Shown one piece after another: positions 1 through 42,576 of a stretch of 42,576 bases of DNA. Numbering within the stretch: the first letter of the stretch is position 1; every line of letters begins with the position of its first letter. The position numbers were made by a program, and so were the translations under genes. The notes under the pieces were generated by a model that saw only the letters and a list, made by a program, of their open reading frames with translations, made no database searches and had not been told where the DNA came from. The DNA comes from a virus: IMG/VR virus record IMGVR_UViG_3300030329_003371, positions 1-42,576 of that record; one strand, given 5' to 3'.

Positions 1-1032
1 CTTTTCAATATGCTTTGCTGTCTTAGGATAATCTCTCTTTGAAGATGCCTTTACCTTCCACGACTTACCATCATGATGCAGTCCAATTTGACCCATCATA
101 GCACTTTTGTTCTGTTTAATCTCAAGATTGTGATGTTTACCACTAGCATGAATTGTTCCGTCAGGGGCATCTGTAGAGGAACCAGCACTACCTTGACCCT
201 TCTTTTGCAAGCCATGCTTTTGAAGGTGGCCGTTTACCTGTCTTTCATAAGCAAAGCCGCCTTCTGCTTTCTTTTCTGTAATGTACTCTTCAAACTGCTC
301 ATCTGCTCTGGAAGGACGTTTCATTATACCTAACTTTCTATCTAATGCAGCACCATGCAGCTTGTCCTGCATCTTTTTTCTTTTTGTCTTTGGTTGTTCT
401 CTAGGATCTTTACGTGCAAAAGCTCTTTGCTGGAATGGTGATAGCTTAAAGTTAACGATTTCTTCAATCTCTTCATTAACATGTTTCATTATTTCATGAG
501 CATGTGGATGCAAGGCTTTAGGTAAGCCTTTCTTAAATGACTTGTGATCATTAGACTTTGCATGAGCACGCATCTTAGTGCCAGAAATACCTTCTGTACC
601 TTCTGCGTCAGGATCTCTTTTGCCTGCTGAATGAATTTTGATTGATTTGTAGTTGTAGTGTCCATGAGAACCCTTCTTACCATTATACTTGTGAAGAAGG
701 GAATGAAACTCTTTTTCACGATCTCCGGCAGCTACAACAGTCAAATGATCATGACCAGCTGCGTGTAGACGTGAGGCATGGTGCAGTAAAGTAGGATGTT
801 CTTTAGATGAAACAGATACGTTTACACCTTTAGGAGCAACCTTCTTTAAATAACCTAGCTTTTTGTGGGGGTGAATGGGATTCTTTTCTTTGTCATGGCT
901 ATGAGACGCAATAACGTGTGCAGACGCACCCTGGCGTTTGGCCTCTTTATGCACCGCGTGCATCAATTTTTCGTGGCCTGTAGTTGGAGGATTCATCCTT
1001 CCAAAGGCCATGACAGCTCTTTTTTCCGTCAT
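1..1032 (-). CDS. Nucleotidyltransferase with C-terminal PD-(D/E)XK-like domain (3' truncated by window edge)
   Basis: I translated this directly. It opens at an ATG at 1032 behind a GAGG box, stays open for 344 codons and runs off the window at position 1, so its C-terminus is missing. Residues 5-20 carry AFGRMNPPTTGH, the phosphate-binding TxGH loop of nucleotidylyltransferases of the NMN adenylyltransferase or cytidylyltransferase type. ISGTKMR further on matches their second conserved motif (ISxTxxR). The middle is rich in His and Lys. The last 90 residues look like a PD-(D/E)XK nuclease core, with Asp291 in APDG, Glu304-x-Lys306 in LEIKQN, and a Gln soon after. A TATAAATA box 46 bases upstream of the start indicates late expression. 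The nucleotidyl substrate is unknown. The nuclease domain is an inference from motifs only. Confidence 0.75.
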   Translation of the reverse strand, partial: MTEKRAVMAFGRMNPPTTGHEKLMHAVHKEAKRQGASAHVIASHSHDKEKNPIHPHKKLGYLKKVAPKGVNVSVSSKEHPTLLHHASRLHAAGHDHLTVVAAGDREKEFHSLLHKYNGKKGSHGHYNYKSIKIHSAGKRDPDAEGTEGISGTKMRAHAKSNDHKSFKKGLPKALHPHAHEIMKHVNEEIEEIVNFKLSPFQQRAFARKDPREQPKTKRKKMQDKLHGAALDRKLGIMKRPSRADEQFEEYITEKKAEGGFAYERQVNGHLQKHGLQKKGQGSAGSSTDAPDGTIHASGKHHNLEIKQNKSAMMGQIGLHHDGKSWKVKASSKRDYPKTAKHIEK

Positions 1033-1077
1033 CAGGTTTTCCTCGGACTAGACTGATTCTGAGATATATTCAAGAAC

Positions 1078-1085
1078 TATTTATA
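1078..1085 (-). promoter_or_regulatory. T4-type late promoter
   Basis: The minus strand reads exactly TATAAATA, the box recognised by RNA polymerase carrying gp55, which is also encoded in this window. The expected start is near 1072, giving a leader of about 40 bases before the nucleotidyltransferase gene. Confidence 0.75.
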
Positions 1086-1098
1086 AGAATATCATTCT

Positions 1099-1338
1099 TT
1101 AGTAAGCGTTGGCTCTGGCTTCATTTTTCTCTTGGATACGCATAGCATCCCAGTTTTCTCTGGCTTCGTCCCAAAGGTCTGGATTGCCTGCTTCTGCCCA
1201 AAGAATATATGCTAAACGGATCGAATCACGATCAGCTACATCATGGTGAAAGTCTTCGTCAGCTTCGATCATTGCCTCTGCAGCACCGAGATAATTTTCC
1301 TTCACCTCGTCGTGCATGGCTCTAATTGGTACACTCAT
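1099..1338 (-). CDS. Hypothetical acidic protein, 79 aa
   Basis: This short protein is rich in Glu, Asp and Ala and is predicted to be mostly helical, with no cysteines and no membrane segment. The start at 1338 follows a clear AGGAG box (ggagactattATG). The gene sits directly downstream of the PD-(D/E)XK nuclease gene, so it probably belongs to the late transcript that starts near 2816. I do not recognise the family. Coding is supported by the ribosome site, the tight spacing and the absence of a better alternative on either strand. Confidence 0.65.
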   Translation of the reverse strand: MSVPIRAMHDEVKENYLGAAEAMIEADEDFHHDVADRDSIRLAYILWAEAGNPDLWDEARENWDAMRIQEKNEARANAY

Positions 1339-1347
1339 AATAGTCTC

Positions 1348-2100
1348 CTAATTGATTAGTGTAAATGGATTTAATTTCTTTGTGCCTGGGGCTACGGAGT
1401 ATTTAGAAGATCTCGAAACGCTCTTTGCTTTTAACTCTGATTGCAGCTCAAAATTCCCTGTTCTGCTACCAACTCTAAGCATAATACGATTAGATCCCGT
1501 CTTAAACAGAGGAATCTCGTTTCCCAGGCCCAATGGATCCTTTCCACCTATTCTATAAAAATCATCTCCTGTTTGCATGTAATATGCTGGTTCAGCCTTA
1601 CCAAAATTGTAATGTAATGTTGCAATGTAACCTATGTCAACATTAATGGTCTCTCCAATATTCTTTGTAGGTTGAGTAGCAAGGTACTCTTTCATCTGTT
1701 CAGGGGAAACACTATGTGGCTGAGATCTCTCAGTCTTCGTACTATACATTGACAGCTTATCAGGATCAAAGGAATACTTCTCTGCCATGTACTTTTTAAT
1801 GTCAGCAACCCAATCTTTTATGTTAGGACTCTTGTTGATTTCTTTCAACAAGGCATCAGTAGCCCGAGACTTAGCATCGGGTTTCACCTGCCACATACCA
1901 TCATCATAAAAATATCTAATATTGTGTAGGTTATCTGTATGATTCATTTTAACTTCGACCCATGTTGAACTTGGGCCTGTAATTAATATATCTGAATATT
2001 TTGAACTCACCTTTGGTCTTGTAGCATTAAAGCCTTCTGGTAACCCATTATCTATTTCACGAGCAACATCAATCTCATACAGCTCGTCTCTTCGGGCCAT
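1348..2100 (-). CDS. Putative PD-(D/E)XK endonuclease, 250 aa
   Basis: The N-terminal 60 residues carry a restriction-endonuclease-fold core: Glu15 in a first helix, Asp37 in YSDIL, then Glu49-x-Lys51 in WVEVKMNHTDN. This is the usual D...ExK metal site followed by polar residues. The remainder (residues 70-250) has no motif I can name and may determine substrate. Similar proteins occur in cyanophage genomes as hypotheticals. The ATG overlaps the stop of the upstream gene in a TAATG arrangement, showing translational coupling. It lies in a late-promoted unit, so a role late in infection, such as DNA maturation, packaging or recombination, is possible but unproven. Confidence 0.65.
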   Translation of the reverse strand: MARRDELYEIDVAREIDNGLPEGFNATRPKVSSKYSDILITGPSSTWVEVKMNHTDNLHNIRYFYDDGMWQVKPDAKSRATDALLKEINKSPNIKDWVADIKKYMAEKYSFDPDKLSMYSTKTERSQPHSVSPEQMKEYLATQPTKNIGETINVDIGYIATLHYNFGKAEPAYYMQTGDDFYRIGGKDPLGLGNEIPLFKTGSNRIMLRVGSRTGNFELQSELKAKSVSRSSKYSVAPGTKKLNPFTLIN

Positions 2101-2441
2101 TATACTTCTTTCTGATTAACTCCTCTGACTTTAAATGGCCAGAATCCAACCCCTACGGATTCTAGCCAAGTCTTTGTATATTCAGAGTTCTTGTGATAGT
2201 TTTGCTCAGAAGTAAACCATTGTGTTTGATACATCTCTATGATACCAACATCATTTTGCTTCAGGACGTATGAAACGGGCAGGTCGACTTTATAGCCTTT
2301 CCTGATCCCTATCTGCTTAAACTCTTGTAGTAGCTTTTTGCCAAGGTGATCCTCAAAATGAGCCTTCTTCCATGAATCTATTGTCCATGGTTCATCCGGC
2401 TCATCTAATGAGGATTGTAAAGCAATTGTCACTTGCCACAT
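2100..2441 (-). CDS. Hypothetical protein, tandem paralogue A (113 aa)
   Basis: A small Trp- and Lys-rich protein of unknown function. Its first 35 residues follow the same pattern as the next gene upstream: W-x-V, then DSWKKAHFEDHLG against DSWKQKHFVDALG. The C-terminal halves also align loosely (WFTSEQNYH against YFASEAAYH). The two genes are therefore probably products of a duplication. There is no catalytic motif, signal peptide or membrane segment. The stop overlaps the nuclease start in TAATG, and the two paralogues are separated by only two bases. It lies in the late unit that starts near 2816. Confidence 0.7.
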   Translation of the reverse strand: MWQVTIALQSSLDEPDEPWTIDSWKKAHFEDHLGKKLLQEFKQIGIRKGYKVDLPVSYVLKQNDVGIIEMYQTQWFTSEQNYHKNSEYTKTWLESVGVGFWPFKVRGVNQKEV

Positions 2442-2443
2442 TA

Positions 2444-2776
2444 TTATGCGTCAGCTACTTCACCCTGTGTAATAATTTCACGTGTAAATGGGTATGATAA
2501 GCTGTTATCACTCATGTATGTGCTTACACGCGTTCCAAGATCGTGGTATGCTGCCTCAGAAGCAAAATATTGATTGCAATGCATAACATTGTCAATCAAT
2601 TCCCACTCTGCAGTCGAAGATCCGTACAGGTTATTATCTGTACCAAGAGCACGACGAGCATTGTTGTGGTCTGCACCCAATGCATCTACAAAGTGCTTTT
2701 GTTTCCAAGAATCAACAGACCAAGTCTCGTTGTCGAGCTTTGAAACAAACTTCGACCGTACTTTCCATTGTGCCAT
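2444..2776 (-). CDS. Hypothetical protein, tandem paralogue B (110 aa)
   Basis: First gene of a late-promoted unit, with a clear GGAGG box (aacggaggaaataATG) before the start at 2776. It shares the DSWK-x-x-HF-x-D-x-LG block and a later YFASEAAYH block with the adjacent downstream gene, so the pair is a tandem duplication that has diverged considerably. The function is unknown. A 14-base perfect palindrome and a TATAAATA box lie immediately upstream, so the promoter may have extra control. Confidence 0.7.
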   Translation of the reverse strand: MAQWKVRSKFVSKLDNETWSVDSWKQKHFVDALGADHNNARRALGTDNNLYGSSTAEWELIDNVMHCNQYFASEAAYHDLGTRVSTYMSDNSLSYPFTREIITQGEVADA

Positions 2777-2805
2777 TATTTCCTCCGTTAACGAATTAAA
2801 TAGTT

Positions 2806-2819
2806 AGTGTTCGAACACT
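2806..2819. repeat. 14-bp perfect palindrome at a late start site
   Basis: AGTGTTCGAACACT reads identically on both strands. Its centre (2812/2813) lies a few bases downstream of the transcription start predicted from the adjacent TATAAATA box. Only part of it would be in the RNA, so a DNA-level operator or processing site is as likely as an RNA hairpin. Confidence 0.5.
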
Positions 2820-2821
2820 GA

Positions 2822-2829
2822 TATTTATA
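2822..2829 (-). promoter_or_regulatory. T4-type late promoter
   Basis: Exact TATAAATA on the minus strand, overlapping the stop codon of the small gene at 2825-3037. The predicted start is near 2816. It would drive the paralogue pair, the nuclease and the 79-residue gene. Confidence 0.75.
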
Positions 2830-3037
2830 ATCCTAAAACCCTAGAAGCCTTGTCCAATCCCTTTTTTGGATTGTAACTGTCACGGAAATACTCTTCTAGC
2901 TGTTCCATATAAAACGAAACATCACCATCAGTCTGCTCTTTGGCATCCTTGAATAAGTTGACAAGAGATCGTGTGTCAATCTTATCCGGACCGTCGAAAG
3001 CAGCTGCTCGGTAAGACTTACCTGGTCGTTGATGCAT
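2825..3037 (-). CDS. Hypothetical protein, 70 aa
   Basis: A short charged protein whose N-terminus (HQRPGKSYRAAAFDG) is basic and whose remainder is acidic and probably helical. The start overlaps the end of the upstream gene by 20 bases, as is common in this genome. It is the last gene of the short unit that begins at the sigma70-like promoter at 3514-3486. I do not recognise the family and no motif suggests an activity. Confidence 0.6.
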   Translation of the reverse strand: MHQRPGKSYRAAAFDGPDKIDTRSLVNLFKDAKEQTDGDVSFYMEQLEEYFRDSYNPKKGLDKASRVLGL

Positions 3038-3263
3038 AAATCACCTCTGCGTCACTCTTTGCGGATTTCAAACTCGTACGATGAAAGGGGACATGATCAA
3101 GGATTTGTATCTTGTACTTCTTACGATAATGATCGTTAGGATGCACAGTAGCTACCTTCATATCCATTACTCCATCTTGACCATGACGTAATGCATATCC
3201 TTCATAATATACAAACCCAAGGTCACTCCTCATTCTACACCATCTTATAGGATCAGTCAACAT
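3018..3263 (-). CDS. Hypothetical basic protein, 81 aa
   Basis: The start codon directly abuts the upstream stop (TAGATG) and has a GGAG box six bases before it, which settles the start at 3263. The protein is mixed alpha/beta in character, with His- and Lys-rich stretches. It has one Cys and no membrane segment. It is probably an early gene, as the second member of the unit driven from 3514-3486. The function is unknown. Confidence 0.6.
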   Translation of the reverse strand: MLTDPIRWCRMRSDLGFVYYEGYALRHGQDGVMDMKVATVHPNDHYRKKYKIQILDHVPFHRTSLKSAKSDAEVIYASTTR

Positions 3264-3458
3264 CTAATTCTCCAAGTTTACGATATCAGTATCTGTTAAT
3301 CCAACAGCCTGTCTCAATGCATTGTTCTTTGCATACTTAGACTTAGGGACTAGCTTGTATGTTTCCAAGAAATAATGGACGTAAGCATCTCTGCATTTTT
3401 GTTTGTCGGCTTTTTGTAGTCCATCTAAAAAATCTTGAGCAGCTTCAGAATAATACAT
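3264..3458 (-). CDS. Hypothetical small protein, 64 aa, first gene of an early unit
   Basis: The start at 3458 follows GAGGTAAAAT. The protein is probably helical and rich in Lys, Tyr and Ala. It lies 28 bases downstream of a near-consensus sigma70 promoter, so it is likely made immediately after infection. Small early phage proteins in this position often act on the host, but nothing in the sequence shows a target. Confidence 0.6.
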   Translation of the reverse strand: MYYSEAAQDFLDGLQKADKQKCRDAYVHYFLETYKLVPKSKYAKNNALRQAVGLTDTDIVNLEN

Positions 3459-3485
3459 ATTTTACCTCGATCTCAAGTTCCTCTT

Positions 3486-3514
3486 ATTATAAATACTTTC
3501 ACGATTTAAGTCAA
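3486..3514 (-). promoter_or_regulatory. Sigma70-type early promoter
   Basis: On the minus strand TTGACT (3514-3509) is followed by exactly 17 bases and then a perfect TATAAT (3491-3486). It would transcribe the three small genes 3458-2825. The same TTGAC(C/T)-N17 architecture recurs at 35042, 12059 and 10742. Confidence 0.8.
3488..3495 (+). promoter_or_regulatory. Late-promoter-like box on the opposite strand
   Basis: The plus strand reads TATAAATA here, overlapping the -10 box of the minus-strand early promoter. It is the only such box found pointing right. It could start a short RNA that ends at the hairpin 3562-3599. It may also be a chance result of the overlapping TATAAT, so the call is tentative. 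Confidence 0.35.
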
Positions 3515-3532
3515 CACCAACTAGGAGCCAAT

Positions 3533-3580
3533 ATGTTCGACTCCGCATCTCCTACAAAGTCAAAAGGTCCAGAGGCATGA
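3533..3580 (+). CDS. Possible 15-codon mini-ORF before the terminator
   Basis: ATG at 3533, with AGGAG at 3523-3527 (five-base gap), reads 15 codons (MFDSASPTKSKGPEA) to a TGA at 3580 inside the terminator hairpin. A late-type box lies 38 bases upstream. Box, ribosome site, tiny ORF and hairpin resemble a minimal leader-peptide or sRNA unit. A 15-codon frame is easily produced by chance, so coding is unproven. Confidence 0.2.
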   Translation: MFDSASPTKSKGPEA

Positions 3581-3599
3581 TGCCACCTGGACCTTTTTT
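3562..3599. terminator. Bidirectional-looking intrinsic terminator
   Basis: An 11-bp stem (AAAAGGTCCAG, 3562-3572, with CTGGACCTTTT, 3587-3597) encloses a 14-base loop that contains a nested GGC/GCC hairpin. The plus strand ends in six T (3594-3599) and the minus strand in four. It would stop transcripts from the replication genes on the minus strand and any short plus-strand transcript starting near 3500. Confidence 0.75.
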
Positions 3600-3740
3600 A
3601 GTTTCCTACATCAGACTGAGCACCCGAACCCCACGGATCTCTAAAGACATCGTACTCTCTTCCTCTGTCAAATTCCTGTTGGAATGACACTTGCCACTAG
3701 GCTAAAGAACGTCCCCACGCTCCATGCACCTATAATCTGA
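3562..3740 (-). ncRNA. Candidate structured late RNA, about 180 nt
   Basis: A minus-strand RNA starting just after the TATAAATA box at 3753-3746 and ending at the terminator 3599-3562 would cover a stretch with no plausible ORF. It has clear pairing potential: terminal arms at 3736-3745 and 3606-3615 (the 5' half may be clipped by the start site), a hairpin TGTCATTCC/GGAATTTGACA with AACA loop and a two-base bulge, a small GCC-TAGT-GGC hairpin, and a GAGC/GCTC pairing just inside the terminal stem. Its base composition is richer in G than its neighbours. It contains GGTTCGG but does not fold as a tRNA. No known RNA family could be assigned by eye. Confidence 0.45.
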
Positions 3741-3745
3741 TGTAG
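3606..3745. repeat. 10-bp inverted repeat bounding the RNA candidate
   Basis: CTACATCAGA at 3606-3615 is the exact reverse complement of TCTGATGTAG at 3736-3745, 120 bases apart. On the minus strand the arms would close the candidate RNA as a terminal stem. The outer arm directly adjoins the late promoter box. Confidence 0.65.
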
Positions 3746-3753
3746 TATTTATA
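3746..3753 (-). promoter_or_regulatory. T4-type late promoter without a downstream protein gene
   Basis: Exact TATAAATA on the minus strand, seven bases below the stop of the 61-residue gene. No start codon with a ribosome site follows for nearly 300 bases, which is why a non-coding product is proposed. Confidence 0.7.
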
Positions 3754-3759
3754 ATTATA

Positions 3760-3945
3760 TTACCCTTGATCGTTCTGGTCAACGAAAAATTTTGGTGTGC
3801 GTCCACCAAATGCACCACCGAGATTAAGATGTCTTGCAAGACTTTGTGCCTCAGACTTCTTGGGAAATGAACCAACTACAAGTTCAGTTGCTATCTCAAC
3901 AATAACCCATCTCTTTTCTTTTTTCTCTATCCTATACCCTTTCAT
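3760..3945 (-). CDS. Hypothetical small basic protein, 61 aa
   Basis: The N-terminal 40 residues (YRIEKKEKRWVIVEIAT, then a KSEAQSLARHLN helix) resemble a beta-beta-alpha unit. The tail contains FGGRTPKFF. The length, charge and overlap of 14 bases with the gene upstream support coding. It is the last gene of the replication cluster before the terminator region. The function is unknown. Confidence 0.6.
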   Translation of the reverse strand: MKGYRIEKKEKRWVIVEIATELVVGSFPKKSEAQSLARHLNLGGAFGGRTPKFFVDQNDQG

Positions 3946-4633
3946 GGTACAACTCCTTTAGGAAGTCTTTCATCTGCTCGAAGGACTTCGATCTTATACT
4001 AAACCTAAACATTTTACGAACATCACCTTCAGCATATGCTCTATGTGAGTGTGTAGAATTAATCAACGCACATTGATAAAAGTAATTAACATATTGATCT
4101 TTATCAGTTGGATCATGATAGCCAGTGCTAAACGTACCATCTTCTCTTCTATATTGTATTGGTCCGTATGAATATGCTGTCCATGTATCATCCCCTAACA
4201 GGATGTTTAAACTGCATTTAACGCTGTCACAGTGCCACCTGTGCTTAGACCATGGTTGTTGTACCCAAAATGCAATAGAGTCATCTTCTGTTAACTCTAA
4301 ATGATCTTTCAATGCCATAATGTAGCTAAAATCAACTGAGCTTTCTCTACACTGCTCAAATGTCCATATGCTGTGAGTTAACCAATCGTCTGTTGTCTTA
4401 CCTTGGGAATCAACCCTTGCTCCACTTTTTGTACCCATAGCTATGTCATGTAGCTTGAGTAACGTATCATACTCTAACATTTTCCAATTTAATGAATATA
4501 CTTCATCGGTATCATAATAAGGCAATGACTCTGGTCGTTCCATAACCTGGCCAGTATGATAGACCATCTCAGCCTTACCTGATGGAGGTATATAGTTAGC
4601 TTGTTCAAAATCGTGGAAAGTGTCTTTGGTCAT
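3932..4633 (-). CDS. 2-oxoglutarate/Fe(II) oxygenase-like protein, 233 aa
   Basis: The candidate iron site is His134-Cys-Asp136 in HRWHCDS, followed by a hydrophobic strand (CSLNILLGDD), a distal His at 195 or 197 in NSTHSHRAY, and an Arg-rich strand (FRFSIR) that could bind 2-oxoglutarate. This HxD...H...R order fits the double-stranded beta-helix oxygenases common in marine T4-like phages, especially the aspartyl-hydroxylase-like group. The N-terminal 120 residues have no motif I recognise. The start overlaps the helicase stop by four bases (ATGA), so translation is coupled to gp41. The substrate is unknown. Confidence 0.55.
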   Translation of the reverse strand: MTKDTFHDFEQANYIPPSGKAEMVYHTGQVMERPESLPYYDTDEVYSLNWKMLEYDTLLKLHDIAMGTKSGARVDSQGKTTDDWLTHSIWTFEQCRESSVDFSYIMALKDHLELTEDDSIAFWVQQPWSKHRWHCDSVKCSLNILLGDDTWTAYSYGPIQYRREDGTFSTGYHDPTDKDQYVNYFYQCALINSTHSHRAYAEGDVRKMFRFSIRSKSFEQMKDFLKELYHERV

Positions 4634-5994
4634 TTGAATCCTTCAAATGCTTCCTTCATCCTTTGGTTAGTTTCTGACTGATCAAATACTGGTATATCAT
4701 CGAGCAAGTCATCCTGTGCGTGTTGCTCAACTGTGTAGAATGTCATCTTAGCTCTGTCAACACCTACAACAAACCTTCTATTAAGAGCTGGGTCACTATA
4801 TCTGTTTTTCAACTGCTTGATCATTATCTGTCCTAGATCATCTAGTTCTTCTGTGCTAATAAGTGCAAACATGAAGTCAGCAGTGGCCGGAAGACCGAAG
4901 CTCTCCGAGGTGTCCTCAAGGCCCAGATCAGAACTCGTGTAACCCGATCTAGTTGTTTGTGTTGCAGAGACGATCGGCACGTCAAATTCCACTGACAAAC
5001 CTCGTAGCTCCTCTGCAATTGCCTTGACATACGTATACGAATTGACTCCTGCTCCATAACGAATCCTTGAGCTCATGCATATATTCAGATAATCAATATA
5101 GATAATATCAGGAACAAAATTCTTCTTTGTCTTTAATTCCTGCAAAAGATGTCGGAAGTGGTTACTACCTGCTCCAGTAGTAGGATACTCCTTGATGATA
5201 ATCTTACCTTTGTGATTATCCTTAATTCTATTTATTTTCTTCTCATACACATCTTTTTCATAGGTACGTAACTCATCCATTGTCACGCCCATTAGGTTTG
5301 CGTCAATACGTTCTGCAATCCTCTCCTCAGCCATCTCTAAGGTTACATAGAGAACATTCTTGTTGTCTCTAAGATTGCCTGCCGCACAATGACACATGAA
5401 CATACTTTTACCAACCCCAGTCCCAGCTAAACCAATGTTAAGGGTTTTCTTGGATAATCCACCGTTTGTGATCTCGTTAAACAACTCCAAGTCAAAAGGT
5501 ACTTTTTCTTCCTTCTGATGATACCATTCGTATCTGGCATCAGCATCTTCTATTAAGTCATGTCCAATATGAGGATCAAAGTTAACAGCCAAAGCATCGG
5601 AAAGGATAGTAGGTAGTGCACCCTTACCTTTGTCACTCTTACCATCGATCACTTGGATCGATTCCATAATGGCATTGTATATGGCTTTATCTTGACAGAA
5701 CTTCTCAGTCTGGTCAAGAAGCCAATCCATCTGTTCAGCAGGTTCTTCTAACTTCTCTACAATATCTTTTGCAGCACCATGCTGCTCTTCAGTTAGATCA
5801 TCAGCATTAGACAGATCAATAAGTACAGCGGGGCCCGAAGGAGCACGGTTGTACTTCTCGAAGTAATCAAATACAAGAGAGAATATCTTGCGGTCTGTAT
5901 AGTCGTGAAAGTATTCAGGCTTAAGGTAAGGAACTACCTTACGTATATATTCTTCATTCTGTATCAGATTCGACAGTATCGTCTTCTCTATCAT
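4630..5994 (-). CDS. 41: Replicative DNA helicase, T4 gp41-like
   Basis: At 454 residues it matches T4 gp41 in length and throughout its sequence. The N-terminal domain begins IEKTILSNLI and contains the conserved PYLKPEYF. A RecA-type core follows, with Walker A GLAGTGVGKS near residue 190, then MEMAEERIAERIDANLMGV shortened in T4 fashion, and DIIYIDYLN as Walker B. gp41 is the hexameric 5'-3' helicase of the T4 replisome, moving on the lagging strand and recruiting primase gp61, which is not in this window. The start at 5994 lies inside the end of uvsX (41-base overlap). It is well supported by alignment of the first residues with T4 gp41. Confidence 0.95.
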   Translation of the reverse strand: MIEKTILSNLIQNEEYIRKVVPYLKPEYFHDYTDRKIFSLVFDYFEKYNRAPSGPAVLIDLSNADDLTEEQHGAAKDIVEKLEEPAEQMDWLLDQTEKFCQDKAIYNAIMESIQVIDGKSDKGKGALPTILSDALAVNFDPHIGHDLIEDADARYEWYHQKEEKVPFDLELFNEITNGGLSKKTLNIGLAGTGVGKSMFMCHCAAGNLRDNKNVLYVTLEMAEERIAERIDANLMGVTMDELRTYEKDVYEKKINRIKDNHKGKIIIKEYPTTGAGSNHFRHLLQELKTKKNFVPDIIYIDYLNICMSSRIRYGAGVNSYTYVKAIAEELRGLSVEFDVPIVSATQTTRSGYTSSDLGLEDTSESFGLPATADFMFALISTEELDDLGQIMIKQLKNRYSDPALNRRFVVGVDRAKMTFYTVEQHAQDDLLDDIPVFDQSETNQRMKEAFEGFK

Positions 5995-7009
5995 TTACCA
6001 TCCCATAGCTAAATTCATTCTTGGCCCATTGATCAATAATCATCATAACATCTTCAGTGAAGTACTTCTCTGGCTCTTTGTAAATAGCCTTTGGATATAC
6101 TTTACCTTGTGGTGTTTCAATTCGATTAGCTGACTTGTTCCAAACACCTGCCTCTATACCAGCTTCCACCATTCCGTAGTACCGGTCAAGCCCTGTATCG
6201 TATCTTAGTAGAACTTCTACTGTTTTGTTCTCTTTGCTTAATCGAGACTTAAACATCTTGACCTTGATAATGTTACCAACAATCTCAGTACCATCACGTT
6301 CCTTCTTCTTACCAAGGTATGCAATGGTAGATGCGGCATACTTTAGGCCTGCACCTCCACCCATCTCCTTAGTAGGAATGTAACTACCAATCACTTCATA
6401 CACATGATTAGTAACTAGCATTGGTACATTGACCTTGGCTAGCTTCAAAGTAAGAACTCTGAATGCACCTTTGATTAACTGAGACTTTGTCATGTCTCTA
6501 ACATCTTTACCAGCAGTACTATCTTCAACTTCCTTCTGTGTAGATAGAAGGCCCAACGAATCAAGGACCATCATCATAGGAGGTCTCTTATCTTCTGGAG
6601 TCTTTTCATACTGCTCAATCACATTAAGAGCATGTGTTCTAAACTTCTGGATTGTATCAGGTTCAGCAACAATAACTCTCTGAGTATCGATTCCTCTAGT
6701 TTCCATCATCTCCTTTGTGACAGCTGCCTCTGTGTCATAGAACACAACCCCACCATCAGGATTGTCTGTAAGGAATTGTGATACAACTCCGAGAACAAAG
6801 AACGTCTTGCCTGTTGCACTCTCACCTGCAAACGCTGTTACCTTATTATTTGGTACACCTCCATAGATACTACCAGACAACACAGCATTGAGAATATACG
6901 ATCCAGTATCAATGGTCCCACTATACTCTCCACTAGCTAATCCATCGGCCGCAATGGATGTGTCCTCATCTTTTATGTCTTCGGCCAAGTTTCTAAAAAA
7001 GTCACTCAT
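5954..7009 (-). CDS. uvsX: RecA-like recombinase UvsX
   Basis: A 351-residue RecA/Rad51-fold ATPase. Walker A is GESATGKTFF around residue 66, Walker B-like hydrophobic stretch MMMVLDSLG follows, and the conserved VTNHVYE and MGGGAGLKYAAS blocks form the DNA-binding and core regions. UvsX forms the presynaptic filament in T4 recombination-dependent replication and works with UvsY, encoded at 34552-34989. The acidic C-terminal tail (NDREDDTVESDTE) is typical of the family. It sits between the membrane-protein gene and gp41, an arrangement common in marine T4-like genomes. Confidence 0.95.
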   Translation of the reverse strand: MSDFFRNLAEDIKDEDTSIAADGLASGEYSGTIDTGSYILNAVLSGSIYGGVPNNKVTAFAGESATGKTFFVLGVVSQFLTDNPDGGVVFYDTEAAVTKEMMETRGIDTQRVIVAEPDTIQKFRTHALNVIEQYEKTPEDKRPPMMMVLDSLGLLSTQKEVEDSTAGKDVRDMTKSQLIKGAFRVLTLKLAKVNVPMLVTNHVYEVIGSYIPTKEMGGGAGLKYAASTIAYLGKKKERDGTEIVGNIIKVKMFKSRLSKENKTVEVLLRYDTGLDRYYGMVEAGIEAGVWNKSANRIETPQGKVYPKAIYKEPEKYFTEDVMMIIDQWAKNEFSYGMVNDREDDTVESDTE

Positions 7010-7013
7010 ATTT

Positions 7014-7829
7014 TCACCTTACGTTTAAAATATCTTTTGTGTCAAGTTCTACAATCCCTTTGCGTCTGTAGTAACTCTTTCTTTTTGGTTTTGTTAAACC
7101 AATGTTAGCAGCTAGAAGAAGCAAAACAGCCAAGGGATCGAACACAATAATAACAAAAATAATAGTCCACCGAACAGCTGTTTCCAACTGATCTGTTCCC
7201 ACGTTTGATCCGTACACGAGCTCAGCAACATACCTGATAGGTCCAACGTCAGCCTCCAGCTTTATTTGTTCTTTTTGGAGCGTTGCTCTCTTAGTTTGGA
7301 GAGCTGAGATTGCACTTGCAGCCTCATCGATAGATCCATTAAGGTCATCTCGTTCTTCTCGTTGGGACTTCCTGACTGCAAGGGAGCCATCGGGTCCTCG
7401 AATGCGGTCGTACTCGATAAGAGTCTGAACTTGAGAATCGAGCTGGGAGATAACGTTTTCTGCATCGGTAATAATCCTCTGTTGACGGTTTATCTGCTTA
7501 TCCAATTGGGATATCTGTATTGTATTATCCCCCGATTGCAGGGTTTGGTCAATATGGGCTTTCGATAAAAATCCAAATATTCCTAAACTTGTAATCAGCA
7601 TTAGTAGAATTACTGCACCACTGAGATAGTATTTCAAGAACTTGGGTGTTATTTTCCAATTCTGATATAGCCAGGACACAGTTACTAATTTGGCAACTTC
7701 AAGTGACGTGCCCATTATTGCAACTGGAATAACTGCAGCTGCAAAGATTGCTACGAGCCCAACAATAGAGTAGTAAGCTGCTATAGCTGAAACAGCAATA
7801 GCAACAAAAAGCGCTAACCAATGAATCAA
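7014..7829 (-). CDS. Membrane protein with coiled-coil domain, 271 aa
   Basis: Three hydrophobic segments occupy roughly residues 2-22, 24-45 and 66-90. A long heptad-rich coiled coil follows (about 95-195, with ISQLDKQINRQQRI and similar), and a fourth membrane helix lies at about 218-243, ending in a very basic tail (KPKRKSYYRRKG). This topology places the coiled coil on one side of the inner membrane, anchored at both ends. Homologues are common as hypothetical or structural proteins near uvsX in cyanophages. The function is unknown. Possible roles are host membrane remodelling or lysis control, but no holin-type feature is evident. It overlaps the upstream gene by four bases. Confidence 0.75.
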   Translation of the reverse strand: MIHWLALFVAIAVSAIAAYYSIVGLVAIFAAAVIPVAIMGTSLEVAKLVTVSWLYQNWKITPKFLKYYLSGAVILLMLITSLGIFGFLSKAHIDQTLQSGDNTIQISQLDKQINRQQRIITDAENVISQLDSQVQTLIEYDRIRGPDGSLAVRKSQREERDDLNGSIDEAASAISALQTKRATLQKEQIKLEADVGPIRYVAELVYGSNVGTDQLETAVRWTIIFVIIVFDPLAVLLLLAANIGLTKPKRKSYYRRKGIVELDTKDILNVR

Positions 7830-8098
7830 CTGTTATATACTTTTGTAAGCTGGTCTCTAAACTGTTCGACCTTATCCATTCGGTTTGGCCAATAGATATA
7901 TTCTTTCTCAGGATTCTTCTGTAGATTGTTCAGAAGAGGCATAATCATATTGTACAGACTGTCGATCTTATTCTGTACATCACTAGAAACTGCCTGGGCT
8001 TTTTGTGCTGCCAGAACACTATCTTGAACTGCATCTAACTCTTCGGCATCCATTGCTGTGAAGCCAAAGTCAAAATCCATACCAGGTTTAACTGCCAT
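7826..8098 (-). CDS. Conserved marine T4-like phage protein, 90 aa
   Basis: Starts AVKPGMDFDFGFTAMDAEEL and is mostly helical, with a conserved SLYNMIMPLLNNLQ stretch and a YIYWPNR motif. I chose the ATG at 8098 because it overlaps the polymerase stop as TAATG. The longer frame to 8143 would extend into gene 43. Proteins of this pattern follow gp43 in many cyanophages, but their role is not established. The fixed position next to the polymerase suggests a replication accessory role. Confidence 0.8.
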   Translation of the reverse strand: MAVKPGMDFDFGFTAMDAEELDAVQDSVLAAQKAQAVSSDVQNKIDSLYNMIMPLLNNLQKNPEKEYIYWPNRMDKVEQFRDQLTKVYNS

Positions 8099-10707
8099 TA
8101 GAAATAATCCTCCAACGTAGCCTGTCCTTGTTCTACCTTCCACCCAATAGTTTCTGTGATAGTCTTCATCGGTTCAAGAAAGCTCTTCTCAAACTGTTTC
8201 TGATAATCAATATACTCTTCCACACCAAATTGTTTTGGTAGTGCTTGTGCAATTGAGATGACATTCTCACGAGCAGGGTTCGGTAGTTTCAAGTAACAGA
8301 ACTTAATTTTATCTCCTTCATAGACCGGATTGTATGTATTCACTAAATCATACCTATCCAGCATATCATTATAAACCAGTGCCCCACGTACATGGATTGG
8401 TGTACCTTTAGCATAAATTCTCGGTCCTTGACCTTTATATTTAGCTAAACCCTTAACCCCACGTGGGAACGCAATGTCTTCAAACGCAGACGAGAAGAAC
8501 TGCTTTCTAAACGATTCAACAAAGTCTAACAAGCTACGTTCATCTTGCTCCATGATAATCCGTATAGCTTTCTTCATGTTGTCTCTACAGATCAAAGGAA
8601 CAGACGATCGTTGAGTCTCTAGTCCCATAATCTTCATATATGGTTCTTTGAACCTTGTGCCTTCAAGATCAAACACATGCAATGCATACCGCTTCTTAGC
8701 TGTCCATATACCTTTGTCAGCAAGAGCCTCACGCTTCATGAACATCTTCTGTTCATAAGCATTCATATACGTAGCAAGTTTATTGTACACCTTATCAATA
8801 TATGGTTCAATAATCTTCTCAGCAGCACGGTCCATCCAGTCGATGATATTATCCGTAGTAGGCGTCTTTCCTTCAAAAGTTTTATCAACCAGCCTGTCAA
8901 GAGTGATATACATCGAATCTGTATCACACGCAATAACATAGTCTTCTCCTTCTGTACCAAGCGTCTTATTCATCCAATCGTTTACATGCTTCTCAGCCCA
9001 ACGAATGGACAATTGCCCGGACAGTGTTATTGATTCAGCATATCGAATATCAAACCATCTGAAGTACTGGTTACCTAGTGCACCATAAGCACTGTTCAGC
9101 TGAATCTTTTTAGCCATCTGCATATTGTCTAATTTAGCAATCTCAGCAGATAGGTCTTCTCCAGTATCCTCTTGCTTCTGTCTAACCTCGAGCATTTGCT
9201 TCTTGTATACAACACGGTCGTTGTACATCTTTTCCATTAACTTCGGAAGGAATCCTTTGAAGTCTTTTGTATACAATGCACCAGAGCCAGCCATAGCAAA
9301 GTTATTTGTTTCCAACCATTCTCTTAGTTCTTGGTTCTCATCAAGGTAGCCATTAAGCATCCTATCGATATGTATACCAGAGTATGGATGTATGATCTCT
9401 TTTGGTATCTTATATGAGTCCATTCCAACAAACGTGTCGGGACCAATATTATATTGCATAATCAAATGAGGGTATAGACTATTCAAGTCAAACGAAACAA
9501 CCCACTTATGCATACCAGTCTGAGGATCCTTAACATATGCACCCTCAACTTGTCGTTCCTTCTCTTCAACTTGCAACAGAGGAACAACAACGTTTCTTTC
9601 ATACAGATAGTTATGTATGATGATATCCCACATCCGGACAGATGTAAATGCGTCCTGCATATTGACTTTACCATCGTAAGCAATGGCATATGCTAGCTCG
9701 AGCAGTCCTAGTTTCTTATCCAGTTTATCGACAAGCTCAACGTCCTTGATGTTGTACTCAATGAACTTCTGGTAGTCATTCTTATACAATGACATCAGTC
9801 CATCATACTCACTATAGTCCAACTTCTTCTCACCAAGCTCAACACTACAAATATTATCTAGTGAGTAGCTCTCTTGCTGCGTATATGTAAACTTTCTATA
9901 CAGAGCAAGGTAGTCAAGAATGTTGATACCTAGTATCTCTGTAGCCCGTCTGATTCCTCTCGACTGACCTCTTTCTTGCCATGCACTAACAGCACGGCTT
10001 TCCTTGAACGAACCATCTTGTTCATTCTGGTACTTGAAGTCAATCTTTTTATGAGGACTCAGACGGAGAGCAGTTTCCTGATCAAAGAGATTAATGATCC
10101 TGTTAATGATGTATGGTATATCGAAGTTCTCGACGTTCCATCCAGTAACAACATCAACCTTTAACTCTTCCCACAGATTGAGAAAATCCAATAACAAGTG
10201 GTGCTCACTATCAGACTTGATATAAGTTACATCAGGTCTATCATTATCAAAATCACCACAACCTATAACATACACATGGTCTCTGCATTTGATACAGATA
10301 GCAGTGATCGGCTTAGCTGCTTCTGTGATGTCAGGGAACCCTTCATCAGCAGCCACCTCAATATCAATGTTAGCAACAGTGATAAGAGAAGCGTCATATT
10401 TAACAGTGCCAGGAAACGCCTCATTAAGAAACACATACAGATGGTTAGTCAGTCCATAGATTTCATAACCTTTGACATCCTTAAACTTCTTTATGTGCTC
10501 TCGACATTCGAATATATTCTCGAAGTCGATTCGTTTGACAGGTTTGCCTTTTAGGCTAGTAAACTCAGAGTTGCCTCTAAACTTATCTGTTGCAACGAAC
10601 ATATGTGGAGCGTAACGAACACGGTCAGTAAAACGACGTCCGTTTTCATATCCTACGACATAAATGTTATTGCCGAGGAGGTGCGCATTGGTATAGAATT
10701 TACTCAT
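8098..10707 (-). CDS. 43: Family B DNA polymerase gp43
   Basis: An 869-residue replicative polymerase, close to T4 gp43 (898). Exonuclease motifs are present: Asp115-Ile-Glu117 in ANIDIEVAA, then VTGWNVENFDIP. Polymerase motifs include SFDLNSLYPHLIM, KKIQLNSAYGALGNQYF, and CDTDSMY as motif C. A clamp-interaction peptide ends the protein (TLEDYF). It copies the phage genome, held on DNA by the clamp gp45. The sigma70-like promoter immediately upstream gives the gene its own start in addition to read-through. All key catalytic aspartates are present, so the enzyme should be active and proofreading. Confidence 0.97.
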   Translation of the reverse strand: MSKFYTNAHLLGNNIYVVGYENGRRFTDRVRYAPHMFVATDKFRGNSEFTSLKGKPVKRIDFENIFECREHIKKFKDVKGYEIYGLTNHLYVFLNEAFPGTVKYDASLITVANIDIEVAADEGFPDITEAAKPITAICIKCRDHVYVIGCGDFDNDRPDVTYIKSDSEHHLLLDFLNLWEELKVDVVTGWNVENFDIPYIINRIINLFDQETALRLSPHKKIDFKYQNEQDGSFKESRAVSAWQERGQSRGIRRATEILGINILDYLALYRKFTYTQQESYSLDNICSVELGEKKLDYSEYDGLMSLYKNDYQKFIEYNIKDVELVDKLDKKLGLLELAYAIAYDGKVNMQDAFTSVRMWDIIIHNYLYERNVVVPLLQVEEKERQVEGAYVKDPQTGMHKWVVSFDLNSLYPHLIMQYNIGPDTFVGMDSYKIPKEIIHPYSGIHIDRMLNGYLDENQELREWLETNNFAMAGSGALYTKDFKGFLPKLMEKMYNDRVVYKKQMLEVRQKQEDTGEDLSAEIAKLDNMQMAKKIQLNSAYGALGNQYFRWFDIRYAESITLSGQLSIRWAEKHVNDWMNKTLGTEGEDYVIACDTDSMYITLDRLVDKTFEGKTPTTDNIIDWMDRAAEKIIEPYIDKVYNKLATYMNAYEQKMFMKREALADKGIWTAKKRYALHVFDLEGTRFKEPYMKIMGLETQRSSVPLICRDNMKKAIRIIMEQDERSLLDFVESFRKQFFSSAFEDIAFPRGVKGLAKYKGQGPRIYAKGTPIHVRGALVYNDMLDRYDLVNTYNPVYEGDKIKFCYLKLPNPARENVISIAQALPKQFGVEEYIDYQKQFEKSFLEPMKTITETIGWKVEQGQATLEDYF

Positions 10708-10713
10708 ATTACT

Positions 10714-10742
10714 ATACTAATCGATGTCTGGGATTAGGTCAA
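10714..10742 (-). promoter_or_regulatory. Sigma70-like promoter for gene 43
   Basis: On the minus strand TTGACC (10742-10737), 17 bases, then TAGTAT (10719-10714), ending seven bases before the polymerase ATG. The -35 and spacing match the other early promoters here. The -10 is weaker (four of six). Confidence 0.55.
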
Positions 10743-10964
10743 CACATTAATTGTGGATTCGTGGGGATTTGGAATTGTTTCTAATTTAGCAAATCTGTCG
10801 TATGTGATAATGGCAACTTCTGTTGTTGACATAACTCTACCTTGGTAATCGACGTGCTCAGTTCTGTGCAGATGCGTAAACCCATTTGCAGATTGCAATG
10901 GTATCATGAACGTTGAATATAACGATGAGATTGCACCAATTGGCTCAATTGGGCTAACTGACAT
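10734..10964 (-). CDS. Hypothetical protein, 76 aa
   Basis: A small protein starting SVSPIEPIGAISS, with no cysteine-rich, membrane or catalytic motif that I recognise. Its start overlaps the lysozyme stop by 11 bases, consistent with co-translation. Its last codons overlap the -35 box of the gene 43 promoter. The function is unknown. It may be associated with lysis only by position. Confidence 0.55.
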   Translation of the reverse strand: MSVSPIEPIGAISSLYSTFMIPLQSANGFTHLHRTEHVDYQGRVMSTTEVAIITYDRFAKLETIPNPHESTINVLT

Positions 10965-11397
10965 CCCTCATCCTAGCTACGAGACGTTCAGCCCGTGCAC
11001 CAACTTGATTGTACCATCTACTATCAACCATCTCATCGGCTGCTTCATTCCAGTTCTGAGAATCAACTCCGCGTTTCATTCCTTTGAACTTCGACAGTCT
11101 TGGATATCCGAGGTTGAACATCATATTAGCAATTATTTGCTGAGCCTCTTCTGGCAAGCTGTCGAATTCCGGATAAAGTCTGCTGCAGTCAGACAAGACT
11201 GTTTCGATATCTTGGTCGAAGGCTTCAACGCATCTATCGGGTGAGACAGGGGTGTCAACGGCAAGCCCATGTTCTGGGTCATCTTCTCTAACAAGATGAC
11301 CGATCCCAAAAGTAGGATAGCCGAGATGATCAAGGTAGATCCTATGTACAATACCTTCATCTATTTCTAACTGCCTTCTTAACTTATCTACATCCAT
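10954..11397 (-). CDS. e: T4-type lysozyme (glycoside hydrolase family 24)
   Basis: A 147-residue endolysin-like muramidase. The catalytic triad of T4 lysozyme (Glu11, Asp20, Thr26) aligns to Glu14, Asp23 and Thr29 in EIDEGIVHRIYLDHLGYPT, followed by the family signature FGIGHL. The C-terminal helical lobe with IANMMFNLGYPRLSKFKGM matches T4 (FNMVFQMGE region). There is no signal peptide, so release would need a holin or another route. It cleaves the peptidoglycan glycan backbone. The position within the replication cluster rather than a lysis module is unusual for T4 itself. Confidence 0.9.
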   Translation of the reverse strand: MDVDKLRRQLEIDEGIVHRIYLDHLGYPTFGIGHLVREDDPEHGLAVDTPVSPDRCVEAFDQDIETVLSDCSRLYPEFDSLPEEAQQIIANMMFNLGYPRLSKFKGMKRGVDSQNWNEAADEMVDSRWYNQVGARAERLVARMRDVS

Positions 11398-11486
11398 TAT
11401 TCACCTCTCAGTTATAAAAAGTGCGGGCTAACCGTGGGCACCGCGCGTGTGTATTAAGGCACAACCCTTCCGGGGGGCGGACCCTG
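11398..11486 (-). other. GC-rich intergenic spacer between hsp20 and lysozyme
   Basis: These 89 bases are conspicuously richer in G+C than their surroundings and contain a run of six C followed by CGG. A short GTGC/GCAC pairing is followed by five T on the minus strand, which could be a weak terminator after hsp20. A TATAAC element lies just before the lysozyme start without a good -35. No ORF was seen. Confidence 0.35.
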
Positions 11487-11972
11487 TTATTTAGCTGAAA
11501 CTTTCTGGGCCCCTTCTTGAAGCAAGGTCTTTTTAGAAGACCCTAAAACTACTTTTCTTGGTTTTAACTGTTCCGGAATAAGCCGGACGAAATCAATAAC
11601 CAAGACTCCATCGACTAAGTCGGCTCCTTCGACTTCGACAAACTCTGCAACTGAGAATGCCTTTTGAAACCTACGAGTCCCGATGCCCTTGTGGACATAG
11701 TCCCGAGCCTCTTCTTCGGTAGGATTCTTCTCACCAGTAATGGTGACTTTGTTTTCTTTGACTTCAACATCTAACTCCTCTTTGCTGAAACCCGCTACTG
11801 CTAACTCAATTGAGAAGCGGTCGTCATCATGCTTAATGATGTTATAAGGTGGATACCCTTGTTGGCTAGTGTTATGGCCAACGGATGCTAGAGTTTCAAA
11901 CATACTATCAAAACCGATAGCAGTGGAACGAAAGGGATCAAAAATGTTATGAAGATTGCTATGTGTAACCAT
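11487..11972 (-). CDS. hsp20: Small heat-shock protein Hsp20 (IbpA-like)
   Basis: A 161-residue alpha-crystallin-family chaperone. The N-terminus (HNIFDPFRSTAIGFD) resembles IbpA, and the alpha-crystallin domain spans about residues 40-130 with PPYNIIKHDDDRFSIELAVAG split across strands. The VAGFSKEELDVEV and conserved RRFQKAFSV region are present. These proteins bind unfolding proteins without ATP. Hsp20 genes are a near-constant feature of marine T4-like phages. A sigma70-like promoter (12059-12031) and a GGAGG ribosome site lie directly upstream, so it can be expressed early and strongly. Confidence 0.93.
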   Translation of the reverse strand: MVTHSNLHNIFDPFRSTAIGFDSMFETLASVGHNTSQQGYPPYNIIKHDDDRFSIELAVAGFSKEELDVEVKENKVTITGEKNPTEEEARDYVHKGIGTRRFQKAFSVAEFVEVEGADLVDGVLVIDFVRLIPEQLKPRKVVLGSSKKTLLQEGAQKVSAK

Positions 11973-12030
11973 TGTTACCTCCTATTAAAGCAAGGTTAAA
12001 TTAATGCACCTCTTATGAGCGTGCATACTC

Positions 12031-12059
12031 AATATAATATATTTATGCTTGAAAGTCAA
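12031..12059 (-). promoter_or_regulatory. Sigma70-type early promoter for hsp20
   Basis: On the minus strand TTGACT (12059-12054), a 17-base spacer, then TATATT (12036-12031). A CATAAATA element inside the spacer is one base from the late box, so late use is possible as well. Confidence 0.7.
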
Positions 12060-12114
12060 CAGTTTTCATCTGGTTCATAAATATATTTTGGTCTTTTCTT
12101 GGGTTCCATACTAC

Positions 12115-12135
12115 GGTATTTCAACAACAAATACC
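12115..12135. other. Hairpin after the SGNH gene
   Basis: GGTATTT (12115-12121) pairs perfectly with AAATACC (12129-12135) around a seven-base loop, 18 bases below the stop of the 12153-12887 gene. No T-run follows on the minus strand, so it is not a standard terminator. It could protect an mRNA end. The rest of 11973-12152 holds only the hsp20 promoter. Confidence 0.35.
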
Positions 12136-12152
12136 AAAGAAGAACCTGCTTT

Positions 12153-12887
12153 TTAATTCTGTATATAATTCTCATAGTGTTCTCTCAGTGCATAGAAAAT
12201 TAATTCATTACCTAACGCGTTTGGATGTGCATCTTCATCACCGCCTATTGTATAATGATCAAATTCTTTTTCTTGATGGTGTCTAAAAAAGTGATCTATG
12301 TTCCATCCAGCAAGCATTCTGTTTGGTGGCCATCCAACAAATCTATCGTTTATTAGATGCACATGCGGTGACTTTAATATCTGTTGACCATACATATGAA
12401 TATCATACCGCTGATATGGATTTGGTTCTGGTCCTTGTATGAATACATAATTTATATTCATAGATTCTAATATCGTTTGAAGTGACCAAATTAACCTTAT
12501 AGTCTCATTTACAATCCCTTGTAGGTTTTGTAACTTGTACTTATCCATTGTCTCACAAATTTCCAAACAGCCTGGAAAGTTCTCGACTTGTACAGCATAT
12601 GTGGTCTCAGGAGAGAACGATCTCCATGGTGACTCATGATTAAATGATATTCTGTCCCACTCTGACCACATTACAACAACAAAGTCAATGTCCTTGAACT
12701 GGACAATTGCATCAAGCGTTTTACTGTATATCTCTCTGTTGCTAGCACCCATCTGAGCTTTGTTCGTCAATCTTAGATTTAGGTCTTTAGCTAACAGCTC
12801 AGGCCATATTGGGAATTGTTCTAATCCAATTGTCTTAGCATAATGTGCAGCAAAGCTACACCCCGTTACTACTAATCTCTTTTTCAT
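12153..12887 (-). CDS. SGNH-hydrolase-like protein, 244 aa
   Basis: The N-terminus carries VTGCSF with the candidate nucleophile Ser11 (block I). GASN at residues 47-50 supplies the glycine and asparagine of the oxyanion hole, and DAHPNALG near 219-226 supplies the catalytic Asp/His pair (block V). This fits the SGNH/GDSL esterase fold, whose members remove or transfer acyl groups on sugars, lipids or polysaccharides. The substrate is unknown. The start overlaps the oxygenase gene upstream by 32 bases. It is one of three SGNH-like proteins in this part of the window. Confidence 0.65.
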   Translation of the reverse strand: MKKRLVVTGCSFAAHYAKTIGLEQFPIWPELLAKDLNLRLTNKAQMGASNREIYSKTLDAIVQFKDIDFVVVMWSEWDRISFNHESPWRSFSPETTYAVQVENFPGCLEICETMDKYKLQNLQGIVNETIRLIWSLQTILESMNINYVFIQGPEPNPYQRYDIHMYGQQILKSPHVHLINDRFVGWPPNRMLAGWNIDHFFRHHQEKEFDHYTIGGDEDAHPNALGNELIFYALREHYENYIQN

Positions 12888-13488
12888 CGGCTAACATCTT
12901 TAATTCTGTCACAGGCATATCACCGGTTTTATAACTGTTAATTGTTGTCTTGAATACAATGATGTATCTTATTGCATTGCACAATCTTGATACTGGCAGA
13001 GATGCATGTGGTAGCCTTGCTGGAAAAGAGATTACTCGTCCTTCTTTATAAGGTGCTACACCTACCTGTGTACCATCACGATCAAAGAATCCTGTTCCAC
13101 CACCCCAGTTATGTTGCCATGCACATGGCATATACATAAATGTCCAATGTCCATCGTCATGATGAGGTACTCCCTCCATACCATATGTTGCTGCATTACC
13201 ATAAACTCTTTTAACTGTAACAACATCAGGACCAATAATACGTTGTTCAATTTGGTCCCACAACCTGGGCATCAGTCCTTTATCTTTTTTGAAGCCACAA
13301 TTCCAATAATTGGTCCCCTCATTAAAGTTATTTCCTTCGAGAGAGTTTTCAGTTCTATTTTGCTTGGTACCATCTTGGCGGTAAGCCCAGGCAGTTTTTC
13401 CATACTGCCAAATTCCTTGAGATAATAATTCGAATAACTCCACCTGCAAATCAAAGTCAATGCAGTTATCATGTAATTTTAATGTCAC
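12856..13488 (-). CDS. 2-oxoglutarate/Fe(II) oxygenase (prolyl-4-hydroxylase-like), 210 aa
   Basis: The iron ligands are visible: PHHDDGHW (His109/110, Asp111/112), distal His161 in LPHASLP, and Arg174 in AIRYIIVFKT for 2-oxoglutarate. GGGTGFFD and ISFPARLPH are typical of the phage P4H-like family. Such proteins are abundant in cyanophages, where their substrates are unresolved. The start overlaps the regA stop by four bases (ATGA), so its translation is tied to the replication operon. Confidence 0.75.
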   Translation of the reverse strand: MTLKLHDNCIDFDLQVELFELLSQGIWQYGKTAWAYRQDGTKQNRTENSLEGNNFNEGTNYWNCGFKKDKGLMPRLWDQIEQRIIGPDVVTVKRVYGNAATYGMEGVPHHDDGHWTFMYMPCAWQHNWGGGTGFFDRDGTQVGVAPYKEGRVISFPARLPHASLPVSRLCNAIRYIIVFKTTINSYKTGDMPVTELKMLADEKEISSNGV

Positions 13489-13886
13489 TTTTTCTTTCCT
13501 ATGTTATACTTTGCCACTAGTTCCCATTGATCTTTATCTTTGAACGGAATAATTTTTACCTGACTAAGAGGTGCTATTGGATCTGAAGTTGTGTTAGGAT
13601 CGTTAATGTTTACCAATCCCCATTCAGCTAATAAATTTGTTATTGTGTTGCGTCTTGCAATATCTTCAGCTGTAATGCTAGACGGCTTGCCATCTAATTT
13701 GAATAGCTCTTTAAAGTGAACTATGTAGTATCTACCTTGCTTGTGTAGAATGTGACAGCTCTGAAATAGTTTTCTGTCTTTTCTTGAAGCCACCCCAATG
13801 CGTGTTAATGTCTCACGCACTTTCAAAAAATCATCATCCTGTTTCAGAGATACTTCTACTAAGGAATCAATTACTGTTTGATTCAT
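13485..13886 (-). CDS. regA: Translational repressor RegA
   Basis: 133 residues, similar throughout to T4 RegA (122). The diagnostic block RKLFQSCHILHKQGRYYIVHFKE, here quoted in parts, contains QSCHIL and YYIVHFKEL. VRETLTRIGVAS and the C-terminal VAKYNIG also match. RegA binds the start regions of early phage mRNAs and blocks ribosome loading, and it normally follows gene 62. That order is kept here (gp62 start of overlap 20 bases upstream). The protein has a short N-terminal extension relative to T4. Confidence 0.92.
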   Translation of the reverse strand: MNQTVIDSLVEVSLKQDDDFLKVRETLTRIGVASRKDRKLFQSCHILHKQGRYYIVHFKELFKLDGKPSSITAEDIARRNTITNLLAEWGLVNINDPNTTSDPIAPLSQVKIIPFKDKDQWELVAKYNIGKKK

Positions 13887-14271
13887 TACTAATACCTCCG
13901 CATACCTTTGTTCTTATATCGTTTATTTGGTCGGAGGATAATATAGCTAGAGCTTGCTCAGCTTTCTTTGTGGAATAATCAAAATATAGTTTAACCATCT
14001 CTAAATCATTACTATCCTCAGCCTTCACCCATTTCGAAAATCTTTTTTTGGGCCTTATGCTATTTAGCAGATATTCATATTGGAGTCTGTTATCCAAATG
14101 TGGATACCCGTTCATCTTATTGCTATACATTAACGTATCAGCAAAATAGGATAGAGATTTGTTGGTCAAAAACGGAACATAAGCATCTTCAGCTAGCTTA
14201 TCATTATCAGTATCAACCATTAGATTCTTTTTGTTATGGTTAATACTATTCACATAATCAAATGGTTTCAT
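13867..14271 (-). CDS. 62: Clamp-loader small subunit gp62
   Basis: 134 residues, shorter than T4 gp62 (187) but of typical marine-phage size. Recognisable features are the N-terminus KPFDYVNSIN, NKSLSYFADT, QYEYLLNSIRPKKRFSKW and the C-terminal helical tail. In the T4 scheme one gp62 joins four gp44 ATPases to load the gp45 clamp. Its position directly before regA is conserved. Its separation from gene 44 by about 2.8 kb of accessory genes is unusual. Confidence 0.88.
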   Translation of the reverse strand: MKPFDYVNSINHNKKNLMVDTDNDKLAEDAYVPFLTNKSLSYFADTLMYSNKMNGYPHLDNRLQYEYLLNSIRPKKRFSKWVKAEDSNDLEMVKLYFDYSTKKAEQALAILSSDQINDIRTKVCGGISNESNSN

Positions 14272-14735
14272 TTTAAATCCAACGTAAGTTGTTGTAAATC
14301 ATATTCATAATTTCGAGAATCTTCATTGTCTCTTAATAACCATGCACCATTGTTGATGTGAAATCTATGAGCCATCTCGGTCTTCGGTGATAATGTTACT
14401 AATCTTTCATATTCATTATCCATTGCCCAGTCTCTCAAGTCAAATATTATTTGCCTGCCAGCTCTTGGTTTATATGACCAAACTGTATATGCAACAACAA
14501 TTTTATTGTGCTCCCAATTACTTTGATGCTTTAGATTGACTATGTCTCTTACATCTGTCGGTACTTTAGGCAATGTAGCTGTGCAAACTACTGCATCTGG
14601 ATCTTGAAAGGCCCCACGACAAAAGATTGGACCCATACGTCTTCTCCATTCAAAAGAGAGACCTGGTCTTACTGGATCATCTGCAATCGGCGCCCACGTA
14701 TCAAAATCACTTACTGGTAGTTTTGAAAACATCAT
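14268..14735 (-). CDS. GNAT-like acetyltransferase candidate, 155 aa
   Basis: The C-terminal half contains AHRFHINNGAWLLRDN, which resembles the acetyl-CoA-binding and terminal region of GNAT proteins (A-x-R-F-H-x-x-N-G-A). The preceding DNEYERLVTLSPKTEM is compatible with a GNAT core strand/helix. The N-terminal part has two-Cys segments without a known motif. It lies between the second SGNH-like gene and gp62, overlapping both. Acetyltransferases and SGNH esterases would act on related acyl substrates, so a joint role is possible. Confidence 0.5.
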   Translation of the reverse strand: MMFSKLPVSDFDTWAPIADDPVRPGLSFEWRRRMGPIFCRGAFQDPDAVVCTATLPKVPTDVRDIVNLKHQSNWEHNKIVVAYTVWSYKPRAGRQIIFDLRDWAMDNEYERLVTLSPKTEMAHRFHINNGAWLLRDNEDSRNYEYDLQQLTLDLK

Positions 14736-15552
14736 CTATTACCCTATTCATCACTTCTGCGTTATACTGATTGTTCTTAATTCCTGGGTGCATTAAGTCT
14801 CGAGCAAAGTCCCCTTGTATACCCATATGCCGAAACTCCTTTACCTGTTCACTTTTACTATCTTCCGGACATAAAAATATTGCATTGTTCGAATGACATA
14901 ACCACTTTATTCCATCAAGACATTTAGTCCATCTTATCATACAAGCCTGATCATTGAACAAATGTTGTAATCTCTTTTCCCAATGTGGATCATCTTGTTG
15001 TACAGTAACTACATCCCAACGTTGAAAAGGTTCGTTGTATACTTCTGTCCTTGTCGATATCCATGGGTTAGTCATAATTACGTAGTTTGGTTTCACCTGT
15101 TCAATGTAATACCTTAACACCCTATAATATGTATCAATACCAAAACCCGGAAGACCAAAATTAATGTACCTATATCCTCTTGTAATGCTATTCATATAAT
15201 GAGTCATGTACGGCATCGTCTCTTCTATTGGTACACCTGTTCCAAACGTATTGCTATCACCCAACCAAAGGACTCCACCTTTTTGTGCTGTATAGTCAGG
15301 TTGTGTACCATCATGTCGGAAACCTTGAACTGTAATATGGTAATCAATTTGTTTGTTGATCCACCCATTCTCTTGCAGCAGTCTTTTATTTCTTTTATGC
15401 TTTAGATGTTCATTATACCTTTCTTCAGAGTCTGTTGGAAACCAAGACACAGTTTGCCCATAGTGCTCGGAGATCCAATGGCATGGAGTCTGGTTGAAGT
15501 CTTCTAGTTGATATGGAATGTGTTGTAGCCATCCAATCTCTTCTAGCTTCAT
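14707..15552 (-). CDS. SGNH-hydrolase-like protein, 281 aa
   Basis: Shares a long region with the protein at 16119-17120: QGFRHDGTQPDY, GGVLWLGDSNTFGTG, YYRVLRYYIEQVKPNYVIM and IKWLCHSNN. The GDSN motif gives the candidate nucleophile Ser. LPGFGID may provide block II Gly. DLMHPG near the C-terminus gives the Asp-x-x-His pair. The start ATG overlaps the stop of the zinc-finger ORF (ATGA). It belongs to the accessory block between genes 44 and 62. The substrate is unknown. Confidence 0.65.
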   Translation of the reverse strand: MKLEEIGWLQHIPYQLEDFNQTPCHWISEHYGQTVSWFPTDSEERYNEHLKHKRNKRLLQENGWINKQIDYHITVQGFRHDGTQPDYTAQKGGVLWLGDSNTFGTGVPIEETMPYMTHYMNSITRGYRYINFGLPGFGIDTYYRVLRYYIEQVKPNYVIMTNPWISTRTEVYNEPFQRWDVVTVQQDDPHWEKRLQHLFNDQACMIRWTKCLDGIKWLCHSNNAIFLCPEDSKSEQVKEFRHMGIQGDFARDLMHPGIKNNQYNAEVMNRVIDDVFKTTSK

Positions 15553-15695
15553 TCTTGACTAGTCCATTCGTTTAAGCAGACATCACATGCACAGATCTCA
15601 TACTCAACACCATTATCATCCTGGCCACGAACCACTACAGCTCGTTCCATGGCATCTTCATTTATCTCTTTGCTGCAATAGTTGCACGTCAGCAT
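15549..15695 (-). CDS. Four-cysteine zinc-binding mini-protein, 48 aa
   Basis: A small frame I translated by hand. It starts LTCNYCSKEINEDAMERAVV and ends CACDVCLNEWTSQE, with two Cys pairs (C-x-x-C near residue 4 and C-x-C-x-x-C near 35) that could bind zinc. It overlaps the gene upstream by 38 bases and the gene downstream by four (ATGA), the pattern of real genes in this genome. Otherwise a gap of about 105 bases would be left in a region without gaps. The function is unknown. Confidence 0.6.
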   Translation of the reverse strand: MLTCNYCSKEINEDAMERAVVVRGQDDNGVEYEICACDVCLNEWTSQE

Positions 15696-15894
15696 CGGTC
15701 TCTATCCATACCCTGGCTCCACACGATAGGGGTTTATCGGGTGAGTATATAATCTTACTCGGACCCAATATTTCAATTTCATGAGCATAGTCATTGCTCT
15801 TACTTGTCTTACACGTAATTACAGGTTCACGTTCACCAGTCTTGTGATTACGTCTAATCACATGCATATTGATATGTATGCGTTTCTTGGTCAT
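15658..15894 (-). CDS. Conserved small phage protein, 78 aa
   Basis: Begins TKKRIHINMHVIRRNHKTGE, with a later SPDKPLSCGARVWIET block. These short blocks recur in phages of many groups. It is predicted to be beta-rich. The start abuts the upstream stop. Its function is not established, so I list it only as a conserved hypothetical. Confidence 0.75.
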   Translation of the reverse strand: MTKKRIHINMHVIRRNHKTGEREPVITCKTSKSNDYAHEIEILGPSKIIYSPDKPLSCGARVWIETDADVQLLQQRDK

Positions 15895-16122
15895 CTACAT
15901 TTCTTCATCAATACACATCATACTCTTGACGTGATTAGCTTCTGGGTAAACACTCTTCCCAAACTCTTCCAAACCTTTCCAATGTTTGTTAATATACTGC
16001 TCACATAAATCCACCGTTTCAAATCTTAAAGGTACACCATGACGTGCTTCAACCTTTACAGAATCTGGATACGTCATTGGTTGTGGCATGAACATTACTA
16101 TTAGGATAAAAATTGACTTCAT
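15895..16122 (-). CDS. Small protein with N-terminal signal-like segment, 75 aa
   Basis: KSIFILIVMFMPQP at the N-terminus looks like a signal peptide or short membrane anchor. The remainder (about 55 residues, two Cys) would then be periplasmic or membrane-bound. It lies between the SGNH-like gene and the conserved 78-residue gene, overlapping the former by four bases. Export of this product would fit an accessory block aimed at the cell envelope, but the function is unknown. Confidence 0.6.
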   Translation of the reverse strand: MKSIFILIVMFMPQPMTYPDSVKVEARHGVPLRFETVDLCEQYINKHWKGLEEFGKSVYPEANHVKSMMCIDEEM

Positions 16123-17120
16123 AGTACATACTCCATAAGGTCCCTGAGCACATTAGCATTCCTTGCATGTGCCTTTGGACCTTGGTGTGAAAGCTCACGA
16201 CTCATATCCTCAACACGAAACTTATTATCAAAACGAGCAACAATGCTATCTCGGTAGCTATCATCGACATCTTCTTCCACTGCCAACAGATCCACGTTGT
16301 TGCTGTGACATAGCCATTTGATTGCATCCAAGTTTTTGTACCATCTTGTATAGCCCATGACCGTGTGAAAGTATTGTACCAAAGCATCTTCTTTGTCCAT
16401 CTTCAATTGTTCTCGTATTAATTTATTGGCTGTAATAGAATACCAATGACCTATTGCATCACTAAAGTACTCTGTTCTAGCCCCCTGCCACGGGTGAGAC
16501 ATTACAATAATGTCCGGCTGTATTTCCTCAATATAGTATTTCAAAATCCTGTAATATGCATCTATCCCATGGCCGTGCATGCCCATGTTCAAATACCTTT
16601 TATCTTTTGTCTTTGAACACGAGTAATGTGCTTTGTATGTAAACGAGTCTTCGAGCATTATTCCCATACCTAGTACATTGCTGTCACCAATGTATATTAC
16701 ACCACCTGTATCTTCCAGGTAGTCCGGAGTCGATCCATCATGTCGGAAACCTTGCTTACAAAAGTAGTAATCGTTTTCCTTCATAGTCCCGTCTGGATTT
16801 ATCCAACCACTTTGTTTTAACCACTTCTTCTTTTTGCTCCTCATATTCTTTTTCCAGTTGCGTTCAATATCAGTAGCATACTCTTTTGAATGACAAGGAA
16901 ACTCTTGATCGTTCAATGATGCTGCAGCATTGGTATGCATAGGAGGAGTATAGTCATAGGCAAAATCTTTATTCTTATATCGATTGCCTGGTAGTATTGT
17001 CAGAGGACCTTTTTCGTAAGTATTGTCTCTGATAAACGACTGGCCAATATCTTTGAGTTCTTTTACGATATCCCAGTCAAAATCCGTTCTAAATCTTTCT
17101 AGTAGCGTCTTTACGTCCAT
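16119..17120 (-). CDS. SGNH-hydrolase-like protein, 333 aa
   Basis: Paralogue of the product at 14707-15552, with the shared blocks QGFRHDGSTPDY, GGVIYIGDSNVLGMG, YYRILKYYIEEIQPD and IKWLCHSNN. It has an extra N-terminal region of about 80 residues. The candidate nucleophile is Ser in GDSN. In block V the expected Asp is replaced by Glu (SRELSHQG), which might alter or weaken catalysis. It starts ten bases inside the end of gene 44, so it is probably co-expressed with the clamp loader. The substrate is unknown. Confidence 0.65.
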   Translation of the reverse strand: MDVKTLLERFRTDFDWDIVKELKDIGQSFIRDNTYEKGPLTILPGNRYKNKDFAYDYTPPMHTNAAASLNDQEFPCHSKEYATDIERNWKKNMRSKKKKWLKQSGWINPDGTMKENDYYFCKQGFRHDGSTPDYLEDTGGVIYIGDSNVLGMGIMLEDSFTYKAHYSCSKTKDKRYLNMGMHGHGIDAYYRILKYYIEEIQPDIIVMSHPWQGARTEYFSDAIGHWYSITANKLIREQLKMDKEDALVQYFHTVMGYTRWYKNLDAIKWLCHSNNVDLLAVEEDVDDSYRDSIVARFDNKFRVEDMSRELSHQGPKAHARNANVLRDLMEYVL

Positions 17121-18049
17121 TCAGCTTCTGCCATAATTTCAGTTAAACATGCAACGGTGTTTATTTCTTGATCAGCAACAAAGGCAGCTTTATGTTGGTA
17201 GTCTGCCAAAATTAAAACCACTTGAGGTACACTTTGTGGTTTAAGAATATTGCTAGCCTCATTATATATGTTTCTCATTAGGACGTGTGATTCTGTGTCG
17301 AGGTTTTGTCCGACCCACTTACGCATCTCTGTAAAGTTCTTGTCTTTAAGAAGTTGTACAAGCGTCTTAAAGCTCTCATCGGATATGTTAGTAAGGATCC
17401 CACTATCAATAGACCCAGAAACAGAGTACCGTTGTAACTCATTTAACACTCTCCTCCAATCAGGAAACCATCTTTGAACAAGTTCAGCAACAACCTTTTG
17501 GTCAAAGCTAACATCTTCATTGTTTAAGATGCCACACGTACGTTTAAAAAACTCAGCAGCAATCTTAGGTTTAGATTTATTTTTAATCTTGAAGTCAATA
17601 ACACTGCATCTGGAATGCAGTGGTTCAATAATCCTGTTCTTGAAGTTACAGGTCATTATGAATCCACAGTTCTTAGAGAACTCTTCCATAAAGTTTCTAA
17701 GGGCCGGTTGTGTTGACTGAGGATTAAGATAGTCAGCTTCGTCTAAGATGACGTACTTTCTTCCACCAACCAACGATACAGACGACGCAAACTGCATAAT
17801 ATCATTTCGAAGAGTGTCAATATTCCCAGATAGACTGCCATTAATGACAACATAATCACAATCCAGCTGTTCAAGCATAGCTTTTGCAACCGACGTTTTA
17901 CCGACACCTGGCCCTCCTGATAGCAATAAGTTAGGAACATTCTGCTGATCAACAAACGTCTGGAATGTCTGCTTTAGATCAGAAGGTAGTATACAGTCGG
18001 CTACTGTCTTTGGACGGTATTTCTCCACCCACAGGTAGTCTTCACGCAT
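17111..18049 (-). CDS. 44: Clamp-loader ATPase subunit gp44
   Basis: 312 residues, the size of T4 gp44 (319). The RFC-type AAA+ signature is complete: VEKYRPKTV at the N-terminus, Walker A SGGPGVGKTS near residue 45, Walker B YVILDEADYL, and the SRC arginine-finger motif in HSRCSVIDF. A collar domain follows. Together with gp62 it opens the gp45 ring and loads it at primer ends. It lies just downstream of the clamp gene, with a 22-base gap. Confidence 0.95.
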   Translation of the reverse strand: MREDYLWVEKYRPKTVADCILPSDLKQTFQTFVDQQNVPNLLLSGGPGVGKTSVAKAMLEQLDCDYVVINGSLSGNIDTLRNDIMQFASSVSLVGGRKYVILDEADYLNPQSTQPALRNFMEEFSKNCGFIMTCNFKNRIIEPLHSRCSVIDFKIKNKSKPKIAAEFFKRTCGILNNEDVSFDQKVVAELVQRWFPDWRRVLNELQRYSVSGSIDSGILTNISDESFKTLVQLLKDKNFTEMRKWVGQNLDTESHVLMRNIYNEASNILKPQSVPQVVLILADYQHKAAFVADQEINTVACLTEIMAEAEWT

Positions 18050-18071
18050 AATATAAATCTCACTTCATTCA

Positions 18072-18746
18072 TTATTTAAAGTCGGAATTCTGTTCAACAG
18101 CAATCCAATATACCAGACTTGGTCCATCAGCATTTAGACTGGTAAATTGTGAGATACCTCTTGACGTAATCCTCACATTGTAATCATAATTCATAATCTT
18201 GATGTTTTCAACTTTGAAGATAAACCTAAACTTATGTCCAGTTTTATTGTCCTCAATCACTTCATCATATGTGTCCGAACCTCTATCTGAGCTGTTAAGG
18301 GCAGACAAAGATATATTCTCATCACCACAAATAGCAACTTCTGGTAACTGCATAACACTAGCAGCACGCAGAACATTTTGTATCTGACGTTGAGTAACTG
18401 TAATGTCAACATCAGGATCTGGCAAGTCAATACTATCCTTCGGTGGTGTAATAATCATCTCAGGATCTGCAAACCGATAGTTTACAGTCTGAGCATTGCC
18501 ATTGACTTTAACATGGTGTGAGTCAAAAGTCAACTGCGGCTTCTCAAATAATCCCAACACACCTAAGAAACGATTGAGATCATAGATTGCTCCACCAGAT
18601 GGAAAACTATCATCTAAAGTAGCTACAGCCATAATGCTCTTTTGAGCAGAGACTGTTGACAACTTCGTTCCTTGTTTTAGTTCTACTGAAGGGTTAATTA
18701 ACGAGAAGTTCTTCAGTACGTTCACTGTATCATTACTAAGTTCCAT
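18072..18746 (-). CDS. 45: Sliding clamp gp45
   Basis: 224 residues, nearly identical in length to T4 gp45 (228). The N-terminus (ELSNDTVNVLKNFSLINPS) and the motifs IYDLNRFLG and YNVRITSRGISQF correspond to the PCNA-like clamp domains. It forms a trimeric ring that holds gp43 on DNA. In T4 it also activates late transcription through gp33/gp55, and gp55 is in this window. It is followed directly by gp44, the conserved order. Confidence 0.93.
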   Translation of the reverse strand: MELSNDTVNVLKNFSLINPSVELKQGTKLSTVSAQKSIMAVATLDDSFPSGGAIYDLNRFLGVLGLFEKPQLTFDSHHVKVNGNAQTVNYRFADPEMIITPPKDSIDLPDPDVDITVTQRQIQNVLRAASVMQLPEVAICGDENISLSALNSSDRGSDTYDEVIEDNKTGHKFRFIFKVENIKIMNYDYNVRITSRGISQFTSLNADGPSLVYWIAVEQNSDFK

Positions 18747-18747
18747 A

Positions 18748-19629
18748 TCACTTCTTCTTTCCTATTTGTTCTTGGTCAGCAGTAGCTGATGCACCTATGC
18801 TAGCCAGTGCCTGCAGACTACCACCATAAACAAAACTACCAACGTGCTGTAGTTGAATCCATGGAGCCAACCATACCTTTAATCCAGCCTTCCGAGCCCA
18901 TTGGCAGAACATATAATCCTCAGACAAATAACGTCTTGACTCAGGATCAATTAATGCTTGGAAGAACATCATGATTTCTCTTGTGCCATCAAAATGTTCT
19001 GTCCGAACATGATCAGGTTTGTAACTAAAACCACCAGGTGATAGTTCTGAGTCCTCCCAATAAGCATCCCTAAACTTTTCTAGTGCCTCACGCTTAATCA
19101 TCATAAATCCAGTTCCACCTTCTAGCACTTCAGCCGGCTCATCTAGTTGAACTTCTTTAGTACCAGGAACAGGATTGAATACGTAATCACCAACAAAGCT
19201 ATCTAATATGTTTGGATCTTCATCAGCATGACCTTGATCTGTAGCAGCCTTAATCTTCTCCCAAGCAATACACTTCTTAGGATAAGGAGCACAAAGGATA
19301 TCATACTCGTTATTAGGATCCTCATGGTCTTGCAAAGCTAACATAGATATCACATCATTAGCTTGGAAACCAATGTCACTATCAATAAAGAACAGGTGTG
19401 TAAAATCCTCGTTACGTAGAAACTCATCACAACAGTAGTTTCTAGCTCGAGTAATTAGACTCTCATTAAACAGATAGTAATACTTCAACTCAATTTGATA
19501 ATGCATGCACAGTGCTGACAAGTCGTTAGTTGACTTACAGAACATACCAGCACACATACCTCCATACATTGGAGTTGCTACAAATAACTTACGTCGACGT
19601 AGGTCGTCGATCTCAACTTTAATTTCCAT
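18748..19629 (-). CDS. Glycosyltransferase-like protein (GT-A fold), 293 aa
   Basis: The N-terminal half has VATPMYGGM, RARNYCCDEF and FFIDSDIGF, the last being a DxD-type nucleotide-sugar/metal site. The C-terminal half carries LEGGTGFMMIKREAL and EDYMFCQWARKAGLKVWL, typical of GT-A acceptor regions. It would transfer a sugar from a nucleotide-sugar, either to phage DNA, to a virion protein or to a host glycan. No signal peptide is present, so it acts in the cytoplasm. It lies next to the clamp gene and an oxygenase gene. Confidence 0.75.
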   Translation of the reverse strand: MEIKVEIDDLRRRKLFVATPMYGGMCAGMFCKSTNDLSALCMHYQIELKYYYLFNESLITRARNYCCDEFLRNEDFTHLFFIDSDIGFQANDVISMLALQDHEDPNNEYDILCAPYPKKCIAWEKIKAATDQGHADEDPNILDSFVGDYVFNPVPGTKEVQLDEPAEVLEGGTGFMMIKREALEKFRDAYWEDSELSPGGFSYKPDHVRTEHFDGTREIMMFFQALIDPESRRYLSEDYMFCQWARKAGLKVWLAPWIQLQHVGSFVYGGSLQALASIGASATADQEQIGKKK

Positions 19630-20392
19630 CTATAAACTCCAATACTTTGGTCCATGCACCAATATAATCAAACTTGTTATCAGGGTTAATGTTTCGTACT
19701 TTTAACGAAGGTGTTATTCTTACACCACCCCCATTAACCACTGTATGAATACAATTAGGATTGACCCAAGCACTTCTCAGACCTGTTGTTATAGCATCGT
19801 ACAATGGCTCTGGTACTTTGCTCCAATCATCCCCACCTTCTCTCATATACTTCCAGAATGGATACTTCTCCATAATGTCTGGCTCGAGGTGTAATCTTTT
19901 ACCTGGTCTGTCTTGTGGTAAAGATTCACTAAACCACAAAACAGATCCAGGGCCTCCCTGGTAGCCGTAGAAGTTTAATCTTGCTTCAAGGCCGGCGCCA
20001 TCTGTATGAAGATGAGGACATACACCATCACTACCATTACAAATTAACGTTGGCCAAAACAACTCGATTCCATACGGCTCGAGTTGTGGATTAAGCGCTT
20101 CCATTGTTCCACGCATCAAGTCTTTACTGTTAGGAATAATCTCTAACTTGCGCGCACCCTTTTCTTCTCTATCTAAATCCTTACCATACTTGATATTGAA
20201 TTCAGGGTTCTCAGCTACAAGAGTATGAATAATATCTTTCGGTAAGTTAAGTTCAACTTCATCGAATACCCAAGGTAGTAACTCATCAAGATAATCTTGA
20301 TCTTCTTTAGTCATAAACAGCGGGCTACTAACACAAAACGATCTATTGTCTTCAAACGATCTAGTTAGCCAATGGTATAAATCAAGATTCAT
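19619..20392 (-). CDS. 2-oxoglutarate/Fe(II) oxygenase-like protein, 257 aa
   Basis: The candidate iron site is His129-Thr-Asp131 in PHLHTDGAG, the distal ligand His216 in NCIHTVVNGG, and Arg225 in VRITPSL for 2-oxoglutarate. I chose ATG 20392 (NLDLYHW) because it overlaps the upstream stop by 11 bases. The longer frame would run 50 bases into that gene. It resembles oxygenases found in cyanophages. The neighbour is a glycosyltransferase, so modification of a sugar or base is conceivable, but no substrate can be read from the sequence. Confidence 0.6.
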   Translation of the reverse strand: MNLDLYHWLTRSFEDNRSFCVSSPLFMTKEDQDYLDELLPWVFDEVELNLPKDIIHTLVAENPEFNIKYGKDLDREEKGARKLEIIPNSKDLMRGTMEALNPQLEPYGIELFWPTLICNGSDGVCPHLHTDGAGLEARLNFYGYQGGPGSVLWFSESLPQDRPGKRLHLEPDIMEKYPFWKYMREGGDDWSKVPEPLYDAITTGLRSAWVNPNCIHTVVNGGGVRITPSLKVRNINPDNKFDYIGAWTKVLEFIDGN

Positions 20393-20897
20393 ACTTTTTG
20401 TCGTGCTCCTTCCCAACACCATAAGAGCCATCGTACTGATTAAGACTCTCAGCTTTCCATAATAGGAACTGAGCTACTCGAGTATGCTTTTTGATATAAG
20501 CCTCTCCACAATTGACGTGCAACGCTCCAGCCATCACACCATTATAACCACTGTCATATAAACCAGACGTGATAAACAAACCATTACGGTTTAGTGTTGA
20601 TCTCGTAATAACAAAACCAGCTTCATCAGGTCCAAGATGAATTAGACCTTCCATAATTATCTCATATGTACCTTGTTGCAGATGCCAGAATCCTTCTGTG
20701 TCTGTCGGGTGGTACTTGATAGTTTTTACTGGCTCACTACCACGGTGCTCTTTATCTTCTTCACTAATTCGAAATGGCTTATTGGAAATACGTTGAATCG
20801 ATTCTATTCTCAAGTCAATTGCATTCGGTTGGACATCACCAGGCTCATATCTAGATAATGAGCTCTGGCTATTTTCAGATGCCAGATGTATCATCAT
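20382..20897 (-). CDS. dCTP deaminase / dUTPase-fold protein, 171 aa
   Basis: The central region contains ITRSTLNRNGL followed by a GLYDSGYNG stretch and HTRVAQFLLWKAE. These match the substrate-binding Arg-Ser loop, the Asp-x-G-Tyr-x-G motif and the Arg-x-x-Q motif of the trimeric dCTP deaminase/dUTPase family. Members convert dCTP to dUTP or hydrolyse dUTP to dUMP, feeding thymidylate synthesis. The catalytic Glu of dCTP deaminase is not obvious, so the exact reaction is open. The start follows the upstream stop directly (TAAATG). Confidence 0.75.
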   Translation of the reverse strand: MMIHLASENSQSSLSRYEPGDVQPNAIDLRIESIQRISNKPFRISEEDKEHRGSEPVKTIKYHPTDTEGFWHLQQGTYEIIMEGLIHLGPDEAGFVITRSTLNRNGLFITSGLYDSGYNGVMAGALHVNCGEAYIKKHTRVAQFLLWKAESLNQYDGSYGVGKEHDKKYES

Positions 20898-21491
20898 TTA
20901 TTCATCCTCCGTAAAATGAGCTAGAAGAACAATATAATGAACAGCCTTTAACAGATCCTTTCTGTTATATCCATCCTTCTTACCATAACGCATTAGATAC
21001 TTAATTGCTGTATCTCTTGTTGTTGTAGCAGCACTACCAAGAGTGTGCCAAACATCAGTCGTCTGGATCTCTTCTTTACCAACATAATGACCAGCATATG
21101 TCGTCCCAATATATTGAAGACATTCCTTCAACATCTTATCTTCACCATAACGAAACTTAGATACGATCTCATCATGCACATCAAAGTCTGTTGGTGGGAC
21201 ACTCATATCAATCTCCTTTTCGACTTTGTCTTGTATAGGCTTGCCCCACAAGTCAGCAGGAACATCCTCCCGGACAGGATACACTTCCGGACCTTTATCC
21301 TTGCTCAACTCCAATCGTACAGGATATGCTTCCGGCTGTATCGGCTTGCCCCACAAGTCAGCAGGAACATCCTCACGAATAGGATAGACTGGGATTTCAG
21401 CTAATACACTAGCAGCATCAGCAACTGAGGTCAAATCATCATTATCAGAAGTCAACCCTTCCATCAAAGCATCTGGCTTAGGTCTAATCAT
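20898..21491 (-). CDS. DUF3310-like protein with an internal repeat, 197 aa
   Basis: The C-terminal 90 residues follow the DUF3310 pattern, ending AIKYLMRYGKKDG then KDLLKAVHYIVLL, a small helical domain found in many phages near nucleotide genes. The N-terminal 100 residues contain two copies of a peptide, YP(I/V)REDVPADLWGKPIQ, 35 residues apart. I prefer ATG 21491 because it overlaps the dpdA-like stop as TAATG. Two codons upstream there is an in-frame GTG. The function of DUF3310 proteins is not settled. Confidence 0.75.
   Translation of the reverse strand: MIRPKPDALMEGLTSDNDDLTSVADAASVLAEIPVYPIREDVPADLWGKPIQPEAYPVRLELSKDKGPEVYPVREDVPADLWGKPIQDKVEKEIDMSVPPTDFDVHDEIVSKFRYGEDKMLKECLQYIGTTYAGHYVGKEEIQTTDVWHTLGSAATTTRDTAIKYLMRYGKKDGYNRKDLLKAVHYIVLLAHFTEDE
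21232..21389. repeat. Two direct repeats of 53 bp, offset 105 bp
   Basis: Copies at 21232-21284 and 21337-21389 differ at only a few positions and are in frame (35-codon offset), so the protein repeat comes from a recent DNA duplication. Both contain ttgccccacaagtcagcagg. Confidence 0.85.
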
Positions 21492-22345
21492 TACCACGTT
21501 CTACCTCCACATAAGTTATCGATATACTCCATGTTATATCGAGCATCGTCTATTAGATCATTCTCTTCTGTTAGGAAGTCAAAGTCAACCTCTTTGTCAA
21601 ACTTTCCATGGTTTAAGCCAGTAGGACTACTATCAAATCTTATACCATTCAATCCAGCCCACACAGCAGCCGAACTATCCCACGTATCAATTAGCTCAAC
21701 AAATTGTTGCACTAAACAGATCTCATTGGGACCTTCGGTCATTCCTAAGAAATGAAACTTCTTACCTTTCTGCTTGATACTCTTGAGATCAAACCTCTTA
21801 TTGATCTCACGCATGAACTTCCACCTTGATAAAAACTTCTGCATTCTATAGCTATCGACAGTCCCCACCTGATGCATCTCACAACCATATGCTATAGGGA
21901 TGTTAAGAATACTAAACGCTACGTAATCAATACCAGGATGATGGAATGCCCAACCATAGGATGCAATCAGTCCTTCAAGGTCTCCAGCCTCAGCTTGAGG
22001 ACAGAAGAATGTACCTATACCAACATCACGACATTGTGGTATCATTTCAAGAGCAGCATCCATTGTCCTCTTTGCTGGTTCTTTAGGATAGTCAGATAAT
22101 ACAAGATAATCAGCACCAACTTTCAAAGCCATATCAATTAGCTTTTCAGTTGGATACATTGGCTGACAGCGTTTGTACATTTCAAATGCACTATTATCTA
22201 AAATGACTTCCCCATTACAATTACGATAGAAATCAGCATACCCTTCATCTTCCTCAACTAAATGAGCAAGCGCTAGGTGTACCGGACGACTATGAACTAG
22301 GGGTAAATGTGGGGTAGGTACGATATGACAAAAATCAATGGACAT
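21491..22345 (-). CDS. dpdA: DpdA-like DNA guanine transglycosylase, 284 aa
   Basis: The layout resembles a tRNA-guanine transglycosylase-type TIM barrel reduced to phage size. VILDNSAFE and YLVLSDYPKE are acidic strand ends that could provide the general acid/base aspartates. FLGMTEGPNE and GIRFDSSPTGLNHGK near the C-terminus could hold the nucleophile Asp. It lacks the classic zinc Cys cluster of bacterial TGT, as phage DpdA variants can. DpdA enzymes swap guanine in DNA for a 7-deazaguanine. The main support is context: queE, queD, folE and a QueD-like gene are all within 4.4 kb upstream. It could instead act on tRNA. The DpdA subfamily is not assigned. Confidence 0.65.
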   Translation of the reverse strand: MSIDFCHIVPTPHLPLVHSRPVHLALAHLVEEDEGYADFYRNCNGEVILDNSAFEMYKRCQPMYPTEKLIDMALKVGADYLVLSDYPKEPAKRTMDAALEMIPQCRDVGIGTFFCPQAEAGDLEGLIASYGWAFHHPGIDYVAFSILNIPIAYGCEMHQVGTVDSYRMQKFLSRWKFMREINKRFDLKSIKQKGKKFHFLGMTEGPNEICLVQQFVELIDTWDSSAAVWAGLNGIRFDSSPTGLNHGKFDKEVDFDFLTEENDLIDDARYNMEYIDNLCGGRTW

Positions 22346-22700
22346 CAGGATTCCTCAATAATATAGCTCCATTCTCACCATCTTCACTGACCTCGATCTT
22401 TATCTTACGGCCAGGATAATGTTGTTCTATATATTTAGCTAAGTCTTCAGCAAGCATCTCACAACTTTTGTGATCTATTTCCATCGTACCATTACCATAT
22501 AACTTTTCAAGTTCACGCTTAAACAGAATGAACTCAATCTCTCTATCATCATGAAATACTTGCACTTGTACATTGAAGTGAAACATATGACGATGGGGAT
22601 AAGCTAGAAACTCAATTCCCGGCATCTTATCGGCATCGGGCCACCGATGTATTCCTTCCTTCTGGAAGGTTACAAAAATCCACGTGCTATTCATAGCCAT
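22335..22700 (-). CDS. Short QueD-like (T-fold) protein, 121 aa
   Basis: Three clustered histidines (His36, His38, His41 in PHRHMFHF) resemble the QueD/PTPS zinc site. IDHKSCEMLAEDLAKYI holds an Asp-His pair and a helix like QueD's PTSENLA region, and IEVSEDGENGA takes the place of the catalytic V-x-E-T strand. Compared with true QueD the catalytic Cys before the zinc histidines is missing, although Cys80 exists. Similar short proteins are conserved in marine T4-like phages. It overlaps dpdA by 11 bases. It could be a partner or a tailoring enzyme acting on 7-carboxy-7-deazaguanine, which is an inference. Confidence 0.65.
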   Translation of the reverse strand: MAMNSTWIFVTFQKEGIHRWPDADKMPGIEFLAYPHRHMFHFNVQVQVFHDDREIEFILFKRELEKLYGNGTMEIDHKSCEMLAEDLAKYIEQHYPGRKIKIEVSEDGENGAILLRNPDVH

Positions 22701-22715
22701 AACAAATTCTCCATG

Positions 22716-23162
22716 TTAAAAGTTCATCTCAGCACTCACCGTGCCATGATAAGACTTTAGTTTCTTATTCAATTGCCACACATTATCATTAGCCCGATTA
22801 AAGATTTCTATCAATCGGTCTTCGGTGAGGTAATCCGGAAGGAGGAAGAACTCAGTTATCCCTCCCATACCATCTAGTGTACCAGACGGTAAATCAAAAT
22901 GCTCCTCTAGCTGAAAGTCTTTTGGACATAGTGCTTTAAATGCATGCTCCATACCAAAAGCTGCCGCTCGAGCAAGACTGTAAGACTCACTACTGCAGTA
23001 AACAGAAGCAAGTTCCTCAATCTTAAATAAATCGTAGCCTGGGTGATGAAATTTTGAACTCTTCCCAAAACGGTCCTCCAATAACCTACTATGTGACTTG
23101 GATATACCAGTCTTGTAAGCCTGCTTGTCATTACAACTCCACTTGAGCAAATAATTATTCAT
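22716..23162 (-). CDS. GIY-YIG / T5orf172-like protein candidate, 148 aa
   Basis: The N-terminus (LLKWSCNDKQAYKTGISKS then EDRFG) has the look of the degenerate GIY-YIG group with Y-K-x-G-I and a later Arg. GMEHAFKAL supplies the Glu expected in the middle helix, and GGITEFFLL resembles the family end. This would make it a small nuclease-like protein, but the match is to motifs only. It sits between folE and the short QueD-like gene, inside the deazaguanine cluster. An alternative is an unknown phage family. Confidence 0.4.
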   Translation of the reverse strand: MNNYLLKWSCNDKQAYKTGISKSHSRLLEDRFGKSSKFHHPGYDLFKIEELASVYCSSESYSLARAAAFGMEHAFKALCPKDFQLEEHFDLPSGTLDGMGGITEFFLLPDYLTEDRLIEIFNRANDNVWQLNKKLKSYHGTVSAEMNF

Positions 23163-23172
23163 TGGTCAACTC

Positions 23173-23874
23173 TCAGTTTAAGATAGACAGTCCTCTTGCA
23201 ATGTTGAGGAACTCACGACGCATCTCAGATGACTGCTCAGCAAACACACCCTCGACAGCTAGTGTACAAGTGCTTGATCCAGTATCTTGAATCCCTCTAC
23301 TCTTTACACAATAGTGCACCGCTTCAAGATATACAGCAACATCAGGTGTACCAGTAACAAACGAGATCGTTGCAGCAATCTGCTCAGTCAGTCTCTCTTG
23401 GACTTGAGGGCGCTTTGCAAAGAACTCTACGATACGATTCAACTTAGACAATCCAAGAACCTTAGCCTTAGGAATGTATGCAACACAGGCCTTACCATCA
23501 ATCACAACAAGATGGTGTTCACAGTTAGATTGGACATTGACATTACGTTCAACCACAAATGAGCCAGGTGAGTTCTTACCCATCTTATTCTCAATCGTAG
23601 TACACTTAGGAAACTGGCTGTAATCCAATCCCCAAAAGATTTCTTTGACCCACATCTTAGCAACACGATTAGGTGTATCCATCAGTGAGTCGTCAGTAAG
23701 ATCAAGACCGAGCGCCTTTAGTGCCTCAGTCATCTGACCTTTGATGAGCTCAATCTTTTGCTCAGCAGGCATATTTACCTTATCGGTCATTGGTGTTTCA
23801 AGACCAATGCTTTCCAGATGGTCTTTTACTTTCTGACCCAATACAGGATCAGACTTATAATCGGGGTGGCTCAT
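23173..23874 (-). CDS. folE: GTP cyclohydrolase I (FolE)
   Basis: I chose ATG 23874 because it overlaps the upstream stop as ATGA and has GGAGAAGGAG just before it. This gives 233 residues, normal for FolE. Signature parts are present: SNCEHHLVVIDG (zinc Cys and His), IPKAKVLGLSKLNRIVEFF, RPQVQERLT and HYCVKSRGI (third zinc ligand). It converts GTP to dihydroneopterin triphosphate, the first step to folate and to 7-deazaguanines. With queD and queE close by, the second use is more likely here. Confidence 0.95.
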   Translation of the reverse strand: MSHPDYKSDPVLGQKVKDHLESIGLETPMTDKVNMPAEQKIELIKGQMTEALKALGLDLTDDSLMDTPNRVAKMWVKEIFWGLDYSQFPKCTTIENKMGKNSPGSFVVERNVNVQSNCEHHLVVIDGKACVAYIPKAKVLGLSKLNRIVEFFAKRPQVQERLTEQIAATISFVTGTPDVAVYLEAVHYCVKSRGIQDTGSSTCTLAVEGVFAEQSSEMRREFLNIARGLSILN

Positions 23875-24356
23875 CTTTTCTCCTTCTCCGGTGGCAGTTC
23901 CCACGGGAATATAATCCAGTCTTTAGTATCTATTGATTTAGCTTTGAAGTCAACATTAAATATACTGGACGTCCTTTCCCACAATGCTGCGGTTTTTATA
24001 TTTTGTTTGACACGGCGTGGACCTAGAACATTGGCATCTGCAATATCTTCGAGTATTTGTGAGAATGTTTCACCAGAGTCGTTGATATCGTCCACTAGCA
24101 GAACCTGTTGATCACGAGACAAATAAAGACTTTCTTTGATTGCTCCGTCCCTCAATTGCCAAGTAATACTCTTCATAGGTCTACTAAGCAAATGTGACAG
24201 GTAAACGGAGGGCACGAGCCCACCTCTTGCTATTCCTACAATGAGGCTAGGGCTCCACTTCATATGCTCTGAAGATACTTCATCTTCATAGATTTGTATC
24301 CTCATAGCTATATCCTTGATATCCTTGTAATAGGTATCAATATTATACGGGATCAC
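23871..24356 (-). CDS. Gpt-like purine phosphoribosyltransferase, 161 aa
   Basis: The PRPP-binding motif VLLVDDINDSGETF is typical of type I phosphoribosyltransferases. LIVGIARGGLVPSVYLSHLL matches the N-terminal pyrophosphate loop region. The C-terminal DTKDWIIFPWEL resembles the substrate-binding end of xanthine-guanine phosphoribosyltransferase (DTWIEQPW in E. coli Gpt). It would make GMP or XMP from the free base and PRPP. It lies upstream of folE with a four-base overlap, consistent with feeding guanine back into GTP for FolE. Base specificity is not certain. Confidence 0.75.
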   Translation of the reverse strand: MIPYNIDTYYKDIKDIAMRIQIYEDEVSSEHMKWSPSLIVGIARGGLVPSVYLSHLLSRPMKSITWQLRDGAIKESLYLSRDQQVLLVDDINDSGETFSQILEDIADANVLGPRRVKQNIKTAALWERTSSIFNVDFKAKSIDTKDWIIFPWELPPEKEKR

Positions 24357-24565
24357 GCAAAGTGTTCCTTTAACGTCTCTAGCTTGTCTTGAGCTTCAGC
24401 CATTCTAGCTACCTGAGTATCTACAGCAGCAACTACGTCCGGATGTTCTCCTATACCTGCTGGGTTTTGTAAGTAAACAGTAATGTTGGCAGCTGCTTCA
24501 GCCATCTCAGCCTCATACTTTTTTTCAAGAGCCTCGATCATATCCGACTTGATCATATCCATCAT
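24353..24565 (-). CDS. Hypothetical helical protein, 70 aa
   Basis: Highly helical with a heptad-like pattern, no Cys and few aromatic residues. It overlaps both neighbours by four bases (ATGA style) and so is translated with the deazaguanine genes. The function is unknown. A structural or scaffold role is all that the composition suggests. Confidence 0.65.
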   Translation of the reverse strand: MMDMIKSDMIEALEKKYEAEMAEAAANITVYLQNPAGIGEHPDVVAAVDTQVARMAEAQDKLETLKEHFA

Positions 24566-24738
24566 TGTACTTGCTCCCTTAGTTCTTGGACTCTGTTCTC
24601 TAAGACATTAACAGCAGTCCTTAGGTGGCCAGTATCATGATCTGTGAACCTGCTTTTCAAAAGAGCAACTTCTTCAACCAGAACAACAATCCTGTCCACA
24701 ATGGCTCCATTGTTAGAAGCCTTTGCTTTAGTCGTCAT
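24562..24738 (-). CDS. Hypothetical coiled-coil protein, 58 aa
   Basis: A short helix with hydrophobic heptads (VDRIVVLVEEVALLKSRF, then VLENRVQELREQV), predicted to self-associate. I prefer ATG 24738 because GGAG stands six bases before it. An in-frame ATG at 24750 has a poorer site. The start lies inside the queD end. The function is unknown. Confidence 0.6.
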   Translation of the reverse strand: MTTKAKASNNGAIVDRIVVLVEEVALLKSRFTDHDTGHLRTAVNVLENRVQELREQVQ

Positions 24739-25198
24739 CAAATTCTCCATCTTCTCTGTGGCCTGTCTTCATGGCCATGTTGCTGTCCGTTTCACGGACT
24801 TCCACTTTGCAGCACCATATACGATCCTGCTCTCCATAATCTTTTAAGAAAATAGTATTTACATATTCATATAAGAATGTAGCTAAACCTTCACAACCAG
24901 TCTTTTCTACTTGAGTAATCTTAGCAAGACCAAGATCACCTAGCTTCAATAGATGATCACGATCTGGATCATCATCAGCTACTAACAATGTATGATCAAA
25001 CCAATCTTCAAGCAGATCTTTTAGAGGTCTAAGACCTCCAAAGTCCATTACCCAATTTCGAGTATCGAGCGTTTCGGACTCAAACTCAAAATGAAACGAA
25101 AGTGCATAACCATGAATTAGGTTACAATGACTATCAGCCCTCCATTGCCTATAGGCAACAGGACCAAGATGTTTGTAAGTTTTAGTAGAAATATACAT
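24728..25198 (-). CDS. queD: 6-carboxytetrahydropterin synthase QueD (variant)
   Basis: 156 residues in the T-fold family. The catalytic Cys25 and zinc His29 lie in SHCNLIHGY. The Asp68-His69 pair lies in WFDHTLLV, and Glu136 in EVRETDSNM completes the QueD site. MDFGGLRPLKDLLEDW matches the family core. The second histidine of the usual HGH is Tyr31 here, and the first zinc His is not at the usual spacing, so zinc may use His24 or His36. QueD turns dihydroneopterin triphosphate into 6-carboxytetrahydropterin. It follows the oxygenase gene directly. Confidence 0.85.
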   Translation of the reverse strand: MYISTKTYKHLGPVAYRQWRADSHCNLIHGYALSFHFEFESETLDTRNWVMDFGGLRPLKDLLEDWFDHTLLVADDDPDRDHLLKLGDLGLAKITQVEKTGCEGLATFLYEYVNTIFLKDYGEQDRIWCCKVEVRETDSNMAMKTGHREDGEFDDD

Positions 25199-25798
25199 CT
25201 ACTTGCCTCCATAGAATGAGTGAATGCCCGACGTCCGGTCTCGAGCTACGTGAGGATAATCCTCATTCTTTATCTTCATATTCCCACTGATTGATACACG
25301 AAGGCCACCGGTCTCGTTCCTTGTTGTATAGTGGGGCAACCAAGATGGAAAGACAATCAACAATCCCTCTTGAGGGGTCACAGAATGATTTCGGGTTTGG
25401 TTGTGTTGTTGCATCTGAAAGATTATATTACCACCTTTCATCTTATTAGGCAACCTTGGATAGTATACCCATGAAAGATTTAAGTTCTCATAGTCTTTCG
25501 GATTTCTATGACTATGTATCATAGTCGTAGCATTATCTTCTAAGATATGTGCCCATATCTCAGATAAGAAATATCTATCATCAATCGTTGAGTGAAACAC
25601 TTGCGTCACTTTATTCTTCAACATATCAACTACACGATGGTCAGGTATTCTTGAGTCTTCATTACCCGTTGCGTTTGGATCATCACTGATCTTCTTGTCT
25701 CTCCATTTCAAACACAAGTCTGTTAGAGTTTCATTTTCCATACCCTTGATGTGGGCCATCCCAACACCAACATAACTAACAGGGGTAATACTGACCAT
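25199..25798 (-). CDS. 2-oxoglutarate/Fe(II) oxygenase-like protein, 199 aa
   Basis: The start at 25798 follows GGAG by six bases. The candidate iron ligands are His95/His97 in MIHSHRNPKD and His156 in LIVFPSWLPHYT, with Arg167 in GLRVSISGNM for 2-oxoglutarate. This is the pattern of the conserved phage oxygenase group (TIGR02466-like). The usual Asp after the first His is not evident (HSH), a possible variation of the facial triad. It sits between queE and queD in the same transcript, so a role in a modified deazaguanine is conceivable but unproven. Confidence 0.65.
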   Translation of the reverse strand: MVSITPVSYVGVGMAHIKGMENETLTDLCLKWRDKKISDDPNATGNEDSRIPDHRVVDMLKNKVTQVFHSTIDDRYFLSEIWAHILEDNATTMIHSHRNPKDYENLNLSWVYYPRLPNKMKGGNIIFQMQQHNQTRNHSVTPQEGLLIVFPSWLPHYTTRNETGGLRVSISGNMKIKNEDYPHVARDRTSGIHSFYGGK

Positions 25799-25799
25799 T

Positions 25800-26705
25800 T
25801 TATACTCCTATGGCATTGCCCCAGAGATAAGCATGAACCCTAGCAGACACGTTGAAACCACGATCTAAAGCCATATTAGCCACCTCTCCAGCATCTTTAT
25901 ATTGATCTTCTACAGTTGCACCAACTGGCATGATCCATACAGGATAATCAATACCAGCATTTCTGAACAATGGAAGAACCTCATCTAACTCATCCCAACA
26001 TTCTTTTCGTCCATTCATTACAAACTTCAGCTGACCGTGTTTGCTTAACATCCTATATGTCTTCAAGTTATCTGGCTTAATGGCTTTACCTCTAGGTTCA
26101 CCAGAAACAGACCATAGCTTAGGACTCAATGACCAAAATATTTCACCATTGTAACAACCTTTGTTATTGAAGAAGGTAATGAACTCTTCAGTAATAGGTT
26201 GTGTACCATTCGTCTCGAATGTAATATTATTAGGACCTCTGTTCCCATTTCTTAATTCACTTACAATGCCTATAATAGCTTGCTGTGATCTTTTCAATAG
26301 TGGCTCACCACCTGTAACGCATAGATGTATATCTTGCCGACCAATATTTCCATAAGGCTGTACAAACTGATCAAAGGGAATTATATCAAGTAGTCTATCT
26401 GCTATTTCTTTAGCCGTCCCAGTTCTTTGCAATGCTCTGAATTTCTTATGCCACGAATAAGAACTGTCACAGCCTTTTTCAAATACTGGTAGTTCTTCTA
26501 GCGCGTTATACTCATCAGGATTGACTTTAAGGTACGGCAACTCATACGACGTTGGATCAGTTGGATCATCCTGTCCAAAACCATTACACTGCAGGTTGCA
26601 GGTAAAGAACCTCAACCACGCAGTAGGTACCCCAGTGTACTTTCCCTCACCCTGTGCAGAGTAAAAGATTTCACTATAATGGTAAACTGAGTCCTGTTTT
26701 ACCAT
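25800..26705 (-). CDS. queE: 7-carboxy-7-deazaguanine synthase QueE with split cluster motif
   Basis: 301 residues, longer than bacterial QueE (about 210-220). The N-terminus YSEIFYSAQGEGKYTGVP and CVTGGEPLL are diagnostic. The radical-SAM motif is odd: Cys36 and Cys40 are in place (TCNLQCNGFGQ), but the third position is Phe43. The next Cys is Cys79 in GCDSSYSW, which resembles the CDTxYxW that normally follows the third Cys. About 38 residues seem to be inserted between the second and third ligands. The enzyme would ring-contract carboxytetrahydropterin to 7-carboxy-7-deazaguanine. Confidence 0.85.
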   Translation of the reverse strand: MVKQDSVYHYSEIFYSAQGEGKYTGVPTAWLRFFTCNLQCNGFGQDDPTDPTSYELPYLKVNPDEYNALEELPVFEKGCDSSYSWHKKFRALQRTGTAKEIADRLLDIIPFDQFVQPYGNIGRQDIHLCVTGGEPLLKRSQQAIIGIVSELRNGNRGPNNITFETNGTQPITEEFITFFNNKGCYNGEIFWSLSPKLWSVSGEPRGKAIKPDNLKTYRMLSKHGQLKFVMNGRKECWDELDEVLPLFRNAGIDYPVWIMPVGATVEDQYKDAGEVANMALDRGFNVSARVHAYLWGNAIGV

Positions 26706-27312
26706 ACTTCTTTCTCCATTTCTTGAATGCCATGTCTCTTTTCAGTTTACTTACTTTCATGGTATAGTCAACGCCCATCAGATGATCATACTCATGCTGA
26801 AATACTCGTGACGTAATATCTTGAAATCTACGTGTGACTACATCCCCATAGGGATCCTGAAATCGTGCACGCACATATCGTGGTCTGTTGATTCTTAAAC
26901 TGAGACCTGGATATGACAGACATCCTTCCTCCAGAAGAATTTTATCATCTTCACTTAAATAGGTTATCTTTGGATTGAATACAGCATATGCTGGCTCACC
27001 CTCCATTACAAAAACACTTAAAGGTATACCAACTTGATTAGCGGCCAACCCGTACCCCATCTTTGATCTCATAAACTTGACTAGGGATGCTGATAGGTCT
27101 GCTGCATTCATTTGTGGATTCTTAAAATCAAACGGTTCGGTTTCTTTGTGAAGGTAGGTATTGTCAAAATCTAGTTCAAGCGTTCCATCTTTGTCATAGA
27201 TAAAAGCCTCATGCTTGTACCAGAAGGGGACAGCACCTTCCTGCGTTGTGTCAATCTCAAGTTGTTTGGGAAGCTCTTTGTCTTCCAGTCCTTCAATCTT
27301 TAGTGTTGCCAT
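26674..27312 (-). CDS. def: Peptide deformylase
   Basis: All three PDF motifs are present: GYGLAANQ (residues 86-93), EEGCLSYPG (Cys131 metal ligand) and FQHEYDHLMG (His173, His177 and Glu174). The 212 residues include an N-terminal extension of about 45 compared with typical phage forms. It removes the formyl group from nascent proteins. Marine phages often carry it, probably to keep up processing of phage or short-lived host proteins. It overlaps the carbamoyltransferase gene by 20 bases and QueE by 32. Confidence 0.95.
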   Translation of the reverse strand: MATLKIEGLEDKELPKQLEIDTTQEGAVPFWYKHEAFIYDKDGTLELDFDNTYLHKETEPFDFKNPQMNAADLSASLVKFMRSKMGYGLAANQVGIPLSVFVMEGEPAYAVFNPKITYLSEDDKILLEEGCLSYPGLSLRINRPRYVRARFQDPYGDVVTRRFQDITSRVFQHEYDHLMGVDYTMKVSKLKRDMAFKKWRKKYGKTGLSLPL

Positions 27313-28735
27313 TATACACCTTTACATTATATTTCTCTTCAAACATTTTACTGTCTTCGAGATCGTTCACCATTGGTTGGCCCTTTATGTTTAGACTTGT
27401 ATTTAGTAATATAGGACAGCTAGTTCGATGATAAAACTCTTCCAAAATATCTCTTAATGGTGAGTGCTTAGCTGATTGTTTACTAACAGTATGCACACGT
27501 GATGTTCCATCTACATGAACAACGGAAGGAATATCTTGCTTCCTTATACATGGAATAGCATATTGCATAAAGTCATAATTCTCTAATGTAGATACAGCAA
27601 AATAATCACTAGCATGCTCAGACAAAACTGATGGTGCAAAGGGTCTAAACTTCTGTCTCTTCTTTATTTCATTGACCTTGTCTTTGATATTGGGATCTCT
27701 TGGATCAGCTAGTAAGCTACGATTCCCAAGAGCCCTAGGACCAAACTCAGCACGGCCGGCGCTAACACCAACGATGCCATGATTAATAATGTGGTCAACG
27801 ACCGACGAGATATCATTCAGGTCTCCAGCATCTTTACCTGTAAAACAATGTTCGAAGTTTATTTTCTTTTTCTTCACCAACGCAGCTGCTCCTAATGACG
27901 ATCCTGCATCACCTGGATTAGGAAATATAAAGTGCCGCTTATTATTGAATATCTTTCTATTGGCTACAACATTATGAGCAACACCACCACCATAGACGAT
28001 AGGTCCATCAATCTTGTTTATCATACCCTTTAATAATCGTTCGGTCAACAGCTGAGCATTAAATGCCAGGTCTTCATCAGATGCATGTGGTGCAAAGTCT
28101 TTACAGCCTCTATCAAGGTTATGCTTCTTCATTAACCTTTTCATTGCCTCATATAAGGCTATGTTGTCTTTACCATAAGCAGCCATTCCCATCAGAATAT
28201 ACTCATCTTCCATTGGTTTTAATCCAACACGGTCAGTAATGGCTGAGTAGAATAAACCAATAGACAACGGAAACCTTATAGATGAGACCTTTTTATATCT
28301 TGCTACTTGTTTACCCAAGTAACTTTTTTCATACCAACAATTCCATTGACTAATGGTATCGAACTCACCTATAGCATCAACAACAAGTGCAGTAGCTTTT
28401 TCAAATGGTGAGCATTGGAATGCTGCAGCTGCATGAGATAAGTGATGACTAAAGCATTGGCTATACTTATAGCCTAGCTTTCTTGGCTTAAAAGCATAAG
28501 ACCATCTACGTTGATATAAATGTCTCAATGCCTTTATGTGAGGCCTTTCATAAAATGCAGCATGTTCCCATGTATATTTGTTATTAACATACTCCATGAA
28601 TTCAGGGCTTAGGTACTTGTTATTTTTAGTCTTTGAGAATCTTTCATCATGAGCCGCAAAGACAATTTCGTGACCATCAAGTATGGTCACGGCTGCATCA
28701 TGATAGCCCTCACTAAATCCAAGTACATTACTCAT
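27293..28735 (-). CDS. NodU/CmcH-family carbamoyltransferase, 480 aa
   Basis: The Kae1-like N-terminal domain shows GYHDAAVTILDG and DERFSKTKNN at residues 7-40, HHLSHAAAAF near 90-100, and GGGVAHNV. The C-terminal domain shows GRAEFGPRALGNRSLLADPRD in parts and KKRQKFRPFAPSVL. This is the O-carbamoyltransferase family (NodU, CmcH, TobZ), which moves a carbamoyl group from carbamoyl phosphate through an adenylate onto a hydroxyl. It is shorter than most members (about 550-600). The acceptor is unknown. Related genes occur in cyanophages. Confidence 0.9.
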   Translation of the reverse strand: MSNVLGFSEGYHDAAVTILDGHEIVFAAHDERFSKTKNNKYLSPEFMEYVNNKYTWEHAAFYERPHIKALRHLYQRRWSYAFKPRKLGYKYSQCFSHHLSHAAAAFQCSPFEKATALVVDAIGEFDTISQWNCWYEKSYLGKQVARYKKVSSIRFPLSIGLFYSAITDRVGLKPMEDEYILMGMAAYGKDNIALYEAMKRLMKKHNLDRGCKDFAPHASDEDLAFNAQLLTERLLKGMINKIDGPIVYGGGVAHNVVANRKIFNNKRHFIFPNPGDAGSSLGAAALVKKKKINFEHCFTGKDAGDLNDISSVVDHIINHGIVGVSAGRAEFGPRALGNRSLLADPRDPNIKDKVNEIKKRQKFRPFAPSVLSEHASDYFAVSTLENYDFMQYAIPCIRKQDIPSVVHVDGTSRVHTVSKQSAKHSPLRDILEEFYHRTSCPILLNTSLNIKGQPMVNDLEDSKMFEEKYNVKVYNGNTKD

Positions 28736-28755
28736 AAATGTATGGGTCCTGCTTT

Positions 28756-29232
28756 TTAAGTTTCTTCAGACGTCTCTTCTTCCGAAGCCTCTGTAACCAA
28801 TCTCGGAAACGCTGTAACATTTTCACGTGTGGTTACCTCCTGTCTTAATCCAGTCGTACTAAATTGATGCTGGCGTTTATTGTAATGCATCTTTATACCA
28901 AGATCCTTACCGGTATAATCTTTACCGTAATAATCTTCACCAATGATACGTACATGAATAGGAATATGTATAAGCAGGTCCAACAGGTTCTGTTCTGTCT
29001 CGTATGGTATGATCTCGTCAACATACTCAACAGCTTGTAGCTGAATATATCTTTCCATCATTGACTGTACAGGTTTATTCTTTTCAGGTCTATCGATAGT
29101 TGGATCTATCTGCAGTCCACATATTAGATAATCACATACTTGCTTTGCTTCTCTCAACATTAGTATATGACCTGCATGCAGCAAGTCAAATGAGGAGCAT
29201 GTAAAGCCTATAATTTCGTCTTCATCATTCAT
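28756..29232 (-). CDS. Cytidylyltransferase-like protein, 158 aa
   Basis: SSFDLLHAGHILML carries the HxGH nucleotide loop, and the C-terminal STTGLRQEV contains the T-x-G-x-R variant of the ISxTxxR motif. CGLQIDPTIDR and RIIGEDYYGK fit the glycerol-3-phosphate cytidylyltransferase-like (TagD) group. It would activate a phosphorylated alcohol or sugar with CTP or ATP. It lies between gp46 and the carbamoyltransferase with short gaps. The substrate is unknown. Confidence 0.8.
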   Translation of the reverse strand: MNDEDEIIGFTCSSFDLLHAGHILMLREAKQVCDYLICGLQIDPTIDRPEKNKPVQSMMERYIQLQAVEYVDEIIPYETEQNLLDLLIHIPIHVRIIGEDYYGKDYTGKDLGIKMHYNKRQHQFSTTGLRQEVTTRENVTAFPRLVTEASEEETSEET

Positions 29233-29235
29233 GAT

Positions 29236-30945
29236 CTACTCCACAAACCTTGAGAAGTTATGGGACTTCTCAAATCGTAAAACATTAGTAAATTTATCAA
29301 CTAGCATATCTGTCTTGTGACTAATGATAAACACATTGGTATCAGAAACTAAGTCTCTAATAATTTTCATGAACTCATCAGTCCCTGTAGTATCTAGGCT
29401 ACTATCAAATACCTCATCCATAATTAACAAATTAGTGCTAGCACTATTCTTTAACTTAGCAATTGCTCTCCATGTGAATAGCAACGCTAAATCAATCCTC
29501 ATCTTTTCACCTTCACTAAATGACTCATACGAAAAGTCATCTCTGAATCTGGACTTGATTGTTTCGTTAAACTGCTCATCGAGTTCGAACTGTACAAAGA
29601 AGTCCATAGCAGCTAGATACTTATTTATTAGCTTGTTCATAATAGGAACATACTGCTTAATGATTCTAGCTTTGATGCCAGTGTCTTTCAACAACCTCTG
29701 GCCTAGATCGTATACGTTTTGCTTCTCAACTAACTCACAATGGATTTCATATTGTGCATCCTTTTCTACAAGCAATGCATCGATCTTCTTACGTTCATCT
29801 TCAATTGTATTATCAGAGACAGCATCAACTAATGACTTCAATTCCTTTATGTACAGATCTTTTGAGTTGATGATTGATTGTGTGTCTATTAGTTGATGCT
29901 GTTCCTCTGTTAACTTAGCTGTGATATCAACAATCTCAGCTAATCTTGCATTCTTAGTATCCAACATATCTTGTAACTGGTCAACACCCAATTCGACTTC
30001 AGCTTTTTTACTTGTTTTGTTATCGATATGGGTATGCTTATGGTTCTCGTCCAGTGGCTGCTTGCACGTTGGACATTCATCATGGTTCTCAAAGAATGCA
30101 ACCTCCTTCTCCAACTTATTAACCTTGTTAACAAGCTGGTCCATAATCTTCTCACTCTGCCTTAGCTGCTTTGTAACTTCTTCCTTATCAGCAATCTGCT
30201 CTTGTAGCTTGGTTATCTTTGTCTGATGAGTACCAGCAACAATCTTCAACGAATTAATCTCAAACTGTACTTGTTCTATCTGCTCCTTCTTCTGAGCAAC
30301 ATCATCATCCTGTTGAGTCTGTAGTTGATTAATGTGCTCGTGCATCATATCAATCTTTTGCTCAAGTAAGTCTAGCTGATACTTAGTTTCTTGTAGCTTG
30401 CTTTTGTTATCAGACACCTTATCCTTTAGCAACATAGACATAACAGAGAACACTCCAATGTCGAGTAGGTCTTCAATAACCTCTCTACGTTCATTGGTTC
30501 TCAGTTGCATAAATGGTACAAAGTTGGATGAGCCTAGGACAACAATCTGTGTAAATGATTTGTGATTGATCTTTAGAATTTGCTTCTCAAGTACTTCTTG
30601 ATAGTCTCTAGCATTTGCATCTTGGTTTAGTAGCTTATCGTCTTGCCATACCTCAAACAACCTTGGCTTTAGACCTCTTACAATCTTATACTTGGTTCTG
30701 TTGATCTTAAACTCAACCTCAACAACCATATGGTTCTTGTTAACAGAATTAACTAATTGGGTTGTTGCTATACGACGAAATGCTTTGCCATATAATCCAT
30801 ATGCAATAGCATCAATCATCGTAGACTTACCAGCGCCATTATCACCAATGATTAGTGTTGAGGCATTGGTATTAAGATTGATCTCGGTCCAGAAGTCCCC
30901 ATAGGACAAGAAGTTTTGGAATCTTACTTTTTCAAATACTATCAT
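29236..30945 (-). CDS. 46: Recombination endonuclease subunit gp46 (Rad50-like)
   Basis: 569 residues (T4 gp46 is 560). The N-terminal Walker A is IGDNGAGKSTMIDA near residue 40. Long coiled coils flank a zinc hook (CPTCKQPL) in the middle. The C-terminal signature FSEGEKMRIDLALL and Walker B LLIMDEVFDSSLD complete the SMC-type ATPase. With gp47 it processes DNA ends, making 3' single strands for UvsX-driven replication and degrading host DNA. It overlaps gp47 by four bases. Confidence 0.96.
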   Translation of the reverse strand: MIVFEKVRFQNFLSYGDFWTEINLNTNASTLIIGDNGAGKSTMIDAIAYGLYGKAFRRIATTQLVNSVNKNHMVVEVEFKINRTKYKIVRGLKPRLFEVWQDDKLLNQDANARDYQEVLEKQILKINHKSFTQIVVLGSSNFVPFMQLRTNERREVIEDLLDIGVFSVMSMLLKDKVSDNKSKLQETKYQLDLLEQKIDMMHEHINQLQTQQDDDVAQKKEQIEQVQFEINSLKIVAGTHQTKITKLQEQIADKEEVTKQLRQSEKIMDQLVNKVNKLEKEVAFFENHDECPTCKQPLDENHKHTHIDNKTSKKAEVELGVDQLQDMLDTKNARLAEIVDITAKLTEEQHQLIDTQSIINSKDLYIKELKSLVDAVSDNTIEDERKKIDALLVEKDAQYEIHCELVEKQNVYDLGQRLLKDTGIKARIIKQYVPIMNKLINKYLAAMDFFVQFELDEQFNETIKSRFRDDFSYESFSEGEKMRIDLALLFTWRAIAKLKNSASTNLLIMDEVFDSSLDTTGTDEFMKIIRDLVSDTNVFIISHKTDMLVDKFTNVLRFEKSHNFSRFVE

Positions 30946-32003
30946 TCTATACTAAGCGCTTCATTATATAAATTTCTCATCAAGACATTCAACTCATTTT
31001 TATTAGTCTTGATTTCCAAACTGTCGATATAGTTACTAACAATCGACAATGTGTCTTCTGCTTCATTTACAATCTCATCGTCATCATCTAGGTCTAGGTT
31101 TAGATGATCCTCAACAACCTGAACATTGATAGGTGCCTGGTTCTCGAGGCTTGTAATGAACGCATCAAACAAAGCTGGGTTATTCTTATTCTTGATAATT
31201 ACCTTGATATACTTATCCTTCATATTTTCAAAGTCAAATACATCTAAATGATCGAAGGTTAGTTTATCATCATCGTACCATAACTTATAGAACAGCTTAT
31301 ATGGGTTCTCAATGAACTCTAACTCTCTTGTGTCAGTATCAAACATATGAAATCCTTTTGGATCATCATAGCATGACCATGTCATCTCATAGGCTGTTCC
31401 TAAGTAACTAATGTTTCCTACAGTAGAACGATGATGGTAATGCCCACTGCAAACAAGATCAAACTTGCTAAAACTTTCAGCATCGAATCCTTCATACGAT
31501 GGCATCCCTTTATACATTTGAAATCCGTTGAGCTCAAGGTGTCCCAATAGTACTTGAGCTCTGCTACTTTTTATCTCGTCCCAACAGAGATCAAAGTTGT
31601 CTCTGCAGATCCAAGGCATTAACAAAATATCCAAACCATCCATATTAAGAGTATGTGGCACACTCCATTCATGACAATTATCATACCCATCGAGCAGCAA
31701 GTCAATGCTGTTAACCTCTAATGTGTTCTTATATGTTATGTCATGGTTGCCGACTATGATATGTGTTTCGATCTCTCTTTCTTTCAGAGGATCGAAGAAC
31801 ATCTCCTTTGCGGCCTTTAGTGATGTGTAGGATATAAATTTACGTCTGTCGAAGGTATCACCAAGATTAATTACATTGGTAATGTTGTGCTCATCCAAGT
31901 AAGGAAAGAACACCCTATCATAGAACATCTTTTGGTGCTCGGCAACTTTTTGGTTATCGTTCCGAGCACCAAAGTGTAAATCAGTAACAAACGCTATCTT
32001 CAT
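30942..32003 (-). CDS. 47: Recombination endonuclease subunit gp47 (Mre11-like)
   Basis: 353 residues with the metallophosphatase motifs in order: FVTDLHFGAR, NLGDTFDRRKF, IIVGNHDITY and CSGHYHHRST. These bind two metal ions at the nuclease site. It is the Mre11 partner of gp46. The start overlaps the small upstream gene by four bases. The C-terminal third is acidic and probably contacts gp46. Confidence 0.96.
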   Translation of the reverse strand: MKIAFVTDLHFGARNDNQKVAEHQKMFYDRVFFPYLDEHNITNVINLGDTFDRRKFISYTSLKAAKEMFFDPLKEREIETHIIVGNHDITYKNTLEVNSIDLLLDGYDNCHEWSVPHTLNMDGLDILLMPWICRDNFDLCWDEIKSSRAQVLLGHLELNGFQMYKGMPSYEGFDAESFSKFDLVCSGHYHHRSTVGNISYLGTAYEMTWSCYDDPKGFHMFDTDTRELEFIENPYKLFYKLWYDDDKLTFDHLDVFDFENMKDKYIKVIIKNKNNPALFDAFITSLENQAPINVQVVEDHLNLDLDDDDEIVNEAEDTLSIVSNYIDSLEIKTNKNELNVLMRNLYNEALSIE

Positions 32004-32182
32004 AGACGACGGCTCTTCTCTTGTCGAGCTCGTTCTTTATAAAACCTGGCCGTTTCCTTATTGATCACCTTTGATAAACTTTCAAGTTTCTGAGCATATA
32101 TGTCTCTATTCCAGACACTTTGCTTCTTGTTGCGTACTTCTTTAATCCAGTTTTCAACAACAGATGGAATTGGTTCTGCCAT
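32000..32182 (-). CDS. Hypothetical basic protein, 60 aa
   Basis: I prefer ATG 32182 (AEPIPSVVENWI), preceded by GAGGAACAAG. The longer frame to 32266 would run through the gp55 end. The protein is helical and basic towards its C-terminus (RARQEKSRR). It lies between gp55 and gp47, where marine T4-like phages often have such a gene. The function is unknown. Confidence 0.65.
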   Translation of the reverse strand: MAEPIPSVVENWIKEVRNKKQSVWNRDIYAQKLESLSKVINKETARFYKERARQEKSRRL

Positions 32183-32192
32183 AACTTGTTCC

Positions 32193-32741
32193 TCATTTGT
32201 AGAAGACCTCGACACCACGTGGTGGTTTGGGCTTAGGTTTCTTCTTCTTAAATTCTTTTTCCTCAAAGCTGGTAACGAAGTCTTTCATGTAATCACTGCT
32301 TGTATTTGCATACGAAACATACCCACCATTACCGGTACTGTCAACAACTAACGTATCGTTTAATACTGCATTCTCCAAAGACTTGTGTTTGATATACAGC
32401 TGCTTCTTTTCTTTCTGTATACGTCTAAGAAATGCATAATAGATAATCTGTGTGAAATAGGCAAACGGATTTTTTGACTTTTCAGGGTCAAAGTTATCAA
32501 TATAGTTCACACAGTTTTCAATCCCATCACAAACCATTTCATCCTTAAATGTATAGTTTGCAAAATTGGGCTTTGTGGCTAAACGGTTTGCTATTTGTAG
32601 TAGACATTCTCCAATATAGTCTGGTATACGAGGCTTATTATCTCCTGATTGTTCAGCTTCGTCAACAGATTTTTTATAGTCTACCATTACGAGATACAAT
32701 TGCTTGTTATCTACGTAGTGCCTGCCCCCCTTTCTAGGCAT
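32193..32741 (-). CDS. 55: Late-transcription sigma factor gp55
   Basis: 182 residues (T4: 185). NYTFKDEMVCDGIENCV and FDPEKSKNPFAYFTQI followed by FLRRIQKEKKQ, the sigma region-2 core of gp55, match T4 closely. gp55 replaces the host sigma and directs RNA polymerase to TATAAATA boxes. Such boxes are seen at both ends of this window. The start overlaps the end of the Sm-like gene by one base. Its C-terminal tail is basic (EFKKKKPKPKPP), unlike T4, where the end contacts the clamp. Confidence 0.92.
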   Translation of the reverse strand: MPRKGGRHYVDNKQLYLVMVDYKKSVDEAEQSGDNKPRIPDYIGECLLQIANRLATKPNFANYTFKDEMVCDGIENCVNYIDNFDPEKSKNPFAYFTQIIYYAFLRRIQKEKKQLYIKHKSLENAVLNDTLVVDSTGNGGYVSYANTSSDYMKDFVTSFEEKEFKKKKPKPKPPRGVEVFYK

Positions 32742-33118
32742 CAGTGCACCGTCTTACCAGCTCCGAGAGCAAGCTCTCGGATATGCTCCTTATATTCTTT
32801 AATCTTTTTTTCTTCATCACTTTGAACCTCGTGTACTGTTTCCACATTTTTTATATACATCTCGTAGTTTTCTATTACCGGCTTGGTAACATCAGTACGA
32901 TAAAATACTAGGTCAGACTGTTTAAAGTCTTGAACATCTCCATAACTAAACAACAGGTAATCTGAACATACAATCCAAGTATGGCCAGTCGGACTTATAG
33001 AACGGTGCAGTTGCACAGGTCGTCTTATAGTCACAAATTCGTCATCTATTCTCTCAATTATACCCATGACCTCTTCACCGTTGAATAGTTTTATTACAAC
33101 ATATTCTTCGTCGGACAT
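32741..33118 (-). CDS. Sm/Hfq-like fold protein candidate, 125 aa
   Basis: The first 45 residues (VIKLFNGEEVMGIIERIDDE, then FVTIRRPVQL) follow an Sm1-type strand order in which a G-E-x-x-G-x-I turn is prominent. The rest is helical and acidic, then basic. Proteins like this precede gp55 in marine T4-like genomes. An RNA-binding or transcription role is plausible from fold and location, but neither is shown. It overlaps gp55 by one base and follows UvsW after three bases. Confidence 0.55.
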   Translation of the reverse strand: MSDEEYVVIKLFNGEEVMGIIERIDDEFVTIRRPVQLHRSISPTGHTWIVCSDYLLFSYGDVQDFKQSDLVFYRTDVTKPVIENYEMYIKNVETVHEVQSDEEKKIKEYKEHIRELALGAGKTVH

Positions 33119-33121
33119 TTT

Positions 33122-34555
33122 CTACTCCTTTAGGTTATAACTGTGAATACTATACTCAAATTGTTCTTCATTATACAGCTTTACTCGTTCACCATAATGT
33201 CGAAGTGTATAGTTAATCCACTTTCCATTTTGTAGATCATCAACAATATCATACAATTTACTCTTGTCTTTACTCTCGTGCGTTCTTAATGATCTACCAA
33301 TAGATTGTAGAACGCGTATCTTAGATTTGGAAGGAGCACCAAAAATTATGTTATGCAAGTTCTTAATATTAATGCCTGTACTAAATGTTCCATATGAGGC
33401 AACAATTAATGCATTTGTATCATTCTCAACAATTTCTCTTATTTCATTTCGTTCTTCACCTTTTACACCACCGTAAACAAAGTGGCTGTTCTTTTCTAGT
33501 GACTGGGCCATATCAAACAATTCCTGGCCATGTCGAACAAAATTAAATAATAGTAACGAATTTCCTTCCAAAACCTTGCATAACTTAATTATAAACTCAT
33601 TTCTAGCACCACTATCTACGAGATAGTTTATCTCGTCTCTGTACTTAGCTCTTGCTTGCCTCTTTCTATTTTGTTCATGATGCTTTAGTACACATATATT
33701 TATCTTCAAATCTGCTAAATTCTTCTTTTCTATTAGTTCTGCAGTGGAAGTTACTTTTTCAACGGGGCCAAACAGTCCTTCAAGAACTAATCTATGCGTC
33801 TGAGATCCATCGAGTGTACCAGTAAACCCAAATCTGTATGGTGTGTTATCAAGTTTTGACATAATATTGGTGAGTGATTTTGCCTTGAAAAGGTGGGCCT
33901 CATCTCCAATAACCACGTTAAATTGCTTGAACCACTTCTTTGGCAGCTTGTAAATACTTTGCCAAGTAGTGACAGTAATCTCATGCACAATCTCCTTATC
34001 TGCTCCAGCTGTTATTTTCTGTACTTCTTTGTCGTATCCATACTCTTGAAAGTCACTTGCCATTTGATGAACAAGTGCAGTTGTTGGAACAACTATTAGC
34101 TTTTTCATTGTAGCATAGTGGCGGCAAAGCATATAGATGATCAGGGACTTACCAGAAGCTGTAGGAGACAGAAGAAGACACCTGCGGTTACGTACTGCAT
34201 GTGCTATGGCACTCTTCTGGTAGTCCCTTGGCTCGAGTGTTAATTGCACACTCTTTGCCAGATCATCTACTTCACTATCTTCAAAGATAGCTTTGGTCGT
34301 TAGTTTTTTATCGACTTCTATCGGAATGTCTCTAACTCGACAAAAGTCACAAATATAGTCTGTTAAACCAACATAAATGCTCCTCGTCACTTGGTTAAAC
34401 AGACGAATCTTTCCATCCCAATGTCTGTTTCTGACTGCCGGCATAAACTTAGCACCTGGTACATCAAACGTAAAATAATCTGACAGCTCTTGAGCTTCAG
34501 ATGGTTCACACTCAACCTTTAAATGTAAATCGTTTGCATACTTCAGACTGATCAT
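33122..34555 (-). CDS. uvsW: DNA helicase UvsW
   Basis: 477 residues (T4: 503). Superfamily 2 motifs are in order: LLLSPTASGKSLII (Walker A), VVPTTALVHQM (Ia), IGDEAHLFKAKS (II), FGFTGTLDGS (III) and QSIGRSLRTHESKDK (VI). UvsW unwinds R-loops and branched DNA, moving T4 replication from origin to recombination mode. It overlaps UvsY by four bases. All motifs look intact. Confidence 0.95.
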   Translation of the reverse strand: MISLKYANDLHLKVECEPSEAQELSDYFTFDVPGAKFMPAVRNRHWDGKIRLFNQVTRSIYVGLTDYICDFCRVRDIPIEVDKKLTTKAIFEDSEVDDLAKSVQLTLEPRDYQKSAIAHAVRNRRCLLLSPTASGKSLIIYMLCRHYATMKKLIVVPTTALVHQMASDFQEYGYDKEVQKITAGADKEIVHEITVTTWQSIYKLPKKWFKQFNVVIGDEAHLFKAKSLTNIMSKLDNTPYRFGFTGTLDGSQTHRLVLEGLFGPVEKVTSTAELIEKKNLADLKINICVLKHHEQNRKRQARAKYRDEINYLVDSGARNEFIIKLCKVLEGNSLLLFNFVRHGQELFDMAQSLEKNSHFVYGGVKGEERNEIREIVENDTNALIVASYGTFSTGINIKNLHNIIFGAPSKSKIRVLQSIGRSLRTHESKDKSKLYDIVDDLQNGKWINYTLRHYGERVKLYNEEQFEYSIHSYNLKE

Positions 34556-34989
34556 ATACCGACCTTAAACTTTTCCCAGGTAATAGCATTATTGATTTGA
34601 TAACTTCGTATACTTAATGTCTTGATTACACTTTCAAGAAACTCAACCTTCTCCTTTAGATACTCTACTTTAAGATCCATTGCAGCTACATCTTTATCTG
34701 CTTCTACATGCATTGGTACATCTTGCTTGAGTATCTTTAATGGATTCTGATCCCATCCAAGACTATCAAGATCCTCTTCAGACATAATACCCATATACCA
34801 AATAGCTTTATTCTTTTTTAGCAACTGAAGGTCCTTCTTTGCTTTTGTATATGATAGCCTCTCGTGACTGAAAAACTTATAGTACTTGTGGTGTAGCTGA
34901 GGGATTTTGATAGACTCTTCACCTAGCTCGGTCCTATCGATCTTGCTGTCGGCATCCCATTCATCCCAATAAAAGTCAAGTTTAGCCAT
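34552..34989 (-). CDS. uvsY: Recombination mediator UvsY
   Basis: 145 residues, of the marine-phage UvsY type: KIDRTELGEESIKIPQLHHK, KYYKFFSHERL, LKILKQDV and KVEFLESVIKTL with NNAITWEKFKVGI at the end. UvsY loads UvsX on gp32-covered DNA. The gene has its own sigma70 promoter just upstream (35042-35014). A GGAG box precedes the start. Confidence 0.9.
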   Translation of the reverse strand: MAKLDFYWDEWDADSKIDRTELGEESIKIPQLHHKYYKFFSHERLSYTKAKKDLQLLKKNKAIWYMGIMSEEDLDSLGWDQNPLKILKQDVPMHVEADKDVAAMDLKVEYLKEKVEFLESVIKTLSIRSYQINNAITWEKFKVGI

Positions 34990-35013
34990 AGTGTTCTCCT
35001 AACCACAACCCGC

Positions 35014-35042
35014 ATTATACTGCGGTCTGCGGGAGAGGTCAA
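35014..35042 (-). promoter_or_regulatory. Sigma70-type early promoter for the uvsY-uvsW-gp55 unit
   Basis: On the minus strand TTGACC (35042-35037), a 17-base spacer, and a perfect TATAAT (35019-35014). It marks the switch from late virion genes upstream to early genes downstream. The downstream genes overlap so closely that the transcript may reach far into the deazaguanine cluster. Confidence 0.85.
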
Positions 35043-35046
35043 CTCA

Positions 35047-35649
35047 TTATTTGGTGATGAATGCTGATGTAGATACTTCGTCCCGTCCACCGGAGCCGAG
35101 ATCAAATATTTTGAATTGTCTATATCGGAACGAAACCTGACACTCAATGTAGTTGACACTCGTTTCTTGTGTAGTGAATGTAATGTCAGAAAGGCTTACT
35201 GGATAAGCGTCTTCATAAAGGATTGACATATTAGGTTGCATTGCAGAGTTGGTAATCGTTAATGTAGCATCACTGAATGCTGCATTTTGATCGAGGGATA
35301 GTTTGGCATCCTCAGCTTTGTATATTTCTTTGGATTGTTGAAACGACTCTGGAAAACCTAACTGGATCATCCAATTGTATAACTCAAGGTAGTTCTTCAT
35401 ATCTTCATCAACCTTGAATGTGATAAACAGATCTCCATATCTTAGATGATCACCAATCTGTGGTATCGATACAAATGGAGATGGTGTTTCCAAATCACCT
35501 AATTGAACTGAGGGTATGTTAGCAGACTGCAAGAAGTAGTTTGCATGTGGTATTTTTTGAATTGAGAAGTTGAAACCAAGCGGTGAAAGATAATTTGTAT
35601 TATCTGGTTGGTTTGCTAATGCTCCTACATTTTCTGAAGAGACTGCCAT
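35047..35649 (-). CDS. Tail-tube-like virion protein candidate, 200 aa
   Basis: A beta-rich protein with conserved-looking blocks LSPLGFNFSIQKIP, FLQSANIPSVQLGD, and YNWMIQLGFPESF. The general pattern resembles gp19/tail-tube-fold proteins of marine T4-like phages, including strands followed by a VEW-type ending, here VSFRYRQFKIFD. It is distinct from the gp19 at 41902-42453. It could be a second tube or baseplate-tube junction protein. It is the last late gene before the early promoter for uvsY and overlaps the Usg-like gene by 25 bases. Confidence 0.65.
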   Translation of the reverse strand: MAVSSENVGALANQPDNTNYLSPLGFNFSIQKIPHANYFLQSANIPSVQLGDLETPSPFVSIPQIGDHLRYGDLFITFKVDEDMKNYLELYNWMIQLGFPESFQQSKEIYKAEDAKLSLDQNAAFSDATLTITNSAMQPNMSILYEDAYPVSLSDITFTTQETSVNYIECQVSFRYRQFKIFDLGSGGRDEVSTSAFITK

Positions 35650-35864
35650 ATATCTACTGTCCTATAATCTGACTTCTTTGCAAAAGAGACTTGCACTTCA
35701 TTTATTACTGCATCAATTTCCTCATGCCAAAAATTAAGGAACTTATGTACCCGAGGTATCTCAGGAACAATGTCCTTTGTTTGCCAGATGAATTGATTAA
35801 GCACGTTATTGTAATCTGGCATCCAATAATAAACATGCACTGTTACCAATTCTTTTACTATCAT
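35625..35864 (-). CDS. Usg-family protein, 79 aa
   Basis: VHVYYWMPDYNNVLNQFIWQ and IPRVHKFLNFWHEEIDAVINE follow the pattern of the bacterial Usg family (YRMPDHPxLLQxxVWQ ... FPxLxxFLDFW), a small protein of unknown function known from alphaproteobacteria. I took ATG 35864 because the longer frame runs through the terminator into gp23. This start coincides with the predicted late start site, so the mRNA would be leaderless. Alternatives are GTG at 35840 or ATG at 35822. It overlaps the next gene by 25 bases. Confidence 0.7.
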   Translation of the reverse strand: MIVKELVTVHVYYWMPDYNNVLNQFIWQTKDIVPEIPRVHKFLNFWHEEIDAVINEVQVSFAKKSDYRTVDIWQSLQKM

Positions 35865-35869
35865 ATAGG

Positions 35870-35877
35870 TATTTATA
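35870..35877 (-). promoter_or_regulatory. T4-type late promoter
   Basis: Exact TATAAATA on the minus strand directly behind the gp23 terminator. It restarts late transcription for the Usg-like and tail-tube-like genes. Confidence 0.75.
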
Positions 35878-35879
35878 CA

Positions 35880-35909
35880 AAAAGAAAGGGGTGGTCCGAA
35901 GACCACCCC
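35880..35909 (-). terminator. Intrinsic terminator after gp23
   Basis: On the minus strand GGGGTGGTC (35909-35901), a TTCG tetraloop, GACCACCCC (35896-35888), then TTTCTTTTT. The nine-base-pair GC-rich stem with a UUCG loop is very stable. It lies 32 bases below the gp23 stop. Confidence 0.93.
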
Positions 35910-35940
35910 CAAGTAGATTACCGCTACTTTCTTCTTCTTA

Positions 35941-37302
35941 TTACATGATGTTATCGACGACGATCTTACGATAGTACTCGTTAGAATCAGCACCAAGCGC
36001 GCCAGTAGCTGCAAGAGCAGTTGTACCTCTGGCAAATGGATTCTCGATGACTCCATAACGAGTCTTGAATCCAATTTTTGGCTGGAAGGTGTCTTCACCA
36101 ACCGCACGGACCATCTGTAGTGGTACGTATGGGCAGTAGAACAGACCAGCATCAAAAGCGCTGGAGCCCTTATAACCGACGGTCATGTAGTTACCTGTCG
36201 TATAAGGATCAATGTAAACTCTAATTCTGCCGTTGAGAACACCAGCAAATGTGTTGCCTGTGTCATCTACGCTCAGGTTGTTAGAGTTAAGTGCTGGAGC
36301 GTAATCAAGAACACCCGCCATCTGAAGTGCCGAAGCAACATCCGAAGAGCAGATGATCATGTTACCTTTGCCCCGACGAGTGCCTTTGGCAATACTGTTT
36401 GCCTCACGCTCGATCTGGAACATAAGCCCCTTGAATTTTTCAACCATCCAACGACCGTTTGAGTCGGTGTCAAGGTCGAACTTACCGGCTGTGGTCGTGT
36501 CATCTTGGGCACCGACCTTAGCTACTACGTTAACTGTCCGGACAATCTCACGGTTGATCTCAGCAAGGATCTCTGTGGAGAGAATGTTGGCCAGCTCGGA
36601 CTCAGCGTCAAGACCGTGAATGGCTTTCAGGTCCTGTGCCAATTCCATTGTGTACTCAGCTTTGAGCGCTCTTGACTTTGCAGTCACAGCAATCTTCTCA
36701 ATGCTGAATGCCATTTCTGGGAACGCATTACCGGAACCGTCACCAAGACGTTCAGCCTGAGCTGTCGTCATGCCAGCGGCAAAGTTGTACAGTTCGACGT
36801 TAGAAGCCGAGCTGTTCAAGTAACCGTTACCAACGAACGTACCAAGGTTCTGAGTAGCAGCGCCAACTGTTGCGTTGGTCGAGCTATCTTTGTCCAAGGA
36901 ATGACCGGTATTAACTTCGTTATAGAATGTCTCTGTTCCAGACTGAGACGTAACCCTAGATCTCATGGCAAAGATAAGTCCGGTAGGACCAGTCATTGGC
37001 TGGACACCGCAAATATCATAAGCAACGAGGTTAGGCATTGCACGACGAACCAGGCTGATAAGCACTGGGTCGTAAATGTCAACAGCACCGTCACCAGCTG
37101 TGGATGACGAAGCACCCATGGCGTTGGTTGGCGCCGCTTCGAGCAATGACTGAGGATTAAAGCCCGCGGACTCTCTCAGAGCATTCTCTGTGTTTTCCAA
37201 AACAACAGCCGTTACATTGCGTTTGTGAACATCCTTAATTTCTTCGAGATCAGGATGCTCAAGGATAGGCTGCCACTTTGCTTTTAGTTCTTCTGTAAGC
37301 AT
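35941..37302 (-). CDS. 23: Major capsid protein gp23
   Basis: 453 residues of the T4 gp23 type. The N-terminal 60 residues form the pro-region cut by gp21. The capsid body shows LVRRAMPNLVAYDICGVQPM, TGLIFAMRS, ELANILSTEILAEINRE and a late RVYIDPY, all conserved marine gp23 blocks. It forms the hexamers of the head. Codon choice is more G+C-rich than in neighbouring genes, as expected for the most abundant phage protein. The start follows AAGGAG. No TATAAATA box stands directly before it. Confidence 0.97.
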   Translation of the reverse strand: MLTEELKAKWQPILEHPDLEEIKDVHKRNVTAVVLENTENALRESAGFNPQSLLEAAPTNAMGASSSTAGDGAVDIYDPVLISLVRRAMPNLVAYDICGVQPMTGPTGLIFAMRSRVTSQSGTETFYNEVNTGHSLDKDSSTNATVGAATQNLGTFVGNGYLNSSASNVELYNFAAGMTTAQAERLGDGSGNAFPEMAFSIEKIAVTAKSRALKAEYTMELAQDLKAIHGLDAESELANILSTEILAEINREIVRTVNVVAKVGAQDDTTTAGKFDLDTDSNGRWMVEKFKGLMFQIEREANSIAKGTRRGKGNMIICSSDVASALQMAGVLDYAPALNSNNLSVDDTGNTFAGVLNGRIRVYIDPYTTGNYMTVGYKGSSAFDAGLFYCPYVPLQMVRAVGEDTFQPKIGFKTRYGVIENPFARGTTALAATGALGADSNEYYRKIVVDNIM

Positions 37303-37327
37303 GTTGCTAACTCCTTTGAATATATCT

Positions 37328-38434
37328 CTATTTCTTTAATGTTCTAGAGATGGCTTGAGCATACGCAGCCATCGGTCCCGTACCAGTAGGTTCTGGTGTT
37401 TCAGGATCTACCTCTACAGGATCGTCGTCCAGATTATCTCTTGACTCAGACACGGCTGTCTTAAAGTTGGCTTCCTTAATCACTTCCAACTTCTTCACGA
37501 AATCATCATATTCATCATAATCAACACTTTCGGCCAGTTCAGCAAACTCGTCCTGCTGCTTCAATGTCATCCCTTTCGAGATTTCAGTAACAGCAATGTA
37601 ACGTGCTTGGTCTTCTACGGCCTTATTAAGCTGAATGATCATATCGGCAGACTCTTCAAGCTGAGCATTAACTTCTTCAGCTTGTTCTTCGTATGCTGCA
37701 ACAACATCAACTTGCTCATCATCAACTTCGATGTTGTGTTGCGCAAACAACTCTTTCATACCTTCGATCATGCTGTCAGCCATTTCTACTTTAATAGCAG
37801 ACTCGACAGCAATTTGGTTTTCCTGCATCCACTGCTCAGCAACATAATCCATATAATCGGATACTTGCTCAGACAGTTCGGATCTAATTTGCTCACATTG
37901 TTCTGTGAGTTTTTCTTCATACTGCTCTTTAAGAGCTTCTTCCACAACAGTGGCTTTTGTATGAAGGGCTGCTTCAAATAGGGTTGCAGCTTCTTCGAAA
38001 AATTCTTCTGTAAGCCCTTCTTTATCAGCAAACAACGACTCAATGTCTTCTTTGACTTTCATCGGTGCCATTGAATGTAGCTTCATTGGGGCTTTTGCGT
38101 CTCCCTTTGCGGAAATGCTAGCCATGTTACCACCCTGAGAAACCATTTTCTCATAAGTGTTCTTGGCTTGACCTGGCGTCATAGAAGCAAAGGCGTCAAC
38201 CACCTTTTGAATAACTCCCGTCTTACCAAGTTTTTCCATTGGCATTGCGTTTTTCTTATCGGCTTTACGAGCAGACGAACCAGTGGAGATTGGATCGGGC
38301 ACACTAGAGGCCTCACCGGAAGCCTGAAACTCGACAAGCTCTTCCTCGTTCTGATTCTCTACGTCGTCAGCGGCCTCAAGAGTTTCATCGACAACTTCGT
38401 CGACTTGCTCTTTAATAACTTTTTTTCTGGCCAT
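37328..38434 (-). CDS. 22: Prohead scaffolding protein gp22
   Basis: 368 residues, rich in Glu, Gln, Ala and Lys and mostly helical, as expected for the T4 prohead core. It lies between gp21 and gp23, the conserved order. The N-terminal segment is a low-complexity acidic stretch (DEVVDETLEAADDVENQNEE). Helices with SEQVSDYMDYVAEQWMQEN follow, and the end AAYAQAISRTLKK is typical of marine gp22. A late promoter lies 29 bases upstream and an AGGAG site precedes the ATG. Confidence 0.9.
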   Translation of the reverse strand: MARKKVIKEQVDEVVDETLEAADDVENQNEEELVEFQASGEASSVPDPISTGSSARKADKKNAMPMEKLGKTGVIQKVVDAFASMTPGQAKNTYEKMVSQGGNMASISAKGDAKAPMKLHSMAPMKVKEDIESLFADKEGLTEEFFEEAATLFEAALHTKATVVEEALKEQYEEKLTEQCEQIRSELSEQVSDYMDYVAEQWMQENQIAVESAIKVEMADSMIEGMKELFAQHNIEVDDEQVDVVAAYEEQAEEVNAQLEESADMIIQLNKAVEDQARYIAVTEISKGMTLKQQDEFAELAESVDYDEYDDFVKKLEVIKEANFKTAVSESRDNLDDDPVEVDPETPEPTGTGPMAAYAQAISRTLKK

Positions 38435-38462
38435 CTCGTGACTCCTTATGGTTCGGTATGTT

Positions 38463-38470
38463 TATTTATA
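38463..38470 (-). promoter_or_regulatory. T4-type late promoter
   Basis: Exact TATAAATA on the minus strand with a predicted start near 38457, 23 bases above the gp22 ATG. It probably drives gp22 and gp23 up to the terminator at 35909. Confidence 0.8.
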
Positions 38471-38483
38471 ATATATAATAACT

Positions 38484-39140
38484 CTATAGGGTCTTCAAAA
38501 ACTTGTCAAACACTTGTAAGGTCTGTTCTTGAAGCCTTTTGTAGTCTTTATCACCTAATTTTTTGATGTTTTCGACAACTTCCATTGCACGATAGCTTCC
38601 AGAAGCTGCGTCATACACCCAATCAACATCCTCCATTACACCGTTAACAAATGCTTGTGGTGCGGAAGGATCAGCAACGATATCAGCTGCTGTAGACAGC
38701 TGAAAATCGTCTTGGACGACTTGACAGCCTCCTCTTTCACGAAGAGTGCCCATACCGCGGGAAGAAACTCCCAACTGCGCACCTTCGTCAATGAGATTCT
38801 TTACAATATTTCCGTATGGGGTATCAAGGATCTTTGCTCGACCAATGATATTGGTTCCGTCTTCGGAAAGTGATTTAATCATATGGGAGACTCTCTCTAG
38901 GTTGATTGTCGGTCCATTTGGATGACCAAGCTCACCATATGCTCTGTTCTTTTGAATGTACTGTTCGTTATACCTATTGACTTCTTTTCTCATTGTCTCC
39001 ATTGGATACATTCTACCGTTGCGGTTAGTTATATCTGCTTGGAGAAAGACACCTTCAAGGAAATGACTCTTCTTGCCGGTTTCTTTGTCTTCGGTAATTT
39101 CAACCTGTACGTTTTCAATAAGTTCTGTTACTAGTTTCAT
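38484..39140 (-). CDS. 21: Prohead protease gp21
   Basis: 218 residues from ATG 39140, which overlaps the upstream stop as TAATG. The in-frame 39170 start would lie inside the preceding gene. Conserved parts are FLEGVFLQADITNRNGR, YNEQYIQKNRAYGELGHP (His73) and LGVSSRGMG (Ser126/127), matching the serine protease of T4 heads. It cleaves gp22, gp23 and core proteins, then itself. Its place between core proteins and scaffold is conserved. Confidence 0.94.
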   Translation of the reverse strand: MKLVTELIENVQVEITEDKETGKKSHFLEGVFLQADITNRNGRMYPMETMRKEVNRYNEQYIQKNRAYGELGHPNGPTINLERVSHMIKSLSEDGTNIIGRAKILDTPYGNIVKNLIDEGAQLGVSSRGMGTLRERGGCQVVQDDFQLSTAADIVADPSAPQAFVNGVMEDVDWVYDAASGSYRAMEVVENIKKLGDKDYKRLQEQTLQVFDKFLKTL

Positions 39141-39541
39141 TAGCCTGTCCATCCTGATGCTTTTTTGCATTCCAAAATGATGGTACCAGACGTTCCTCTG
39201 GTAACTACTTCAATGTCTGCTGATGTTGCTGTGGTGTTTGTTGCACTTGCTGTAATTAAACCAGCCGAGCCATCATAGTGGCCTGTGCCTACACATCTAA
39301 ATGCTGCTGTATCTGACGATGCACCTTTGAACTCCAGTAGAACATCACCGGTGTTACCAGCTGCTGTACCCTGAGTAAGAGCCCACCAGATTCTTCTGAT
39401 ATCTACTTTAGCACCATTAGCAAAAGCTCCGATACCAGAGCCATCTAAGCCCGTGTTGTCGGCAGCTGTGTCGTTATCGATATCCATAATCACGGTGATT
39501 GCAGAATCTGTATCTCTTAGAGTTCTGGTTGCAAAAGCCAT
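39140..39541 (-). CDS. Beta-rich putative virion protein, 133 aa
   Basis: Very rich in Ala, Gly, Thr, Ser and Asp, with alternating hydrophobic strands (SAITVIMDIDN, GDVLLEFKGAS, GTIILECKKAS) suggesting a beta-sandwich. It lies between the core-protein genes and gp21, a place not occupied by such a protein in T4. The composition is like decoration or fibre-type proteins, so a head-surface protein is a reasonable guess. I do not recognise the family. Both ends overlap neighbours by one base. Confidence 0.7.
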   Translation of the reverse strand: MAFATRTLRDTDSAITVIMDIDNDTAADNTGLDGSGIGAFANGAKVDIRRIWWALTQGTAAGNTGDVLLEFKGASSDTAAFRCVGTGHYDGSAGLITASATNTTATSADIEVVTRGTSGTIILECKKASGWTG

Positions 39542-40002
39542 TAGTTCAACTCCCTTACCCAGTTCATCAGGTGATCGTTAGTCAAACGATTCTCAGCAAA
39601 CTTGCCCATGAACGCTTGTTTATTTTCGTCTGTAAGCGCTTCATAGAATTCACTGAGCTTGTCAACATCTTCCTGTGAAAGTTCTATTTCCGTTCCGTCC
39701 CCTAGTTGGAACGAATGTTCAATCTCTTCATAAGCTGCAACTGATTGCTCATGTTCTTGATCAGCTATTCTAGCCTTCTTGCTTTGCTTAGCGCCACTGA
39801 ACACATCATCAGTACTGCTGCCAGCTCTTTGTTTAACAGGATAATCCGTTTTCTGGATTACGTGCTTATCTCTGAAGGCTTTCTCAGCTGGAGCTGCGGG
39901 ATTGGTATAGTCATCCTGCTGACCTTGTCCTTGGCCAGGGGTAGGAACGATATCAATCTTCTTCGTTGCCTTCTCCGTCATGAATTGTTTCATCGTCTTC
40001 AT
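39541..40002 (-). CDS. Hypothetical prohead core-like protein, 153 aa
   Basis: Starts KTMKQFMTEKATKKIDIVP and is polar, with Gln- and Asp-rich linkers and two helical blocks (LSQEDVDKLSEFYEAL, ENRLTNDHLMNWV). It occupies the place of T4 gene 68 (prohead core) between gp67 and gp21, but direct similarity to gp68 is not clear to me. It overlaps the gp67-like gene by 50 bases, unusually long here, so the N-terminus might start later (for example at Met8). Confidence 0.65.
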   Translation of the reverse strand: MKTMKQFMTEKATKKIDIVPTPGQGQGQQDDYTNPAAPAEKAFRDKHVIQKTDYPVKQRAGSSTDDVFSGAKQSKKARIADQEHEQSVAAYEEIEHSFQLGDGTEIELSQEDVDKLSEFYEALTDENKQAFMGKFAENRLTNDHLMNWVRELN

Positions 40003-40267
40003 TAGACTCTACCTCATCTTCTTCGTTATCTGTTTCAGCCTCCGCATCTGCCTCCAACTCTTCTTCGTCTTCGTCTTCTACTTCAGCTTCTTCTGGTTCT
40101 TCCGGCTCCACACCATTAATTGCATTTGCTACATTCATTCGTGCTTGATCTAGTTTATCAGCAACCTTGTCTGCCATGGCGGCGTCAAACATAGCATTAA
40201 ATTCATTTGGTTTCTTGGCTGCAGCCGTATTAACCATGTCGTCGATTGTAAACTCCACATCAGCCAT
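39953..40267 (-). CDS. 67: Acidic prohead core protein, gp67-like
   Basis: 104 residues with an alpha-helical N-terminal half (KKPNEFNAMFDAAMADKVAD) and an extremely acidic C-terminal half (long Glu/Asp runs). This matches the small acidic core protein gp67 that T4 cleaves into internal peptides. The late promoter directly upstream and position after gp20 agree. The acidic end would be a good substrate for the prohead protease and a DNA mimic. Confidence 0.8.
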   Translation of the reverse strand: MADVEFTIDDMVNTAAAKKPNEFNAMFDAAMADKVADKLDQARMNVANAINGVEPEEPEEAEVEDEDEEELEADAEAETDNEEDEVESNEDDETIHDGEGNEED

Positions 40268-40281
40268 AAATTATCTCCATT

Positions 40282-40289
40282 TATTTATA
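40282..40289 (-). promoter_or_regulatory. T4-type late promoter
   Basis: Exact TATAAATA on the minus strand in the 28-base gap between gp20 and the gp67-like gene. The predicted start is close to the ribosome site GGAGATAAT, so the leader is very short. Confidence 0.75.
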
Positions 40290-40295
40290 ATCCAT

Positions 40296-41867
40296 TTACC
40301 CTTGACCACCCAGATCACGCTCCATATCATCGGTCTGATCCGGTCCTTCATCACCTGCATCGGCCATTGCTTGTCCAGCTGCGGCTTCAGCTTGTGCTTC
40401 AGCGTCCATTTGTTGCTGCATTTCTTCAACTTGATCTTCTGTTTGGTGAAGAATATGCTTTTTAACATACTCAGAACTAAAGTATTTACCAACATAGTTT
40501 TCAATGTTGCCTACAGCACTAATACGTTCATTCATAATGTCAAGGTTTTTCAATTCAGTAAAGTGGTTGTCTTGACGGAAATCATATGTTATGTTCTTCC
40601 GTATTTGAGACCACTCTTCAAACGTCATTAATCCTTTGATCAGCAATTGTCTTTCCATTGCTTTATCAAACAAATGACAGAATCTCATTCTTAATCTTTG
40701 TACAAACTTTTGGAACCTTACTTCATCTCTATTAATTTCTGTTGCACGACCAAGAGACATGCCAGCATCAGGTTCTAACCTTGAAATTGGTACATTCAAG
40801 GATTTGTATAGTTTTCTTTGGAAGTAAAGAACATCATCCATTTCACCAAGGTTTTGTCCACCAGGTAGCGTTGTAATTTCTGTTCCTCGGCCACCCTCAC
40901 GTCTTGGTAGCCAATAGTCTTCCAACATTGTCATAAATTTACGATCATCTCTGACGTCACCTGTTGCAGCATCATAGACAAGTCTATTCTTATGCTTGAC
41001 CATCATATCTCTAAGATATTGTTCAGCCTTCATCTTAGGAAGGTTGCCAACATCAATATAAAAGATACGGCGCTCAGGTGCTCTTGCTATTCTGTAAATG
41101 ACCGTAGCATCTTCTAAGATGCGTAACTGGTTAAGAGGTTTGATAGCCTTGTGTAAATGAGATAGAACCATTCTATTATCTTCACTCATTACACCTGAGG
41201 TGCACTGAATGATTGTGTCAGATGCTATCTTGACACCTTGGTTCATACCTGCAGCTGTTGGGCTACCTCCAGGATATCCTGTAAATCCTTTTTCGTTAAA
41301 CAAGTAGAACTCACTTTGGTCTCTTGTAACTTGGACTTGTGTTCCTGGTACTCTTTCTTTCTTTGTGTTTCTGACTTTTTTGATCTTTCTAGGATCAATA
41401 AACCTCAACTCAAGGATTCCTCTTTCTACATCTTTTGGATCAATAATCACATGATAATGTAACCTACCATCAATGTACCACACACGAGCAATCTCATATG
41501 CTTTTTCATTGAACTCCAAAAGCTCAAGAATTGTATCAAACTCTTCTTTGAGGATCTTCTTGTTGCGGGCAGACAAGCCTTCTACGAGATCAAGATTGAT
41601 ATCGACTAGCCTGTCTTGTTCATCATATACAATGAACTCATGTACAATGTCATCGATAGCATTGTCACACTCTGGTGACATTGACATTCGACGATATCGT
41701 GTTACGAGTTCTGATTCAGTTCTTGTAGAACCTTCGAGATCGACATATGTGCCATACATGCCACCTTCTGTGACAACCTGGGCACCATCGTCGGAAATAG
41801 GAGGGGCAAAGGAAGCTGGAAGCTCCCTTTTACCCCTCGTAATAGTAAATCCAAATAGTTCAGCCAT
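40296..41867 (-). CDS. 20: Portal vertex protein gp20
   Basis: 523 residues (T4: 524). Marine gp20 blocks are plain: RYRRMSMSPECDNAIDDIV, VWYIDGRLHYHVIID, APERRIFYIDVGNLPK, YLRDMMVKHKNR, EDYWLPRREGGRGTEI and LPGGQNLGEMDDV. It makes the dodecameric ring through which DNA enters the head and onto which the neck assembles. The C-terminus is Gln- and Ala-rich, then acidic. It is closely followed by gp67, the conserved order. Confidence 0.97.
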   Translation of the reverse strand: MAELFGFTITRGKRELPASFAPPISDDGAQVVTEGGMYGTYVDLEGSTRTESELVTRYRRMSMSPECDNAIDDIVHEFIVYDEQDRLVDINLDLVEGLSARNKKILKEEFDTILELLEFNEKAYEIARVWYIDGRLHYHVIIDPKDVERGILELRFIDPRKIKKVRNTKKERVPGTQVQVTRDQSEFYLFNEKGFTGYPGGSPTAAGMNQGVKIASDTIIQCTSGVMSEDNRMVLSHLHKAIKPLNQLRILEDATVIYRIARAPERRIFYIDVGNLPKMKAEQYLRDMMVKHKNRLVYDAATGDVRDDRKFMTMLEDYWLPRREGGRGTEITTLPGGQNLGEMDDVLYFQRKLYKSLNVPISRLEPDAGMSLGRATEINRDEVRFQKFVQRLRMRFCHLFDKAMERQLLIKGLMTFEEWSQIRKNITYDFRQDNHFTELKNLDIMNERISAVGNIENYVGKYFSSEYVKKHILHQTEDQVEEMQQQMDAEAQAEAAAGQAMADAGDEGPDQTDDMERDLGGQG

Positions 41868-41901
41868 GGATTCGTTTCACCTTTTTCAATTCAATAATGT
41901 A

Positions 41902-42453
41902 TTAATTTCCACCAGCGTTACCGGTAATACCTCCATCAACTTCCCACCAATCGTATTGGAAGGTCACTGAGAATTCTTCAATCTGATCATTTGCATCCCA
42001 TGCAACCTCAATTGGTGAGATTTCAATTGGGTAGATCCCGTTGAAAGTGTATTGTCTAATCGGAACACCAGTTTTGCTAAACTGAACAACTTGAGCGTTT
42101 TCTTTGTACTGCAGTGGAGAAGCAGAACCAAACTTACGAAGGTTCCCAAGATGAGAATTAATATTCTGCATCCATTCTTCCATTGAGTTACGAATCAGAA
42201 AATCTTCATCGTTGATAACTGTTACCGACCATTCTGCAAAAGTCCTATCACCAGCAATCTTAATCTTCCTGCCGAAGTAAGGAACTTCGATAGTTCCAAT
42301 ACTAGAAGCTGGAATCTGAGACCCCTTCACCATAAATGGGATTTTGACATCACCAGCCGCATTGACTGGGTTATTCATAATCACCTGGAATAGTGTAGGC
42401 CTGGCGCCGCCAAGAGCTAACTGTGATCTGATTTCGTTGATATTTAAAGCCAT
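41902..42453 (-). CDS. 19: Tail tube protein gp19
   Basis: 183 residues (T4: 163). ARPTLFQVIMNNPVN at the N-terminus, VPYFGRKIKIAGDRTF, and a core WSVTVINDEDFLIRNSMEEW match marine gp19. The end FSVTFQYDWWEVDG is typical of the family. It stacks as hexamers inside the sheath. It lies between gp18 and gp20, as in T4. A GGAG-like site (aaggagagcacg) precedes the ATG. A TATAAATA box is not present upstream, only a loose CTAAATAG. Confidence 0.95.
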   Translation of the reverse strand: MALNINEIRSQLALGGARPTLFQVIMNNPVNAAGDVKIPFMVKGSQIPASSIGTIEVPYFGRKIKIAGDRTFAEWSVTVINDEDFLIRNSMEEWMQNINSHLGNLRKFGSASPLQYKENAQVVQFSKTGVPIRQYTFNGIYPIEISPIEVAWDANDQIEEFSVTFQYDWWEVDGGITGNAGGN

Positions 42454-42481
42454 CGTGCTCTCCTTCTACTATCTATTTAGC

Positions 42482-42576
42482 TTAGAATTGACCGACGACT
42501 TCGGAGAATTCAACGCCCGTCCTGACAGCAACGAAGTTAAGCTGGATGAAGTTGATCGAACGAGCTGGCTTGATGT
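42482..42576 (-). CDS. 18: Tail sheath protein gp18, C-terminal end
   Basis: Only the last 30 codons are inside the window, which I translated by hand: IKPARSINFIQLNFVAVRTG then VEFSEVVGQF and a TAA at 42484-42482. KPAxSI...LNF and the final xGVEFSEVVG are typical of the gp18 end in marine T4-like phages. The order gp18-gp19-gp20 supports the identification. The rest of the gene lies beyond position 42576. Confidence 0.88.
   Translation of the reverse strand, partial: IKPARSINFIQLNFVAVRTGVEFSEVVGQF

Follow-up and report, generated by a model that had tools for sequence, protein, structure and literature searches.

The window, by which is meant the whole 42,576-nucleotide stretch of viral DNA analysed here (IMG/VR record IMGVR_UViG_3300030329_003371), carries a T4-like late region. 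A gp19-like tube gene and the genes for portal gp20, protease gp21, scaffold gp22 and capsid protein gp23 lie upstream of a small gene, usg. A phrog_45 protein (gp3), UvsY and UvsW are encoded downstream. The features of interest are as follows.

32193..32741, minus strand: gp55, late sigma factor (phrog_234, 218 bits)
34552..34989, minus strand: UvsY, the next gene downstream of gp3 (PF11056, 96 bits)
35047..35649, minus strand: gp3, tail-tube terminator (phrog_45, 122 bits; PDB 9mkb, E 7.9e-5)
35625..35864, minus strand: usg, a 79-aa PF06233 (Usg) protein (Pfam 71.5 bits, cut-off 27)
35870..35877, minus strand: T4-type late promoter octamer TATAAATA (-13 to -6 rule, conserved spacing in relatives)
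35887..35910, minus strand: terminator-like hairpin after gp23 (10 pairs, T-rich tail; -20.5 kcal/mol, z -2.99)
35941..37302, minus strand: gp23, major capsid protein (PF07068, 494 bits; phrog_138)

The gene order 5' to 3' is gp23, hairpin, TATAAATA, five bases and the usg ATG, and the first 25 nt of gp3 lie within the 3' end of usg. The span 35625-35877 given for usg in the preliminary description comprises the open reading frame (ORF), the five bases (CCTAT) and the octamer (35877-35870). That description placed usg between capsid and tail-tube-like genes. The capsid side of this statement stands, gp23 being matched by Pfam, but the other neighbour is better named gp3, the tail-tube terminator. 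Although its PHROG label is 'tail tube', its sole PDB match is 'gp3, tube terminator protein', and its cyanophage homologues are annotated as tail completion or head-proximal tip proteins. Assignment of usg to a late virion unit holds up, and comparison with relatives strengthens it. The window also encodes gp55, which is expected to read the late promoter.

Elsewhere in the window, positions 11487-11972 encode a phage Hsp20 small heat-shock protein (PF00011, 62.7 bits); Hsp20 often neighbours cellular usg too. Host-like genes at 21491-28735 encode a carbamoyltransferase, a peptide deformylase, a PTPS/QueD-like protein and GTP cyclohydrolase I (FolE), and this region also has a weak radical-SAM match, below its cut-off. 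Together they may produce a pterin or 7-deazaguanine precursor.

Family membership and structure of the window protein

The Usg identity proposed from the letters alone is confirmed by the PF06233 profile, which matches at E 6.3e-20 with residues 5-62 aligned to profile positions 6-63 of 80. The gene was also recovered by a six-frame profile search of the whole record. A 176-aa frame with a TTG start that passes through usg is a continuation out of gp23 and was rejected as a gene. Among viral relatives, 47 of 47 from the first scan, with the window protein as query, pass the PF06233 cut-off. Nine columns are invariant over 26 proteins, 15 from phages and 11 cellular: P16, D17, W27, D31, P34, P37, F42, L43 and W46. 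These are held in common with the cellular Usg of Alphaproteobacteria, to which the window protein is 27-35% identical. Phage Usg differs from cellular Usg in starting later and in lacking a conserved C-terminal stretch, LIxPxEW...G. The Pfam match ends at position 63 of the profile because this stretch is missing; Pfam does not require it for family membership. Judged by sequence, the window protein belongs to a viral lineage of Usg, carried by marine T4-like phages, that differs C-terminally from the cellular one.

Searches of PHROGs and NCBIfam with the window Usg gave no match. A BFVD entry, A0A6J5KMR6, 'Usg-like [uncultured Caudovirales phage]', which is known here from its BFVD row alone, is 42% identical to it over 77 columns and has the same predicted fold. 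Phage Usg as such is therefore not new. A non-exhaustive literature search found no paper on phage Usg and none that gives Usg a function. One paper (PMC8092295) assigns PF06233 to TrpB; as PF06233 is Usg here, the accession in that paper is apparently wrong.

The AlphaFold model of the window Usg is a small b-b-a-b fold (pLDDT 87.1). A fold search of the PDB with this model returned nothing at E<=0.001 and no informative structural neighbour. The best VIA-align rows, phage p56 uracil-DNA-glycosylase inhibitors (Z 5.9, 52 aligned, 2.0 A) and ribosomal eL20, have middling scores and were set aside. A sequence search of the PDB gave a single match at chance level (E 0.33), which was likewise rejected.

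Two virion slots for usg

A scan with the window protein yielded 47 viral loci, and an alignment-based scan yielded 324 stretches encoding a relative, of which the best 80 were used. Two arrangements recur. Slot A is gp23-usg-gp3-uvsY, as in the window. Slot B is gp5, then PAAR or another ORF, usg, gp25 and gp6. Among the best 80 of 324 viral loci, 28 fall in slot A, 51 in slot B and one (L043) is unplaced; the slot-A count is made up of 27 classed by script and L049, which lies on the same contig as L002 and had been lost to an overlapping ORF. No second usg copy was found in 65 distinct records, of which only two contigs cover both slots. In G059, usg occupies slot B and gp3 directly follows gp23; in G060, usg occupies slot A and is absent before gp25. 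Slot-B copies have the same MIIKK N-terminus without the slot-A promoter, which supports the chosen usg ATG.

Purifying selection acts on usg: of 14 chosen pairs, 13 give pN/pS values of 0.05-0.35, and only L040/L042, with very few changes, is higher (0.80). A tree was built from 56 proteins and 88 columns, few for so many rows, after exclusion of one cellular row (L148) with a broken frame. The phage proteins form one side of a 100/100 branch that separates them from 19 cellular proteins, a sample drawn from plasmid records only and without SAR11 and most marine groups. The proteins of the two slots fall apart in the tree, with a single change from one slot to the other, and the unplaced L043 groups with slot A. 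As far as this limited tree goes, phage Usg would be of one origin; the pattern fits a single capture of usg followed by one move between slots.

Four related isolates with complete genomes, Pelagibacter phage Mosig EXVC030M, DLP_6, phiM12 and P-TIM68 (4 of 4), have no Usg at E<=1. No match was found by tblastn in 50,697 phage records with Usg of the window, of L046 and L087 and of the cellular locus L129 as queries. The sole locus from the genome collection, L118 (QCKS01000048.1), is filed under an Acidimicrobiales single cell and carries usg-gp25-gp6. It was taken as phage DNA because phage baseplate genes are present and because Usg occurs in only 1 of 59 Acidimicrobiales genomes, that one being its source; it resembles DNA of a T4-like phage recovered with a sorted actinobacterial cell. 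In L006, gp3 and uvsY are separated by an ORF at 1503-2534, one part of which is endonuclease V-like and the other of unknown function.

The two slots bear on what Usg might be. One reading makes it, in place of a helper, a minor structural subunit of the virion, lying in the neck or baseplate beside gp3 or gp25/gp6. Nearly every classified locus does have usg next to tail-terminator or baseplate-wedge genes, and usg stands under a late promoter. The four related complete isolates, however, have the same tail genes without usg, so that Usg is dispensable for that tail plan, and the cellular relatives of Usg have no virion. We regard a structural role as rather unlikely. Similarly improbable is an auxiliary role in host support, with Usg boosting or replacing the Usg of the host and late clusters serving as permissive insertion sites. 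Usg is indeed a cellular family, the window has other host-like genes (Hsp20, FolE and peptide deformylase), and the gp23-gp3 gap takes other inserts elsewhere, an exonuclease in DLP_6 and two ORFs in P-TIM68. Random cargo would nevertheless be expected at other places too, whereas 79 of the 80 best loci have usg among virion genes, at two independent-looking sites.

Late promoter and the spacing of start codons

T4 late promoters carry TATAAATA at -13 to -6 (PMC1524935). In the window the octamer is placed relative to the usg ATG, and the T4 position applies to the predicted start. By this rule and the 5-nt spacing, +1 is predicted to fall at 35864 on the A of the ATG of usg, in agreement with its placement in the preliminary description. 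The octamer alone is weak evidence, because the window has seven copies of TATAAATA against 2.8 expected; at least seven occurred in 2 of 100 shuffles. It is the conserved position of the octamer in relatives that provides strong evidence for the putative promoter. SD-like purine runs precede the gp19-like gene, gp20, gp22, gp23 and uvsY in the window; there is none before usg, which starts with an ATG lacking an SD.

In 23 of 30 slot-A contigs the distance from the end of the octamer to the usg ATG is 4-7 nt; many of the contigs are close relatives and hence do not represent 30 independent events. Fourteen have 5 nt, a count that includes the four contigs L108-L111 with a corrected usg start; the distance is 4 nt in two, 6 nt in one and 7 nt in six. 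Leaderless spacing is lacking in the other seven. Octamer and usg start are 29 nt apart in L040, L042 and L048, usg stands behind a short ORF in L072, L074 and L085 (weakly holin-like in L085), and L213 has a leadered usg with an SD. In L040, L042 and L048 the codon 5 nt after the octamer is ATA, not ATG, which makes them a natural leadered variant.

The same geometry is found at gp3. In relatives without usg, gp3 stands directly behind the terminator and promoter. With the usg-less gp3 of G059 as query, the best 80 of 155 gp3 loci were fetched, and usg is present in two of these. In 64 of 96 viral loci gp3 starts exactly 5 nt from the motif. No SD word precedes any of these 64 starts or any of 21 usg starts at 3-7 nt. 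The picture at gp23 is the opposite: none of 76 gp23 starts lies at 3-7 nt from the motif, 51 lie at 20-60 nt, 25 have no motif, and an SD is present in 75 of the 76 loci.

The pattern is not uniform across isolates. In Mosig EXVC030M, 5 of 30 such starts lie at 5 nt, gp3 included, and this phage may have a small set of late messages without a leader. Pieces of the Mosig genome (L230-L236) contain four further ORFs exactly 5 nt after an octamer, near 60989+, 94128+, 60329- and 106671-. Cyanophage P-TIM68 has no 5-nt peak of ORF starts, S-CREM1 has a leadered gp3, and in Melnitz-1 the annotated gp3 start, preceded by an SD-like run, is in a different frame from the ATG at 5 nt.

A usg message with a leader would arise from another start or by read-through from gp23, the 5-nt spacing being a by-product of compaction. 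Such leaders do occur in some slot-A relatives (L040, L042, L048 and L213), but a hairpin terminator stands between gp23 and usg, and gp3 and usg repeatedly show a spacing of exactly 5 nt with no SD, which gp23 never does. The distribution of spacings is also sharp. When ORFs distinct in their first 15 residues were pooled, 42 of 139 starts lay exactly 5 nt after [TGA]ATAAATA, against one at 4 nt and one at 6 nt, and five permuted motifs gave 0-2 starts at 5 nt; among the 42, three starts lie inside uvsW. A leadered message in the window is considered very unlikely.

The preferred reading remains a leaderless start. Since gp3 has the same geometry without usg, such a start would be a property of the gp23/gp3 junction and not of usg. 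It appears to be a trait of this junction in many marine T4-like phages, which usg would have inherited by insertion. Usg itself needs no leaderless message, as the slot-B copies show. The possibility of a leaderless usg mRNA, raised in the preliminary description, therefore survives as a predicted geometry kept in most slot-A contigs, but it is not special to usg. The conserved 5-nt spacing of promoter and ATG at gp3 and usg suggests that marine T4-like phages make a late message without a leader at this junction.

Cellular usg and the proposed role of phage Usg

Searches by tblastn place Usg in 138-139 plasmid records, and the genera listed are all alphaproteobacterial. In 16 of 20 fetched alphaproteobacterial plasmid loci groEL lies within about 1.2 kb of usg. 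It is transcribed away from usg in 15 of the 16, and Hsp20 is often found on the other side of usg. The four loci without nearby groEL are L132 (searched with 2-kb flanks), L141, L142 and L143, with L141 and L143 on replicons >3 Mb; chromosomal-type cellular usg (L141-L143) is thus not beside groEL. In Mesorhizobium loti the Usg family gene msl2390 is reported to be strongly induced by heat shock, with an M-value of 5.54 against 5.79 for the groEL gene mlr2394; mll2386 and mll2387 are the two most heat-induced small heat-shock genes (PMC3989490). Their locus tags suggest that msl2390 lies near mlr2394, mll2386 and mll2387. Folding of T4 gp23 requires GroEL and the phage co-chaperonin gp31 (PMC3012670).

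Usg is not a GroES. A Pfam scan of the window protein finds Usg only, with no Cpn10 match, and it is gene neighbourhood that links Usg to GroEL. Cpn10 (PF00166) was found in 0 of 20 records of usg phages, all of them fragments, and in one of the four isolates (DLP_6).

The following course of events is proposed. (i) Insertion would have placed usg behind the late promoter of the gp23-gp3 junction and ahead of gp3, where it took over the +1 of the promoter. (ii) The usg message most likely begins directly with the AUG and lacks both a leader and an SD. (iii) gp3 would then be read from the start that overlaps the end of usg. (iv) Usg is envisaged as an accessory, made late, that aids folding or assembly of a head, neck or baseplate protein, possibly via the GroEL pathway. 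A folding or assembly helper is preferred because cellular usg lies near groEL, the M. loti gene is induced by heat and T4 gp23 needs GroEL. A role in folding gp23 specifically fits poorly, because slot B adjoins baseplate genes and not gp23. Slot B suggests instead a helper of several virion proteins or another role. The assembly role hinted at in the preliminary description draws support from position, in the form of the two virion slots, and indirectly from the groESL neighbourhood of cellular usg. The interpretation as a whole was supported in part.

Confidence differs among the parts of this proposal. The family, position, selection and spacing of usg were computed here, and the anatomy of the locus is held with high confidence. 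The transcript start, late timing and function we infer. That usg was inserted at a leaderless late promoter and that its product is a late accessory of virion morphogenesis seems, taken together, an evenly balanced proposition. The chaperonin link, considered alone, is the weakest step and is put forward tentatively; the passage from 'beside groESL' to 'works with GroEL' is one that we infer. A joint reading goes further, with Usg as a chaperonin-linked folding or assembly factor, in bacteria a heat-shock gene next to groESL, that marine T4-like phages recruited for assembling the virion, and gp3/usg as a conserved leaderless late message whose mode is inherited by whichever gene lies at +1; it is possible, though doubtful. 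The tie to groESL in bacteria and to two virion clusters in phages nonetheless provides a first testable functional hypothesis for Usg.

Cellular Usg is encoded beside groESL, whereas phage Usg is encoded inside virion gene clusters. T4-type late promoters with leadered messages share with the usg promoter the octamer TATAAATA at the T4 position, and gp55 is present in the window phage. In the same phages gp23 is leadered and preceded by an SD, whereas the start codons of usg and gp3 coincide with the predicted +1 and lack an SD. A further parallel is the gp23-gp3 junction of Mosig EXVC030M, which likewise has a terminator followed by GATAAATA, 5 nt and an ATG. In Mosig, with no usg, this ATG is the start of gp3; in the window it is the start of usg.
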